A stretch of 64,000 nt of DNA. Origin: Alteraurantiacibacter aquimixticola. Its GTDB lineage: Bacteria > Pseudomonadota > Alphaproteobacteria > Sphingomonadales > Sphingomonadaceae. The notes beneath the pieces were generated by a model. That model was not told the origin of the DNA. It saw only the letters and a list, made by a program, of their open reading frames with translations, and ran no database searches. Position numbers and translations under genes: made by a program. Below are positions 1-64,000 of this stretch, piece after piece. The DNA is taken from positions 62,001 to 126,000 of the forward strand of contig NZ_SSHH01000003.1 in assembly GCF_004965515.1 (NCBI RefSeq), given 5' to 3'. Within the stretch, counting starts at the first letter, position 1, and every line of letters starts with the position of its first letter.

Positions 1-1
1 T

Positions 2-100
2 GACGATGACGAGCCGGAGGCAAAGCCGCGCCGCTCGCGTGCTCGCAAGCCGCGCAGCAGCGATGACGGCGGCGAGGACGAGCTGCAGGCCGTAGGCTGA
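2..100 (+). CDS. C-terminal tail of an upstream gene (partial)
   Basis: An open frame enters from the left edge and ends at TGA 98-100. Only 32 codons are visible. They encode a highly charged, low-complexity tail rich in Asp, Glu, Arg and Lys, with an RRSRARKPRSS stretch. The gene upstream of lnt in many proteobacteria is a CorC/HlyC-type transporter-associated protein, and such a tail would suit it, but that identification rests on synteny alone. No catalytic domain is visible. Confidence 0.5.
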   Translation, partial: DDDEPEAKPRRSRARKPRSSDDGGEDELQAVG

Positions 101-187
101 TCGCCGCTGCGCGCTGAAAGGCGCGCTGCGAGCGATAGCTTCCGCTAGCACTTGTCAGCCGTGTCCAGCCGGTCCAGTGAAGCGCCG

Positions 188-1783
188 ATGACGCGCTTCG
201 CCGGGATTTTCAGTGCCATCGCAGAGGGCAGGCTTCCGGCCCGCGCGGGCTGGCTCGCCGTGCTGCTGGGAGTGCTATCCGCCACCGGCTTCCAGCCATT
301 GGCGCTGTGGCCGCTCGGCCTGCTGGCAACCGGCCTGTTTGCGGCCATGATCCCGGCCACATCGGGCTGGAGGCAGGCGGCATGGCTCGGCTGGCTCTTC
401 GGCATGGGCCATTTCACCTTCGGCAACAACTGGATCGCCGTCGCCTTCACCTACCAGGCGAACATGCCCGCCGTGCTCGGCTGGCCGGCCGTGCCATTGC
501 TCTCAATTCCCCTTTCGGCCTTTCCCGCCCTCGCGGCGCTGGGCACGCGATTGATCGCGAAGCAGCATGCTGGCGGCATGGCGTTTGCGCTGGCCTTTGC
601 CGGGTGCTGGATCATTGCCGAATGGCTGCGCAGCTGGGTCCTCACCGGTTTTGCCTGGAACCCGCTCGGTATCATGCTGCTGGGGCCGATGGACCGGCCG
701 GGACTGGCGGCTTTGGCACCCGTTCTGGGCACCTATGCGCTGTCCGGCCTTGCCGCCCTGCTGGCAGCCGGGCTGGCGTGGCTCTTGCTTGCGCGGCGCT
801 GGTTGCCATCGGTGCTGGCGGTGCTGCTGCTCGCCCTGGGCATCTACTGGCCTGCCGGCGAAGGTGAGGAAGGCACGCTGCCCGTCACCATTGCGCAGCC
901 CGATATACGCCAGGAATGGCTCCATGATCCGCGCCAATATGAGAACAGCTTTCTCAGGCTTGCCCAGCTCTCGCTGCCGCGCGGAGAGCCTGGCGAGCAT
1001 CGGCTTGTGCTGTGGCCGGAATCGGGCTTGGCCGACTATCTGGAGAGCGGCTATCCCCAGCGCTATTACACGCGCACCACCGCGCTCGGCAGCCCGGAAT
1101 ACGCCCGGATGCGTATCGCTCGTACCTTGGGCGAGGGAAGCATGTTACTGACCGGCGGGCAGCGCCTCGAACTCGCCGAAGGACGGCTGGTCGGGGCGTG
1201 GAATTCGGTGACCGCACTCGATGACCGGGGCGGGATTGCAGGCGTGTATTCAAAGGCTCACCTTGTGCCCTTTGGCGAATACCTGCCCCTGCGCCCACTG
1301 CTGGAGCCCATCGGCCTGAGCCGCCTTGTCCCCGGTTCCATCGACTTCCTGACCGGTCCCGGCCCCGCGACGCTCGACCTTGGACCCCATGGCCGCGCGG
1401 GTGTGCAGATCTGCTACGAGATCGTCTTTTCAGGGCAGGTCGTTGACCGCGATGACCGCCCCGATTTTATCTTCAATCCGACCAATGACGGCTGGTTTGG
1501 GGCTTTCGGCCCGCCGCAGCATTTTGCCCAAGCCCGGCTGCGCGCGATCGAGGAAGGCCTGCCGGTGTTGCGCGCCACCACCACTGGCATCTCCGGCGTG
1601 ATCGATGCGCGCGGCGTGGTGCGGGCGATGCTGCCCAGCCATCATGCGGGCCGGATCGATGTCATGCTCCCTCCCGCCGCAGAGCCGACGCTCTTTGCTC
1701 GCCTCGGCAATCTCCTGCCGCTCGCCTGGGCGTTCTTGCTTCTGCTCCTCGCATCCGTTGCAATGCATAGAACGCAGCGTTAG
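188..1783 (+). CDS. lnt: Apolipoprotein N-acyltransferase Lnt
   Basis: Inner-membrane enzyme that adds the third acyl chain to the N-terminal cysteine of lipoproteins, the last step of lipoprotein maturation. The first ~230 residues are a series of hydrophobic segments, followed by a periplasmic carbon-nitrogen hydrolase domain and a final membrane helix near the C-terminus. The nitrilase-type triad is visible as Glu278 (LWPESGL), Lys356 (YSKAHLVPFGEYLP) and Cys409 (QICYEIVFS). The 531-residue length suits the family. A TTG start 12 codons upstream (152) is possible; ATG 188 puts the start just before the first membrane segment. metK follows after 52 bp on the same strand. The window contains many lipobox proteins that would be substrates. 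Confidence 0.95.
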   Translation: MTRFAGIFSAIAEGRLPARAGWLAVLLGVLSATGFQPLALWPLGLLATGLFAAMIPATSGWRQAAWLGWLFGMGHFTFGNNWIAVAFTYQANMPAVLGWPAVPLLSIPLSAFPALAALGTRLIAKQHAGGMAFALAFAGCWIIAEWLRSWVLTGFAWNPLGIMLLGPMDRPGLAALAPVLGTYALSGLAALLAAGLAWLLLARRWLPSVLAVLLLALGIYWPAGEGEEGTLPVTIAQPDIRQEWLHDPRQYENSFLRLAQLSLPRGEPGEHRLVLWPESGLADYLESGYPQRYYTRTTALGSPEYARMRIARTLGEGSMLLTGGQRLELAEGRLVGAWNSVTALDDRGGIAGVYSKAHLVPFGEYLPLRPLLEPIGLSRLVPGSIDFLTGPGPATLDLGPHGRAGVQICYEIVFSGQVVDRDDRPDFIFNPTNDGWFGAFGPPQHFAQARLRAIEEGLPVLRATTTGISGVIDARGVVRAMLPSHHAGRIDVMLPPAAEPTLFARLGNLLPLAWAFLLLLLASVAMHRTQR

Positions 1784-1835
1784 ACCTCGAAGGCGAAATT
1801 TCCTTTCCAATCTTCCCTAAGGACAGCACCACGAC

Positions 1836-3044
1836 ATGCGCCAATCCTATCTCTTCACGTCTGAAAGTGTCTCCGAAGGCCATCCCGACAAGGTGTCCGA
1901 CCAGATTTCGGACGCCATTGTCGACCTCTTCCTGTCGAAGGATCCGGAGGCGCGCGTCGCCTGCGAAACGCTGACCACCACCCAGCTGGTGGTGCTGGCG
2001 GGGGAGATCCGCTGCAAGGGCGTGTACGAGAATGGCGAGTGGGCACCCGGCGCGCTGGAGGAGATCGAGCGGACGGTGCGCAATGTGGTGAAGGACATCG
2101 GCTATGAGCAGGATGGCTTCCACTGGGAAACGCTGACTTTCGAGAACCACCTGCACGGCCAGTCCGCGCATATTGCGCAGGGCGTCGATGCCAGCGGCAA
2201 CAAGGATGAGGGCGCGGGCGACCAGGGCATCATGTTCGGCTATGCCGCCGACGATACGCCCGACCTGATGCCCGCCACGCTCGATTTCAGCCACAAGATC
2301 CTGCAGCAGATGGCGGCGGACCGTCACTCGGGCAAGGCGCCTTTCCTGGAGCCCGATGCCAAGAGCCAGGTCACCCTGCGTTATGAAGGCAGCGTGCCGG
2401 TGGCCTGCACCGCCGTGGTCGTCTCCACCCAGCATGCGCCGGGCTACGACCAGGGCGAGAAGGAGCAGGAGCTGCACGACTATGTGAAGTCGGTGATCGC
2501 CGACGTCATCCCGGCCGAGCTGCTCAGCGACGAGACCGTCTATCACATCAATCCCACCGGCAGCTTCGAGATCGGTGGTCCGGATGGCGATGCGGGCCTG
2601 ACTGGGCGCAAGATCATCGTCGATACCTATGGCGGCGCATCGCCCCATGGCGGCGGTGCCTTCTCCGGCAAGGACCCGACGAAGGTGGACCGTTCGGCCG
2701 CCTATATCAGCCGCTACCTCGCCAAGAACATCGTCGCGGCGGGCCTTGCCCAGCGCTGCACCATCCAGCTCGCCTATGCCATCGGCGTGTCGAAGCCGCT
2801 GTCGCTCTATGTCGATACGCACGGCACCGGAACGGTGGGCGACGACAGACTGGAAGAGGCGATCAATTCGATCGGGAAGCTCGGCGGCCTGACCCCGCGC
2901 GGCATCCGCACGCATCTGGGCCTCAACAAGCCGATCTACCGCACCAGCGCCGCTTACGGCCACTTCGGCCGCAAGGCGGAAGGCGACTTCTTCCCGTGGG
3001 AGCGGACCGACCTGGTGGACGATCTCAAGGCCGCGCTTGGCTGA
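1836..3044 (+). CDS. metK: S-adenosylmethionine synthetase
   Basis: Makes S-adenosylmethionine from methionine and ATP in the cytoplasm. The 402-residue protein has the N-terminal [15 protein letters not shown] signature, the ATP-binding [12 protein letters not shown] motif near residue 130 and the glycine-rich [19 protein letters not shown] loop near residue 272. It probably forms a transcription unit with lnt, 52 bp upstream. That gap is too short for the SAM riboswitches found ahead of some alphaproteobacterial metK genes, and I see no fold resembling one. A strong hairpin follows 30 bp after the stop. The tRNA methyltransferase gene trmB often found next to metK is absent here; an MFS gene on the other strand takes its place. 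Confidence 0.97.
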
Positions 3045-3072
3045 TTGGACATTCTCCTTTCGTGAGTTTCTG

Positions 3073-3104
3073 AAGGGGCGGGGCCGCACAAGGCCTCGCC
3101 CCTT
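3073..3104. terminator. Bidirectional terminator between metK and MFS gene
   Basis: A 13-bp stem (3073-3085 with 3092-3104, one G-T pair) has a six-base loop and is flanked by A and T bases. It lies between the convergent ends of metK and the MFS gene, so it can serve both strands. Confidence 0.75.
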
Positions 3105-3107
3105 TAT

Positions 3108-4379
3108 CTATGCGCCCGAGGCTCCCTTGGTGCTCGCCAGATCCCGCGCATAGTGCCGCGCGGCGAGCAGGTAGTGCACCCCCGCCCAGACATAGAGCGC
3201 GCCGGTAATCGCCATCGCCAGTACCAGCCCGTCGACCTCGCCCCGGCTCGCGGCAAAGCCATCGCTCATATAGCCCAGCAGGATCGGCCCGAAGGCGCTC
3301 GCGAGGCCATAGAACACCTGCAGCACCGCATAGGCCGTCGCCCGCATCCGCGGATGCATCAGGTTCTGCAAGGCGGCGAAGGTGATGCCGAGATAGCCGA
3401 AGCACAGGAAGGTCGCGACGCTCACCAGAGCCAGCAACGTCACCAGCTCCTCGCGCGTGATCGCCCATACATAGATCGGCCCGCCCAGCAGCAGGCACAC
3501 GGCGGGCACCAGCGCATAGGCGGCCGGGTTCTTCTCCCCCAGCCGGTCCCCCAGCATGCCGCTGACGATCACGGAGATAGCGGCGGGCGCGCTGGCGATC
3601 ACGCCTGCATAGAACCCCGCCTCGGCCAGCCCGACCTCGAACTTGCGGATCATCAGCGAGGTGAAGAAGTAGTTGAGCCCGAAGCCCAGCATCGCCGCCA
3701 GCGCCGATCCGAAGACGAGGTTGCGCGCGCTCGGCAGGCCCAGCAGCCGCTTCAGCACCGCGCCCATCGGCGGCACATCCTCATCGGCGGCCGCGCCGTC
3801 GAAGGCCCCACGTTTCGGCTCTGCCACCAGGAACCAGGCGATCACTGCCAGCAAGCCGCCGGGGATCGCCGCCATCAGGAAGGTGAAGCGCCAGTCATAT
3901 TCCTGCGCGATCCACCCGCCGCCAACGAAGCCCACGAATGCGCCAATGGGCGGCGCGAGCATCAGGATCGAGATCGCAAGGCCCCGGCGATTGGCAGGGA
4001 AGTAGTCGGCGATCACCGATTGCAGGCTGGGCAGCCCGATCGCCTCGCCCAGGCCCACGCCCATGCGCGCCAGCAGCAGCTGGATCCAGCCACCGGCCCA
4101 GCCGCACAAGGCCGTCGCCGCCGACCACACCAGCGTCCCGGCGGAGATCAGCGACAAGCGCCGCACCCGTTCCGCCAGCCGTGCGATCACCAGCCCCGCG
4201 CCGATATTGAGCACGGTGAAGGCCAGCGCCATCAGCGAGACCTGCCCGTCCGACAGGCCGAACTCGCCCTTGATCGGCTCCACCAACACATTGACCACGA
4301 TGCGGTCGATAAAGCCCACCGTGCTGATCGCCGCCAGCACCACCAGCGCCAACCATGGCGAATTGCGCCGCATATCCAT
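3108..4379 (-). CDS. MFS transporter (spinster-like type)
   Basis: Secondary transporter of about 423 residues with twelve predicted membrane segments. The first begins at WLALVVLAAISTVGFIDR, the start typical of spinster-like major facilitator proteins common in sphingomonads. A loop between the two six-helix halves holds the acidic stretch AADEDVPP. The start at 4379 (Met-Asp-Met-Arg-Arg) was chosen because a purine-rich ribosome-binding stretch precedes it by about 9 bases and because residues encoded further upstream look non-coding. The substrate cannot be inferred: no catabolic genes sit beside it. The neighbour upstream is a small HTH protein in the same orientation, 129 bp away. Confidence 0.85.
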   Translation of the reverse strand: MDMRRNSPWLALVVLAAISTVGFIDRIVVNVLVEPIKGEFGLSDGQVSLMALAFTVLNIGAGLVIARLAERVRRLSLISAGTLVWSAATALCGWAGGWIQLLLARMGVGLGEAIGLPSLQSVIADYFPANRRGLAISILMLAPPIGAFVGFVGGGWIAQEYDWRFTFLMAAIPGGLLAVIAWFLVAEPKRGAFDGAAADEDVPPMGAVLKRLLGLPSARNLVFGSALAAMLGFGLNYFFTSLMIRKFEVGLAEAGFYAGVIASAPAAISVIVSGMLGDRLGEKNPAAYALVPAVCLLLGGPIYVWAITREELVTLLALVSVATFLCFGYLGITFAALQNLMHPRMRATAYAVLQVFYGLASAFGPILLGYMSDGFAASRGEVDGLVLAMAITGALYVWAGVHYLLAARHYARDLASTKGASGA

Positions 4380-4508
4380 GTCGGTCGTCTCTCCCTCTCC
4401 CCCGCGCCTTCGGGCGCTTGCCCCATGGCTCCCACCAAGCGCGGGCATTTGCAAGCGCGACGGCGCGTGGAACGCCAAAGCGGGGTAAATGTGAAAGGGT
4501 CTTGCGGC

Positions 4509-4958
4509 TCATTTCCCAGCCCCGATCCCGCCGCGACGCTCCGCCGCATCCAGCCGCCGGAGGAACTGCAACAGCGCGGAATTGCCCGGTTTGCGCCGTG
4601 CGCGGAGGAAGCGGCCCCGGCGCATCGCGATCCGCACCGGCCCGGCAAAGGCATGTTCGGGCAGCTCCCCGAGTGTAACCTTCCGCTGCGGCACGTCCCG
4701 CCCGCGATGCAGCGCGATCACCGCATCCCACGCATGGGCCAGGCTCTCCGCCCCCTCGCAGCGGCGCAAGCGATAGGCGGCCATGCGGCTCATCCCCACA
4801 CGCGCCGCAGCTTCCGCCACCGACCCGGTTTCGGCGAGGAAGCCGATAAAGCGCACCTGCCGCTCATAGCTCCAGCCATCGCGACGGTCGCGCAAGGGGA
4901 CGGGGAGGAAGAGCGGTACACGCGCATAGCGTGGCCAGCTTGATGCGGAGCGGGTCAT
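4509..4958 (-). CDS. Small helix-turn-helix protein of a sphingomonad family
   Basis: A 149-residue basic protein. Residues ~28-66 form a clear helix-turn-helix: YERQVRFIGFLAETGSV, then AEAAARVGMSRMAAYRLRR. This arrangement, a search for a pattern of the type 'FI..LAETGSV..AA..VGMS...AY.LRR', is a recurring family in Sphingomonadales known to me only as hypothetical DNA-binding proteins. The C-terminal half is rich in Arg and has no enzyme motif. It probably binds DNA as a transcription regulator, but target and ligand are unknown. It shares the strand of the MFS gene downstream and might regulate it. Confidence 0.75.
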   Translation of the reverse strand: MTRSASSWPRYARVPLFLPVPLRDRRDGWSYERQVRFIGFLAETGSVAEAAARVGMSRMAAYRLRRCEGAESLAHAWDAVIALHRGRDVPQRKVTLGELPEHAFAGPVRIAMRRGRFLRARRKPGNSALLQFLRRLDAAERRGGIGAGK

Positions 4959-5030
4959 GCCGCGCCGGATGGAGGGGTCAGGGGTGTGTAGGAAAGGGGG
5001 GTGCTTTCCGCCTAAACGAGAGCGGAGCGT

Positions 5031-5465
5031 TTATTCGCTTTCAAGTCCGCAGTCTTGTGATTGGACCTTCGTCCTCCACATGCTCCAGCGGAATGCCGTC
5101 GCCGTGCCCGCCAGCGTGCCCGGAATGCCAAAGAGAAGGCCCACCGCGCCTTCTCCTACAAGTGCGGCAAGTAGCGTCGCCGGAATCAGGAACCCAAACA
5201 GCGCCCCGGCAATCATGTAATTTACTGGGCTTTCCATGCCTGCTTCACCAAGCAGTGCAGTGAGTGGCAAGCCGATTGCGATTGCTGCCGCGAGCACCAG
5301 CAGGCCAGCATAGACGAGCGGCAGGAAAGCGGCCCAGATCATTTCCACCCCGCTGTGCTCCAACCCCGACCAGAAGACGGGAATGGTTATGAGCAGAAAT
5401 GGCGCACCGCCTGCCGACGTGCCCCACAGCACAGCTGCGGCCAGGTTGCGGATTGCATCTCTCAT
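5031..5465 (-). CDS. Small integral membrane protein, unknown function
   Basis: A 144-residue protein with four hydrophobic segments: near residues 8-30, 40-70, 80-105 and 105-125. It carries no recognisable catalytic or binding motif. A strong ribosome-binding site (AAGGAGG) sits 7 bases before ATG 5465. It is the last gene of a minus-strand cluster after the membrane protein at 5520-5894, separated by a GNRA-type hairpin. The pair may be co-transcribed under the GbsR/MarR regulator encoded upstream. I do not recognise the family. Confidence 0.65.
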   Translation of the reverse strand: MRDAIRNLAAAVLWGTSAGGAPFLLITIPVFWSGLEHSGVEMIWAAFLPLVYAGLLVLAAAIAIGLPLTALLGEAGMESPVNYMIAGALFGFLIPATLLAALVGEGAVGLLFGIPGTLAGTATAFRWSMWRTKVQSQDCGLESE

Positions 5466-5488
5466 ATCAGCCTCCTTACGCGACCGGC

Positions 5489-5512
5489 GGGGACAGGCTT
5501 TCGCCTGCCCCC
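5489..5512 (-). terminator. Intercistronic GAAA-loop hairpin
   Basis: Read on the minus strand, ten-base arms (one G-U pair) close a GAAA tetraloop. It lies between the two membrane-protein genes and has no T run after it, so it may be an RNA-stabilising or attenuating structure rather than a full terminator. Confidence 0.4.
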
Positions 5513-5519
5513 TGTCGCA

Positions 5520-5894
5520 TCATCCGTTCAGCACATGCGCTTCGCGGATCCAGCGTCCGACCTTGCGCCCGAACTTCGCGATCGCGTGCATGTTGAAGAA
5601 GTGCCATCCGCCCAGGACCAGCACGGCGAGGCCGACCTTGGTGGCGATGAAGCGGATTGCCTCGGGCCCGGTCGTCGGCTCGCGTCCAAATTGCAGGGCG
5701 AGCAAGATGAAGCCCAAGTTCACGAGGTAGAAGCCGACCACCAGCAAGTGGTTGGTGCTGCGCGCCAGCTTCTCGTCATGGCCGAAGCAGTCGATCAGGA
5801 AAATTTCGCCATTGGAGCTGAGCGTGCGGGCGACCCAGACGGTCAGCCCGATGCTGAAGGCGAGATAGAGGGCATAGCTTACTTCGATCAACAT
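5520..5894 (-). CDS. Small membrane protein under GbsR/MarR-type control
   Basis: A 124-residue protein with about three membrane segments (residues ~5-25, ~48-68, ~85-105), ending in a basic tail (AKFGRKVGRWIREAH). It has no enzyme motif I can name. An excellent AGGAGG site precedes ATG 5894. An inverted repeat, TTTCGG-N6-CAGAAA, sits 16-33 bases before the start and matches the perfect version in front of the GbsR/MarR gene upstream. This makes it the likely main target of that regulator. Homologues in sphingomonads are, as far as I know, annotated only as integral membrane proteins. Confidence 0.7.
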   Translation of the reverse strand: MLIEVSYALYLAFSIGLTVWVARTLSSNGEIFLIDCFGHDEKLARSTNHLLVVGFYLVNLGFILLALQFGREPTTGPEAIRFIATKVGLAVLVLGGWHFFNMHAIAKFGRKVGRWIREAHVLNG

Positions 5895-5909
5895 CGTTTC
5901 CTCCTGTTG

Positions 5910-5927
5910 TTTCGGTAAATACAGAAA
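5910..5927. promoter_or_regulatory. Putative GbsR/MarR operator (copy 2)
   Basis: TTTCGG-N6-CAGAAA, an inverted repeat with one mismatch, lies in the leader/promoter of the membrane protein gene 5520-5894. It has the same arms and same 6-base spacer as the perfect repeat at 6561-6580 in front of the regulator gene. Confidence 0.6.
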
Positions 5928-5993
5928 TATTTTTGCGAAGTTCGGGGAAGGTGGGTCTGGCGTCTCCTTTTCAGCTTTCTGGTTGGGTTGGGG

Positions 5994-6539
5994 TCACCCC
6001 TTCCCAGACTTCCCCGGGATCAGCCGCGCGACCTTGCCGCCCAGCTTCATCAGCGTGACGAGCGTGGATTTGGGCAGGCGGCGAACATCCTCATACCAAT
6101 TGGCGAGCGTGCCGATGAATTCGTGCATCCGGCCGATCCGCTCGCGGACATGGGCGGGCACGTCCTTGCGGCCCTCCAGCTTCTCGGCGAGCTCGCGCAG
6201 GGTCTCGATGGTTGGGTCGATCTCGCGCTTCTTGCGCTCGGCACTGATGCGCATGAGCATGTCCCACAGGTCCGTCTCGGCCACGAAATGGTCGCGCCGG
6301 TCGCCCGCGACATGCTGGCGGCGGATGATGCCGTAGCCCTGCAATTCCTTGAGCGCGTTGGAGACGTTGGAGCGGGCAAGGCCCAGCGTCTCGCAAACCT
6401 CCTCCGCATGCAGCGGCCGGTCGGACAAATAGAGCAGCGCGTGCACCTGGCTGACCGAGCGGTTCACACCCCAATGGCTGCCCATCTCCCCCCAATGGAG
6501 GATAAAGGCTTCGGCCTCGGGGATATCGGTGATCTTCAC
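5994..6539 (-). CDS. GbsR/MarR family transcriptional regulator
   Basis: A 181-residue winged-helix regulator. Residues ~25-90 contain the HTH (QVHALLYLSDRPLHAEEVCETLG, then LARSNVSNALKELQGYGIIRR, then a wing). The C-terminal half is helical and basic and probably dimerises. GbsR-type proteins of this class control osmolyte or membrane-protein genes in other bacteria; the ligand here is unknown. A perfect inverted repeat 22-41 bases before its start suggests autoregulation, and the near-identical repeat before the next gene downstream on the strand makes a small regulon plausible. Confidence 0.88.
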   Translation of the reverse strand: MKITDIPEAEAFILHWGEMGSHWGVNRSVSQVHALLYLSDRPLHAEEVCETLGLARSNVSNALKELQGYGIIRRQHVAGDRRDHFVAETDLWDMLMRISAERKKREIDPTIETLRELAEKLEGRKDVPAHVRERIGRMHEFIGTLANWYEDVRRLPKSTLVTLMKLGGKVARLIPGKSGKG

Positions 6540-6560
6540 GGCTCGGCTGCGTCCTTGGGG

Positions 6561-6580
6561 ATTTCTGTCGTTTCAGAAAT
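6561..6580. promoter_or_regulatory. Perfect inverted repeat before GbsR/MarR gene (operator copy 1)
   Basis: ATTTCTG-N6-CAGAAAT, seven-base arms without mismatch, sits 22-41 bases upstream of the regulator's ATG. The position overlaps the likely promoter, as expected of an autoregulatory operator. Confidence 0.65.
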
Positions 6581-6650
6581 GACTGATCTGACGCGCAATG
6601 TCAATCGGTTGGCAGGCGTGACGCAAGAATGGCGAGGAAGAGGTCTCTAT

Positions 6651-7394
6651 TCATATGCCATTTCCTTCGCTGAAGGCACTGCCACTCAATCCGTAAGGCG
6701 ATCCGACCGCCGTCCCTCGACCACTCAGATAACCGCCCCCGAGCCGACTGAGCCAACCAAGACGTTCCTCAATCCCCGTCGTCACATCCTCATCGGTTAT
6801 CTCGATGGTGATGCGCTCGACGCCCAAGCTGTCGGGAGACACCTCGCGCACGGTGCGCGGGTCGGCGGGATCGGAGAAGGTCACGAACATCGGCCAGGCC
6901 GGGAAGTCGGGGTCGCCCGAGCCGCTGTGGCGCCGCAATTCGTCCACCGGGACGCGGCGGCGCAATTCCTGCGGCCCTTCGATCGCCACCATCGCCTGAT
7001 GGTCGCGAGCGCGCAGGTCGAGATCGCCCGACTGGTTCTCCCCCGTCCAGTTGTCGGTGGAGGCGCTCTGTGCCTTCGTCACCAGTGGCATCAGTGCAAG
7101 TTCGGCGGCAAAGGCACCGTATTGCGGACTGCCTGACTTGCCGATCAGGGCATAATAGGTACGCCCGTTGGGGTGATCGATGATCACCGCCTCACCGCGC
7201 ATGGACGTCTTGACGGTTCGTCCGGTCGAATCGACAACGCTGGACACCTCCTCCTGCTCCACTGCCCGGACCGAGGAGAAGGCCTGCCCGCCAACATAGA
7301 CGGTCATCTTGTAATGATAGTCCGGGAACGCATCGTCGCCGCACGAAGCGAGCGAGAGCGCCATCAGTGCCGCCACCAGAAACCGCCCTATCAC
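6651..7394 (-). CDS. Hypothetical lipoprotein
   Basis: A 247-residue exported lipoprotein. The N-terminus is a short basic region and hydrophobic stretch ending in the lipobox LASC (Cys about residue 18), so it is cut by signal peptidase II and acylated. The mature part has no motif I recognise; it contains repeated beta-type segments and an Arg-rich middle (ELRRRVPVDELRR). The GTG at 7394 was chosen as start because AGGAG lies 8 bases ahead; the TTG two codons earlier is too close to that site. It stands alone, with the GbsR/MarR gene downstream and a REP-like repeat upstream. Confidence 0.7.
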   Translation of the reverse strand: MIGRFLVAALMALSLASCGDDAFPDYHYKMTVYVGGQAFSSVRAVEQEEVSSVVDSTGRTVKTSMRGEAVIIDHPNGRTYYALIGKSGSPQYGAFAAELALMPLVTKAQSASTDNWTGENQSGDLDLRARDHQAMVAIEGPQELRRRVPVDELRRHSGSGDPDFPAWPMFVTFSDPADPRTVREVSPDSLGVERITIEITDEDVTTGIEERLGWLSRLGGGYLSGRGTAVGSPYGLSGSAFSEGNGI

Positions 7395-7498
7395 GCCCAA
7401 TTCTCCTCTCGCCGGCCTGTTTGTGACAGGCGCAATGATCAGAGCAGCATCATAGCGCGAAATGGTAAGCGCCTGCTTTCGGTGGGGAGCGCGGCAAC

Positions 7499-7523
7499 TC
7501 GCCCTTCGCCGGGCTCAGGGCGA
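7499..7523. repeat. REP-like intergenic palindrome, copy 1
   Basis: Arms TCGCCCT and AGGGCGA enclose a GC-rich core. The minus strand reads CCTGAGCCCGGCGAAGGGC, a form of a short repeat scattered through sphingomonad intergenic DNA. A second copy is at 25375-25398. It lies just after the GST gene and may also help end its transcript. Confidence 0.6.
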
Positions 7524-7531
7524 ACGGAGGG

Positions 7532-8215
7532 CTATTGACGGAAGTCCTCGGTGATCCGTCCCGCCGCGCCGATCTCGGCCTCGTGGCTCTGCTCGCGCCA
7601 TGTTTCGGCGAGGGCGGCTTGTTCCCATTCCTGCATGGCGGGGTGGGCGATGACGTGGTCGACCCAGGCTTGCCCTTTGCCTACGTCGAGGCCGAAGGTG
7701 CGCACGCGGTAGGCGACGGGAGCGAAGAAGGCGTCCACGGCGGTGAAGTCCGGCCCGCCGAGCCAGGGGCCGCCGAAGCGTTCCAGCCCTTCCTCGAACA
7801 ATTCGCGGATGCGGGCGACGTCCTTGGTTAGCGCGGCGTCCTGCCCCTCCTGCTCCACCCGCACGCCGACATTCATCGGGCACTGGTTGCGCAGGGCCGA
7901 GAAGCCGCCATGCATTTCGGTGACCGCGCACATGGCGAAGGCGCGCGCCGCCTCGTCCTTGGGCCACACGCCCTTATGCCGCTCGGCGAGGTAGAGCGTG
8001 ATGCCGAGCGAATCCCAGATCGTGCGGTCGCCATCGAGCAGGACGGGCACTTGTCCGCTGGGCGAGAAGGCGCGGAATTCCTCCCAGTTTACCGGCTTGA
8101 GGAAGGGCTCGATCCGGTCGGCGAAGGGGATACCCAACGCCTTCATCAGCAGCCAGGGCCTGAGGCTCCAGCTGGAGTAATTCCGGTTGGCGGTGATGAG
8201 CGTGTAGGCGGTCAC
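7532..8215 (-). CDS. Glutathione S-transferase family protein
   Basis: A 227-residue protein with a thioredoxin-like N-terminal domain (residues 1-80, with the NYSSWSLRPWLLMKA active-site helix and a SGQVPVLLDGDRTIWDSLGI segment for glutathione binding) and an all-helical C-terminal domain. NRNYSSWSLRPW is typical of a bacterial GST clade of unknown substrate. The start is GTG 8215. It begins 6 bp after scoB on the same strand, so it is probably the last gene of the scoA operon. Confidence 0.9.
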   Translation of the reverse strand: MTAYTLITANRNYSSWSLRPWLLMKALGIPFADRIEPFLKPVNWEEFRAFSPSGQVPVLLDGDRTIWDSLGITLYLAERHKGVWPKDEAARAFAMCAVTEMHGGFSALRNQCPMNVGVRVEQEGQDAALTKDVARIRELFEEGLERFGGPWLGGPDFTAVDAFFAPVAYRVRTFGLDVGKGQAWVDHVIAHPAMQEWEQAALAETWREQSHEAEIGAAGRITEDFRQ

Positions 8216-8221
8216 TTCCGG

Positions 8222-8872
<651 letters not shown>

Positions 8873-8886
8873 ACAGGTGCAATCCT

Positions 8887-9840
8887 TCAGTCGAGTGGTG
8901 GGGGAGCGATGAACCAGCCTTGGCCGATATGCACTTCCAGCGGCTCGGCCAGCGCGGGGTCGCGCAAATAGTCGAAGAGTTCGTCGAAATCGCCGCGGTT
9001 ATCGCCGAGGATGGCGATGAGGCAGTGGCTCTCGCCCAGCGCGTGGCGCCGCTCCTGCTTCCTCTCCGCGCCGAGGCCGGTGGCGATCAGCGGGTCGATG
9101 CCGCCGGGATCCATGCCACTTTCCTTCAGCAGTTCGCGCAGCTGCGGCTCGGCATCGGGCAGGTGGCCGCTGATCCAGTAGATCGTCGCCCCGCGCCGCC
9201 GCAGCGTGGCGAGGGAGGTGGCGAATTCCGGATCGGGTGCGCTGCTGCTCGTGAGCGGGATGAGGCCGCCAGCGGGATCGAGATCGATCAGCACGGCAGG
9301 CGGCAGGCGCTCGCAGCTCTTGAGCGCCGGGTTGAGGCTGGGCGGATCGGCCAGCAGCATGCTCTCGCGATCACCGGGTTTGGCGAGACTTGCAAGGGTG
9401 AATTCGTAGAAACTGCGAAAGCCGGTAAGCGGCGACGGGAGGGTGAGTGCCGGCTGGCTGGCCGGCCGCCGGGCGGGCGCCATCTCCAGGACGCTGGCAG
9501 CCAATGCAGGCAGCTCCCGTGTCGCAGGTTCGGGGCGGGGGGCGGTTACGGGAGGAGGGGCCGGAGTGCTCTCCGTTCTGGCAGGAGCCCTGAAGTCGGC
9601 AAAGGCGGTGGCGACGTCCGTCGCCTCCTCTTCCGGCGCGGGGGCCGCGATGATGGTTTCCTCCTCCGAGGCTGCTGCTGCGGCAAGCGACTGCTCCTGC
9701 ACATTTGCGCCGCGTTCGGAACGCGGGACGAAGGGCCCGTCGATCGCCGCGAGGATGTTCACCTTGTCCAGCGTCTGGCAGCCCTGCAACATGCCGGCCG
9801 AGAGCGCCATCAGCGCGAATAAGCGGGTGCGCCGACGCAT
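8887..9840 (-). CDS. HAD-superfamily phosphatase-like lipoprotein
   Basis: A 317-residue exported protein with lipobox LQGC (Cys21). A disordered Ala/Pro/Glu-rich region covers residues ~40-150. The rest resembles the acid phosphatase branch of the HAD superfamily: motif [11 protein letters not shown], motif II WISGH, and motif [15 protein letters not shown]. The second aspartate of motif I is kept, but the Thr/Val that usually follows is Pro-Ala. It might be a periplasmic 5'-nucleotidase/acid phosphatase or a degenerate relative. Its ATG overlaps the stop of the 34-codon ORF (TGATG), and scoB follows 14 bp later, so it is embedded in the CoA-transferase operon. Confidence 0.7.
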
Positions 9841-9944
9841 CAGTTGGGCTTCCGGTAGTCCTGCACCGTGTCGAGTCCGGTGGTGTTATGGCCACGCTCG
9901 GCATCGATGGCGCCGGGATGACCGCCTGTCTTCTTGCCGATCAT
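9840..9944 (-). CDS. 34-residue small ORF between scoA and the HAD lipoprotein
   Basis: A 34-codon frame runs from ATG 9944 to TGA 9842-9840. Both ends overlap neighbours by one base: the scoA stop (TGATG) at its start and the lipoprotein ATG (TGATG) at its end. The peptide is hydrophilic, starts MIGKKTGGHPG and ends TVQDYRKPN. It has no signal or membrane segment. Precise double coupling argues that it is translated; GAGGCGG just upstream can act as ribosome-binding site. I do not recognise a family. It could be a small structural or regulatory peptide or only a coupling device. Confidence 0.6.
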   Translation of the reverse strand: MIGKKTGGHPGAIDAERGHNTTGLDTVQDYRKPN

Positions 9945-10663
9945 CAGGCCGCCTCCCTCTCACGCGTGGTGGTGAACTCGATCTTCTTGTCATAAGGCGC
10001 GCCGACCACCATGCGCTGGACATAGACGCCGGGCAAATGGATGCAGTCGGGATCGAGCGATCCGGCAGGCACCACTTCCTCCACCTCGACCACGCAGGCC
10101 TTGCCGCAGGTTGCGGCGGGCAGGTTGAAATTGCGCGCGGTCTTGCGGAACATGAGGTTGCCCGTCTCATCCGCCTTCCACGCCTTGACGATCGACAGGT
10201 CGGCGAAGATGCCATGTTCGAGGATGTAGTTTTCCGGTCCGTGCGGGCCGTCGAAGCTCTTCACTTCCTTGCCCTCGGCCACCTGCGTGCCGACGCCGGT
10301 CTTGGTGTAGAAGCCGGGAATTCCCGCGCCGCCTGCACGCATGCGTTCGGCCAAAGTGCCTTGCGGGCAGAATTCCACCTCCAGCTCGCCCGCCAAGTAC
10401 TGCCGCTCGAACTCCTTGTTCTCGCCGACATAGGAGCTGATCATCTTCTTCACCTGGCGGCTGCGCAGCAGCATGCCGATGCCTTCATTGTCGATCCCGG
10501 CATTATTGCTGGCGAAGGTAAGGTCCTTCACCCCGCTGTCGCGAATGGCGGTCAGCAGCCGTTCGGGAATGCCGCACAGGCCGAAGCCGCCGCTCGCGAT
10601 CAGCATGCCGTCATGCAACAGGCCGTCCAGAGCGGAAGCTGCATCGGGAAAGAGTTTCTGCAT
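9944..10663 (-). CDS. scoA: 3-oxoacid CoA-transferase subunit A
   Basis: The alpha subunit (239 residues) of succinyl-CoA:3-oxoacid CoA-transferase. It shows the DGMLIASGGFGLCGIPE glycine-rich CoA-binding segment near residue 20, the SNNAGIDNEGIG motif and the FYTKTGVGT segment. The start at 10663 (MQKLFPDA) fits the family N-terminus and has GGAGG 10 bases upstream; the open frame further upstream is AT-rich promoter DNA. It begins the operon scoA - small ORF - HAD lipoprotein - scoB - GST. The upstream region contains a palindrome and a divergent small RNA candidate. Confidence 0.93.
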   Translation of the reverse strand: MQKLFPDAASALDGLLHDGMLIASGGFGLCGIPERLLTAIRDSGVKDLTFASNNAGIDNEGIGMLLRSRQVKKMISSYVGENKEFERQYLAGELEVEFCPQGTLAERMRAGGAGIPGFYTKTGVGTQVAEGKEVKSFDGPHGPENYILEHGIFADLSIVKAWKADETGNLMFRKTARNFNLPAATCGKACVVEVEEVVPAGSLDPDCIHLPGVYVQRMVVGAPYDKKIEFTTTREREAA

Positions 10664-10875
10664 GGGAAGGGCGCCTCCGACCGGGTTGATCCAGGGGCGA
10701 ACAATAGGCGTCTCCCGCAGCCCTGTCACCCGCAGTTCATTTATAGTGCAACGCAACATAGCGGGCACGCAAGCGGCAAAATCCAGTATCCAAAGCAACC
10801 TGTTAACCAGATTGAAACCATGAAAATAATTTATAATCAAATAGGTATATAGAGTTGCATAAAAGTCAACTCCAG

Positions 10876-10904
10876 TTGCGCTTTTCGCACTTGCGAAATA
10901 AAGT
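10876..10904 (+). promoter_or_regulatory. Plus-strand promoter with palindromic operator in its spacer
   Basis: TTGCGC (10876-10881) and TAAAGT (10899-10904) are separated by exactly 17 bases. The spacer contains the perfect palindrome TTTCGCA-CT-TGCGAAA (10883-10898). A start point near 10911 would give a transcript ending at the terminator at 10958-10989. The same palindrome with a different 2-base centre occurs at 45696-45711. The site could also act on scoA, which reads the other way from 10663. Confidence 0.5.
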
Positions 10905-10910
10905 GCCCTC

Positions 10911-10989
10911 CAGCATACCAAACCTGCCTTTCAGGCATCCTCTCCCAAAACTTTCCAGGCCCGGTTTTTCTAACCGGGCCTTTTCTTTT
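10911..10989 (+). ncRNA. Candidate small RNA (~79 nt) divergent from scoA
   Basis: This 79-base interval has a sigma70-like promoter before it and a textbook intrinsic terminator at its end, and no open frame. It contains a small stem (TGCCT/AGGCA at 10925-10937), then an unpaired C/U-rich stretch (CATCCTCTCCC) able to pair with Shine-Dalgarno sequences, then the terminator hairpin. The size, layout and CCUCUCCC element recall the alphaproteobacterial suhB/MmgR small RNA family, which I name as a possibility from memory only. Neighbouring protein genes are both on the minus strand, so the terminator has no coding gene to serve. Confidence 0.55.
10958..10989 (+). terminator. Intrinsic terminator on the plus strand
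   Basis: Perfect nine-base arms GGCCCGGTT (10958-10966) and AACCGGGCC (10972-10980) with a five-base loop are followed directly by TTTTCTTTT. The T run is only on the plus strand, although no plus-strand protein gene precedes it. Confidence 0.85.
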
Positions 10990-11006
10990 GCCTGCAACGG
11001 AGCTGG

Positions 11007-12353
11007 TCAGGCATTCTGGCCAAGCAGGCGGGCGACCGCGCCCTGGCCATCATTGCTGCCTTCCTCCAGCAGTACGCGCATCAGCGCGAGCATCTCTTGC
11101 GACAGGCCGAAATCGGCAGCGGCATCGAGCCATTCGTCGGCGCCGACCTTGCCTTCAGGTTGTGCGGCAATCAGGCCGGTGACGAAAGTGAAGAAATCCT
11201 CCCCGCGCGCCGCGCCCGCCCGATCGACCGCCAATGCGAACAACATGCCGCAGGCATAATAGGCGCGGTTGTCACCCCGGTCGTCTGCGGACCAGATACC
11301 GCCATTGGGCAGCAGCGCCGCGCAATCCTCGCGCGCCTTGTCGACCAGTGCCAGCATGTCCGAACCCTCGCTCAGCTCCTGCCGCTCCATCAGCCGCATG
11401 GCGAGCAGGTCCGCACCGCCTTCGGTGATCCACATGTCGCGCCGGTCGCGATAGCCGATTGTCTGCCCCAGCCAGAAATGCGCGCCTTCATGCGCGACGA
11501 ACCATTGTGCGCGTTCGAGCGCCTGCGGCACCGGATCGACCAGCCCTGCGCCTTCCAGCCTCATGCCGATCATATTCCCGGCAACGCTGCCGCCAAGGCT
11601 GATGATTTCGGGCGTCGGCCCGGCCCAGCTGGCCAGGATCACCGGCCGGCTCTCCGCATGATCGCCCAGCCGGTCCGTGTAGAAAGTGAAGGCCTCGTCG
11701 GCGAAGGCGCCCATGCCGTCCGCGAGCCATTGCGGCAGGCCGGGATCGAGGATGGTCGCAACATGCTCGCTTTCGATCACTTCGACATCGCCGAAGATCA
11801 CATAACCACCGCCGGAAAGCGTCGCGCTGCGATAGCGGGTGCCGCGATGGAGTACCTCGCCGCCTTCGTCGCGCAGGCTGACGCGCTCGGGATAGCTGCC
11901 GGGACCGGGCATCGCCTCCAGCTCCGCGCGGCTCGCGACCGGAAAGGCGCCGAAATGCCCTGTATAGATGGCCAGCGACCCATTGGAGAGGATGATGGCC
12001 GGATCGTAATCGGCGACGAGATCGACGGCGAGGGGGGTGAAGGCAATCTCGACCGTGGCGGGCATGGCGCCGCCTTCCGCCACAAGCGCGTCGAAGCGGC
12101 CGATCCGCTCCAGCGTGACACCCGGGGTCAGCACGGTCCAGCTGTCCGGGCGCCATGAAGTTCCGCTGATGCGCTGAAGGGCCGAGCGTGAGAAGGCCCA
12201 GACCGGTGCCTTGCCGGGAATGTGGAAGGTGGCGCGCCACGCATCGCCATCGCGCACCACTTCGGCAGCGAAAGGCTCCGGCTCCTCTTGCGCCATCGCG
12301 CGCGCCGGAAAAAGGGCGAGCAGCAGCAAGAGCGGAACGATAAGCCTTTTCAT
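11007..12353 (-). CDS. Exported gluzincin-type (M1-like) zinc peptidase
   Basis: A 448-residue protein with a cleavable signal peptide (about 21 residues, ending ARAMA). The motif HEGAH at 288-292, followed by a glutamate at 311 (TEGGADLL), gives HExxH-(X18)-E exactly, the zinc site of M1-family gluzincins. The N-terminal ~200 residues look like a beta-rich M1-type domain, but the GAMEN exopeptidase motif of classical aminopeptidases is not evident. It is therefore probably a periplasmic metalloprotein related to M1 peptidases with unproven substrate. The ATG at 12353 begins the signal peptide. The CDC48-like gene is divergent, 143 bp away. Confidence 0.8.
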   Translation of the reverse strand: MKRLIVPLLLLLALFPARAMAQEEPEPFAAEVVRDGDAWRATFHIPGKAPVWAFSRSALQRISGTSWRPDSWTVLTPGVTLERIGRFDALVAEGGAMPATVEIAFTPLAVDLVADYDPAIILSNGSLAIYTGHFGAFPVASRAELEAMPGPGSYPERVSLRDEGGEVLHRGTRYRSATLSGGGYVIFGDVEVIESEHVATILDPGLPQWLADGMGAFADEAFTFYTDRLGDHAESRPVILASWAGPTPEIISLGGSVAGNMIGMRLEGAGLVDPVPQALERAQWFVAHEGAHFWLGQTIGYRDRRDMWITEGGADLLAMRLMERQELSEGSDMLALVDKAREDCAALLPNGGIWSADDRGDNRAYYACGMLFALAVDRAGAARGEDFFTFVTGLIAAQPEGKVGADEWLDAAADFGLSQEMLALMRVLLEEGSNDGQGAVARLLGQNA

Positions 12354-12496
12354 GGGCTCTACACTTACCGCATCGCTCCGGCGCGGGAAGCGGCCAATCT
12401 GCCAACGGTCCATATCAAAAGGCAGTTTGCATTCGGCAGGTCCGCTTCCTAGCTTCAGCGTAACGGATTTTAAGAGGCAGGAACGGAACCCCCCTA

Positions 12497-14800
12497 ATGG
12501 CAAATGCGGAAGCAGCCGAACTCGAAGCAGGCACGATCAAGCTGCAGGTTGCTGCCGCGCGGCAGGAGGAATCGGGCCGCGGCGTCGCCCGCATGCCGCG
12601 TTCGGCCTTCCAGGCATTGGGGATCACCGAAGGCGATCCCGTCGAAATCGAAGGCAAGCGCGTCTCCGCCGCCATCGCCATGCCTGCCTATGAGGAGGAC
12701 GAGGCGCTGGAACTGATCCGGCTGGATGGCCTTCAGCGCGCCAATTCCGAAACCGCCAGCGGCGAGCATGTGCAGGTCCGCCGTGCGCAGCCCAAGCCCG
12801 CGACGCGCGTTGTCTTCGCCCCCGCGCGCCGCGAAATGCGCCTGCAGGGCCCGACCGAGGCGCTGAAGCGCGTCTTCTTCGGCCACCCGCTGACCGCTGG
12901 CGACCTTGTCGCCACGCACGGGCAGCAGCCGGTGCAGAACATGCCGCCCGAAGTGCGCCGCATGTTCAACGCGCCCGCCTATGCGCTGACGCAGATACGC
13001 CTGCAGGTCATCTCCACCGTGCCCAAGGGCATCGTCCATATCGATGACGAGACGGTGGTCGAGCTGCGCGCCGAATTCGAGGAACCGCGCGACGGCCGCG
13101 GCACGGTCAATTATGACGATGTCGGCGGTATGCAGGACACGATCACCGCCTTGCGCGAGATGGTCGAGCTGCCGCTGCGCTACCCCGAGCTTTTCACCCG
13201 CCTTGGCGTCGATCCGCCCAAGGGCGTGCTGCTGCATGGCCCGCCCGGCACCGGCAAGACGCGTCTTGCCCAGGCGGTCGCCAATGAAAGCGACGCCGAA
13301 TTCTACACCATCAACGGCCCCGAAATCATGGGCAGCGCCTATGGCGAGAGCGAGAAGCGCCTGCGCGAGGTTTTCGAGGAAGCCGAGCGGACCGCGCCTG
13401 CCGTGGTCTTCATCGACGAGATCGATTCGATCGCGCCCAAGCGGGAGCGCGTGTCGGGCGAGGCGGAAAAGCGGCTGGTCGCCCAGCTGCTGACGCTGAT
13501 GGACGGCCTCACCAAGTCCAACATCGTCGTCATTGCCGCCACCAACCGTCCCGATGCGATCGACGAGGCGCTGCGCCGTCCGGGCCGCTTCGACCGCGAG
13601 ATCGTGGTCGGCGTGCCCGATGAAAGCGGCCGCCGTGAAATCCTCGCCATCCATACGCGCGGCATGCCGCTGGGCGAGGGCGTGGACCTGGGCGAATTGT
13701 CGCGCTCCACGCATGGCTTTGTCGGCGCCGACCTTGCGGCGCTTGCGAGAGAAGCGGCGATCGAGGCGGTGCGCCGGATCATGCCCAAGCTCGACCTTGA
13801 AGCGCGCGAAATCCCGCCCGAAGTGCTGGCGGAACTGCAAGTCGAGAAGAACGATTTCCGCGAGGCGCTGAAACGCGTCCAGCCTTCGGCCATGCGCGAA
13901 GTGATGGTGCAGGCGCCGAAGATCGGCTGGGACGATATTGGAGGCGTGGACGAGGCGGAGGAGAAGCTGCGCGAAGGCGTTGAGCTGCCGCTGAAGAACC
14001 CCAAGGCCTTCGAGCGGCTGGGCATCCGTCCGGCCAAGGGCTTCCTGCTCTACGGCCCGCCCGGCACCGGCAAGACCTTGCTCGCCAAGGCCGTCGCGAA
14101 GGAAGCTGAAGCTAACTTCATATCCATGAAGTCGAGCGACCTCTTGTCCAAATGGTATGGCGAGAGCGAGCAGCAGATCAGCCGCATGTTCGCCCGCGCC
14201 CGTGCGGTCGCGCCTTGCGTGATCTTCATCGACGAGATCGACTCGCTGGTCCCCGCACGTGGCTCCTCAGGCAATGAGCCGCAGGTGACCGCGCGCGTGG
14301 TCAACACGATCCTGGCCGAAATGGACGGGATGGAGGAACTGAACTCCATCGTCGTGATCGGCGCCACCAACCGCCCGGCACTGGTCGATCCTGCGCTGCT
14401 GCGCCCCGGCCGTTTCGACGAGCTGATCTATGTCGGCGCGCCCGACAAGGGCGGCCGCGAGCATATCCTGAAGATCCACACGCAGAACATGCCGCTGGCC
14501 GATGACGTTGATCTGGCTGCCCTCGCTGCCAAGACTGAGCGCTATACGGGTGCGGACCTGGAAGACGTGGTGCGCCGCGCCGGCCTCAACGCCATTCGCC
14601 GGACCGACGAGCCGGAGAACGTCACCGCCGCCGATTTCAAGGAGGCGCTGGAAGACAGCCGCCCCACCGTCACCGAACGGATGGAAGCCGAATATGCCAG
14701 GATGAAGGGCGAGCTGAAGCGCAAGGCGCTGGAAGTGAAACCCATCGGCTTCATCCATGAAGGCATGGTGGAATCGACGCGGGACCAGAAGCACGACTAG
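12497..14800 (+). CDS. CDC48/VAT-like double-AAA ATPase
   Basis: A 767-residue relative of archaeal VAT and eukaryotic Cdc48/p97, with the full architecture: N-terminal substrate/adaptor domain (~1-200), D1 AAA module (Walker A GPPGTGKT 248-255, Walker B Glu308, Arg finger in RRPGRFDRE) and D2 module (Walker A 520-527, Walker B Glu580, LRPGRFDEL). Family members form hexamers that unfold or segregate protein complexes. A bacterial copy is not universal but recurs in some alphaproteobacteria. The C-terminus has no obvious HbYX proteasome-docking motif (it ends QKHD). It is monocistronic; the MscS gene downstream is convergent. Confidence 0.93.
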   Translation: MANAEAAELEAGTIKLQVAAARQEESGRGVARMPRSAFQALGITEGDPVEIEGKRVSAAIAMPAYEEDEALELIRLDGLQRANSETASGEHVQVRRAQPKPATRVVFAPARREMRLQGPTEALKRVFFGHPLTAGDLVATHGQQPVQNMPPEVRRMFNAPAYALTQIRLQVISTVPKGIVHIDDETVVELRAEFEEPRDGRGTVNYDDVGGMQDTITALREMVELPLRYPELFTRLGVDPPKGVLLHGPPGTGKTRLAQAVANESDAEFYTINGPEIMGSAYGESEKRLREVFEEAERTAPAVVFIDEIDSIAPKRERVSGEAEKRLVAQLLTLMDGLTKSNIVVIAATNRPDAIDEALRRPGRFDREIVVGVPDESGRREILAIHTRGMPLGEGVDLGELSRSTHGFVGADLAALAREAAIEAVRRIMPKLDLEAREIPPEVLAELQVEKNDFREALKRVQPSAMREVMVQAPKIGWDDIGGVDEAEEKLREGVELPLKNPKAFERLGIRPAKGFLLYGPPGTGKTLLAKAVAKEAEANFISMKSSDLLSKWYGESEQQISRMFARARAVAPCVIFIDEIDSLVPARGSSGNEPQVTARVVNTILAEMDGMEELNSIVVIGATNRPALVDPALLRPGRFDELIYVGAPDKGGREHILKIHTQNMPLADDVDLAALAAKTERYTGADLEDVVRRAGLNAIRRTDEPENVTAADFKEALEDSRPTVTERMEAEYARMKGELKRKALEVKPIGFIHEGMVESTRDQKHD

Positions 14801-14861
14801 GCAGGCTAGATGGGTTGGTTTGCCTGCGCGGCCTGTGCGCCGCCGCAAGCCGCGCGGCAGC

Positions 14862-15935
14862 CTAATCCGCTGCGATCACCGGCATGTTCTTGCGCACGAC
14901 CACCGCGTCAGGCTGGTTGTCGCGCATCCATGCCAGCATGCCTTCGCGGATCTGGCACCTGAGGTCGAACAGCGTCGGCGCATCCTTCGCGCTCATCAGC
15001 AGGCGCACTTCGATCGAGCTCGCGCTTGTCTCGGTCACCTGCACCACCTGCACGCGGCCGTCCCATAGCGGGTTCGACGTCACCTGCCGTTCGAACTCGG
15101 CGCGGATCGGGTCGATCTCGGCCAGCGGATCGAGGTGGAGGAAGACGGTGCCGAGCAGTTCCGAGCTGCGGCGTGTCCAGTTCTGGAAACTCTCGTCGAG
15201 GAACTTGGACATGGGCACGACCAGCCGCCGCTCGTCCCACACCTTGACCACGACATAGGTGGTGCGGATCTCCTCGATCCTGCCCCATTCGCCGTCCACG
15301 ATCACCACATCGTCCAGCCGGATCGGTTCGGTCAGCGCCATTTGCAGCCCGCCGATCAGCGCCTTCAGCGCCGGTTGCGCGGCGGCGCCCACGGCGAGCG
15401 CGGCCAGGCCGGCCGAAGCCATCAGCGTCACGCCGATATCGCGCACGCCGGGGATGGAGAGCAGCATCAGTCCGATGGTGATGAAGATGATGAGGAATGT
15501 GGCGATGCGGCTGAAGATCGTCAGCCGCGTCTGCCTGCGGCGGGCGTAGAGATTGTCGGCCGCCTGCAGGTCCAGCTTCAGTTCCATCGACTTCACCAGC
15601 GCGCGCATGATGGCGAGCGCGATCCAGCCGATCAGCGCGGGCATCACGAAACCGGCCACCTTCTCCCACGCGCTTTCCAGCAGCGGCGTCTCGCGCGCGG
15701 CGAGCACGAGTCCGAGGGCGACCATGGCCCATTTGGTCGGCCGGGCGAGCGAGGAGACGACAACATTGTCCGCCTGGCTCTCGCTGGCATGGGCGAGCCT
15801 GCGCAATATGCCGAAGAAGATGCGATGAGCGATCAGCGCCACAATCACGCCGATGGCGGCGAGCAGCAGTGCAGTGCCCAGCTCCTGCATATCGACCGCA
15901 AGCGTCGCGGCGAGTTCAGCGAACCATTCCCTCAT
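14862..15935 (-). CDS. MscS-family mechanosensitive channel
   Basis: A 357-residue inner-membrane channel protein. Membrane segments lie at residues ~18-42, ~68-85, ~95-115 and ~135-160, and the pore-lining helix with its Gly/Ala pattern is at GVTLMASAGLAALAVGAAAQPALKAL (described here only as a Gly/Ala-rich helix near 165-190). The following GLQMALTEPIRLDDVVIVDGEWGRIEEI segment is the conserved MscS beta domain. The C-terminal cytosolic domain is intact. It probably releases solutes under osmotic downshift. It lies alone between the convergent CDC48-like gene and polA, which ends 39 bp upstream on the same strand. Confidence 0.92.
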   Translation of the reverse strand: MREWFAELAATLAVDMQELGTALLLAAIGVIVALIAHRIFFGILRRLAHASESQADNVVVSSLARPTKWAMVALGLVLAARETPLLESAWEKVAGFVMPALIGWIALAIMRALVKSMELKLDLQAADNLYARRRQTRLTIFSRIATFLIIFITIGLMLLSIPGVRDIGVTLMASAGLAALAVGAAAQPALKALIGGLQMALTEPIRLDDVVIVDGEWGRIEEIRTTYVVVKVWDERRLVVPMSKFLDESFQNWTRRSSELLGTVFLHLDPLAEIDPIRAEFERQVTSNPLWDGRVQVVQVTETSASSIEVRLLMSAKDAPTLFDLRCQIREGMLAWMRDNQPDAVVVRKNMPVIAAD

Positions 15936-15974
15936 GCGGGAAGCCTATGGCCTGTGCGCGGCAACATCAAACTG

Positions 15975-18815
15975 TCAGTGCGCCGCGTCCCAGCTGGTTC
16001 CCGTGCCGATTTCGACACCCAGCGGAACGTCGAGCATGACGGCGGGTTGTGCCGCCTCGGCCATCACGCGTTCGATTACGGGGCTGGCGGCGTCCACGTC
16101 GCTTGTCGGCAATTCGAACACCAGCTCGTCATGCACTTGCAGCAGCATGCGCACTCGCGGCAGGCCCGCCTCGGCCAGCGCAGGCAGCATCCGGGTCATG
16201 GCGCGCTTGATGATATCGGCGCTGGTGCCCTGGATCGGCGCATTGATCGCTGCGCGTTCGGAGCCCTGCCGTTCGGCCTGGTTCTTCGAATTGATGCGCG
16301 GGAACCAGGTCTTGCGGCCGAACAGCGTTTCGGAATAGCCGCGCTCGCGCACGTTCTCCAAGGTCTCGTGAATGTAGTTCTGGATGCCGGGGAAGCGCTG
16401 GAAATAGGTGTCGATGATCGCCTGCGCCTCATCCGCCTCGATCCCCAGCCGACCGCCAAGGCCCCAGCGCGAAATGCCGTAGAGGATGGCGAAGTTCACC
16501 GTCTTGGCGCGGGCGCGCGTGTCGCGATCGACACTGCCGAACATCTCCTGGGCGGTGCGCGCATGGATGTCCTCGCCATTGGCGAAGGCCTCCTTCAGCT
16601 GCGGCACGTCGGCCATATAGGCGGCGAGGCGCAGTTCGATCTGCGAATAGTCGGCGGCGAGCAGGACATTGCCATCCTCGGGGACGAAGGCCTTGCGGAT
16701 TTCGCGCCCGATCTCCGTGCGGATCGGAATATTCTGCAGGTTCGGATCGGTGGAGGACAGGCGCCCGGTCTGTGCGCCGACCAGCGAATAGGACGTGTGC
16801 ACCCGGCCCGTGCGCGCATTGATCGCGTCCTGCAGCGCATCGGTATAGGTGCTCTTGAGCTTCGACAGCTGGCGATATTCGAGCACCTTGTTGGCAATCG
16901 GCGCGCCTTCGCCGGCCAGGCGTTCGAGGATCGCCTGGTCGGTCGAATATTGCCCGCTCTTGCCCTTGCGCCCGCCTTTGTAGCCCAGCTTGTCGAACAG
17001 GATATCGCCCAGCTGCTTGGGGCTGCCGATGGTGAATTCCTCGCCCGCGATTGCGTGGATCTCCCCCTCGATGGCAGAGGTGCGGGTGGCGAATTCTTCC
17101 GACAGGCGGGAGAGGGCGGCGCGGTCCACCTTGATGCCTTCGCGCTCCATCCCGGCGACGACCGGGATCAACGGGCGATCGGCCCGTTCATAGATCCGCG
17201 TGCCGCCTTCGACGGGGAGGCGCGGCTTCAGCATCTTCCACAGCCGCCAGGTCACGTCCGCATCCTCGGCCGCATATTGCGTCGCCTTGTCGAGCGGGAC
17301 TTCGCCGAAGGGAATGGCCTTCTTGCCCGTGCCGCAGACCTCCTTGAAGGAGAGGCATGTGTGGCCGAGGTGGCGTTCGGCCAACTCGTCCATCCCGTGG
17401 CCGCCGCCGATCCCGTCCGTCCCGCGTCCGGCATCGAGCGCGAAGCTGATCACCATCGTATCGTCGATGGGTGCGACATGGATGCCGTGGCGGGCAAGCA
17501 CGTTGAGGTCGTATTTGATGTTCTGCCCGACTTTCAGAACCGCATCGCTTTCCAGCAGCGGCTTCAGCGCCGCGACGGCATCCTCGAGCGGGACCTGATC
17601 GGGTTTCTCCGCAAACATGTCGCTGCCGCCATGGGCGAGCGGGATGTAGCACGCATCATTGGGGCCGAGCGCAAGGCTGACGCCCACGAGGTCCGCCGAA
17701 ATTGCATCGAGCGAACTCGTTTCCGTATCCACCGCCACCACGCGTGCGGCCATGGCGCGGGCGACCCAGTGTTCCAGCCGCTCCATCGATTGCACGCATT
17801 CATAGGCGTCGCGGTCGACGTCGGGCCATTCGGGCAGCTCCTGCCGATTGCCTGTGGGCGCATGCGCCTCACTCTTGTTGTCCTGCTTGGCGGGGTTGAG
17901 GTCGTTGGTTTTAGACGGGCTGCCCGCGCCCGCATCGAGGCGGCGCAGCAGGCTGGTGAAGCCGTGCTTTTCTAGGAAGGCGGCAAGCGGTTCGGGCGGC
18001 ACGCCGTCCAGCTTGAATTCCTCCAGCGGCTGGGGGAGTGTGGCATCTTCCTTCAGCGTCACCAGTACCCGGCTGATCTCCGCATCCGCACGGTGTTCGA
18101 TCAGCCTTTCCTTGAGCTTGGATGCCTTCATTCCCTCTGCCGCATCGAGCGCGGCGGTGAGGCTGCCATGTTCCTGGATCAGCTTGGTCGCGGTCTTGGG
18201 GCCGATGCCGAAGATGCCGGGGATGTTGTCGACCGAATCGCCCATCAGCGCCAGCACGTCGCCCACCAGCTCCGGCCCGACGCCGAACTTCTCCTCCACT
18301 TCGGGAATCGAGATGCGCTGGTTCTTCATCGTATCGAGCATGTCGATCTCGCCGACGCCGTCGCCACCCTTGCTTACCAGCTGCATCAGGTCCTTGTCGG
18401 AAGAGACGATGGTGACGTCCCAGCCCTGCTTCGCCGCGGCGCGGGCATAGGAGGCGATGAGGTCGTCCGCCTCCAGCCCCGCTTCCTCGATACAGGGCAG
18501 GCTGAAGGCACGGGTGGCGTCGCGAATCAGCGGGAATTGCGGCACCAGGTCTTCGGGCGCCGGCGGGCGGTTGGCCTTGTACTGGTCGTAAATCTCGTTG
18601 CGGAAGGACTTGCTGTCCTTGTCGAGAATCACCGCCAGATGCGTGGGTCCCTCGGCCTTGTCGAGGTCCTCTGCCAGCTTCCACAGCATGGTGGTGTAGC
18701 CATAGACGGCGCCCACAGGCGTGCCTTCCGGATCGGTCAGCGGAGGCAGGCGGTGATAGGCGCGGAAGATGTAGGAAGACCCGTCGACGAGGTAGAGATG
18801 CTGCGTGTCGCTCAT
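15975..18815 (-). CDS. polA: DNA polymerase I
   Basis: A 946-residue three-domain enzyme. The N-terminal 5'-nuclease (1 to ~300) begins LYLVDGSSYIFRAYHRLPPL and contains VTIVSSDKDLMQLV. The 3'-5' exonuclease (~350-530) keeps its acidic residues (VDTETSS and YAAEDAD), so proofreading should be active. The polymerase domain has motif A (DYSQIELRLAAY), motif B (RAKTVNFAILYG) and motif C (LQVHDELVFE). ATG 18815 puts the family N-terminus in register; an upstream ATG at 18851 would add 12 residues and has no better ribosome-binding site. It fills gaps in repair and Okazaki-fragment processing. Confidence 0.97.
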   Translation of the reverse strand: MSDTQHLYLVDGSSYIFRAYHRLPPLTDPEGTPVGAVYGYTTMLWKLAEDLDKAEGPTHLAVILDKDSKSFRNEIYDQYKANRPPAPEDLVPQFPLIRDATRAFSLPCIEEAGLEADDLIASYARAAAKQGWDVTIVSSDKDLMQLVSKGGDGVGEIDMLDTMKNQRISIPEVEEKFGVGPELVGDVLALMGDSVDNIPGIFGIGPKTATKLIQEHGSLTAALDAAEGMKASKLKERLIEHRADAEISRVLVTLKEDATLPQPLEEFKLDGVPPEPLAAFLEKHGFTSLLRRLDAGAGSPSKTNDLNPAKQDNKSEAHAPTGNRQELPEWPDVDRDAYECVQSMERLEHWVARAMAARVVAVDTETSSLDAISADLVGVSLALGPNDACYIPLAHGGSDMFAEKPDQVPLEDAVAALKPLLESDAVLKVGQNIKYDLNVLARHGIHVAPIDDTMVISFALDAGRGTDGIGGGHGMDELAERHLGHTCLSFKEVCGTGKKAIPFGEVPLDKATQYAAEDADVTWRLWKMLKPRLPVEGGTRIYERADRPLIPVVAGMEREGIKVDRAALSRLSEEFATRTSAIEGEIHAIAGEEFTIGSPKQLGDILFDKLGYKGGRKGKSGQYSTDQAILERLAGEGAPIANKVLEYRQLSKLKSTYTDALQDAINARTGRVHTSYSLVGAQTGRLSSTDPNLQNIPIRTEIGREIRKAFVPEDGNVLLAADYSQIELRLAAYMADVPQLKEAFANGEDIHARTAQEMFGSVDRDTRARAKTVNFAILYGISRWGLGGRLGIEADEAQAIIDTYFQRFPGIQNYIHETLENVRERGYSETLFGRKTWFPRINSKNQAERQGSERAAINAPIQGTSADIIKRAMTRMLPALAEAGLPRVRMLLQVHDELVFELPTSDVDAASPVIERVMAEAAQPAVMLDVPLGVEIGTGTSWDAAH

Positions 18816-18916
18816 GCGCGAATTGCTAGCAGCCAATTGCAGGCGGGTCATTGGCGGAATCGCGCGTGACGGGGGATAGGGTGGTTAGCCGGCCTTTAAG
18901 GCTGCTGTTCCCCATA

Positions 18917-18962
18917 TGCCCCAATTGCGCCACATTTTGCTTGCGCTGCCCCAATTGTGGCA
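18917..18962. promoter_or_regulatory. Two palindromic repeats 30 bp apart between polA and a lipoprotein gene
   Basis: TGCCCCAATTGTGGCA (18947-18962) is a near-perfect palindrome around CAATTG. TGCCCCAATTGCGCCA (18917-18932) is its imperfect copy. The 30-bp spacing is about three helical turns, so two regulator dimers could bind one face. They lie 102-147 bp upstream of polA and 93-138 bp upstream of the lipoprotein at 19055. Confidence 0.55.
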
Positions 18963-19054
18963 GTATTTAGGCAGCAGGTTGGCCGCCTTGGCTGGCTTTG
19001 GATCGCTGGATTTCACTGCGATTCACATTTTTTGCTGTGTAAGGATTATCATTC

Positions 19055-19336
19055 ATGCGCAAGATCATTCTCGCCGCTGCCGCTGCTGGCGCCGCTCTGA
19101 CCCTGGCTGCCTGCTCGGAAGGCACCGAAGACGCTGCTGCAGACGTTGCTGAAGGCGCTGCTGCTGACCTCGAAACCAATGCCGACGCCATGGGCGACGC
19201 CATGGAAGGCGCCGTTGACGAAGCCGTTGAAGGCGCTGAAGCTGCTGCTGACGAAGCCGGCACTGCGGTCGACGGTGCAGTTGACGAAGCTGGCGCAGCT
19301 GTTGAAGCTGCCGGCGAAGAAATGCAGGGCGAATAA
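19055..19336 (+). CDS. Small Ala/Glu/Asp-rich lipoprotein
   Basis: A 93-residue exported lipoprotein. The signal peptide MRKIILAAAAAGAALTLAAC ends in a lipobox with Cys at residue 20. The mature part is almost entirely Ala, Glu, Asp, Gly and Val in a repeating pattern (DAMEGAVDEAVEGAEAAADEAGTAVDGAVDEAG) whose period of about 11 suggests a long amphipathic helix, as in Lpp- or LEA-like proteins. It is very acidic. An AAGGA site lies 7-12 bases before the ATG and a strong terminator follows 28 bp after the stop, so it is a single-gene unit. Envelope stress or spacer roles are guesses. Confidence 0.75.
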   Translation: MRKIILAAAAAGAALTLAACSEGTEDAAADVAEGAAADLETNADAMGDAMEGAVDEAVEGAEAAADEAGTAVDGAVDEAGAAVEAAGEEMQGE

Positions 19337-19363
19337 TCCGCTCTCGTTCTTTGAACGCATAGA

Positions 19364-19400
19364 AAGGGCGTGGCCTTCGCGGGCCGCGCCCTTTTCTTTT
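19364..19400 (+). terminator. Intrinsic terminator after the Ala-rich lipoprotein
   Basis: A 12-bp stem (19364-19375 with 19382-19393, one wobble) has a six-base loop and is followed by TTTCTTTT on the plus strand. Confidence 0.85.
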
Positions 19401-19443
19401 GCGTGAAGGGCGCAGGCGCCCTCGGCCCTTGCAGCCAAGAAAA

Positions 19444-19465
19444 AGGGCGCTGCGAGGCGCCCTTC
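19444..19465 (-). terminator. Intrinsic terminator for the beta-lactamase-like gene
   Basis: Perfect arms AAGGGCGC (19444-19451) and GCGCCCTT (19458-19465) have a six-base loop. On the minus strand five T's follow. It lies 23 bp past the stop of the gene at 19488-20504. Confidence 0.8.
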
Positions 19466-19487
19466 CTTATCCGGCATCAGCCTGCGA

Positions 19488-20504
19488 TCAGCGGCTGCCG
19501 CCCCCGTATTCCGCATTGGCGTAGTTGCGCTGGGGGAAGGCATATCCATCATAGATGGCGCGCGCGATCGAGGCGATCCGCGCCTCGCGATTGCTGCGCG
19601 TGCCCTGGCCGGTAACATAGATGGCCAGCGCGATGGAGCGTCCATCGGGCCCGGTCAGGATGCCGATATCGCTGGAAGTGTTGTTGAGCGATCCGGTCTT
19701 GTGCGCCACGGTCACATTGTCCGGCATCAGCGCCGGGATGCGGCGCGTGCCGGTGCGGCAACGCTCCATCGCATCGATAATCACCGCGCGGCTTTCGGCC
19801 GAGAGCCAGCGTCCCTGGTAGATACCGGAGAGCAGCTCCACCATGGCGGCGGGCGTGGAGCTGTCGCGCAGGTCGATATGGACTGCCGGGTCGAACTCGC
19901 CATCGTCGCGCACCAATGTGGCGATGTCGCGGGTGAGGTTGAAATTGTCGATCCCCGCGCGCCGGGCCCAGTCATTGACCTTGTCGACGCCGCCCACTGC
20001 GGCGATCAGCGCATCGGTGGCGGGATTGGAGCTGCGCGTGATCATCAGGTCGATCAGCTGGTGCGCAGGCATGTATTCGCCGTTGCGCACCGGCGCCACC
20101 GCGGTGGAGAAACGTTGCGATCGCACCGGCAGCAGCAGCGGGAATTCGCTCGTCAGGCTCAGTTGCCCCTTATCGACCATCTCCAGATAAGTCGCAGCGA
20201 TGGCGATCTTGCTGGTGCTGGCCATGGGGAAGGGCTGGTCGCCCAGGATGGAGATCTGCTGTCCGGTCGCCAGGTCAATGGCGGCGACCCCGATGCGGCC
20301 CTGGCTGCCATCGGCAAGCGAGGCAATGTGCCGTTCCAGCGGATTGTCATAGGCGGCGGAATAGTCGCGCGGCTCGCGCAGCTCTGTGCCGAAATGCGCA
20401 TCGAAGGCGCTTTCGATCGTCTGCTCTTCCGCGTGCGCAGGCACGATCGACGCGATGGCGAGCGCGGCGGCGGCGGCAATGCGTGCGAAGATCGAATCTT
20501 TCAT
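19488..20504 (-). CDS. Class A beta-lactamase-like serine hydrolase
   Basis: A 338-residue periplasmic protein with a ~25-residue signal peptide. Active-site motifs are STSK at 96-99 (nucleophile Ser96), SSN at 158-160 in the place of the SDN loop, and KTG at 269-271. The omega-loop region (residues ~195-220) lacks the usual Glu-x-x-Leu-Asn motif; DGEFDP is the nearest acidic stretch. So the acyl-enzyme mechanism is supported but the deacylation glutamate is not obvious. It could be a divergent beta-lactamase, a D-Ala-D-Ala carboxypeptidase-like enzyme, or a slow penicillin-binding hydrolase. No LysR-type regulator is adjacent. It has its own terminator. Confidence 0.8.
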   Translation of the reverse strand: MKDSIFARIAAAAALAIASIVPAHAEEQTIESAFDAHFGTELREPRDYSAAYDNPLERHIASLADGSQGRIGVAAIDLATGQQISILGDQPFPMASTSKIAIAATYLEMVDKGQLSLTSEFPLLLPVRSQRFSTAVAPVRNGEYMPAHQLIDLMITRSSNPATDALIAAVGGVDKVNDWARRAGIDNFNLTRDIATLVRDDGEFDPAVHIDLRDSSTPAAMVELLSGIYQGRWLSAESRAVIIDAMERCRTGTRRIPALMPDNVTVAHKTGSLNNTSSDIGILTGPDGRSIALAIYVTGQGTRSNREARIASIARAIYDGYAFPQRNYANAEYGGGSR

Positions 20505-20638
20505 GGGCCCTAGACTACGGAATTTATGGTTGTGGAAAAATTAACGAGCCGTCGTCGCGCGGCAAGCGACCGCGCGACGAAACGACTCCAATTTTCGCCC
20601 GAACGAAAATTCAGGGGCAGGTGAGGCCGCATACGGCC
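20505..20638. other. Intergenic region with two hairpins
   Basis: Two strong inverted repeats fill this gap: CGTCGCGCGG/CCGCGCGACG (20553-20562 with 20570-20579) and AATTTTCG-N6-CGAAAATT (20590-20611). They lie downstream of the methyltransferase-like gene and upstream of the beta-lactamase-like gene. Neither has a clear T run, so terminator, attenuator or operator are all possible. Confidence 0.45.
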
Positions 20639-21442
20639 CTATTCCGTGGCTTCGGCCGGCTTGCGCAGACGCCAGGCGAACTGGTCGGTCAGGCCGCGGA
20701 TTGATTCGTCGAAGACATTGGTATCGCGCGCATCTTCGGGCCGCGAATAGATGTCGCTCTCTTCCTCGATCACGAAGCCGGCACCGGTCAGCGCTTCGCG
20801 TGCGAGCGCGGCATCCATGCGGTGCAGCGTATTGGCGGCCTCCGCCCCGGCACCTTCTGCGGCCAGGTGATCGACCACGATCAGCGATCCGCCGGGCTTG
20901 AGCGAATCATAGAGCATGGCGGCGACGGTCTCGGGCGTTCCCTCGGGCATCTGCTCCAGATAGAGGTCATGCCAGTTCATCACCGTGATGATGGTGTCGA
21001 GCGGTTCCGGGAAACCCGGCTCCGCCAGCGGGGCGCGCAGCGGCACGGCCTGTACCGGGCTGCCGTCCACATCGGCATAGGGGGCCATGGCCTCGTCCTG
21101 CTCGGTCGCATATTCGGCGCGGAAGGCGATGAATTCCTCCGGCTGGAAGGCATAGACCTTGCCGTCTGTACCCACGGCCATGGCGAGCAGGCGCGTCACG
21201 TAACCGCCGCCCATGATGTAATCGCCCACCACGTCGCCGCGGTCGATCTCGGCAAAGGCGAGCAATTCGCCGGGCTTGCGTGCCTCGTCACGCTCGCGAT
21301 CCTCGGGCGTTCGGGCAATATCGTTGACGGCAGAGCCATACTGGCTGGCAGTATAGGCGGGCGCTTCGACAGCCGCCTCTTCCTCACTCGCGCAAGCGGT
21401 CAGCATGGTGGCGGCCAGCGCCACGGCAAGCAGCTTCTTCAT
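20639..21442 (-). CDS. Exported SAM-methyltransferase-fold lipoprotein
   Basis: A 267-residue protein whose N-terminus is a lipoprotein signal with lipobox LTAC (Cys17), so it should face the periplasm. The mature part looks like a class I methyltransferase: a motif-I-like GDYIMGGGYVTRLLAMAVG segment, TIITVMNWHDLYLEQM (motif IV region), and LKPGGSLIVVDHLA (motif VI region). Motif I lacks the usual Asp/Glu-x-Gly start. Since SAM is cytoplasmic, an exported member must be inactive, use another ligand, or be mislocalised. A family of such signal-bearing proteins recurs in alphaproteobacteria. A good AGGGGAG ribosome-binding site supports the ATG at 21442. Confidence 0.72.
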   Translation of the reverse strand: MKKLLAVALAATMLTACASEEEAAVEAPAYTASQYGSAVNDIARTPEDRERDEARKPGELLAFAEIDRGDVVGDYIMGGGYVTRLLAMAVGTDGKVYAFQPEEFIAFRAEYATEQDEAMAPYADVDGSPVQAVPLRAPLAEPGFPEPLDTIITVMNWHDLYLEQMPEGTPETVAAMLYDSLKPGGSLIVVDHLAAEGAGAEAANTLHRMDAALAREALTGAGFVIEEESDIYSRPEDARDTNVFDESIRGLTDQFAWRLRKPAEATE

Positions 21443-21600
21443 TGGTTCTCTCCCCTTTTCTTTTGTTATTCCGCGCGCAGGCTAGGACAAATCGGTCACG
21501 CTGGGAAGGCGGCGCGAATGCGCGCGTAGATCGGGGCTTGACGCGGGGCGCGGTTGCGGTCTCCATCGTCTCAGCTGAAACCACCGGGGGACCTTCTGCC

Positions 21601-23889
21601 ATGTACCGCACCGGCGCCGCGCGCTCTTTCTCCGCCACCGTCATTGCCGCCGCCCTGCTGGGCACATCGCTGCCGGCGATCGCGCAAGTCTCCATCGTCC
21701 AGCCCGGCGCGCCCGGCGAAGCCCCGCGCGAGCTGAGCGCCGAGGAGGCGACCGCGCTGGCGAGCGCGGGCTATACCCCTGCCGACGTCGCCTTCATGCA
21801 GGGCATGATCGTGCACCACCAGCAGGCGGTCGACATGGCCGCGCTGGTGGCGGACCGCACCAATCGCGAGGAGATAGTCGCTGTCGCCGGGCGCATCGAC
21901 GCCAGCCAGGAGGACGAGATCGGCTTCATGCGCGAATGGCTGGCCGGCCATGGCGAGGTGGAGGACATGCCCGCCATGGGCCATGCCGGGCATTCGGGCA
22001 TGGAAGGCATGGCCTCGCCCGAAGACATGGCGCGCCTTGCCGAAGCGCGCGGGATCAATTTCGACCGGCTGTTCCTCGAACTGATGATCGAGCACCACAA
22101 GGGTGCGGTGACCATGGTGGAGGAGCTGCACGAGCTGCCCGGCACGGCTTACGAGCCGCGCATGTTCGAATTCACCAATGAAGTGGTGACCGACCAGAAT
22201 GCCGAGATCGAGCGAATGATCGCCGTGCTCGCCAGCCTGTCCGACGATCCGCGCGCAGGGCTCGCATCCGGCTTCCTCGATGCGGGCGAGGCGATCAGCG
22301 GGCTGCGGCATGTCGCCTTCCTCGAAAAGCCTGCGGGCTTCTTCGATGCCAACAACCCTTCCGGCGAACAGCCCCTCATCGAGGAGGACGAAGACGAAAA
22401 GACGGAAACCGGCGAGACCGCTGCCGATGCCGCTGACGAGCACGCCGCCCACATGGCGCATATGGAAGCGGATGGCGAAGCACCCGCCGATCCCGAGGGG
22501 GAAGAGGAAGAAGCCGAACCTCGCTTCGGCGAACGCGGCGCGCCCTTGTCCTTCGCCAATACCGACATGGCCTTTTCGGGCGATGTCATGGTCGCAGGCA
22601 GCTATCACGGCTTCAACGCCTATCGCCTGGGCGCGGACGGCGTGCCCGAACTGCTCAGCAGCGTGGTCTGCCCCGGCGGGCAGGGCGACGTCTCGATCGT
22701 CGGCGACATCCTCATCATGAGCGTCGAGCAGACGCGCGGCCGCGTCGATTGCGGGCTGCAGGGCGTGACCGAGAAGGTCAGCGAGGATCGCTTCCGCGGC
22801 CTGCGCATCTTCGACATTTCCGACATCCGCCGCCCGGTGCAGGTCGGCCAGGTGCAGACCTGCCGCGGCTCGCACACGCATTCGGTGGTCTCGCAGACGC
22901 CGACCAGCCTGATCGTCTACAATTCGGGCACCTCGCGCGTGCGCGAGGAGGAGGAGCTGGCAGGCTGCATCGGGGACGTGCCGGGCGATGACCGCACCTC
23001 GCTCTTCAGCATCGACGTGATCGAGATCCCGCTGGCCGATCCCTCGTTGTCGCGCATCGTTTCCAGCCCGCGCGTCTTCGCCGATCCCGAAACCGGGCGG
23101 CTGGCGGGGCTGTGGCAGGGCGGCGACCATGGCGACGACACGCAGGACACCGGACGGACCGACCAGTGCCACGACATCACCGTCTTCCCGACGCTGAACA
23201 TCGCGGCGGGCGCCTGTTCGGGCAACGGCATCATCTTCGACATTTCCGACCCGCTCAACCCGGTGCGGATCGACGAGGTGGTGGATGAGGGCTTCGCCTA
23301 CTGGCACTCGGCCACCTTCAACAATGACGGGACGATGGTGCTGTTCACCGATGAATGGGGCGGTGGCGGGCGTCCGCGCTGCCAGGCATCGGACCCGCGC
23401 AACTGGGGCGCCGATGCGATCTACGAGATCGTCGATGGCGAGCTGGAGTTCCGCAGTCTCTACAAGCTGCCCGCGCCGCAGTCCGACAAGGAGAATTGCG
23501 TCGCCCACAATGGCTCGATCATCCCCGTGCCGGGACGCAATATCTTCGTCCAGGCATGGTACCAGGGCGGCATCTCGATCATGGATTTCACCGATCCGGC
23601 CAACCCGTTCGAGATCGCCTATTTCGATCGCGGCCCGATTGCCGAGGACCAGCTGGCGATGGGCGGGTACTGGTCCGCCTATTGGTATAACGGCCGCATC
23701 TACGCGACCGAGATCGCCCGCGGGATCGACGTCTTCGCGCTGGAGCCGAGCGAGTTCCTCACCGCCGAGGAAATCGCCGCGGCAGAGGCTGCCGAGATGG
23801 GCGAAACCTTCAACCCGCAGACCCAGCTGCCAGTGACCTGGCCGGACGAGGTGGTGATGCGCGTGGAGGATAGCCGCAAGGGCGGCTGA
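21601..23889 (+). CDS. Exported DUF305 plus LVIVD/beta-propeller protein
   Basis: A 762-residue secreted protein with a signal peptide ending ...SLPAIAQ. Residues ~50-220 are a DUF305 four-helix domain with two His-His motifs (FMQGMIVHHQQAVDM and FLELMIEHHKGAVTM). They are joined by a Met/His-rich loop (MPAMGHAGHSGMEGM). An acidic, His/Met-containing linker follows (~255-320), and then a ~430-residue LVIVD-type beta-propeller (IFDISDIRRPVQVGQV, ISIMDFTDPANPFEIAYF). DUF305 proteins are often near copper or silver resistance genes, so metal binding is plausible. No other metal genes flank it. The ATG at 21601 was chosen because the signal peptide begins there. Confidence 0.8.
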   Translation: MYRTGAARSFSATVIAAALLGTSLPAIAQVSIVQPGAPGEAPRELSAEEATALASAGYTPADVAFMQGMIVHHQQAVDMAALVADRTNREEIVAVAGRIDASQEDEIGFMREWLAGHGEVEDMPAMGHAGHSGMEGMASPEDMARLAEARGINFDRLFLELMIEHHKGAVTMVEELHELPGTAYEPRMFEFTNEVVTDQNAEIERMIAVLASLSDDPRAGLASGFLDAGEAISGLRHVAFLEKPAGFFDANNPSGEQPLIEEDEDEKTETGETAADAADEHAAHMAHMEADGEAPADPEGEEEEAEPRFGERGAPLSFANTDMAFSGDVMVAGSYHGFNAYRLGADGVPELLSSVVCPGGQGDVSIVGDILIMSVEQTRGRVDCGLQGVTEKVSEDRFRGLRIFDISDIRRPVQVGQVQTCRGSHTHSVVSQTPTSLIVYNSGTSRVREEEELAGCIGDVPGDDRTSLFSIDVIEIPLADPSLSRIVSSPRVFADPETGRLAGLWQGGDHGDDTQDTGRTDQCHDITVFPTLNIAAGACSGNGIIFDISDPLNPVRIDEVVDEGFAYWHSATFNNDGTMVLFTDEWGGGGRPRCQASDPRNWGADAIYEIVDGELEFRSLYKLPAPQSDKENCVAHNGSIIPVPGRNIFVQAWYQGGISIMDFTDPANPFEIAYFDRGPIAEDQLAMGGYWSAYWYNGRIYATEIARGIDVFALEPSEFLTAEEIAAAEAAEMGETFNPQTQLPVTWPDEVVMRVEDSRKGG

Positions 23890-23913
23890 CTTTCGTTGGC
23901 TAGACAAGAAGAA

Positions 23914-23941
23914 GGGCCGGAAGGATCGCTCCTCCCGGCCC
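23914..23941. terminator. Hairpin between convergent genes, copy 1 of a repeated terminator
   Basis: Arms GGGCCGG and CCGGCCC enclose an inner AGGA-TCGC-TCCT stem. It lies between the DUF305 gene and the RNA ligase gene. The 19-base stretch around the left arm is the same as in the groEL terminator at 25321-25350. Confidence 0.7.
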
Positions 23942-23956
23942 ATCCGCCTCGGCCCG

Positions 23957-25090
23957 TCATTCGGCGTCGCCGATGATGTGGGTCAGCGCACTCGACGGTT
24001 CGTAACCTTCGAGCACGTTCCCGGTCGGGCGGATTTCCCGCATTAGCTTCTCGCGCGCCTTGCCATCCGACAAAAGGTCGGGGTTCTGGCGATAGGCGAA
24101 CAAGTAGCTGAAGATGCGCGGCGGGATTTCGTCCCGCATCAGGCCGATCTCCTTGTTGCTCAGACGCTCATAGCGCGCTGCGGCATCCGCCACTTCGGCA
24201 AGGCGCGAATCCAGCAAGGATTGCGTCGCCCCGACCAGGGCATCGAAATCGCCCCACAGCTCTTCGGGGATGCTCCTGCGGACGGCTTCGAGGTCGTCGC
24301 CGTCCCGGAACATGTCCCAGATGCCCAGCGGGGTAATCCGGTTGATGATCGCATGCAGCCGGCAATAGGCCGGGCTCTTCACCTTCAGCCGCGAACCGCT
24401 GGCGAAGCGCACCACATAGCCCTCCTCCTGTTCCGGAAGCTGCTCCGCACTGGTCACCATTTCGCCCGCACTCGCGAAGCGATACCGCTGCGCAGTCCGC
24501 CAGCCGATCCGTTCGGCGGTGGATTGCAAGGCGGCGAAGTCCGGCTCATGGCCCTCGGCGTCATAGGCCGAGAGCAGCACCAGCGCTTCCTCATCATAGG
24601 AGACGATGATCCGGTTCTCCGGATAGATCGCCTCAGCCAGATAGGTCGTTTCCGGGTCCAGAGCGGACAGGTCGAAGCGCGCCATATGGGCTTCCGCCCA
24701 CACGGCTTGCGGAGTGCCAAAGGCTCCCCGGGTGCTCGCCTGCCACCGCCCATCGTGGTGGAACAGCACGATCAGGCTCCCGTCGAGCTTCTCGAAGACC
24801 TCGAACGGCTCATCCGGGAACACCCTGTCCTGCTCCCCCAGGTTGAAGAACTTGGGGAAAGGCGTTGCCACGATCTCGCGCCGCGCGGGATCGATGATCA
24901 GGCCGCGCGCAATCAGCGAGAACGGCCCCCACATGCGATCGTAGACGCAGGCGTTGGTGTAGTTCCAGATCAGCAGGCCGTCTTCGCGCTTCCTGCAATA
25001 GATCGCGCCTTCGGACCGGGCGGCTTCGAGCCCCGACGTCAGTTCGTCATAAGTGATGGTGCGGGCGAAATGCCTGCTTTGGGTAGTCAT
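23957..25090 (-). CDS. T4 Rnl1-like RNA ligase
   Basis: A 377-residue ATP-dependent RNA ligase of the covalent nucleotidyltransferase superfamily. Motif I is KLDG with Lys101 as predicted AMP acceptor. Motifs around it match T4 RNA ligase 1: ARGLIIDP then FPKFFNLGEQ before it, ASTRGAFG after it. Motif III is near 150-166 (YLAEAIYPENR), motif IV is EEGYVVRF (222-229), and motif V is LKVKS (235-239). The C-terminal ~120 residues are helical. The ATG at 25090 follows AAGGA/AGAAGG. No end-healing kinase-phosphatase, Hen1 or toxin gene sits next to it, so the substrate (a cut tRNA, for example) is open. Confidence 0.88.
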   Translation of the reverse strand: MTTQSRHFARTITYDELTSGLEAARSEGAIYCRKREDGLLIWNYTNACVYDRMWGPFSLIARGLIIDPARREIVATPFPKFFNLGEQDRVFPDEPFEVFEKLDGSLIVLFHHDGRWQASTRGAFGTPQAVWAEAHMARFDLSALDPETTYLAEAIYPENRIIVSYDEEALVLLSAYDAEGHEPDFAALQSTAERIGWRTAQRYRFASAGEMVTSAEQLPEQEEGYVVRFASGSRLKVKSPAYCRLHAIINRITPLGIWDMFRDGDDLEAVRRSIPEELWGDFDALVGATQSLLDSRLAEVADAAARYERLSNKEIGLMRDEIPPRIFSYLFAYRQNPDLLSDGKAREKLMREIRPTGNVLEGYEPSSALTHIIGDAE

Positions 25091-25320
25091 CCTTCTTTCC
25101 TTCGCATTGCAGCGAATCCAAAAGGATGGCGAAGCCGAAAAGAAACCAAGGTCCGCCATCCCGGCGGACCCACTGGGTTTCCGCCTATCCTACGCGCACG
25201 CGCCCCTGCCGCCTGCGAAGACGGTCAGATGGAGCGCATAATTGTTCACGCGGATAGACATGGCGGCGCGCGTTATGGGGCCAAAGGCGCCGCGTCAAGA
25301 ATATTGATAGTTAACGAAAA
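25091..25320. other. 230-bp gap with a hairpin
   Basis: A perfect inverted repeat, GGTCCGCC-N5-GGCGGACC (25150-25170), lies upstream of the RNA ligase gene. Nothing else recognisable: no tRNA and no ORF with a ribosome-binding site. Confidence 0.5.
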
Positions 25321-25350
25321 GGGGCCGGAAGGATCGCTCCCTCCGGCCCC
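25321..25350 (-). terminator. groESL terminator, copy 2 of a repeated hairpin
   Basis: Arms GGGGCCGGA (25321-25329) and TCCGGCCCC (25342-25350) are followed on the minus strand by TTTTCGTTAA. It lies 50 bp past the groEL stop. Its left arm and loop repeat the hairpin at 23914-23941. Confidence 0.75.
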
Positions 25351-25374
25351 GTTTCGTGTCGGAATGACGGTTGG

Positions 25375-25398
25375 GCCCTTCGACGGGCTCAGGACAGG
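25375..25398. repeat. REP-like intergenic palindrome, copy 2
   Basis: GCCCTTCGACGGGCTCAGGA is a sphingomonad-type repeat related to the copy at 7499-7523. It sits between the groEL stop and its terminator. Confidence 0.55.
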
Positions 25399-25400
25399 AC

Positions 25401-27092
<1,692 letters not shown>

Positions 27093-27109
27093 TCAGAGAA
27101 GGCGGGCGA

Positions 27110-27397
27110 TCAGCCCAGCACACCCATGATGTCGCTTTCCTTCATGATGATCAGGTCTTCACCGTCGATCTTCACTTCGGTGCCGGACCACTTGCCGAAC
27201 AATACGCGGTCGCCTGCCTTCACGTCGAGCGGGATACGATCGCCGTCGTCGTCACGTGCGCCTTCGCCAACGGAGACGATTTCGCCCTCGCTGGGCTTTT
27301 CCTTGGCGCTGTCGGGAATGATGATGCCACCGGCGGTCTTTTCCTCGGCTTCGAGGCGACGGACCAGAACGCGGTCGTGCAGCGGACGGAATGCCAT
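27110..27397 (-). CDS. groES: 10-kDa co-chaperonin GroES
   Basis: The 95-residue lid of GroEL. It begins [29 protein letters not shown], with the mobile loop that contacts GroEL at ~16-33, and ends DIMGVLG. Its length and sequence are typical. It is the first gene of groESL. The CIRCE repeat lies 38-64 bp upstream of its start codon. Confidence 0.98.
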
Positions 27398-27434
27398 GAT
27401 AATGACCTCTTCCTGATTCTAGTTGATGTCTGTC

Positions 27435-27461
27435 TTGGCACTCCCCCCATGAGAGTGCCAA
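27435..27461 (-). promoter_or_regulatory. CIRCE operator (HrcA site) of groESL
   Basis: TTGGCACTC-N9-GAGTGCCAA, perfect arms with the canonical nine-base spacer, matches the CIRCE consensus except for G/C in place of A/T at the third position of each arm. It sits upstream of groES and should bind the heat-shock repressor HrcA, whose gene is outside the window. Confidence 0.93.
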
Positions 27462-27529
27462 CGGGCGGGCAGATGGGGTGGTCCCTGCGCAGAGTCAACA
27501 AGTCCGCACGGAAAATTTTTGCGCCTGCG

Positions 27530-28924
27530 TCAGATAGTGCTGGCGGTCAGCCCAAGCGCATCGCGCCGGTGCCAGCGCCACAGCAGCAACACGGCCGCGC
27601 AGATAAGGCCCGCGGCAAGGCCGATCCATATCCCGGTTCCTGCAAGCGGGGTGTAGAGCCCCAGCCATGCGGCGGTGCCGAAGCCCGGAACCCAATAGGA
27701 AAAGATCGCAATCCACATCGGCACGCGCGTGTCCTTCAGCCCGCGCAAGGCACCGGCGGCAACTGCCTGCAAGCCGTCGAACAGCTGGAAGGCGGCGCAC
27801 ACGACCAGAAAGGCGACGGCATGGCCCACCACCGCCCGGTTCTCCGGCTCCCACGGATTGAGATAGAGCCACAATATATATTCCGGCACCACCAGGATGG
27901 CGATGGCGGTCAGCCCCATGAATCCCGTGCCCATCACGATGGCAGCCCAGCCGGCGCGGTGGATGCCCACGTTCTCGCGCGCGCCGTAGAAATAGCCCAC
28001 ACGGATCGTACCCGCCTGGCCAACGCCCATCGGCACCATGAAGGCGAGCGCGGCGAGCTGGATTGCCAGCGTGTGCGCGGCGAGTTCTTCTGTTCCAACG
28101 CGGCCCATCAGTAGCGCGGCGGCGCCGAAGATGCCCGCCTCCGCCATCACGGTGAGGCCTATGGGCGTGCCGATCCGCACCAGCTCTGCCAGCCGTTGCC
28201 AGTCCGGCCGCCAGACGAAGCCGAAGACATGGTAACGGTGCAGCCGCGGGTCGAGGCGGATGGCAATTATGTAGGCCGCAAGGATCGTCAGCGAGGAGAT
28301 GAGCGTCGCGATCGCCGCGCCCTCAAGCCCCATGGCAGGTGCGCCCAGATTGCCGAAGATGAAGGCATAGTTCGCCAAGGCGTTCACGCCCACGCCCATG
28401 CCGGTGATCGCGGTGGCGAAGACCGGGCGGCCGAGCGTGGAGACGAAATTGCGCAATACCGCCGCCAATATCATCGGCGCCAGCGAGAAGAGCAGGATGT
28501 CGGTATAGCGGCCTGCGAGGTTGGACAGAACCGGATCTTGCCCCGTTGCCAGCATGATCGCCTCTGCCTGCGTGCACAGCACCATGGCCACCAGCGAGGC
28601 GCCCAGGGCCAGCCACATGGCCATGCGCACCACGCGGCGAATCGGGCGCAGGGCAGGGGCTCTTGCGCCCAGCTCTGCGGCGGCGAGCGGAGAAACCGCG
28701 CTGACCAAGGCATTGAGCGAGGCGACCAATATGCCGAAGACCGCGATGGCCAGCGCCGATGCCGCCAATTCGTTCGGTCCCAGCCGGGCGATGAACATCA
28801 CGTCCACCGCATAGGTCAGCATCTGCAGCAGATTGGCAGCCGCCAGCGGCCCCGCCAGACGCAGGGTCTCGATGCATTCGGCCTTCCAGCCGAGCGGGTG
28901 GGGATGGGCTATCGGTCTCATCAT
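27530..28924 (-). CDS. MATE-family efflux transporter
   Basis: A ~464-residue multidrug and toxin extrusion family protein with about twelve membrane segments in two bundles. The first helix region (LRLAGPLAAANLLQMLTYAVDVMFIARLGPNELAASALA) and its second-half counterpart (LVRIGTPIGLTVMAEAGIFGAAALLMGRVGTEELAAHTLA) show the repeat expected of MATE proteins. It probably exports cationic compounds using Na+ or H+. The start at 28924 was chosen because the helix bundle begins shortly after; no strong ribosome-binding site distinguishes it from the ATG one codon later. Its C-terminus lies just before the groES promoter region. Confidence 0.9.
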   Translation of the reverse strand: MMRPIAHPHPLGWKAECIETLRLAGPLAAANLLQMLTYAVDVMFIARLGPNELAASALAIAVFGILVASLNALVSAVSPLAAAELGARAPALRPIRRVVRMAMWLALGASLVAMVLCTQAEAIMLATGQDPVLSNLAGRYTDILLFSLAPMILAAVLRNFVSTLGRPVFATAITGMGVGVNALANYAFIFGNLGAPAMGLEGAAIATLISSLTILAAYIIAIRLDPRLHRYHVFGFVWRPDWQRLAELVRIGTPIGLTVMAEAGIFGAAALLMGRVGTEELAAHTLAIQLAALAFMVPMGVGQAGTIRVGYFYGARENVGIHRAGWAAIVMGTGFMGLTAIAILVVPEYILWLYLNPWEPENRAVVGHAVAFLVVCAAFQLFDGLQAVAAGALRGLKDTRVPMWIAIFSYWVPGFGTAAWLGLYTPLAGTGIWIGLAAGLICAAVLLLWRWHRRDALGLTASTI

Positions 28925-29100
28925 GCGCCATCGAAAAAGCCGGCCCGGATATAGGGTCTCGGCCCTGCGAGGAAGGCGAATCCGGTTGCGCAAGATATTT
29001 GTCACGCCCCCTGCGGCTGTTGGGACACAGGGCTCTTCCCCTCCGGCCTGTTGGAAGCTAACAGCGGGTTCGAATCTCACCGGAAGGGATGACTATTTCC

Positions 29101-29682
29101 ATGCGTCACACCAGTCGTATTGCCGCCGTATCGCTCCTCGCCATCGCTGTCGCCGCTTGCGGCGGGCCGGAGGCTGAAGAGGACGTCGCCGCCATCGAGG
29201 CGGAAGAGGTCGTGGAAGCCGGTGGCGACGCGCTTCCCGCCGAAGCTGAAGGCGAAGGGGCTGCCGGCGAAGAAGGCGAAGCTGCAGGCGAGGAACCTGC
29301 CGCCGAAGCCACCGCTGCGCCGACACCCAGCCCGACGCCCACGGCTACTCGCACCCCGACGCCCACACCTACGCCGACGCGCGCCGCCGCTCCGGCCGGG
29401 CCTCCGCAGGCCTTCACCCAGTGCCAGGTGTGCCACCAGGTCGCGCCCGGCAAGCACGGCATCGGCCCCTCGCTCGCAGGCGTGTTCGGCAGCCGCGCGG
29501 GCCAGAAGGCGGGCTTCTCCTACACCGAAGGCATGCGCAGCTCGAACCTGACCTGGAACGAGGCGAACCTCAACCGCTACCTCTCCGATCCCTCGGGCGT
29601 GGTGCCGGGCACGACTATGGCCGTCGGCCCGCTCAGCGCGGAACAGCGCACGGCGATCATCAACTATCTGAAGACGCTCTAA
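29101..29682 (+). CDS. c-type cytochrome lipoprotein with Pro-Thr linker
   Basis: A 193-residue exported protein. Lipobox VAAC (Cys about residue 20) anchors it to a membrane. An acidic Ala/Glu-rich stretch (~25-65) and a Pro/Thr repeat linker (APTPSPTPTATRTPTPTPT) form a spacer. The last ~95 residues are a class I cytochrome c with heme motif CQVCH and a likely axial Met in GTTMAVGPL. It presumably carries electrons near the outer face of the inner membrane. GAAGGG lies 12 bases before ATG 29101; the ATG at 29089 is too close to it. The MOSC gene downstream is convergent, 4 bp away. Confidence 0.88.
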   Translation: MRHTSRIAAVSLLAIAVAACGGPEAEEDVAAIEAEEVVEAGGDALPAEAEGEGAAGEEGEAAGEEPAAEATAAPTPSPTPTATRTPTPTPTPTRAAAPAGPPQAFTQCQVCHQVAPGKHGIGPSLAGVFGSRAGQKAGFSYTEGMRSSNLTWNEANLNRYLSDPSGVVPGTTMAVGPLSAEQRTAIINYLKTL

Positions 29683-29686
29683 CGCG

Positions 29687-30244
29687 TCAGACCGCCTTGA
29701 GTGGTCGATATGGAGCGGGTGGCAGTTCGGCGTTCAGCGGATCGCCGGGCGCCACCCGTCCGCTTTTCCGCGCGACGCACATGATGCCCGCGAGCCGCTC
29801 GATCGAACCGTCGCCGCGTTTGCGGGCAAGGCGGCCGAGCAGGCCGGGCCGGAAAGCCTCGATCTGGCGGCACGGGTTGCGCAGCCCCGTCACTTCCAGC
29901 ACTGCCTGATCGCCGAGGCGAAGCAGCGTCCCCGTGGGCAAGGTCAGCAGGTCCATGCCACGCGTGGTCACATTCTCGCCGAGCTGGCCCGGCGCGACGG
30001 TGAAGCCTTCGTCGGCCAGTGCATCGAGCAATTCGCCATGGATCAGGTGAACCTGCCTGAGGTTGGGTTGCGCAGGATCCGCCGCCACGCGCGAGCGGTG
30101 CTTCACCGCGCTCCCCGCATGGGCATCGCCATCCACACCGTGCCCGGCGACAATCCCGATCGAGGCAAGTGAGGGCTTGGAGAACCGGTGCCAGGCGCCT
30201 GCCGCAACCGCCATCACATGGCCGGAGAGCTTCATGGGGTCCAT
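29687..30244 (-). CDS. MOSC-domain protein
   Basis: A ~185-residue protein with a MOSC fold, related to the C-terminal domain of molybdenum cofactor sulfurases and to YiiM/YuaD. Features include GVDGDAHAG near residue 38, the QVHLIHGELLDAL segment, GQLGENVTTRG and the conserved TGLRNPCRQIEAF with the MOSC cysteine. Start at 30244 or 30235 is uncertain; both are ATG. Family members handle sulfur or molybdenum-related groups, but no molybdoenzyme gene is next to it. It lies between the cytochrome gene (convergent) and rplL (same strand, 109 bp upstream). Confidence 0.85.
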   Translation of the reverse strand: MDPMKLSGHVMAVAAGAWHRFSKPSLASIGIVAGHGVDGDAHAGSAVKHRSRVAADPAQPNLRQVHLIHGELLDALADEGFTVAPGQLGENVTTRGMDLLTLPTGTLLRLGDQAVLEVTGLRNPCRQIEAFRPGLLGRLARKRGDGSIERLAGIMCVARKSGRVAPGDPLNAELPPAPYRPLKAV

Positions 30245-30287
30245 CGCGACACGATGCGCCGCGCAGGCGGGTGCGCGCAAACAAAAA

Positions 30288-30311
30288 GGGCGGCGCCTTG
30301 CGGCACCGCCC
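30288..30311 (-). terminator. Terminator after rplL
   Basis: Ten-base arms (30288-30297 and 30302-30311, one mismatch) with a TTGC loop are followed by TTTTT on the minus strand. It lies 42 bp past the rplL stop. Confidence 0.85.
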
Positions 30312-30352
30312 CCTTGGTGATCCGGTATCGGATCGAAGCGTAAGCGAAAAGC

Positions 30353-30730
30353 TTACTTCAGTTCGACGGTGCCGCCGGCTGCTTCGATCTTGCCCTTGAT
30401 CTCTTCGGCTTCGGCCTTGTTCACGCCTTCCTTGATCGGCTTCGGCGCGCCTTCGACCAGGCCCTTGGCTTCGGTCAGGCCCAGGCCGGTGATGGCGCGG
30501 ACTTCCTTGATGACCTGGATCTTCTTGCCACCGTCGCCGGTCAGGATGACGTCGAATTCGTCCTTCTCTTCAGCGGGGGCACCGGCATCGCCGCCACCGG
30601 CGGGGCCAGCAACGGCAACTGCAGCAGCGGCGCTAACGCCCCACTCTTCTTCCAGTGCCTTGGCGAGTTCAGCCGCTTCCATGACGGTAAGCGACGACAG
30701 TTCTTCTACAAGCTTGGCGATATCGGCCAT
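30353..30730 (-). CDS. rplL: 50S ribosomal protein L7/L12
   Basis: The 125-residue stalk protein of the large ribosomal subunit. It has the N-terminal dimerisation domain ([22 protein letters not shown]), an Ala/Gly-rich hinge, and the C-terminal factor-binding domain ([34 protein letters not shown]). It forms the rplJL pair with rplJ, 72 bp upstream, and recruits translation GTPases. Unlike the usual rplJL-rpoBC order, rpoBC here is on the other strand. Confidence 0.98.
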
Positions 30731-30802
30731 TGTGCTTCACTCCAAATTGAGGCGGGGCAGGTTTCTGCCCCATGATGTTTCGTCTCGAATGCGAGAAACG
30801 TC

Positions 30803-31318
30803 TTACGCAGCGTCCTTGGCGCCATAGGCACCGAAGACACGAGCCAGCTTGGCCGCGGGGGCGTTGACGACCTGGGCAATCTTGGTTGCCGGGGCGTTGA
30901 CGAGACCCACGATCTTGCCGCGCAGTTCGTCGAGGCTGGGCATCGAGGCGAGTGCCTTGACGCCGGCTTCGTCGAGAACCTGCGTGCCCATCGAGCCACC
31001 GACGATTTCCAGCTTGTCGTTCGACTTGGCGAAATCGACTGCTGCCTTGGCGGCCGCGACCGGGTCTTCCGACCAGGCGAGGCCGACCGGACCGGTGAGG
31101 TATTCCTCGATGCCGGCGTAATCGGTGTCTTTCAGGGCGAGCTTGGCGAGACGGTTCTTCGCAACCTTGTAGGACGCACCACCTTCACGCATCTTGTTCC
31201 GCAGATCGGTGGACTGGTCCACCGTCAGCCCGAGGTTGCGGGTGACAACCACCACGCCAACTTCGTTGAACACAGCGTTGAGCTGGGCGACCGCTTCGGT
31301 TTTCTGCGAACGATCCAT
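30803..31318 (-). CDS. rplJ: 50S ribosomal protein L10
   Basis: A 171-residue protein that anchors the L7/L12 stalk and typically represses its own operon by binding the leader mRNA. The start at 31318 (MDRSQKTEAVAQL) fits the family and has AAGGAG 9 bases upstream. It contains VVVVTRNLGLTVDQSTDLR and ASYKVAKNRLAKLAL. rplK and rplA are not in the window upstream. The ~270-bp leader before it is consistent with L10-type autoregulation, though I cannot model the fold. Confidence 0.97.
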   Translation of the reverse strand: MDRSQKTEAVAQLNAVFNEVGVVVVTRNLGLTVDQSTDLRNKMREGGASYKVAKNRLAKLALKDTDYAGIEEYLTGPVGLAWSEDPVAAAKAAVDFAKSNDKLEIVGGSMGTQVLDEAGVKALASMPSLDELRGKIVGLVNAPATKIAQVVNAPAAKLARVFGAYGAKDAA

Positions 31319-31600
31319 GCCGTACTCCTTCACTATGGCCGCGATCATGCCCGAAGACACGGCCGCGACCGGCTCAAATCACCTCGCCGCTCATGCGACA
31401 AGGCAAGGTCCGTTGATGGGGAAGGAGTGCACGCCAGGCGTACGGAGCGAAGGCCAATGGCCATCGCCAGGAAATCTCTTTTCCCCGTCTAGGCTGCAAA
31501 TTAAGGCCGGGCCAATCCCTGCCAGCAACTGTCTCGGACGGATGACCGCATAAAGCAGTCGGGGCGCGCAATTAGCTCGCACGCCCCGAAAGTCAAGTTA
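31319..31600 (-). promoter_or_regulatory. rplJL promoter and long leader (candidate L10 leader)
   Basis: On the minus strand TTGACT (31591-31596) and TAATTG (31569-31574) are 16 bases apart. The following ~240 bases contain several inverted segments and no gene, as expected of an L10-binding leader. A GGGGCG/CGCCCC inverted repeat overlaps the promoter and could instead belong to the end of the XRE operon upstream. Confidence 0.45.
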
Positions 31601-31627
31601 AAGTGGCTGTGATGGTCGAGCGGCCTG

Positions 31628-31858
31628 TCACTCCCCTTTGCCATCATACCCCAGCAAATCGCCCGGCTGGCAGTCCAGTTCGCGGCAGATCGCCTCCAGC
31701 GTGGAGAAGCGGATCGCCTTGGCCTTGCCGGTCTTGAGGATCGACAGATTGGCCAGGGTCAGGCCCACGCGCTCGGCCAGTTCGGTCAGCGTCATGCGGC
31801 GGTCGTGCAGCAGGTCGTCGAGTTTCACCACGATCTTGGCTCCTTCTTCAGCAGGCAT
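31628..31858 (-). CDS. XRE-family (YozG-like) transcriptional regulator
   Basis: A 76-residue single-domain helix-turn-helix protein of the Cro/C1 type: KLDDLLHDRRMTLTELAERVGLTLANLSILKTGKAKAIRFSTLEAICRELDCQPGDLL in summary, with the recognition helix at TLANLSILKTG. YozG-like proteins are usually encoded with a DUF2975 membrane protein, as here. Its ATG at 31858 overlaps the DUF2975 stop (TGATG), so translation is coupled. It probably represses its own operon through the TCGATA-type sites at 32566-32620. Confidence 0.85.
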   Translation of the reverse strand: MPAEEGAKIVVKLDDLLHDRRMTLTELAERVGLTLANLSILKTGKAKAIRFSTLEAICRELDCQPGDLLGYDGKGE

Positions 31859-32376
31859 CACACGGTCCCTTCCAGGTCTTCGCGCATCTCCGAACCGCGG
31901 CGGAACACACGGGCGAGGACGAAAAGCACCAGGCCAAGCACTATGCCGCCAAGGTCTATGCCGCTTTCGACTTCCATGGCCGGTGCCGCCTTCTGTACGA
32001 TGCTGGCGATGATCGTCAGCAAGATGCCGCCGCCCTGCATGGCGATCGCCAGCCAGCCCATATTGCGCAGCCTGTCGGCGTTCTGCGCGACGAAGGGATC
32101 GCCCTCATGTACGGTCCATACGATCCGGCGCAGCTCCTGTACGAAGCGGTAGGCCATGTAGACGAGGCCGGTTGCTGTCAGAACCAATCCGGCGATGGCG
32201 AAGCGCAGCCAGCCCGGTTCGGCAGCGGCGATATGCGCCTCCAGATGTTCCGGGAAGAAGGCGATCGCGCCGGCGGCGATGGCCATCACCACCATGGCAA
32301 AGACGAGAAGCCCCATCAGGATTGCGAGAATTCCGCGTAGGCCGGAGAGCAGCGGGTCGTCGAATATCTTGGACAT
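31858..32376 (-). CDS. DUF2975 membrane protein
   Basis: A 172-residue membrane protein with four hydrophobic segments (~15-45, ~58-80, ~110-130, ~140-160) matching the DUF2975 family, whose function is unknown. The start MSKIFDDPLLSGLR at 32376 follows AAGGGG. DUF2975 genes are very often paired with a small XRE regulator downstream, exactly as here, with a one-base overlap of stop and start. The module sits between rplJL and rpoB and includes a 45-codon ORF upstream. Confidence 0.82.
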   Translation of the reverse strand: MSKIFDDPLLSGLRGILAILMGLLVFAMVVMAIAAGAIAFFPEHLEAHIAAAEPGWLRFAIAGLVLTATGLVYMAYRFVQELRRIVWTVHEGDPFVAQNADRLRNMGWLAIAMQGGGILLTIIASIVQKAAPAMEVESGIDLGGIVLGLVLFVLARVFRRGSEMREDLEGTV

Positions 32377-32408
32377 GGAAGCCCCTTTCTTCGTTGTCAT
32401 TGTCGGGA

Positions 32409-32546
32409 TCAGGCCGCGACGGGCAATGCGATTGCGCTGGCGACGATCGCCGAATCGGCCGGGACCTGGACCATCGCACTGAAGCTGATGGCGACGATGG
32501 CGATGGCGGCCATTGCGGCGATGCCATTTTCGAAAAAGCGTGTCAT
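32409..32546 (-). CDS. 45-residue small hydrophobic ORF, first gene of the DUF2975 operon
   Basis: An ATG at 32546 with AAGGAG 9-14 bases upstream opens a 45-codon frame ending at TGA 32411-32409. The peptide starts MTRFFENG and is then mostly Ala, Ile, Val and Met, giving one membrane-spanning or signal-like helix (residues ~8-27), ending in a second Ala/Val-rich stretch. It lies 32 bp ahead of the DUF2975 gene and just after a strong promoter, so expression is likely. I do not recognise a family. It may be a small membrane partner or leader peptide of the DUF2975 protein. Confidence 0.6.
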   Translation of the reverse strand: MTRFFENGIAAMAAIAIVAISFSAMVQVPADSAIVASAIALPVAA

Positions 32547-32565
32547 TTATCGATCTCCTTGCATG

Positions 32566-32620
32566 TCGATATCGATATTCAATATGCCGAGTCGCCCTTA
32601 TTGTCAATCGATAATATCGA
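32566..32620 (-). promoter_or_regulatory. Promoter with repeated TCGATA operator sites (XRE module)
   Basis: On the minus strand TTGACA (32602-32607) and TATTGA (32579-32584) are exactly 17 bases apart. Palindromes flank it: TCGATA-A-TATCGA (32608-32620) just upstream of -35, and TCGATATCGA (32566-32575) just downstream of -10. More half-sites (TATCG) continue to 32641. The arrangement suits autorepression by the XRE protein encoded in the operon. Confidence 0.7.
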
Positions 32621-32698
32621 AAAACAATATATCGCTTATCGTTTCGCGAAAATGACGGATTTGCGCGGGTTTGCGGGGCGATTTCGCCTGAAACAGGT

Positions 32699-32727
32699 TT
32701 GACTTGTCGCCCCCCTCTCCCTATATG
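32699..32727 (+). promoter_or_regulatory. rpoBC promoter
   Basis: TTGACT (32699-32704) and TATATG (32722-32727) are 17 bases apart. They lie 220-250 bp ahead of rpoB, leaving a ~210-base untranslated leader (about 32735-32948) with no gene and several GC-rich inverted segments. Confidence 0.7.
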
Positions 32728-32948
32728 CGCCCTCGACCGGACAGCTTCGAGCAAGGCCGCCTTTCGCGGGGGTGTGCCACAGGATGGAAGCGCCGGTTTC
32801 CGTGAGACATGATGGAAAGGCTGCGTAGCAGCACCGGTTAAGGTGCGCTTGTCGCGGTCCTTTTCGCGTCTCGCTATCCCGCTTGCACACAAGATTTTCC
32901 GCCGCTCCCGATCCCGGGACCGGCCCAAGGCAAGAGGCATATTCCTCC

Positions 32949-37115
<4,167 letters not shown>

Positions 37116-37187
37116 CAGGGAGCGGGCGGCCTGACGGTCGCCCACCCCCAGCTGCCCCCTGTTGAACCCCTAACGGGAATTCGAAAA

Positions 37188-41480
<4,293 letters not shown>

Positions 41481-41514
41481 GCTCCTTACCGCCAGCCACG
41501 GCTGACACGAATTG

Positions 41515-41553
41515 GCCCCGCCGGAGCGAACCCTCCGGCGGGGCTTTCGTTTT
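41515..41553 (+). terminator. rpoBC terminator
   Basis: Perfect twelve-base arms (41515-41526 and 41533-41544) with a six-base loop are followed by TTTCGTTTTCT on the plus strand. Confidence 0.92.
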
Positions 41554-41595
41554 CTACCCTTGCCCAGTGCCCCGCGCTCACGCATATCAAAAGCC

Positions 41596-42951
41596 ATGAG
41601 CAATCCAGCACTTGATGCGATATTGACTGCCCATGCCGCCAGCGGGGACGCGCGCATGCTTGTGCCCGCTCTGGATGTCTGCGCTGGCGAGGAAGACATA
41701 TCCCGCGTGCTCGACCTGGCAGAAGAGACTTCACAAGACAGCCTGTCCGATGCGGAGTCGGTGCGGTTGGCGCGTGCTGCGCTGGAGGCTGGTCGTCCGC
41801 AATTGGCCCTGCGTTTTTCAGCGGGCCTGCCCGAAGCCATGCCAAGCGAGGTGGGCGCGCTGCTTTACATGGGCGTATTGGACGAGGCGGAATCTCGCTA
41901 TCGTGAGGTGGTGGCGGAAAATCCGGCGCTGGAACAGCCGGAATTGCTGGAGCGCTTGATGGTCGCGCGCAATGACGCCGGCGAAGAAAGCAATGTGGTG
42001 CAGCTCGCCACAACGCGAAGCCATGCCCCCGCCCGCGGCCCGACTTCGAATGCCGAATTGGACAATGCGCGGCTTTCCTTCACCGATGCGGCTAGCGTTA
42101 CGTTCAAGGACGTTGGCGGGCACAAGATCGTCAAGAAACAGATCGACCGCCGGATTATCGCCCCTTTCCGCAAGCCTGCCCTTTTTTCGCGCTTTCGTCG
42201 CAAGTCGGGCGGCGGTGTCATGCTCTATGGTCCGCCCGGTTGTGGCAAGACCTTGCTCGCCCGCGCCACGGCTGGCGAATGTGAGGCGCGTTTCATCAAC
42301 GTGCCGGTCACTGATGTGCTCGACAAGTTCATTGGCGAACCCGAGCGGAAGCTGGCAGCCATTTTCGAAGATGCGCGTCGGGAAACGCCAACCGTGCTGT
42401 TCTTTGACGAGATAGAGGCGCTGGCGTCCAAGCGCGGCACTTCCAGCTCGAATCATGAGATGGCGATCGTCTCCACCTTCCTCTCAGAGATGGATGGCTT
42501 TGCGCAGAACAATGAGGGCGTGCTGATTCTGGCGGCGACCAACATGCCTTGGGGCGTAGACCCGGCGTTTCGCCGCTCGGGTCGGTTCGATCGCATGCTG
42601 TTTGTACCTCCGCCCGACAAGGTGGCGCGCGCCGAAATCCTGCGTCTGCAACTGGATGGAAGGCCTGGAGCGGGAACGCTCGATTTGAATGCTATTGCCG
42701 CCAAGACGTCGGGCTTTTCCGGCGCGGATATCCAGAACCTTGTCGACACGGCGGCCGATTTCGCAATCGAGGAATCGATTGATGCAGGAGGAGAGGTGCC
42801 CATCTCCAAAGCCCATTTTGCAGAAGCGCTGGAAGAGGTGAAGGCCACCACGTTCGAATGGCTCACTACGGCCCGAAATTTTGCGAAATATGGCAATAGT
42901 GGGGGCCAATATGACGAGATTGCCGAATTCGTCGCCAAGCATGGAAAGTGA
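41596..42951 (+). CDS. AAA+ ATPase with N-terminal repeat domain (first gene of an uncharacterised trio)
   Basis: A 451-residue cytoplasmic ATPase. Residues ~1-150 are helical with TPR-like pairs (ARAALEAGRPQLALRFSAG, MGVLDEAESRYREVVAENP). Residues ~180-440 are one classical AAA module: Walker A GPPGCGKT 212-219, Walker B LFFDEIEAL with Glu272, sensor-1 Asn316 in AATNMPW, arginine finger region RRSGRFDR 326-333, and a C-terminal small domain (GFSGADIQNLVDTAADFAIEESI). It resembles the AAA part of FtsH/CDC48 but has no protease domain. The ATG at 41596 follows AAAAG weakly. Its stop overlaps or nearly touches the next gene, so the three genes form one unit. Confidence 0.85.
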   Translation: MSNPALDAILTAHAASGDARMLVPALDVCAGEEDISRVLDLAEETSQDSLSDAESVRLARAALEAGRPQLALRFSAGLPEAMPSEVGALLYMGVLDEAESRYREVVAENPALEQPELLERLMVARNDAGEESNVVQLATTRSHAPARGPTSNAELDNARLSFTDAASVTFKDVGGHKIVKKQIDRRIIAPFRKPALFSRFRRKSGGGVMLYGPPGCGKTLLARATAGECEARFINVPVTDVLDKFIGEPERKLAAIFEDARRETPTVLFFDEIEALASKRGTSSSNHEMAIVSTFLSEMDGFAQNNEGVLILAATNMPWGVDPAFRRSGRFDRMLFVPPPDKVARAEILRLQLDGRPGAGTLDLNAIAAKTSGFSGADIQNLVDTAADFAIEESIDAGGEVPISKAHFAEALEEVKATTFEWLTTARNFAKYGNSGGQYDEIAEFVAKHGK

Positions 42952-42956
42952 CATCC

Positions 42957-43343
42957 ATGCGTGATGACGGGCGATACCGGATTAACGATGAAGCTGCGCG
43001 CTTGCCCGTTCCCGGTACACAGCTACTGATCTTCCTTTCCCTGCCGCTGACAGTCTACTTGTGCCTCCGATACGCGGTGTTGTTCGCCTTCATTCCTGGT
43101 GCCATTGGTCTACTTATCGGCGGGCGGCATCGCTGGTTCGATCCGCTGATGGGTGTATTGACGTTCCTGCTGAACATTTTCGGCAATTTCGTGATCGTCA
43201 CGACCGTCGAACTTGGGTTGGAGCACGTCCTGCTGTTGTTCTATTTGACTGATTTGATAATCGCGATCGTGTTTCTGCCGCTGTTCTATTCTGTCTGGCA
43301 GCAACAGCGTACAGTGCAATTGCGCGAAGCGATGGCGCTATGA
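42957..43343 (+). CDS. Small multi-span membrane protein of the AAA trio
   Basis: A ~128-residue membrane protein with about four hydrophobic segments (~20-38, ~38-55, ~60-85, ~85-112) after a short basic/acidic N-terminus (MRDDGRYRINDEAARLPV). No motif I recognise. Start is ATG 42957; a GTG at 42948, which overlaps the ATPase stop codon, is an alternative. Its stop overlaps the ATG of the TPR gene (ATGA at 43340-43343). Such tight packing implies the proteins are made in fixed ratio, and this one is the likely membrane anchor or channel of the set. Confidence 0.72.
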   Translation: MRDDGRYRINDEAARLPVPGTQLLIFLSLPLTVYLCLRYAVLFAFIPGAIGLLIGGRHRWFDPLMGVLTFLLNIFGNFVIVTTVELGLEHVLLLFYLTDLIIAIVFLPLFYSVWQQQRTVQLREAMAL

Positions 43344-44272
43344 GTGAGGCCTTGTGGAATGCCATGGCGCGGGCCCAGGAACTCACTCGCCGCAGTGCGT
43401 ATGGCGCGGCGATTGAGGCTTGGCGCGATGTGCTGACCGAAGATCCGATGATTGCTGATGCCCATGCTGGCCTTGCGCAATGCCTGATACAGGAACACCG
43501 CATGATAGGAGCAAGAGCAGAGGCGACCCGTGCGCTGGAGCTGGATGCCGAAAACACGCTGGCAATGATGGCTCTGGCGCTATGCGATTTCTTCGAAAAC
43601 CGCCGCAAGAGCGCGCTCAGCCGGCTGGGCGAGGTGCTGGCGATCAATCCGCGCGATGTGGATGCCTTGCAGATGAAGTCGCAATTCTTGCGTGATCGCG
43701 GGGATTGGCAGGCGGCCGATGATGCCATCAGCGAAGCGCTGGAGATATCGCCGGGCAACCGCGCATCCTTGCTGGAAAAGGCGCGGGTTAGTCATTCGCG
43801 CGGTCGGCTTGATGCAGCAGAGCAGCAAGCGCGCACGCTGGTGGCCGAGGATCCCCGGGACGTTGGCGCGCTGGTGCTACTGGGTGAGATTTGCCGTGAT
43901 CGCGGGAACGTGGATGAGGCGTATCGCCTGGTCATGTCTGCCCTTTCTATCGATGCCAATAATGCCGAGGCGCTTGATCTGATGGGCGGAGTGAAGCTCT
44001 CCCGCAATCTTATCGGCGGGATCTATTGGCACATTGCGCGCTTCCTGCGCCGGCTGGGCAATCGCTGGTTGTTGTGGTTCGCCTGGGGCCTGTGGTTGGG
44101 ATATATGATGGTGCTTTCCACCATGGGTTATTTCGAAGCGTCGGAACTTGTACGTTGGCTGTTTGTCGCTGCTTATCTGGCGTTTGCTCTCGGCATTTAC
44201 GCCAATCGCTTGCTGGTTGACCGGATCGTTCGCAAGGAACTGCAGCAATTCCGCATGAGCAGTGACTACTGA
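43340..44272 (+). CDS. TPR protein with C-terminal membrane anchors (third gene of the trio)
   Basis: A 310-residue protein. Residues ~1-210 consist of six or so tetratricopeptide repeats, seen in segments such as SAYGAAIEAWRDVLTEDPMIADAHAGLAQCLI, ALSRLGEVLAINPRDVDALQMK and AEQQARTLVAEDPRDVGALVLLGEIC (each described by its first residues). Two membrane helices follow near 240-262 (LWFAWGLWLGYMMVLSTMGYF) and 268-288 (WLFVAAYLAFALGIYANRLLV). It is presumably a scaffold that tethers clients or the AAA ATPase to the membrane with its TPR face in the cytoplasm. Its codon choice, like that of its two partners, is richer in A/T third bases than rpoC or gltX. Confidence 0.78.
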   Translation: MSEALWNAMARAQELTRRSAYGAAIEAWRDVLTEDPMIADAHAGLAQCLIQEHRMIGARAEATRALELDAENTLAMMALALCDFFENRRKSALSRLGEVLAINPRDVDALQMKSQFLRDRGDWQAADDAISEALEISPGNRASLLEKARVSHSRGRLDAAEQQARTLVAEDPRDVGALVLLGEICRDRGNVDEAYRLVMSALSIDANNAEALDLMGGVKLSRNLIGGIYWHIARFLRRLGNRWLLWFAWGLWLGYMMVLSTMGYFEASELVRWLFVAAYLAFALGIYANRLLVDRIVRKELQQFRMSSDY

Positions 44273-44321
44273 TCCAGCTCGCTGCTCGCCATCGCCGTGT
44301 CAGCGCGCTAAAGGCCCCGTC

Positions 44322-45647
44322 ATGACCACCACCCGCTTTGCTCCCTCGCCCACGGGGCGCCTCCATGTCGGCAATATCCGCACGGCGCTGCATAACTGGA
44401 TGCTGGCGAAGAAGGCGGGCGGGCGCTTCCTGCTGAGGATCGACGATACCGATGCGGAGCGGTCGAAGGAGGAATATGTCGAGGCGATCCGCGCCGACCT
44501 TGCCTGGCTTGGCCTCGATCCCGATGGCGAGGAGCGGCAGTCGCAGCGGCTGGCGCTATATGAAGACGCGTTCGAAAAGCTGAAGGCGGAAGGCCGCGTC
44601 TACCCCGCCTATGAGACTGTGCAGGAGCTCGATCTCAAGCGCAAGATCCAGCTGGGGCGCGGCCTCCCGCCGATCTATGATCGCGCCGCGCTCGCCCTGA
44701 CCGATGCGGAGCGGGCCGCCAAGGAAGCCGAGGGCATCACACCGCACTGGCGCTTCAAGCTCGATCAAGACGAGCCGATCACATGGGAAGACGGTGTTCG
44801 CGGACCGCAGAAGTTCGATCCTGCACAGCTCTCCGACCCGGTCATTCGCCGCGCCGACGGGTCATGGCTCTACATGCTGCCGAGCGCGGTGGACGACATC
44901 GATATGGGCGTGACCGATGTGCTGCGCGGTGAAGACCATGTCTCCAACACTGCCGTTCAAATTCAAATGTTTACCGCACTTCATGCTGCACCTCCGGCGT
45001 TCGCGCATGAGGCGCTGCTGGTGGGCCGCGAAGGCAAGCTGTCCAAGCGGCTCGGCTCGCTCGGCTGCGATGCCTTTCGCGAGCAGGGGATCGAACCGCA
45101 GGCCCTTGTCGCCATGCTGGCGCGGCTGGGCACATCGCTGCCGGTCGAAGCGATTGCGGACCGGCAGGTGCTGGTCGACAGCTTCGACCTTTCAACCTTC
45201 GGCCGCGCGCCCGCACGTTTCGACGATGACGAGCTGGCGCGGGTGAACACGGCACTGCTGCACGCCATGCCCTTTGAAGAGGTCGCAGGCCGCCTGCCCG
45301 AAGGAATGGACGAAGCCGCCTGGGAGGCGATCCGCCCCAATATCGAAACGCTCGCCGATGTGGGCGAATGGTGGACCATCGTCACCGGCCCTATCGATGC
45401 GCCCGCATTGGAGGCAGAGGACAAGGCCTATTGCGCGCAGGCTGCCGAAGAGCTGGCCCGGACGGGCGATGACTGGAAGGCGCTGACCTCTGCGTTGAAG
45501 GAGAGCACGGGCCGCAAGGGGAAGCCGCTTTTCCTGCCATTGCGACAGGCGCTGACCGGCATGGATCACGGGCCCGACATGGCCAGCCTGCTCCCGCTGA
45601 TCGGGGCCGCAGAAGCCAAGGCCCGGCTGGAACGCGCCGCCGCCTGA
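44322..45647 (+). CDS. gltX: Glutamyl-tRNA synthetase
   Basis: A 441-residue class I synthetase that charges tRNA-Glu. The HIGH-type motif is in FAPSPTGRLHVGNIR (HVGN) at residues ~5-18, and the KMSKS-type motif is KLSKR in GREGKLSKRLGS. ATG 44322 was chosen because the family begins MTTTRFAPSPTG; the open frame upstream overlaps the end of the TPR gene. Many alphaproteobacteria carry two GltX copies, one of them able to use tRNA-Gln; the sequence alone does not tell me which this is. Confidence 0.95.
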   Translation: MTTTRFAPSPTGRLHVGNIRTALHNWMLAKKAGGRFLLRIDDTDAERSKEEYVEAIRADLAWLGLDPDGEERQSQRLALYEDAFEKLKAEGRVYPAYETVQELDLKRKIQLGRGLPPIYDRAALALTDAERAAKEAEGITPHWRFKLDQDEPITWEDGVRGPQKFDPAQLSDPVIRRADGSWLYMLPSAVDDIDMGVTDVLRGEDHVSNTAVQIQMFTALHAAPPAFAHEALLVGREGKLSKRLGSLGCDAFREQGIEPQALVAMLARLGTSLPVEAIADRQVLVDSFDLSTFGRAPARFDDDELARVNTALLHAMPFEEVAGRLPEGMDEAAWEAIRPNIETLADVGEWWTIVTGPIDAPALEAEDKAYCAQAAEELARTGDDWKALTSALKESTGRKGKPLFLPLRQALTGMDHGPDMASLLPLIGAAEAKARLERAAA

Positions 45648-45695
45648 TCCCGCGGGGCGTTCGCTAAAAACGACAATTGGTGACATTTACCCCCT

Positions 45696-45711
45696 TTCGC
45701 AGTTGCGAAAA
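45696..45711. promoter_or_regulatory. Palindrome TTTCGCA-GT-TGCGAAA upstream of the ZnuD-like receptor
   Basis: Perfect seven-base arms with a 2-base centre sit 56-71 bp before the receptor start and 18 bp upstream of the Zur-like box. The same arms with centre CT occur at 10883-10898. Confidence 0.5.
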
Positions 45712-45728
45712 GCTCGCTAGGCGGGCAA

Positions 45729-45745
45729 ATGTTATACCATTACAT
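45729..45745 (+). promoter_or_regulatory. Zur-like box
   Basis: ATGTTAT-ACC-ATTACAT, an inverted repeat with one mismatch, resembles the AT-rich dyads bound by the zinc repressor Zur in alphaproteobacteria (GTTATA...TATAAC-type core). It lies 21 bp upstream of a receptor with a His-rich loop, which fits zinc control. Confidence 0.55.
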
Positions 45746-45766
45746 AGTTGCGGAGTGCACTGTTTC

Positions 45767-47944
45767 ATGATCCGTCGTCCCCTCGCCACCCTGCTGGCCG
45801 GCACTGCCTTGTCCTGTCTTCCCGCAGCTCCCCTTCTTGCGCAGGAGCAGGACGAGGGTGCCGTACCCCATGTGCATGACCCGCATGACGAGGAAGACGT
45901 GATCGTAGTCACCGCAGGCGGGCTGGAGCGGCTCGACATGCTCGCCGGCACCTCGGTGGTGACCGATGCGCAGCTGCAACGGAACATGGCGGGTCAGGTG
46001 GGCGAGGTGCTGGAAAGCCTGCCCGGCGTTTCCGCCACCGGCTTTGCCCCCGGCGCCTCGCGCCCCGTCCTGCGCGGCTTCCAGGGTGAGCGCGTGCGCG
46101 TGCTGGTCGACGGCATCGGCAGCATCGATGCTTCCAACACCAGCGCCGACCATGCCGTGACTATCGACCCGCTTACCGCCGAGAGCATCGAGGTGCTCCG
46201 CGGCCCCGCCGTGCTGCTCTACGGCTCGAGCGCGATCGGCGGCGCGGTGAATGTGATCGACCGGCGTATCCCGCATCGCATTCCCATCGATGGCCTCCGC
46301 TTCGATGGCGTGGTCTCCGGCGATACCGCTACCGACCTGCGCGAAGTGGGCGCATCGCTCGATGTCGGCCTCGGCCGCAATTTCGCATGGCATGTCGATG
46401 GCTCCTTCCGCGAGACGGACGACCTTGAGATCGCCGGTTTCACGCTCTCCGATGAACTGCGCGCCGACCTGCTGGCCGACGCGGCCGAGGAATTCGAGGA
46501 AGGGCATGAGGAAGAAGCCGATGAACTGATCGAGGCGGCCAACCTTTCCGGCATCGTTCCCAACAGTGCCAGCGAGACGCTCTCGCTCGGCACGGGCCTC
46601 ACCTGGTTTTCGGGCCTCAATTCGATCGGCGTGTCCGTCTCCTATTACGACACCGATTACGGTATCCCCATCGCGCCCGGCATGGGTCATGCCCATGGTG
46701 AGGAAGAGGAGGATCACGACGAGGAGGAGCATGAGGAGGAAGAAGGTCACGACCATGGCGAGGAGCCGGTCACCATCGGCCTCGAGCAATTCCGCGCCGA
46801 TCTGCGCGGCGAGTTCCACCTCGGCGAAGGCTTCTTCCATGACCTCGTCACACGCTGGGGTTATTCGGATTACACCCACACCGAATTCGAAGGTGACGAA
46901 GTCGGCACGGTGTTCGACGTCGAAGGCGTCGAGGGCCGTGTCGAACTGATCCAGAGCGAGCAGAACCTTGGCGGTGGCACCACGCTGCGCGGCTCCCTTG
47001 GCGGGCAGTTCTTCTATCGCGATTTCGTTGCGACAGGGGCCGAAGCCTTCGTGCCGCCCAACAGCACCGAGCAATATGCGCTCTTCACCTTGCAGGAAGT
47101 GCGCGCCGGGCCGTTCGAGGCGGAAATGGGCGCGCGCTGGGAAAACACGACGCAAGAGGCCGATACGATCGCGGTCAGCCGCAGCTTCGACACGTTTTCG
47201 GGGGCGTTGGGCCTCTCCTACAGCTTCGATTCCGGAATTCGCGCAGGCGTCAACTTCAGCAGGGCCGAACGTGCGCCCTCGGCTGAAGAGCTGTTCGCCG
47301 ACGGTCCGCATATCGCCACCAGCCAGTATGAGCTGGGCGATCCTGACCTTGGCACCGAAGCGGCCTGGGGCGTGGAGGGCTATGTCCGTGCTTCCATCGG
47401 CGGGGCGGACATGCGCCTTGCCGTCTATCGCAACTGGTTCGACAATTTCATCTACCTGTTCGATACCGGGCTGGAAGAGGACGGGCTGGCGCTCACCCAA
47501 TATTTGCAGCAGGATGCCGACTGGTTTGGCGTGGAGGGAGAGGCGAGCGTGCCGCTCTTCTCAACCGGCAATGGCGTGCTGGTGGGTGATGTGGGCGGCT
47601 CCTATATCCGCGCGACGCTGGACGATGGCTCCCCCGTGCCGCGCATCCCGCCGCTCAGCCTTACCGGCGCGCTGGAATGGCAGGGGGAGAAGCTGGACCT
47701 GCGCAGCGAGGTCGAATGGTACGATGCGCAGGACCGCACCGCGCCCAACGAAACCGCCACCGATGGCTTTGCCCATGTGAACCTCTCCGCCAATTTCCGC
47801 CCCTTCGGCGACGAACGGCTGAGCGTGTTGCTGCAGGCGGACAATATCTTCGATGCCGAAGGCCGCCGCCATGCGAGCTACACCAAGGACTTCGTCCCGC
47901 TGGCAGGGCGGAACTTCAAGGTGAGCGTGCGCACGCGTTTTTGA
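45767..47944 (+). CDS. ZnuD-like TonB-dependent receptor, histidine-rich
   Basis: A 725-residue outer-membrane receptor with signal peptide (ending PAAPLLA), plug domain (VLESLPGVSATGFAPGASRPVLRGFQG and LRGPAVLLYGSSAIGGAVNV) and 22-strand-type barrel ending in an aromatic C-terminus (VRTRF). Two features indicate zinc: His-rich sequences at the N-terminus (HVHDPHDEED) and in an extracellular loop near residue 310-330 (alternating His with Glu/Asp, such as HDEEEHEEEEGHDHGEEP), and a Zur-like box before the gene. It probably imports zinc across the outer membrane with TonB-ExbB-ExbD. ATG 45767 begins the signal peptide. Confidence 0.88.
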   Translation: MIRRPLATLLAGTALSCLPAAPLLAQEQDEGAVPHVHDPHDEEDVIVVTAGGLERLDMLAGTSVVTDAQLQRNMAGQVGEVLESLPGVSATGFAPGASRPVLRGFQGERVRVLVDGIGSIDASNTSADHAVTIDPLTAESIEVLRGPAVLLYGSSAIGGAVNVIDRRIPHRIPIDGLRFDGVVSGDTATDLREVGASLDVGLGRNFAWHVDGSFRETDDLEIAGFTLSDELRADLLADAAEEFEEGHEEEADELIEAANLSGIVPNSASETLSLGTGLTWFSGLNSIGVSVSYYDTDYGIPIAPGMGHAHGEEEEDHDEEEHEEEEGHDHGEEPVTIGLEQFRADLRGEFHLGEGFFHDLVTRWGYSDYTHTEFEGDEVGTVFDVEGVEGRVELIQSEQNLGGGTTLRGSLGGQFFYRDFVATGAEAFVPPNSTEQYALFTLQEVRAGPFEAEMGARWENTTQEADTIAVSRSFDTFSGALGLSYSFDSGIRAGVNFSRAERAPSAEELFADGPHIATSQYELGDPDLGTEAAWGVEGYVRASIGGADMRLAVYRNWFDNFIYLFDTGLEEDGLALTQYLQQDADWFGVEGEASVPLFSTGNGVLVGDVGGSYIRATLDDGSPVPRIPPLSLTGALEWQGEKLDLRSEVEWYDAQDRTAPNETATDGFAHVNLSANFRPFGDERLSVLLQADNIFDAEGRRHASYTKDFVPLAGRNFKVSVRTRF

Positions 47945-48214
47945 GTTTGCGCAGGCCCATCCGGGCCGCATCCTCGGTGCAATTCCCTTCGCTACGCTGC
48001 GGGGCACCTGCGGGCGCGCGGTCGCGCTTGCGGTCACTGCGCGACCGTGCTGCCGCGCCTTGAATGCCAAGTCGGGGAACGGGCCTAAGGCCCGCAAGGC
48101 CGAACGGCCGCCCGCAGCGGGGGCAGGTTGACCCTGTTTTACAGGGTCAGCTTCGCTTCGCCTGCCCGTCTAGCGAGGACGCACCCGCGGATGCGGGTGC
48201 GAAAAGCAGAAGGC
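47945..48214. repeat. 270-bp gap packed with inverted repeats
   Basis: No gene lies here, but at least three strong hairpins do: 48016-48050 (12-base arms, one mismatch), 48129-48149 (TGACCCTGT and ACAGGGTCA, perfect, loop of 3) inside an outer pair GGGCAGG/CCTGCCC (48121-48127 and 48161-48167), and 48180-48201 (CGCACCCGC-N4-GCGGGTGCG). They lie between convergent genes and may act as terminators for both; the density suggests a mosaic repeat element. Confidence 0.6.
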
Positions 48215-48811
48215 TTACACCTCGTCGTAGTGGAAGGGCGCGATCACCGCCTTGGGGTGCGCTTCATATTCGAAGCTTTGCGGCCGGTCGGGTTCGATAC
48301 CGTGGGTGGAGCGCAAAAGCGGCACGCCGCCGCGGTGCCAGCCCTCGTCATATTCGCAATAGAAGTTGATGATCCCGTGCAGCGAGGCGATGCGCCAGCG
48401 GCCGTTTTCGCGGACATAGCCGTTCTCGTAAGTCGCTTCGCCCCAGCGGCCTTCCTTTTCGAGGAAGCCGACCATCATCAGCGTGCGCCAGCGGCCCTTG
48501 GCCGTGCCCGCCTCGCTATCGACATGGATCACCGGCTGCAGCTGCATGTGGTTGAAGATCACGCCGTCCTTGTATTCGGGCAGCTGGTGGAGATAGGCCC
48601 GCACCCGGTCCTGGCCCACATAGACACCGCGCCCGGCGATCTCGAGCGTGCCGTCCTTGGCGAAAAGATCCGCCGCCTTGTCCCACAATCCCTTGTCGAC
48701 ATAATAGCCATAGGCCGCCTGGAGATTGGCGATGTCGGTCCAGTCCTCCGCCTTGCGCGCGCGGGCTTCGAGCCGGTCAAGCCGGTCGGCGAGTTCCTTG
48801 GTTGTGGTCAT
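48215..48811 (-). CDS. NTF2/SnoaL-like protein
   Basis: A 198-residue protein of the nuclear transport factor 2-like fold, in the SnoaL_4-type branch: IANLQAAYGYYVDKGLWDKAADLFAKDGTLEIAGRGVYVG is the typical N-terminal helix and hairpin (given by its first residues), followed by GVIFNHMQLQPVIHV and WRIASLHGI. Such proteins act as small isomerases, dehydratases or ring hydroxylase helpers in aromatic and steroid breakdown, but many have no known activity. ATG 48811 begins MTTTKELADRLDR. The next gene upstream on the strand, dcd, ends 20 bp away; co-transcription is possible. Confidence 0.8.
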   Translation of the reverse strand: MTTTKELADRLDRLEARARKAEDWTDIANLQAAYGYYVDKGLWDKAADLFAKDGTLEIAGRGVYVGQDRVRAYLHQLPEYKDGVIFNHMQLQPVIHVDSEAGTAKGRWRTLMMVGFLEKEGRWGEATYENGYVRENGRWRIASLHGIINFYCEYDEGWHRGGVPLLRSTHGIEPDRPQSFEYEAHPKAVIAPFHYDEV

Positions 48812-48831
48812 CTCTCGTGTCCTCTCCCGGG

Positions 48832-49386
48832 TCAGAGGCGAGGCAGGGTCACGCCCCTCTGGCCCATATATTTGCCCGCCCTGTCGGCATAGGTGACTTC
48901 GGGTCGTTCATTGCCCTGCAGGAACAGGAACTGGCAGGCGCCTTCATTGGCATAGATCTTGGCAGGCAGCGGCGTGGTGTTCGAAAACTCCAGCGTCACA
49001 TGGCCTTCCCAGCCCGGCTCCAGCGGAGTGACGTTCACGATGATGCCGCAGCGGGCATAGGTGCTCTTGCCCAGGCAGATCACCAGCACGTCTTCCGGGA
49101 TGCGGAAATATTCCACCGTGCGCGCCAGCGCAAAGCTGTTGGGCGGGATGATGCAGACATCGGTCTCGCGGTCGACCAGGCTGTCGCCATCGAAATTCTT
49201 GGGATCCACCACCGCGCTGTTCACATTGGTGAAGATCTTGAATTCGGGCGCCACGCGCGCGTCATAGCCATAGGAGCTGAGGCCGTAGGAAATGCAGCCA
49301 TCGCGACGCTGTGCTTCCACGAAAGGCTCGATCATGCCTTCGTTCTGCGCCTTGTCGCGGATCCACTTGTCGGAAAGAATCGCCAT
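48832..49386 (-). CDS. dcd: dCTP deaminase
   Basis: A 184-residue enzyme that turns dCTP into dUTP, feeding dTMP synthesis through dUTPase. It begins [22 protein letters not shown] and contains [16 protein letters not shown], the catalytic-loop glutamate region ([30 protein letters not shown]) and the C-terminal [13 protein letters not shown] segment that closes over substrate. Length and motifs are normal. It precedes the NTF2-like gene by 20 bp on the same strand. Confidence 0.96.
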
Positions 49387-49434
49387 GGGAGAGGGATTCC
49401 CGACAAGCGCTGTCAGGGCAAGCGCGCGGGATTC

Positions 49435-52400
49435 TTATCCACCGGCAAGCAGGCTGGCATTGCCGCCCGCCGCGGTCGTGTCGACGCAGGTGACGCGCTC
49501 CGTGGCGAAGGCGGTCACGTAATGCGGACCGCCGGCCTTGGGACCGGTGCCGGACAGGCCCTCGCCGCCAAAGGGCTGGCTCCCGACAACCGCGCCGATC
49601 TGGTTGCGGTTGACGTAGAGATTGCCGACGCGCGCCTTCGCCTCGACCAGTCGCCGCACCGCGCCGATGCGGCTGTGCACGCCCAGGGTCAGGCCGTATC
49701 CGGTCGCATTGATATCGGTGATCACCTGCTCCAACCCGCCCGCCGGGAAGCGCGCAATGTGCAGGACGGGGCCAAAATGCTCCTCGCCGACATCTGCGAT
49801 CGAGCCAACCTCGATGATGGTCGGCGCGACATAGGTGCCCTTGGCGCATGCGGGCGGTAGATCGCGCTGCCAGACGGTGTAGCCGCGCGCGGCCATCTCC
49901 GCGACATGCGCATCGAGGCTGGCCTTGGCCTCGGCATCGATCACCGGGCCGACATCGGTGGCGGGGTCCGCCGGATCGCCGATCACCAGCGCCTCGAACG
50001 CGCCCCTGATCATGGCGAGCATGGTGTCCGCCACATCCTCCTGCACATAAAGCACGCGCAGGGCGGAGCAGCGCTGGCCTGCACTCTGGAAGGCGGAGGA
50101 CATGACGTCGCGCGTCACCTGTTCGGGGAGGGCGGAGCTGTCGACGATCATCGCATTCTGTCCGCCCGTCTCCGCTATCAGCTTGCCGATCGGTCCCTCG
50201 CGTGCGGCCATGGCGCGATTGATCGCCTGGGCGGTCGCGACCGAGCCGGTGAAGGCGACGCCCGATATGCGCGGATCGGCGGTGAGGGCGGCGCCGATGG
50301 CTCCGTCACCCGGCGCGAGTTGCAGTACGTCTGCCGGAATGCCCGCCTGGTGGCACAGCTCGACCGCGAGCGCCGCGATCATCGGCGTCTGTTCGGCAGG
50401 CTTGGCGATCACGCTATTGCCCGCAGCCATGGCGGCGCTGGCCATGCCGATGAAGATGGCGAGCGGGAAATTCCACGGGGCTATTGTGGCGAAAACGCCG
50501 CGACCGTGCAGGCGCAGCAGGTTCTCCTCACCCGTCGGGCCGGGCAGCGGCTGGGGCGCTGAAAAGAGCAGCCGCGCCTCGCAGGCATAATAGCGCAGGA
50601 AGTCCACTGCCTCGCGCAGTTCGAGCACGGCATCGACCGGCGTCTTGCCCGCTTCGCGCTGGCACAGGCTGATGATGCGGTCGGAGTTCTCCTCGCACAG
50701 GTCCGCCGCCTTGTCGAGCAGCGCCGCGCGTTCGACGCCGCCCAGAGCGTCCCATGCCGGTTGCGCGGCAAGGGCGCGGGGAATCATCGCCTCGACATCT
50801 GCGAGCGTCGCATCGTGGATCGTGCCGACCAGGCTCGCGGCATCCTGTGGGCCGCGCACCTTGCGCATCAGGCCGTGCTGGATGCTTTCGGGCTTCACCT
50901 CGGGGAAGTCGCGCGCCAGCTCCGCCAGCCTTTCCCGCAGGGTGGTCATTGTCGGGCGATGGGCGAGGTCGACGCCGGCGGAATTGAGCCGGTTTGGATA
51001 GATATTGGCGGGAAGTGGGATCGCCGGATTGCGCTTCGGTTCCATCGCGGTCAGCTCCGCCACCGGATCATGCACCAGCTCGGCCACCGGCACATCCGCA
51101 TCGGCCATGCGATTGACGAAGCTGGAATTCGCCCCGTTCTCCAGCAGGCGGCGGACGAGATAGGCGAGCAAATCCTTGTGTCCGCCGACGGGCGCATAGA
51201 TGCGCACGGGCGTCGGCTCGTCTTCCAGTTCAGCGAGCGTTTCGTAAACCTCCTCGCCCATGCCGTGGAGCCGTTGGAATTCGAACGGGCGGCCAGCGGC
51301 AAGCGCCTTCACCGCACCGATCGTATAGGCATTATGCGTGGCGAAGGCGGGGTAGATCACGTCGCTCGCGGCGAACAGCCATTCGGCGCAGGCGAGGTAG
51401 CTGACATCGGTCGAAAGCTTGCGGGTGAAGACCGGGTAGTCCTCATGCCCGCCTACCTGCGTCAGCTTGATCTCGCTGTCCCAATAGGCACCCTTGACCA
51501 GCCGCACCATCAGCTTGCGGTCATGTTTGCGGGCCAGTTCCGCCACCCAATCACACAGGGGAACGGCGCGCTTCTGGTAGGCTTGCAGGGCGAGGCCGAA
51601 GCCTTCCCAGCCGCCTGCAAAGACTTCGTCATCGGCCACCAGAGCCTCGATAATGTCGAGGCTCAGTTCCAGCCGCTCGGCCTCCTCGGCATCGACGGTG
51701 AGGTGGATATCCGCATCGCGTGCGGCGATGGCGAGGTCCTTCAGCACGGGCACCAGCGCCTCCCGCGCGGCATCGGCGTGGAGGAAATCGTAGCGTGGAT
51801 AAAGGGCGGAGAGCTTTACGGAGATACCGGGGCCACCCCGAACGCCGCGCTGCTTCTCCTTCGCCAGCCGCGCGATGGCCCCGGCATAGGAGGCGCGATA
51901 GCGCTCGGCATCCTCGAAGGTCATCGCGGCCTCGCCCAGCATGTCGAAACTGTGGGCGAGGCCCTTCGCCCGCTCCGGCTTGGCACGCTTCAGCGCTTCG
52001 TCGATCGTGCGGCCGAAAACGAATTGCCCGCCAAGGATGCGCATCGCCTGCAGGGTCGCCTGGCGGATCACCGGCTCGCCCAGCCTTCCGGCGGCGCGGC
52101 GCAGCGCATTGGCGAGGCCCGCCTCCGCACGCGATCCGCCGCGCAGCACTTCGCCCGACAGCATTAGCGAGAAGGTGGCGGCATTGACGAAAGTGGAGCT
52201 GCTTTCGCCGAGGTGTTCGGACCAGTCCACGCCTGCCAGCTTGTCATGGATCAGCGCGTCGGCGGTCTCCGCATCGGGCACGCGCAGCAGCGCTTCGGCA
52301 AGGCACATCAGCGCAATGCCTTCCTCCGTGCCGAGGCCATAGGCGGCGAGGAAGGCATCGAGCCCGCCGCTATCGCTGGCCCGCGCGCCCTCGATCAGCT

Positions 52401-52527
52401 GCGCGGCGAGAGCGGCCGCTTCGTCATGGCGGTCCGAAGCGGGCTGCGCCTGCGCCAGCCGCTCGGCGACGCAGGCGGCCTCCTCCATGCGATAGGCGTT
52501 GCGAAGGACGGTGCGTTCGAGAGGCAT
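49435..52527 (-). CDS. putA: Bifunctional proline dehydrogenase / P5C dehydrogenase PutA
   Basis: A 1030-residue flavin enzyme that oxidises proline to glutamate. The N-terminal half is the FAD-binding PRODH barrel (GPGISVKLSALYPRYDF, KLMVRLVKGAYWDSEIK, YPAFATHNAYT). The C-terminal half is an aldehyde dehydrogenase (NFPLAIFIGMASAAMAAGNSV, AETGGQNAMIVDSSAL, catalytic Cys in GQRCSALRVLYV, and FGGEGLSGTGPKAGGP). There is no N-terminal ribbon-helix-helix domain, so it is the bifunctional type and not a DNA-binding trifunctional PutA. Start at 52527 (MPLERTV) has AAAGGCGA nearby. It is preceded by a long palindromic repeat. Confidence 0.96.
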   Translation of the reverse strand: MPLERTVLRNAYRMEEAACVAERLAQAQPASDRHDEAAALAAQLIEGARASDSGGLDAFLAAYGLGTEEGIALMCLAEALLRVPDAETADALIHDKLAGVDWSEHLGESSSTFVNAATFSLMLSGEVLRGGSRAEAGLANALRRAAGRLGEPVIRQATLQAMRILGGQFVFGRTIDEALKRAKPERAKGLAHSFDMLGEAAMTFEDAERYRASYAGAIARLAKEKQRGVRGGPGISVKLSALYPRYDFLHADAAREALVPVLKDLAIAARDADIHLTVDAEEAERLELSLDIIEALVADDEVFAGGWEGFGLALQAYQKRAVPLCDWVAELARKHDRKLMVRLVKGAYWDSEIKLTQVGGHEDYPVFTRKLSTDVSYLACAEWLFAASDVIYPAFATHNAYTIGAVKALAAGRPFEFQRLHGMGEEVYETLAELEDEPTPVRIYAPVGGHKDLLAYLVRRLLENGANSSFVNRMADADVPVAELVHDPVAELTAMEPKRNPAIPLPANIYPNRLNSAGVDLAHRPTMTTLRERLAELARDFPEVKPESIQHGLMRKVRGPQDAASLVGTIHDATLADVEAMIPRALAAQPAWDALGGVERAALLDKAADLCEENSDRIISLCQREAGKTPVDAVLELREAVDFLRYYACEARLLFSAPQPLPGPTGEENLLRLHGRGVFATIAPWNFPLAIFIGMASAAMAAGNSVIAKPAEQTPMIAALAVELCHQAGIPADVLQLAPGDGAIGAALTADPRISGVAFTGSVATAQAINRAMAAREGPIGKLIAETGGQNAMIVDSSALPEQVTRDVMSSAFQSAGQRCSALRVLYVQEDVADTMLAMIRGAFEALVIGDPADPATDVGPVIDAEAKASLDAHVAEMAARGYTVWQRDLPPACAKGTYVAPTIIEVGSIADVGEEHFGPVLHIARFPAGGLEQVITDINATGYGLTLGVHSRIGAVRRLVEAKARVGNLYVNRNQIGAVVGSQPFGGEGLSGTGPKAGGPHYVTAFATERVTCVDTTAAGGNASLLAGG

Positions 52528-52566
52528 GATTCGCCTTTGCACCTCGTTTCAAGTGTAATCAATATT

Positions 52567-52661
52567 CGTCATTGCGAGGAGGCGGAGCCGACGAAGCAAT
52601 CCAGGGCATTTTCGCTATCCGCTCTGGATTGCCGCGCTCCCTTCAGTCGCTCGCAATGACG
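52567..52661. repeat. 95-bp palindromic repeat element
   Basis: Outer arms CGTCATTGCGAG (52567-52578) and CTCGCAATGACG (52650-52661) are perfect. Inner arms GCAATCCAG (52596-52604) and CTGGATTGC (52624-52632) are also perfect. The whole folds as two nested stems. Elements beginning CGTCATTGCGAG are well-known dispersed bacterial repeats. It sits between putA and the MBL hydrolase gene. Confidence 0.8.
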
Positions 52662-52675
52662 GGGGAAACCTATCC

Positions 52676-53563
52676 TCACACCCATTCATAGCGATAGACA
52701 TCGCCATCCACTTTCACCCGGCCCGCGCTGGTCTTGCGGAAATGGGCTGGGAAGCACAGCAGGTCCTCTTCCGCCGCGCGCTTCATCACGCGCTGGCGCG
52801 TCTGGCTGGCGGCGGGCGGATCGGCATCGAAGGCGAAGGGCAGGTCGTAGCGGATCATCTGCACCGGGTGGTGGATCACATCGCCCCAGAAAATCGCTTC
52901 CTCGCCGCCCGCTTGCCCGTGGATCGTACAGCAGCCGGGGGAGTGGCCGAAGGCGGGCTCCAGCCACACGCCGTCACCAATCTCGCGGTGCGCGACATGG
53001 TTTTCATCGACGATGATGCCCTGTCCCGCTTCCATCACCGGCACGATGGAATCGGCGAAGCTTTCGTGATGCGCTTCCTCGCCCTCCGGGTTCTCCTTGA
53101 AATACTCATAGTCCTTGCGGCCGAACAGGTATTTGGCGTTGGGGAAGGTCGGCACCCACTTGCCGCCGTCCAGCATGGTGTTCCAGCCGACATGGTCGAA
53201 ATGGAGGTGCGTGCACATGACGAGGTCGATATCGCCCGGCGCGAAGCCGGCGCGGCGCAGGTTCCCGAGGTAGTCGGTATCGAGCTGGTGCACCGCTTCG
53301 ACCAGCCGGTTCTTGTGATTGCCGTCGCAAGTGTCGACGAGGATCGTCTGGCCATCGACCTCGATCACGAAACTGTGGACCGAGAAATTCATCTGCGAGG
53401 TTTCGGGATCGAGCGTGATCTCGCCGTCCTCAGGGTCGTACCACTGCTTCAGCCGGGCGAGGTCCTGCGGGGTGACGCCGGGCAGGTTCATCGTCATCGG
53501 TGTGGGCGAGTCCATCTCGTGGACCTTGTGGATGGTCATCCGCCCGAGCTTTATCGGCTGCAT
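52676..53563 (-). CDS. MBL-fold metallo-hydrolase
   Basis: A 295-residue metallo-beta-lactamase-fold hydrolase. The zinc motif THLHFDHVGWN is near residue 115, preceded by the usual TILVDTCDGNHKN strand-turn; further ligands are in AFGHSPGCC and GDVIHHP. Proteins of this subgroup (related to N-acyl homoserine lactonases and to the AhlD/YtnP type) open lactones or hydrolyse esters; the substrate is not shown by sequence. There is no signal peptide. ATG 53563 begins MQPIKLGRMTIHKVHEMDS. The Nmad3 gene is divergent, 64 bp away. Confidence 0.88.
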   Translation of the reverse strand: MQPIKLGRMTIHKVHEMDSPTPMTMNLPGVTPQDLARLKQWYDPEDGEITLDPETSQMNFSVHSFVIEVDGQTILVDTCDGNHKNRLVEAVHQLDTDYLGNLRRAGFAPGDIDLVMCTHLHFDHVGWNTMLDGGKWVPTFPNAKYLFGRKDYEYFKENPEGEEAHHESFADSIVPVMEAGQGIIVDENHVAHREIGDGVWLEPAFGHSPGCCTIHGQAGGEEAIFWGDVIHHPVQMIRYDLPFAFDADPPAASQTRQRVMKRAAEEDLLCFPAHFRKTSAGRVKVDGDVYRYEWV

Positions 53564-53627
53564 TTTTCTCTCCCCTTGCTGGAGATGCTAGTAGAGAGCG
53601 TTGAGGCGCGCTAGGCACTTCTCACCC

Positions 53628-54347
53628 ATGAAGATCGTGCTCTCCCGCAAAGGATTCGACAGCTCTTCCGGAGGCGGCCCTTCGCCTGTCGTGGACGGGC
53701 GCCCGCTCAGCCTGCCGATCCCGGCGAGCAAGGGCATGCCGGGGCCAAGCTATGCCTCGCTTGGCATGGCGCACTATGTCGAGGAGGCGAGCGGGGGTTC
53801 GCTGGGCGGGGAAGACAAGGCGCATCTCGATCCGATGTTCCGCGATGACGGCACCTGCCTGTTCGGCCAGTGCAGCGCGGCGCAGACCCATCTGGAAAAC
53901 CAGGGCGTGGGACCGGGCGACCTGTTCCTCTTCTTCGGCCTGTTCCGCGAAGGGAAAGAGCGGCCGCATCACCGGATCTTCGGCTGGATGTGGGTCGAGG
54001 AAGTGGTCCGCCACGGCGACCCCGAGATGGAGCAGCTTGCCAAACTCGGCCATCCGCATGCGCTGACCCCGCACGGCTCCAACGATGCGATCTGGGTCGG
54101 GCGCGGCACGGAAGCTCGCTCCACCCATCCCGAACTGCGCCTGTCGGAGGAGGGTGGTCCGCCCAGCTTCTGGCGCGTGCCGCCATGGCTCGAACGGGTC
54201 GGGCTATCCTATCATGACAAGCCCGAACGCTGGCTGGGCAAGGGCCGCCTGCAAAGCGTGGCGCGCGGCCAGGAATTCGTTGCCGATATCGGGAATGACG
54301 AGGAAGCCCATGAATGGGCGCACCGCGTGCTCGCGCTGATGAATTAG
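53628..54347 (+). CDS. Nmad3-type putative nucleotide-modification protein
   Basis: A 239-residue protein that starts MKIVLSRKGFDSSSGGGPSPVVDGRPLSLPIP, the signature of the family called nucleotide modification associated domain 3, proposed from comparative genomics of phage and bacterial base-modification systems. It carries an acidic DDGTCLFGQ segment and HHRIFGWMWVEEV, and ends in a short helical region. Mechanism is unknown. No DNA methyltransferase, restriction or phage gene adjoins it, so it stands alone between the divergent MBL gene and the convergent plsC gene (3' ends overlap by 4 bases). Start 53628 was chosen because the family begins MKI. Confidence 0.8.
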   Translation: MKIVLSRKGFDSSSGGGPSPVVDGRPLSLPIPASKGMPGPSYASLGMAHYVEEASGGSLGGEDKAHLDPMFRDDGTCLFGQCSAAQTHLENQGVGPGDLFLFFGLFREGKERPHHRIFGWMWVEEVVRHGDPEMEQLAKLGHPHALTPHGSNDAIWVGRGTEARSTHPELRLSEEGGPPSFWRVPPWLERVGLSYHDKPERWLGKGRLQSVARGQEFVADIGNDEEAHEWAHRVLALMN

Positions 54348-55039
54348 GGTTCTTCGGGGGCTGGCGCGTTCAGCGCGTTGATCGCCTCATGCACCAGCCG
54401 CTCGGCCTCTTCACGTTCGAGCCCGGCGGGGATCGGATCGGCAAAGCGATAGGTGATCGTCCCGCGCCGCTTCCACAGCCGGTGATAGAGCGGCCCGCTA
54501 TTCACCGCCACCGGCACGACCGGCACGCCGAGCATCTTGTAGAGCGCGGCAAAGCCGGACTTGAGCGGCGGCCTTGTCCCATGCGCCACGCGCGTCCCTT
54601 CCGGGAACAGCACTAGCGGGCGGCCTTCCGACACACGCTGTTTCGCCAGCTTCAGCATCTTGCGCAGCGCCTTGGCGCCTTCGTCGCGGGCGACTTCGAT
54701 GCCGCCATAGGTTTCCGCCGCCTTGCCCCAACCGGGAATGGCGAACAGCTCCTTCTTCCCGAAAGGCGCGGGGTAGTCGAAGAATTCGGGCATATCGATC
54801 GCTTCGAAGAACGCCTCGTGCTTCATCACATAGAGAGCGGGCCCATCCAGCATCTCGCCTTCCCATCGCACTTCGATTCCCAGCAGGCCGGTGACGCAGC
54901 GCCGGTGCCAGCGCGACCAGCCGTCACAGATCCGCCGCAGCCGCGCGGGCGATTCGAGTGCGGTCATCGTGCCCAGCACATAGACCACGGAGCCCAGGTA
55001 AAAGGCGATGTAGAAGGCGATGCTGCGGATCACGGACAT
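54344..55039 (-). CDS. plsC: 1-acyl-sn-glycerol-3-phosphate acyltransferase
   Basis: A 231-residue membrane-associated acyltransferase of phospholipid synthesis. An N-terminal membrane helix (~5-25) precedes the active-site motif in MKHEAFFEAID (H-X4-E, the variant form of the family's H-X4-D), followed by the FPEGTRV glycerol-phosphate binding motif and VPVVPVAVNSG. It is the last gene of the operon ftsE-ftsX-ydcF-plsC, 13 bp after ydcF. Its 3' end overlaps the convergent Nmad3 gene by 4 bases. Confidence 0.88.
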   Translation of the reverse strand: MSVIRSIAFYIAFYLGSVVYVLGTMTALESPARLRRICDGWSRWHRRCVTGLLGIEVRWEGEMLDGPALYVMKHEAFFEAIDMPEFFDYPAPFGKKELFAIPGWGKAAETYGGIEVARDEGAKALRKMLKLAKQRVSEGRPLVLFPEGTRVAHGTRPPLKSGFAALYKMLGVPVVPVAVNSGPLYHRLWKRRGTITYRFADPIPAGLEREEAERLVHEAINALNAPAPEEP

Positions 55040-55052
55040 GGCTTGGCCTTGG

Positions 55053-55577
55053 TCATCCCAGATGCAGCAGCCAAGCGGCGATCAGCTTGTGATATTCGAC
55101 GAATAGCGTGCCGAGGCTTGGCTGGGTGGGCACGGCATCGCGCAGCACCTCCACTCCGTCGGGCAAGCGATCGGACAGCTCCACCGCGGTGCGCCGCATA
55201 TGCCAGTCGGAAGTGACGAGCCGCATCGAACTGTAGCTGTTCTCCGTCATCCACTCCGCAGTCTCGCGCGCATTGCCGCGGGTGTCGAGCGCGGAAAAGC
55301 CCAGCGTGATGCAGCAATCGAGCAGCTCCTGCTCCACCGAGAATTCAGCGGCGAATTCGCCAGGGCGTACGTCCAGGTCGACGCCTGTGACGAGCATCTT
55401 CTCCGCCTCGCCAGCGCGCAGCACTTCCAGCCCGCGCTGGATCCGGCCATTGCCGCCCGTGGGGACCACGATGGCATCGGTCCGCTCCGCATCGGCGGGC
55501 TGTGGCAGCGCGAGCGCGAACCACATGAAGCCCAGCGCCCAGGCGATGGCGAGCATTCCGGCGGTGCGGCGGATCAC
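55053..55577 (-). CDS. YdcF-family (DUF218) protein
   Basis: A 174-residue protein with an N-terminal membrane helix (~8-28) and a DUF218 domain: TDAIVVPTGGNGRIQRGLEVLRAGEAEKMLVTG, then TRGNARETAEWM and MRLVTSDWHMRRTAVELS. The family includes E. coli YdcF/ElyC/SanA, involved in envelope or peptidoglycan precursor processes, with no settled reaction. Its start overlaps the ftsX stop by 4 bases (ATGA), and plsC follows 13 bp later, tying it to the cell-envelope operon. Confidence 0.88.
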   Translation of the reverse strand: MIRRTAGMLAIAWALGFMWFALALPQPADAERTDAIVVPTGGNGRIQRGLEVLRAGEAEKMLVTGVDLDVRPGEFAAEFSVEQELLDCCITLGFSALDTRGNARETAEWMTENSYSSMRLVTSDWHMRRTAVELSDRLPDGVEVLRDAVPTQPSLGTLFVEYHKLIAAWLLHLG

Positions 55578-56491
55578 AATATGCGCCTCAACGCCGCGAG
55601 CACGGTCAGCCGCGCGGTGACGACGGCGAGCAGCATCCCGGCAAAGGGAATGGCGGCGATGATGACCCAGTCGAGCGGGTTGAGCCCGCCTCCCGCCACA
55701 AGGCCCGACCCCAACGCGGCGAATTGCCGTCCGAGCAGGAGGATCGCGGCAAACCCGATCATCAGCCCGGCCAACCCGCCGAACAGCGCATCGCTGGCGA
55801 TCGAACGCTGGAAGATCCCGGCGATCTGCCCGTCAGTGCCGCCCAGATGGTGGATCACCTCGATCGTATCCTGATTGGAGCCGAGTGCGCTGCGCGCCGC
55901 CAACCACACCGCTGCCGCGCTCGTCGCCGCCAGAAGCACGACAAGGCCGAGTGCGAGGAATTGCAGCGAGGCGATAGTGCTGAAGACCGGCGCGAGCCAG
56001 CTCGCCTGTGCATCCACACGCGCTGAAGGTGCGGCTGTAGCGAGAGCCGCGCGCAGGTCCTCCAGCCGCCCGTCGGTCACCGCGCCGCGCAGGCGCAGGT
56101 CGATCAGCGCGGGTGTGGGAATGGCCTCCGCATCGGCAGCCGCATTGCCCAGCCAGGGTTCGAGCAGCGCGGCCAGCTCCTCGTCCGGAACGCGGCGCAC
56201 CTGCACCACATCTTCGCGATTATTGAGGATGGACAGCGCGGTTTCCGCCTGCCGCTCACGTTCTGCGGGCGCCGCCTCGACCACCTGCACGGTTACTCCG
56301 CCGGCGATTTCCGCCTGCGCATTGCGCGCCAGGTTGGAAAGGGCCAGCCCCATGGCGACCGCGATCACGGTCAGCGCGATCATGATGGCGATCACCCACG
56401 GCATGGGGCCGGAGAGCCGCGCCTGCGGGAGGATGCGCGCACTCTCGCCACCCAGCCGCACGCGGCCCCTGAGGAAACCGGGCAAGCTCAC
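55574..56491 (-). CDS. ftsX: Cell-division ABC transporter-like permease FtsX
   Basis: A 305-residue membrane protein of the FtsEX complex, which in other bacteria activates peptidoglycan hydrolases at the septum. It has an N-terminal membrane helix (~33-55), a periplasmic domain (~60-170), and three further membrane segments (~175-200, ~230-255, ~275-300) in the MacB/FtsX pattern. It overlaps ftsE by 4 bases at its start and ydcF by 4 at its end. The coupling with FtsE confirms the assignment despite low conservation of FtsX. Confidence 0.9.
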   Translation of the reverse strand: MSLPGFLRGRVRLGGESARILPQARLSGPMPWVIAIMIALTVIAVAMGLALSNLARNAQAEIAGGVTVQVVEAAPAERERQAETALSILNNREDVVQVRRVPDEELAALLEPWLGNAAADAEAIPTPALIDLRLRGAVTDGRLEDLRAALATAAPSARVDAQASWLAPVFSTIASLQFLALGLVVLLAATSAAAVWLAARSALGSNQDTIEVIHHLGGTDGQIAGIFQRSIASDALFGGLAGLMIGFAAILLLGRQFAALGSGLVAGGGLNPLDWVIIAAIPFAGMLLAVVTARLTVLAALRRIL

Positions 56492-57213
56492 TTGCGCACC
56501 GCCTCCCGCCGCGGGGGATAGCGCAGCGCGCCGGTGGGATCGGACAGCCGCCCCTTGTCGAGCCGCATGATGAGCGAATCCGGCACCTTGCGCAGCAAAT
56601 GCACATCATGGGTGGCGACCACCACGGTGGTGCCGAGCCGGTTGAGCGATTCGAACAGGCGCATGAGCTTCAGCGCCATGTCGGGGTCGACGTTGCCGGT
56701 CGGCTCGTCCGCCACCAGCACTTCGGGCCGGGCGATCACCGCGCGGGCGATGGCGCAGCGCTGCTGCTCCCCGCCCGAAAGCGTTTCCGGCCGCGCCCCG
56801 CTGCGATGGTCGAGGCCGACCCAGCGCAGCATGTCATCCACCGGTTTCCTCACCTCATCCTCGTGCATGCCCGAAATGCGCAAGGGCAAGGCGACATTGT
56901 CGAAGGCGGAGAGGTGCGGGATGAGCCGGAAATCCTGGAACACGGTGCCGATGCGGCGGCGGAAATCGGGCAAATGGCTGCGCGGCTGGGTGATCAGATC
57001 CTGCCCGAACATGCGGATCATCCCGCGCGAGGGGCGCTGCGCCAGGTAAAGCAGCTTCAGCATCGAGGTCTTGCCCGCGCCGCTGGCGCCGGTGAGGAAA
57101 TAGAAGCTGCCGGGATAAAGCGTGAAGGTAATGTCGCTCAGCACCTCCTTGTCGGTGCCGTAGCGCAGCCCGACATTGTCGAACTGGACGATGCCCCCAC
57201 TGTCCTCGCTCAT
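56488..57213 (-). CDS. ftsE: Cell-division ATP-binding protein FtsE
   Basis: A 241-residue ABC ATPase partner of FtsX. Walker A is GASGAGKTS (~42-50), the Q-loop lies at VFQDFRLIPHL, the signature is LSGGEQQR, Walker B is VLVADEPTGNVD, and the switch His is in VATHDVH. It is the first gene of the ftsE-ftsX-ydcF-plsC operon. Upstream is a 185-bp gap shared with the divergent zinc-ribbon protein gene. The order and 4-base overlap with ftsX are typical. Confidence 0.95.
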   Translation of the reverse strand: MSEDSGGIVQFDNVGLRYGTDKEVLSDITFTLYPGSFYFLTGASGAGKTSMLKLLYLAQRPSRGMIRMFGQDLITQPRSHLPDFRRRIGTVFQDFRLIPHLSAFDNVALPLRISGMHEDEVRKPVDDMLRWVGLDHRSGARPETLSGGEQQRCAIARAVIARPEVLVADEPTGNVDPDMALKLMRLFESLNRLGTTVVVATHDVHLLRKVPDSLIMRLDKGRLSDPTGALRYPPRREAVRK

Positions 57214-57398
57214 GCCGGCAAACGGCCTGCTAGCCGCCTGTGGCGAGCGTTCCCGGCGAGGGGTGCGAGGCGTTGGGACTGCGACATGGCCTGCCGCTAT
57301 AGCTAGTGTTCGATGTGGAAAAAAGCCACGGACGGCCGTAACAAATTTGCTCCACAGCTTGTTGGTTAACGCGCCGCGCTCTAGGGTTTGCGGTCAAG

Positions 57399-58337
57399 AT
57401 GATCATTCAGTGTCCCGCTTGCTCTACGCGCTATGCCGTACCGGACAATGCCGTGGGCATTGAAGGGCGCACCGTGCGCTGTGCCAAGTGCCGCCACAGC
57501 TGGTTCCAGGAAGGCCCGGCGATCGATGTGCCGGAACAGGCGCCAGAGCAGCCCAGGGAGCAGGCTCCCCCACCGCCTCCACCTCCTCCACCTCCACCTC
57601 CACCTCCAGCACCGCCACCTCCGCCACCGCCTCCCCCGGCACCGCCTCCTCCGCCAGCACCGCCGCCGGTCGAGCGCGAGGAGTTTTTCCCGCCGCCTGA
57701 ACCCGCACCTGAGCGAGTGGTCGAGGAAGACCGCTTCTCGCCGCCGGCTCCCGCGCCTGATCGCGAGCCTGTGCCTGAGCCGGAGATCGCGGAAGAGGAG
57801 CCGTTCGAGGACGAGCTTCCCGTGCCGCCCGTCCCCGCCCCGCGCCCCGCGCCCGAGCCGGAACTGGAAGAGCATTCGCCCTTCGATGCCGAACCGCCTT
57901 TCCGGCCGCGCCGCAACTGGCTGAAGATCTGGACCTGGTTCGCAGGCATTTTCGCCGTGTTCGCGGCGGCGATCATCTTTGCGGTCAGCTATTGGGGCCT
58001 GCCCGACTGGGTGCCGGTCACTCGCCCCGATTTCGCGGTGGGCGAGCCAGACCTGCAGCTCGATTTCCCGATCGACCAGCAGGAAAAGCGCGAAATGCCC
58101 AATGGGCAGGAATATTTCTCGGTCAACGGCACCATCACCAATATCGGCAGCCAGGCACGCGAGGTTCCGCCGATCCTGGTGATCCTGCGTGACGAGCGCG
58201 AGCGCAAGGTGTTCGAGCTGGAGATCGTGCCCGAGCAATCCTCGCTCGCGCCCGGTGAAAGCCTCGACGTAATGCGCGCCGTGGTGGACGTGCCGCGTTC
58301 GGCGCGGATCGCCGAGATCGGCTGGAAGGCCCAATAA
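57399..58337 (+). CDS. Zinc-ribbon (MJ0042) and DUF3426 membrane protein with Pro-rich linker
   Basis: A 312-residue protein. The N-terminus is a zinc ribbon with CPAC and CAKC pairs (residues 5-8 and 29-32). A very long proline-rich stretch covers ~50-95, followed by an acidic region rich in Pro and Glu. One membrane helix lies near 180-205 ([23 protein letters not shown]), and the C-terminal ~110 residues form a periplasmic DUF3426-type beta domain. Similar proteins are widespread in alphaproteobacteria and lie next to ftsE; their function is unknown. The Pro tract, if read correctly, could span the cytoplasm and contact FtsE or DNA-binding partners. Confidence 0.85.
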
Positions 58338-58416
58338 TTCACCTTCGCTGAAAAAGAGGCCAAGACTGCGCTTGCAGGGGCAGGACCCCTTTGCTAATGG
58401 CGCGCTCCTACCTGTC

Positions 58417-58435
58417 GGGCGGCACCTAGCCGCCC
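58417..58435 (+). terminator. Hairpin after the zinc-ribbon gene
   Basis: GGGCGGC (58417-58423) and GCCGCCC (58429-58435) form a perfect stem with a five-base loop, 11 bp before the tRNA gene. The T run is weak, so it may end the upstream transcript or mark the tRNA promoter region. Confidence 0.45.
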
Positions 58436-58446
58436 TATTGCGATGT

Positions 58447-58534
58447 GCGGTCGTGGCGGAACTGGTAGACGCGCAACGTTGAGGTCGTTGTGGGTGAATA
58501 ACCCGTGGAAGTTCGAGTCTTCTCGACCGCACCA
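58447..58534 (+). tRNA. tRNA-Leu (anticodon GAG)
   Basis: An 88-base tRNA with encoded CCA. The acceptor arms GCGGTCG (58447-58453) and CGACCGC (58524-58530) pair. The anticodon stem CAACG/CGTTG encloses the loop TTGAGGT with anticodon GAG, which reads CUC and CUU. A long variable arm (GTGGGTGAATAACCCGT region) and GTTCGAGTC T-loop fit tRNA-Leu. Confidence 0.96.
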
Positions 58535-58585
58535 TCGCCATTCAAGCATGGCCATCCAGTATCACCGCGCCGCTCGGCGGCAGGC

Positions 58586-60295
58586 TTAGCCGAATGTGAG
58601 CGCGCCATTCTCGCGACGGATGGTGAAACGCTGGCCGATCGCGGCCCGGTATTGCGGCGTGAGCACGGTATCGACCGTGATGAAGCTCGCCGTGCCTTCC
58701 TCGCGCGTCAGGTCGAGCCGGACATAGCCCTGGTGCATATTGTCGGTCCAGACGACTTCAGGAACGTGCTGTGCGAACACAGTGTCGAGCTGGCGTGACA
58801 GCGCATCCCCGAAGCCGCTCGCGACGAAATCGCCGGGCGAAGACACGCCCGCAGTGCCCAGCTCGATCCCGGCCGGACGTCCCGCATCGTCCGCCAGCTG
58901 ATTGGCCCAGAAACTGTGGCTGTCGCCGGTCAGGAAAATCAGGTCGCCTGCGCCCGCCTCGCGGCTGAGGCGGTAGAGCTTTTCGCGCGCCCAGGGGTAA
59001 CCGTCCCATGTGTCGGGATAGAAGGGCAGGTTCCATTTGCCCTTCCACCCCAGCGCCTGCGCGGCGGAAAGCGCTTCGCCTTCGAACGGCGCGTCCTCGG
59101 CAAAGGGATCGGGCATGATGCCCAGCCCGACGACATCGGGCACGTCCGTCTTGGCAATCGGCATCGGGTTGCCGATCAGCCGCCATGGCTGGCCCGCCGC
59201 GATCGAGGCGCGCCATGATGCGTCGAGTTCGGCCTCCAGCTCGGGTGCGAGCATGGCGCGGCCTTCTTCGCCCAGCACCTCGGCCTTGAAGCGTGCTACC
59301 TCTTCCGGAGAGGTCAGGCGCGTCGACCATTCGAGATAGTCGATCTGTTCCGCGCGCGCCGTGTGCCGCGTCTCCAGCGTGTTGAGCGTGGCAAGGTCGC
59401 CGAAGGAATAGCTCCGCCAGAACTGCATCCGGCTGGCAGGACCGCCGGCCCATTCGGGCTCGCGTACCGGCATCCATTCGAAATAGGCCTGGATCGAGGC
59501 CGCGCGGCGCGCTTCCCAATCGCCTTCGCTGTCCGGCTGGTGGTTCTGCGCGCCGCCCTTCCACGGATTGTTGGCGCTCTCGTGATCGTCCCAGCAGGCG
59601 AGCAGCGTGTGCGCCGCATGCATGGCGCGCGAGCCGTAATCCGTCTTGTACTGCGCGTGGCGTGTCCGATAGTCGGCGAGGCTGACGATCTCATGCGCAG
59701 GCTCGTGGCGGCGGCCAATGGCCTGCGCGACATCGTCGCCCCAGCCGTCATGCCCGTATTCGTAGATATAGTCGCCCGTATGGAGGACGAAATCGACCTC
59801 GGCATCGCGGGCAATCGCGTCATAGGCGTTGAAATAGCCGAAAGCGTAATTGCTGCAGGAGACGAGCGCGATGGACAAGCGCTCGAGCGATCCGGCAGGC
59901 AGCGCGCGCGCGCGGCCGATGGGGGACACCGCATCGCCGAGGATGAAGCGGTAGTAATAGGTCGCGCCCGGCTCCAGCCCGGCGACGAGCAGCTTCACCG
60001 TATGGTCGCGCTCGGGTCCGGTGCTGGCGGTGCCTTGTTGCAGCACGTCGGTAAAATCGAGGTCGCGTGCCACCTGCCAGCGCACCTCCTGCGGGCCTTC
60101 GGCGGTAATGCGGGTCCAGATCACCACACTCTCGTGATCGGGATCGCCGCTCGCCACCGAATGGCGGAAACTGGCGTTCTCGGGCAGCGCGTGTGCCTTG
60201 AGCGGCAGCGCGGAGAGCATCGCCCCGCCAGCCATGCCCGCCAGCGTGGCGCGGCGGCTTACGGGAAAGGCGGAAGGCTTGAGGAAATGGGGCAT
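58586..60295 (-). CDS. phoD: PhoD-type alkaline phosphatase, Tat-exported
   Basis: A 569-residue periplasmic or extracellular phosphatase/phosphodiesterase. The N-terminus has a twin-arginine signal (SRRATLAGMAGGAMLSA), followed by a PhoD N-terminal domain and the metallophosphatase core with HTGDYIYEYG and WDDHESANN metal ligands and SHSFWANQL near the C-terminus. PhoD enzymes use Ca2+/Fe3+ and release phosphate from organic phosphates. AGGAGG precedes ATG 60295. The TonB receptor gene upstream on the same strand (97 bp away) makes it likely that the receptor brings in the substrate or the product. Confidence 0.92.
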   Translation of the reverse strand: MPHFLKPSAFPVSRRATLAGMAGGAMLSALPLKAHALPENASFRHSVASGDPDHESVVIWTRITAEGPQEVRWQVARDLDFTDVLQQGTASTGPERDHTVKLLVAGLEPGATYYYRFILGDAVSPIGRARALPAGSLERLSIALVSCSNYAFGYFNAYDAIARDAEVDFVLHTGDYIYEYGHDGWGDDVAQAIGRRHEPAHEIVSLADYRTRHAQYKTDYGSRAMHAAHTLLACWDDHESANNPWKGGAQNHQPDSEGDWEARRAASIQAYFEWMPVREPEWAGGPASRMQFWRSYSFGDLATLNTLETRHTARAEQIDYLEWSTRLTSPEEVARFKAEVLGEEGRAMLAPELEAELDASWRASIAAGQPWRLIGNPMPIAKTDVPDVVGLGIMPDPFAEDAPFEGEALSAAQALGWKGKWNLPFYPDTWDGYPWAREKLYRLSREAGAGDLIFLTGDSHSFWANQLADDAGRPAGIELGTAGVSSPGDFVASGFGDALSRQLDTVFAQHVPEVVWTDNMHQGYVRLDLTREEGTASFITVDTVLTPQYRAAIGQRFTIRRENGALTFG

Positions 60296-60348
60296 GGCGA
60301 CCTCCTGCTGCACGGGGCTTACGGGTAAATTGGGTCGGAATGGCGAAA

Positions 60349-60374
60349 GGGGGCGGCCCAATCGGACCGCCCCC
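60349..60374 (-). terminator. Hairpin between the TonB receptor and phoD
   Basis: Arms of ~11 bases with one mismatch (60349-60359 and 60364-60374), followed on the minus strand by only TTT. It may give partial termination so that the receptor is made in excess of PhoD. Confidence 0.5.
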
Positions 60375-60391
60375 TTGCCTTCAGGGTCGGA

Positions 60392-62746
60392 TCAGAAGTC
60401 CACCGTCGCGGTGAACACCACCGTGCGCGGGGCACCGATCCAGGCGCCGCCGCCGGAGATGCCGCCCAAATAATCCTCGTCGAACACATTGTTGACGACG
60501 AGGCTGAGATCGACCGCCTTCAAGCTGTCGCTGATCGCTTCGCCGGTGACGCCGATATAGGCATCCGCGGTGAAGAAATCGGGCGTGATGAAGGTGTTGG
60601 CGACATTGACCGGGCGCTCATCGGTATATTTGCCCGAAATGCCGACGCGGAAGATCTCGTCCCGGTAATCGGCGGAAAGGACGAACATGTTCTCCGGAAT
60701 GCCGGTCACCTTGTTGCCCGGGATGATGCCCACGGCTGCATCGACCTGCGCGTCGCCCGTGCCGTTAAAGGTGGCGTCGATATAGGTGTAGGACGCGTAA
60801 AGCGTCAGGCCTTCCACCACCTCGGCATTGGCGAGCAGTTCGAAGCCTTCGGAATCGATACCGCCGGCGTTGAAGTAGGTGCCATTGGTGCCGATCAGGT
60901 AATCCGGGCCGGCATCGGTATTGGCGGCCAGGAAGATGATCCGGTTGTCGAAGGACGTGTTGAAATAGGTCGCCGAAGCCTGGATCAACCCGTTGTTGAA
61001 ACGCATGCCCGCTTCCCAGTTTTCGCTCGTCTCCGGCTCGAGATCGGCAAGGTCGGCATCCAGGCGTTCGAGGATCTCGTCACCCAGCGCCTTGTAGTTC
61101 TCGGCATAGCCCGCGAAGATGTTCAGTTCCGGGATCGGCTCGAACTGGATGCCGCCGGATAGCAGCACGTCCGAATTGGTATTGAGCTCGACCGTGGGAG
61201 ACTCTCCGAAGACGTCGAACCGCTCCACATCGTTGTGGAACTGCTTGATGCCGCCGCTGACGGTGACCGGGCCGAATTCGACCGTATCCTCGATCCACCA
61301 CTTGAACGTGCTCTGCGGATATTCGCGGCTATACTGCACCCAGTAGGCCGGATTTTCGAACTCATAGCCGACGCGCGTATCGATGATCTGGTGCCAGTCG
61401 CGCAATTCCTTGCGCTCGGCATCCTCGTACCAGATGCCGCCGCGCAGCGTGTTCATCGCCGCGCCGAAATCCGCGGCCCACGCAAAGTCGGCGGTCACGC
61501 CCAGGCGGTCCTTCTTATACTCGGTGTTGCGATAGGACTGCGCGCCGATCGCACCTGCCGCGTAGCAGGCCGGATCGTATTCGGGACCAGCACCGCCATA
61601 AGGGAAGGTGATCGAGGAAACGCAGCCGTCGATCGGCGTCAGCGCCACGCCATTGCCATCGATGAAGTAGATGCGGCCGAGCGGCGCGCCCCCGTTCACC
61701 GTGCCATTGCCGATGATTTCGCTTTCGGGATTGCCCGCGCCATCGTCGGTCACGTTCACGATGTAGGGCGGTACCCAGTCGCCGCGGCCCTTGTTGTGAT
61801 GGTAGTAGCCCGCCGCGTGCAGCGTCACGCCACTGCCGATCTCGGCATCGGCCATCAGGTAGCTGAAGAAGTTCTCGCGCAGCGTCGACCACCCCTTGCG
61901 ATAGACCTGGTCGATATAGGGGATGCCGGTCCATTCGGCAGTCAGGCCGTCATAGTCCGGGTGCTGTTCGAAGTCCTCGAGGGTGAACAGCTGGTCGTAA
62001 TTGTCCTCATGCGTATCGTCATAGCTAGCATAGCCCGTCAGCGTGACGGCCCCCGCATCGGCGATGATCTTGGCGGCGAAATGGTCGCGCTCATTCTCGG
62101 CCGAACCATTGACGTGGTCGGTCGCTTCCTGGTGCGAGGCGGAGACCCAGGCGCGGATACCGCCGAGGTCGCCCGTGTCGTAGCGGGCATAGAAGCGCAG
62201 CGCGTCGAACTCGCCAGCCGAGCCGGAAAAGCGGATGCGGCGGTCGAAGGTGGGATCGTCGGTCATGAAATCGATCGTGCCGCCCAGCGCCTCGTTCGAC
62301 AGCGAGCCGATATCGGCCGTGCCCTGGCTCACCGCGATGCCGCCAATATTGGCCGTGTCGATGTAGCGGTTGGCCTTGGAGCCGCCGCCATAGTTCGACC
62401 CGCCATTGGGCAGGCCGTCCACGGTCATGCCGATTTCCTGCGTGTCGAGATTGGTCTGGAAGCCGCGCACGGAAATGGCGGTCGACCAGTCGTCGAAGCC
62501 GAACGTGTCGCCTTCCTGCACGTTCACGCCGGGCAAATTGTCGATCAGCGCCAGCGGGCTGGTGATCGGCGTCTGCTGGTCGAGCATCGGCTCGGACACT
62601 TGCGTGTTGGTGTAGGTGGTCGCCTGTCCGGTGATCACGATCGTGTCGGACTGATCTTCCTCCTGCGCGAGCGCGGGTGCGGCCCACACCAGCGCCGCCG
62701 TGCTGGCGGCGAGGTGGAGTGCGATCCGGGAATTTCTTTTTTGCAT
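60392..62746 (-). CDS. TonB-dependent receptor next to phoD
   Basis: A 784-residue outer-membrane receptor. The signal peptide ends WAAPALAQ; a DTIVITG box follows; the plug has LIDNLPGVNVQEGD and VSQGTADIGSLSNEALGGTIDFMT; the barrel ends FTATVDF. It has no His-rich loop. AGGAGG-like purines precede ATG 62746. With phoD downstream it forms a probable phosphate-ester acquisition unit, although the Pho box I looked for upstream is not evident. Substrate could equally be a sugar phosphate or a siderophore-like compound. Confidence 0.88.
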   Translation of the reverse strand: MQKRNSRIALHLAASTAALVWAAPALAQEEDQSDTIVITGQATTYTNTQVSEPMLDQQTPITSPLALIDNLPGVNVQEGDTFGFDDWSTAISVRGFQTNLDTQEIGMTVDGLPNGGSNYGGGSKANRYIDTANIGGIAVSQGTADIGSLSNEALGGTIDFMTDDPTFDRRIRFSGSAGEFDALRFYARYDTGDLGGIRAWVSASHQEATDHVNGSAENERDHFAAKIIADAGAVTLTGYASYDDTHEDNYDQLFTLEDFEQHPDYDGLTAEWTGIPYIDQVYRKGWSTLRENFFSYLMADAEIGSGVTLHAAGYYHHNKGRGDWVPPYIVNVTDDGAGNPESEIIGNGTVNGGAPLGRIYFIDGNGVALTPIDGCVSSITFPYGGAGPEYDPACYAAGAIGAQSYRNTEYKKDRLGVTADFAWAADFGAAMNTLRGGIWYEDAERKELRDWHQIIDTRVGYEFENPAYWVQYSREYPQSTFKWWIEDTVEFGPVTVSGGIKQFHNDVERFDVFGESPTVELNTNSDVLLSGGIQFEPIPELNIFAGYAENYKALGDEILERLDADLADLEPETSENWEAGMRFNNGLIQASATYFNTSFDNRIIFLAANTDAGPDYLIGTNGTYFNAGGIDSEGFELLANAEVVEGLTLYASYTYIDATFNGTGDAQVDAAVGIIPGNKVTGIPENMFVLSADYRDEIFRVGISGKYTDERPVNVANTFITPDFFTADAYIGVTGEAISDSLKAVDLSLVVNNVFDEDYLGGISGGGAWIGAPRTVVFTATVDF

Positions 62747-63062
62747 GGGAACCTTCCTCCTTTGAAGTCGGCGCCCAATTGGGGAGATATGTTGTGCTGT
62801 GATGGCAATCCGGAGACTGTTCCGTTGCATGCAGCTGACCCGCTTGCGTCCACCAGGTTGCGTGACTTGCGCGCCTTGCAACACTGATCGCCTGCGGCAC
62901 GCGCATCGCTTGCCTGGAAGGTCACATTTGCGGACAAATGCCGGTCACCAACAGGCCGGTTTGGCCCCATTGTTGCGTTGCAGCATTGCAACGCATGACT
63001 CGCGAAACGCGATCCGCGCTGTTAACCGGCCCCGTCTCCTCCCCGCGATTGCGTCTGCCCGC
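62747..63062. promoter_or_regulatory. 316-bp upstream region with a long palindrome
   Basis: No gene is seen here. TGCGTTGCA-N4-TGCAACGCA (62974-62995) is a perfect 9-base inverted repeat. A looser GTTGC/GCAAC pair lies near 62860-62885. Such TTGCAA-centred dyads often are LacI- or GntR-type operators. The region lies upstream of the TonB receptor and downstream of the serine hydrolase. Confidence 0.5.
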
Positions 63063-64000
63063 TCACAGGAACTCGGCCGCGTCGAGGATCTTGCCGCAGA
63101 CGGTTTCCCCGTCACGGCTGTCGGAATTGGCGATTGCTCCGACCGAGAAGCCATCGGGGAGCACGACCATGCAGCTGTGGATCGCCCGTCGTGGCGGCTG
63201 CTTCGGCGACAACATGTCGCCGCCATGCCAGTAGCGGTTCCTTGTCCGATCGGTCACACCGTTCGAAGCGTCGTCCCATCCCAGCCTGCGGACGGTCCGA
63301 GCGAAACACGCTCCCTGCGAAAGCAGCCGCCGTTCGAGCGGCCAGTTATTGGCCGAGTTGCAGTCCACGCGCCCGGCAATCCGGGCAAGATGCGATGCCG
63401 ACAGCCGCCAGCCCGCATGCGCGCCGCAATTTTCCTGGATGCCGTTGAAGCGGGACCCGGCCCCGGTCGGATCCGTCCAGTCATAGCCATAGGCATGGCG
63501 GGCGGTTGCCGGTTCGACGCAGCTTGCCTGCTCCACACCGCTGGGCTGGAAGATATGCTCACCGACATAGAGGCTGAACAGCGCGCCGTGATTGCCCTTG
63601 CGCACATCCGATCCGTCAAGTCCCTGCGACATGCGCCACAGCCTGGGCACGATGATGCGGAACAGGGCGTAGTTGGAATTCTTGTAGCTGTAATTCTCCT
63701 CGGCATATCTGCCCGGTTCGAGGAAGCGCTGCGCGACCCCTTGTTCGACGGCGAATTTCAGCCCGTCCCAGTCATTGCCCCAGGGCTCCTCATTGCCATT
63801 GTCCTTCAGCCGGTCGAAGCGCTGCCCCATGCCCGATGTGTGGGTGAGCAATTGGCGGAAGGTGACGCTCTGCCCTTCGCGAAAGCCGCGCCCCCTGACC
63901 CAGGCTGAAGGCAGGTAGGGCGCGATCGGCTCCTCGATCGTCAGCCCGTTCGCTTCCAGCAATTGCAGCACGGCGATGGCGGTGATGGATTTGGAGACGC
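63063..64000 (-). CDS. Serine hydrolase of the beta-lactamase/AmpC-like family (partial)
   Basis: The C-terminal ~312 residues of a protein that continues past the right edge. The visible start is in the SxxK motif (V-S-K-S-I-T at 63972-63999, preceding LQLLEANG), followed by LLTHTSGM, the YSYKNSNYALF Tyr-x-Asn motif, and HGGDM in place of HxG. This is the PF00144 family of penicillin-binding-like hydrolases and esterases. The N-terminus, any signal peptide, and the catalytic serine's full context are outside the window. It shares the strand of the receptor-phoD pair. Confidence 0.82.
   Translation of the reverse strand, partial: VSKSITAIAVLQLLEANGLTIEEPIAPYLPSAWVRGRGFREGQSVTFRQLLTHTSGMGQRFDRLKDNGNEEPWGNDWDGLKFAVEQGVAQRFLEPGRYAEENYSYKNSNYALFRIIVPRLWRMSQGLDGSDVRKGNHGALFSLYVGEHIFQPSGVEQASCVEPATARHAYGYDWTDPTGAGSRFNGIQENCGAHAGWRLSASHLARIAGRVDCNSANNWPLERRLLSQGACFARTVRRLGWDDASNGVTDRTRNRYWHGGDMLSPKQPPRRAIHSCMVVLPDGFSVGAIANSDSRDGETVCGKILDAAEFL

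Follow-up and report, generated by a model that had tools for sequence, protein, structure and literature searches.

The rpoC-gltX interval of Alteraurantiacibacter aquimixticola carries three open reading frames in one direction (41596-44272 of the window, the whole 64,000-nucleotide stretch of DNA analysed here), encoding an AAA ATPase, a small membrane protein and a TPR membrane protein. Judged from sequence, this trio is conserved and not a product of chance, because eight other proteobacterial genomes have these genes in the same order, seven of them elsewhere on the chromosome, and its dN/dS values are low. The three proteins may together form a threading motor, built on the AAA protein and lacking a protease, that sits on the cytoplasmic side of the inner membrane and would extract, disassemble or refold membrane proteins; the probability of this reading is put at about 45%.

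Arrangement of the three genes

The order in the window is rpoC, a terminator, the AAA gene, the small membrane protein gene, the TPR protein gene and gltX:

41514..41553 (also given as 41514-41545), + strand: intrinsic terminator of rpoC, 5' of the trio, with a 13-bp stem and a T-rich tail after it
41596..42951, + strand: gene 1, AAA ATPase, 451 aa, with Pfam AAA and AAA_lid_3; ATG start kept in the sister genome G936
42957..43343, + strand: gene 2, small membrane protein with four predicted spans, 128 aa; start kept in G936
43340..44272, + strand: gene 3, TPR protein with two C-terminal membrane spans, 310 aa; TPR matches in Pfam and to a held-out profile

The terminator is strong, sits between rpoC and the trio and is accompanied by a similar repeat in G936 (L071). 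The earlier note had read the three frames as a closely fused unit between the rpoBC terminator and gltX, and both parts of this reading hold: all three frames exist, a terminator was found after rpoC with gltX downstream, the ATG at 42957 lies 5 nt past the AAA stop (42951), and the stop of the small gene overlaps the start of the TPR gene as ATGA at 43340. The small protein most likely begins at this ATG and not at GTG 42948, since its G936 counterpart starts at the same residue (MRDDGRYRI). Beyond gltX, the window encodes a TonB-dependent receptor with a long His/Glu-rich stretch (45677-47944), possibly a zinc receptor.

The AAA protein

The first protein matches Pfam AAA (2.3e-39) and AAA_lid_3, with no peptidase domain by Pfam search and no hydrophobic segment found in the window protein, in agreement with the earlier description of a single AAA module lacking a protease domain. 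That description overlooked two parts, a TPR-like N-domain and a C-terminal W-helix:

41605..41979, + strand: N-terminal all-helical TPR-like domain, residues 4-128; helix pairs in the model, mostly at high confidence
42229..42252, + strand: Walker A GPPGCGKT, residues 212-219; identical across the 12 members save one position (C/A/T)
42325..42339, + strand: pore loop 1 KFIGE, residues 244-248, aromatic-hydrophobic-Gly; 245 is F/Y/W and 247 is G in every one of the 12 members
42394..42411, + strand: Walker B VLFFDE, residues 267-272; D271 and E272 invariant
42847..42894, + strand: clade-specific C-terminal helix TTFEWLTTARNFAKYG, residues 418-433; motif common to all 15 bacterial members

The Walker A and B, sensor and arginine-finger residues and the aromatic-hydrophobic-glycine pore loop are intact in all 12 aligned members. 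TPR_19 of Pfam is matched in six of nine AAA family members (best 1.7e-10) and by the window N-domain at E 0.41 only; the alignment used for structure prediction consisted of eight proteobacterial rows, the actinobacterial rows being left out. The W-helix follows the AAA lid with the consensus P/S-T-x-x-W-L-x-x-A-R-N, and was recovered by pattern in 15/15 bacterial members (the window and 14 others) and in all archaeal domains except two, which read S-L-I-P-W by eye. It is absent from the Cdc48 and FtsH rows of the alignment.

The window AAA protein reaches none of the NCBIfam cut-offs, and its nearest solved rings, by sequence and fold search, are p97 D2 domains. In profile scores over the AAA domain, members obtain at least 399 bits, archaeal relatives 272-331 and Cdc48 at most 252, and in the tree a 100/100 branch parts the bacterial members and archaeal relatives from Cdc48 and FtsH. 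By these comparisons the TPR-AAA clade is separate from Cdc48 and FtsH, and includes actinobacterial and Altiarchaeota relatives. Elsewhere the window (12497-14800) encodes a true Cdc48, with two rings and the CDC48_N and CDC48_2 domains.

One sentence in a 2024 PSP survey concerns a bacterial "VPS4-like AAA + TPR/6TM" pair (example ACB74714.1), in which the AAA is paired with a TPR/6TM protein instead of snf7 (PMC11237479). This favours an ESCRT-like alternative, in which a Vps4-like AAA disassembles membrane PspA/Vipp1 polymers and the TPR and small proteins replace a MIT-type adaptor. PspA-family genes occur in seven of eight trio genomes, but G341 has the trio and no PspA match, and PspA is common regardless (9/14 control genomes). 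Neither MIT nor Vps4_C is listed for the window AAA at E<=1, and both are absent among the 25 families listed for nine AAA members, yet Vps4_C was detected in the Cdc48 of the window genome. The CdvC model scores 157 bits on the window AAA against a cut-off of 650, below the models of Cdc48, PAN and FtsH, and an ESCRT-like role for the trio is distinctly unlikely.

The membrane partners

The other two products had been described as a small four-span membrane protein and as TPRs followed by two C-terminal helices, and both descriptions agree with the present results. Their main features are:

42975..42992, + strand: N-terminal cytoplasmic motif YRINDE of the small protein; Y, D and E invariant in eight aligned trio loci
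43994..44059, + strand: juxtamembrane segment between the TPRs and the spans; K219, G227 and W230 invariant in eight loci
44069..44197, + strand: two transmembrane helices with a short loop between them, by hydropathy

Hydropathy predicts four spans in the window small protein, which is modelled as four helices at medium confidence (pLDDT 71), and three to four spans across the family; a fold search with the model found no solved fold at E<=0.001. The best conserved stretch of this protein is its exposed Y-x-I-x-D-E-P start (family motif Y-x-[IL]-x-D-E-P, with A in place of P in the window copy), which was met again in the later-found G1031. Holding every other locus out of the small-protein profile in turn gave E-values of 4e-20 or better; with the window and its sister held out, the window copy ranks first at E 1.4. 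Because this copy is too divergent for the held-out profile, it is identified by its position, size and motif.

The third protein matches TPR_19 at 2.5e-18, and its assignment as a TPR protein is firm by profile comparison, since the held-out window copy was recovered at E 8.8e-53. Its predicted spans (residues ~244-260 and ~270-286, by hydropathy) follow a juxtamembrane segment which in most loci has the consensus K-x-x-x-x-x-x-x-G-x-W-W-R. The TPRs should face the cytoplasm, given that the loop between the spans is short and free of K/R and that the flanks are basic. By hydropathy, neither membrane partner has large periplasmic parts, and both show short loops and basic flanks.

Distribution in Pseudomonadota

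Searches with the AAA profile found three members in 301 family genomes, two further members in 399 phylum genomes, four members (three of them new) in 296 genomes from the order of G307, and two further members in 385 class genomes, the four samples overlapping. Each of the eight distinct loci found first (the window, G936, Croceibacterium, G059, G341, G307, G894 and G722; G707 is a near copy) has all three genes, in one order throughout. Two members found later allowed the pattern to be tested anew: the trio is complete in G1031, and G1072, a draft genome, has the AAA gene alone (L199 4287-5678), with partner genes absent alongside. Co-occurrence of the three families is strong, with the trio order, and a membrane TPR partner adjoining the AAA gene, in nine of the ten distinct proteobacterial loci read. 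Run on the 296 genomes, the small-protein profile recovered no carriers beyond the same four (all of them part of the profile, directly or through near copies), apart from one weak match that looks like chance.

At four trio sites (L009, L198, L202 and window 41480-44322) the adjoining genes belong to transcription/translation, namely, by ORF reading, rpoC/gltX, rbfA/truB, fmt/truA and an EF-P-like gene; these may be no more than safe places for insertion. An HSP70-family gene (L016 3111-4283, minus strand, Pfam 1.1e-15) lies immediately upstream of the trio in G059.

The narrow, scattered distribution (3/301 family genomes) suits a specialised client and, with the absence of a protease partner, speaks for a chaperone dedicated to the assembly of one membrane complex, Bcs1- or SpoVK-like, as opposed to a general extractor. 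The neighbourhoods read have no client gene in common, however, and such a chaperone is unlikely.

Relatives in Actinomycetota and Altiarchaeota

Matches in PLSDB at E<=1e-50 comprise ten records, all actinobacterial, and in each of the seven actinobacterial loci read a partner gene lies next to the AAA gene. The gene after AAA is labelled TPR protein or hypothetical protein in five annotated loci, and a TPR frame directly follows AAA in the Nonomuraea locus. The six partners translated (S. goshikiensis, S. anthocyanicus, Actinomyces, Nonomuraea, S. nigrescens and KN37, with NBC_00158 left out) have TPRs and then three to four spans predicted by hydropathy; the tail of a TPR partner gave no match against plasmids. 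A separate small gene is absent from the actinobacterial loci. Homologues are accordingly found outside the complete trio in part, as these AAA and TPR pairs and as the lone AAA gene of G1072.

In Altiarchaeota, the TPR-AAA genes of L183 and L187 lie beside a Yip1 membrane gene directly downstream (5353-6192 and 5589-6200, respectively), and those of L182 and L184 adjoin a large gene that lacks a Pfam match and is predicted to have two spans. Other Altiarchaeota proteins (L010 1304-6107) have one or two AAA domains and the same W-helix, with no TPR N-domain seen. A viral origin of the AAA protein was considered and rejected: the 80 viral-contig matches listed are at 34-41%, none of them extends past query residue 438 into the tail, and none is at the level of AAA members.

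Origin at the rpoC-gltX site

The rpoC-gltX site is readable in 19 genus members, among which the trio is present in G936; in the other 18, gltX and the TonB receptor are in place but the trio is not, and six genus members searched whole gave no AAA member match. The trio is a lineage-specific insertion, as all but one of these 19 genus members lack it there. The earlier note had proposed checking whether related species lack it and had taken more A/T-ending codons as a hint of transfer; the empty site supports that hint and composition does not. The codon bias itself was confirmed, GC3 of the trio being 0.667-0.673 vs 0.80 +/- 0.057 for 46 window genes. Since the G936 trio has a GC3 (0.79-0.81) near that of its own gltX (0.82), low GC3 is a poor witness of transfer: it was rejected as proof of a recent event and is, taken alone, weak evidence. 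Relative to G936, dN/dS is 0.10 for the AAA gene, 0.15 for the TPR gene and 0.39 for the small gene, low values which point to selection for function, with synonymous change in the AAA gene near saturation.

Patchy distribution and lineage-specific insertion would also fit an anti-phage or inter-bacterial conflict module, and IetA profiles do match the AAA domain. The IetA score of 100.9 bits falls short of the cut-off of 510, however, no IetS subtilisin gene is adjacent (rpoC, gltX and genes for two membrane proteins surround the AAA gene in the window), and an effector domain is absent. Several neighbours are housekeeping genes, none of those read resembles a defence gene, and PADLOC gave no defence assignment. 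A role in defence or conflict is very unlikely.

Proposed function

The preferred reading remains a membrane-docked remodelling or extraction motor, because the AAA protein combines a threading pore loop with a TPR-like docking surface and no protease, and is accompanied by two membrane partners. The AAA protein would form a hexamer whose N-domains would dock on the membrane TPR protein, and the small protein would recruit or sense a bilayer substrate through its N-terminal peptide. The ring would pull membrane proteins or their subunits through its pore, leading to their extraction, disassembly or refolding, and would in this respect act like the Msp1 or Cdc48 extraction motors while being a member of neither family. 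The membrane-tethered remodelling machine proposed in the earlier note fits all findings, including the strong co-occurrence, as a function read from the parts.

In a wider form, the TPR-AAA clade of Altiarchaeota, Actinomycetota and Pseudomonadota, with its cytoplasm-facing membrane partners, could constitute an unnamed prokaryotic protease-free membrane-protein dislocase, taking in bacteria the roles that Msp1 and Cdc48 have in eukaryotes; this suggestion is possible but tentative. FtsH is a known bacterial route for the degradation of membrane proteins. If the proposal is true, a conserved protease-free motor acting on membrane proteins would be a second route beside FtsH, and would provide a simple system in which to understand extraction of the Msp1 and Cdc48 type. 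One signature helix and a recurrent membrane partner link the archaeal and bacterial AAA proteins of this clade, so the question can be tested by comparing its versions.

Relation to known systems

In open-access papers, no named system corresponding to a TPR-AAA/membrane operon was found apart from the PSP survey sentence, nor were the three-gene form, the W-helix clade or the Y-x-I-x-D-E-P protein, most subscription papers falling outside that scope. A description under another name exists to the extent that this sentence mentions a probably related pair (PMC11237479). Compared by published description alone, the trio and the pair are probably kin, of the same broad kind: in both, a bacterial classical AAA adjoins a gene for TPRs and membrane spans, and there are archaeal relatives. 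The pair consists of two genes with one 6-span protein, whereas the trio has two membrane proteins, of four and two spans; its AAA is VPS4-like, whereas neither MIT nor Vps4_C was found in that of the trio. Gene fission, by which four plus two spans would equal the six of TPR/6TM, was kept as a lead only, the actinobacterial partners showing three to four spans by hydropathy. The trio is a conserved and nearly unstudied system of scattered bacteria with archaeal relatives.

EccA of type VII secretion also carries a TPR-type N-domain on an AAA protein, but belongs to another AAA group, its model giving 37 bits on the window AAA against a cut-off of 466. Both sequence and fold place the D2 ring of Cdc48/p97 nearest among AAA domains, whereas the window protein has one AAA ring, lacks CDC48_N and falls in a separate clade; the true Cdc48 of the same genome has both CDC48_N and two AAA rings. 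FtsH shares the AAA domain and a motor based at the membrane, but the window AAA has neither an M41 peptidase nor a transmembrane segment of its own. With Msp1/ATAD1 the likeness lies in the working idea only, that of a protease-free AAA extracting membrane proteins: Msp1 carries its anchor in itself, whereas no Msp1-type N-terminal anchor or hydrophobic segment is present in the window AAA, and the anchors of the trio are separate proteins.
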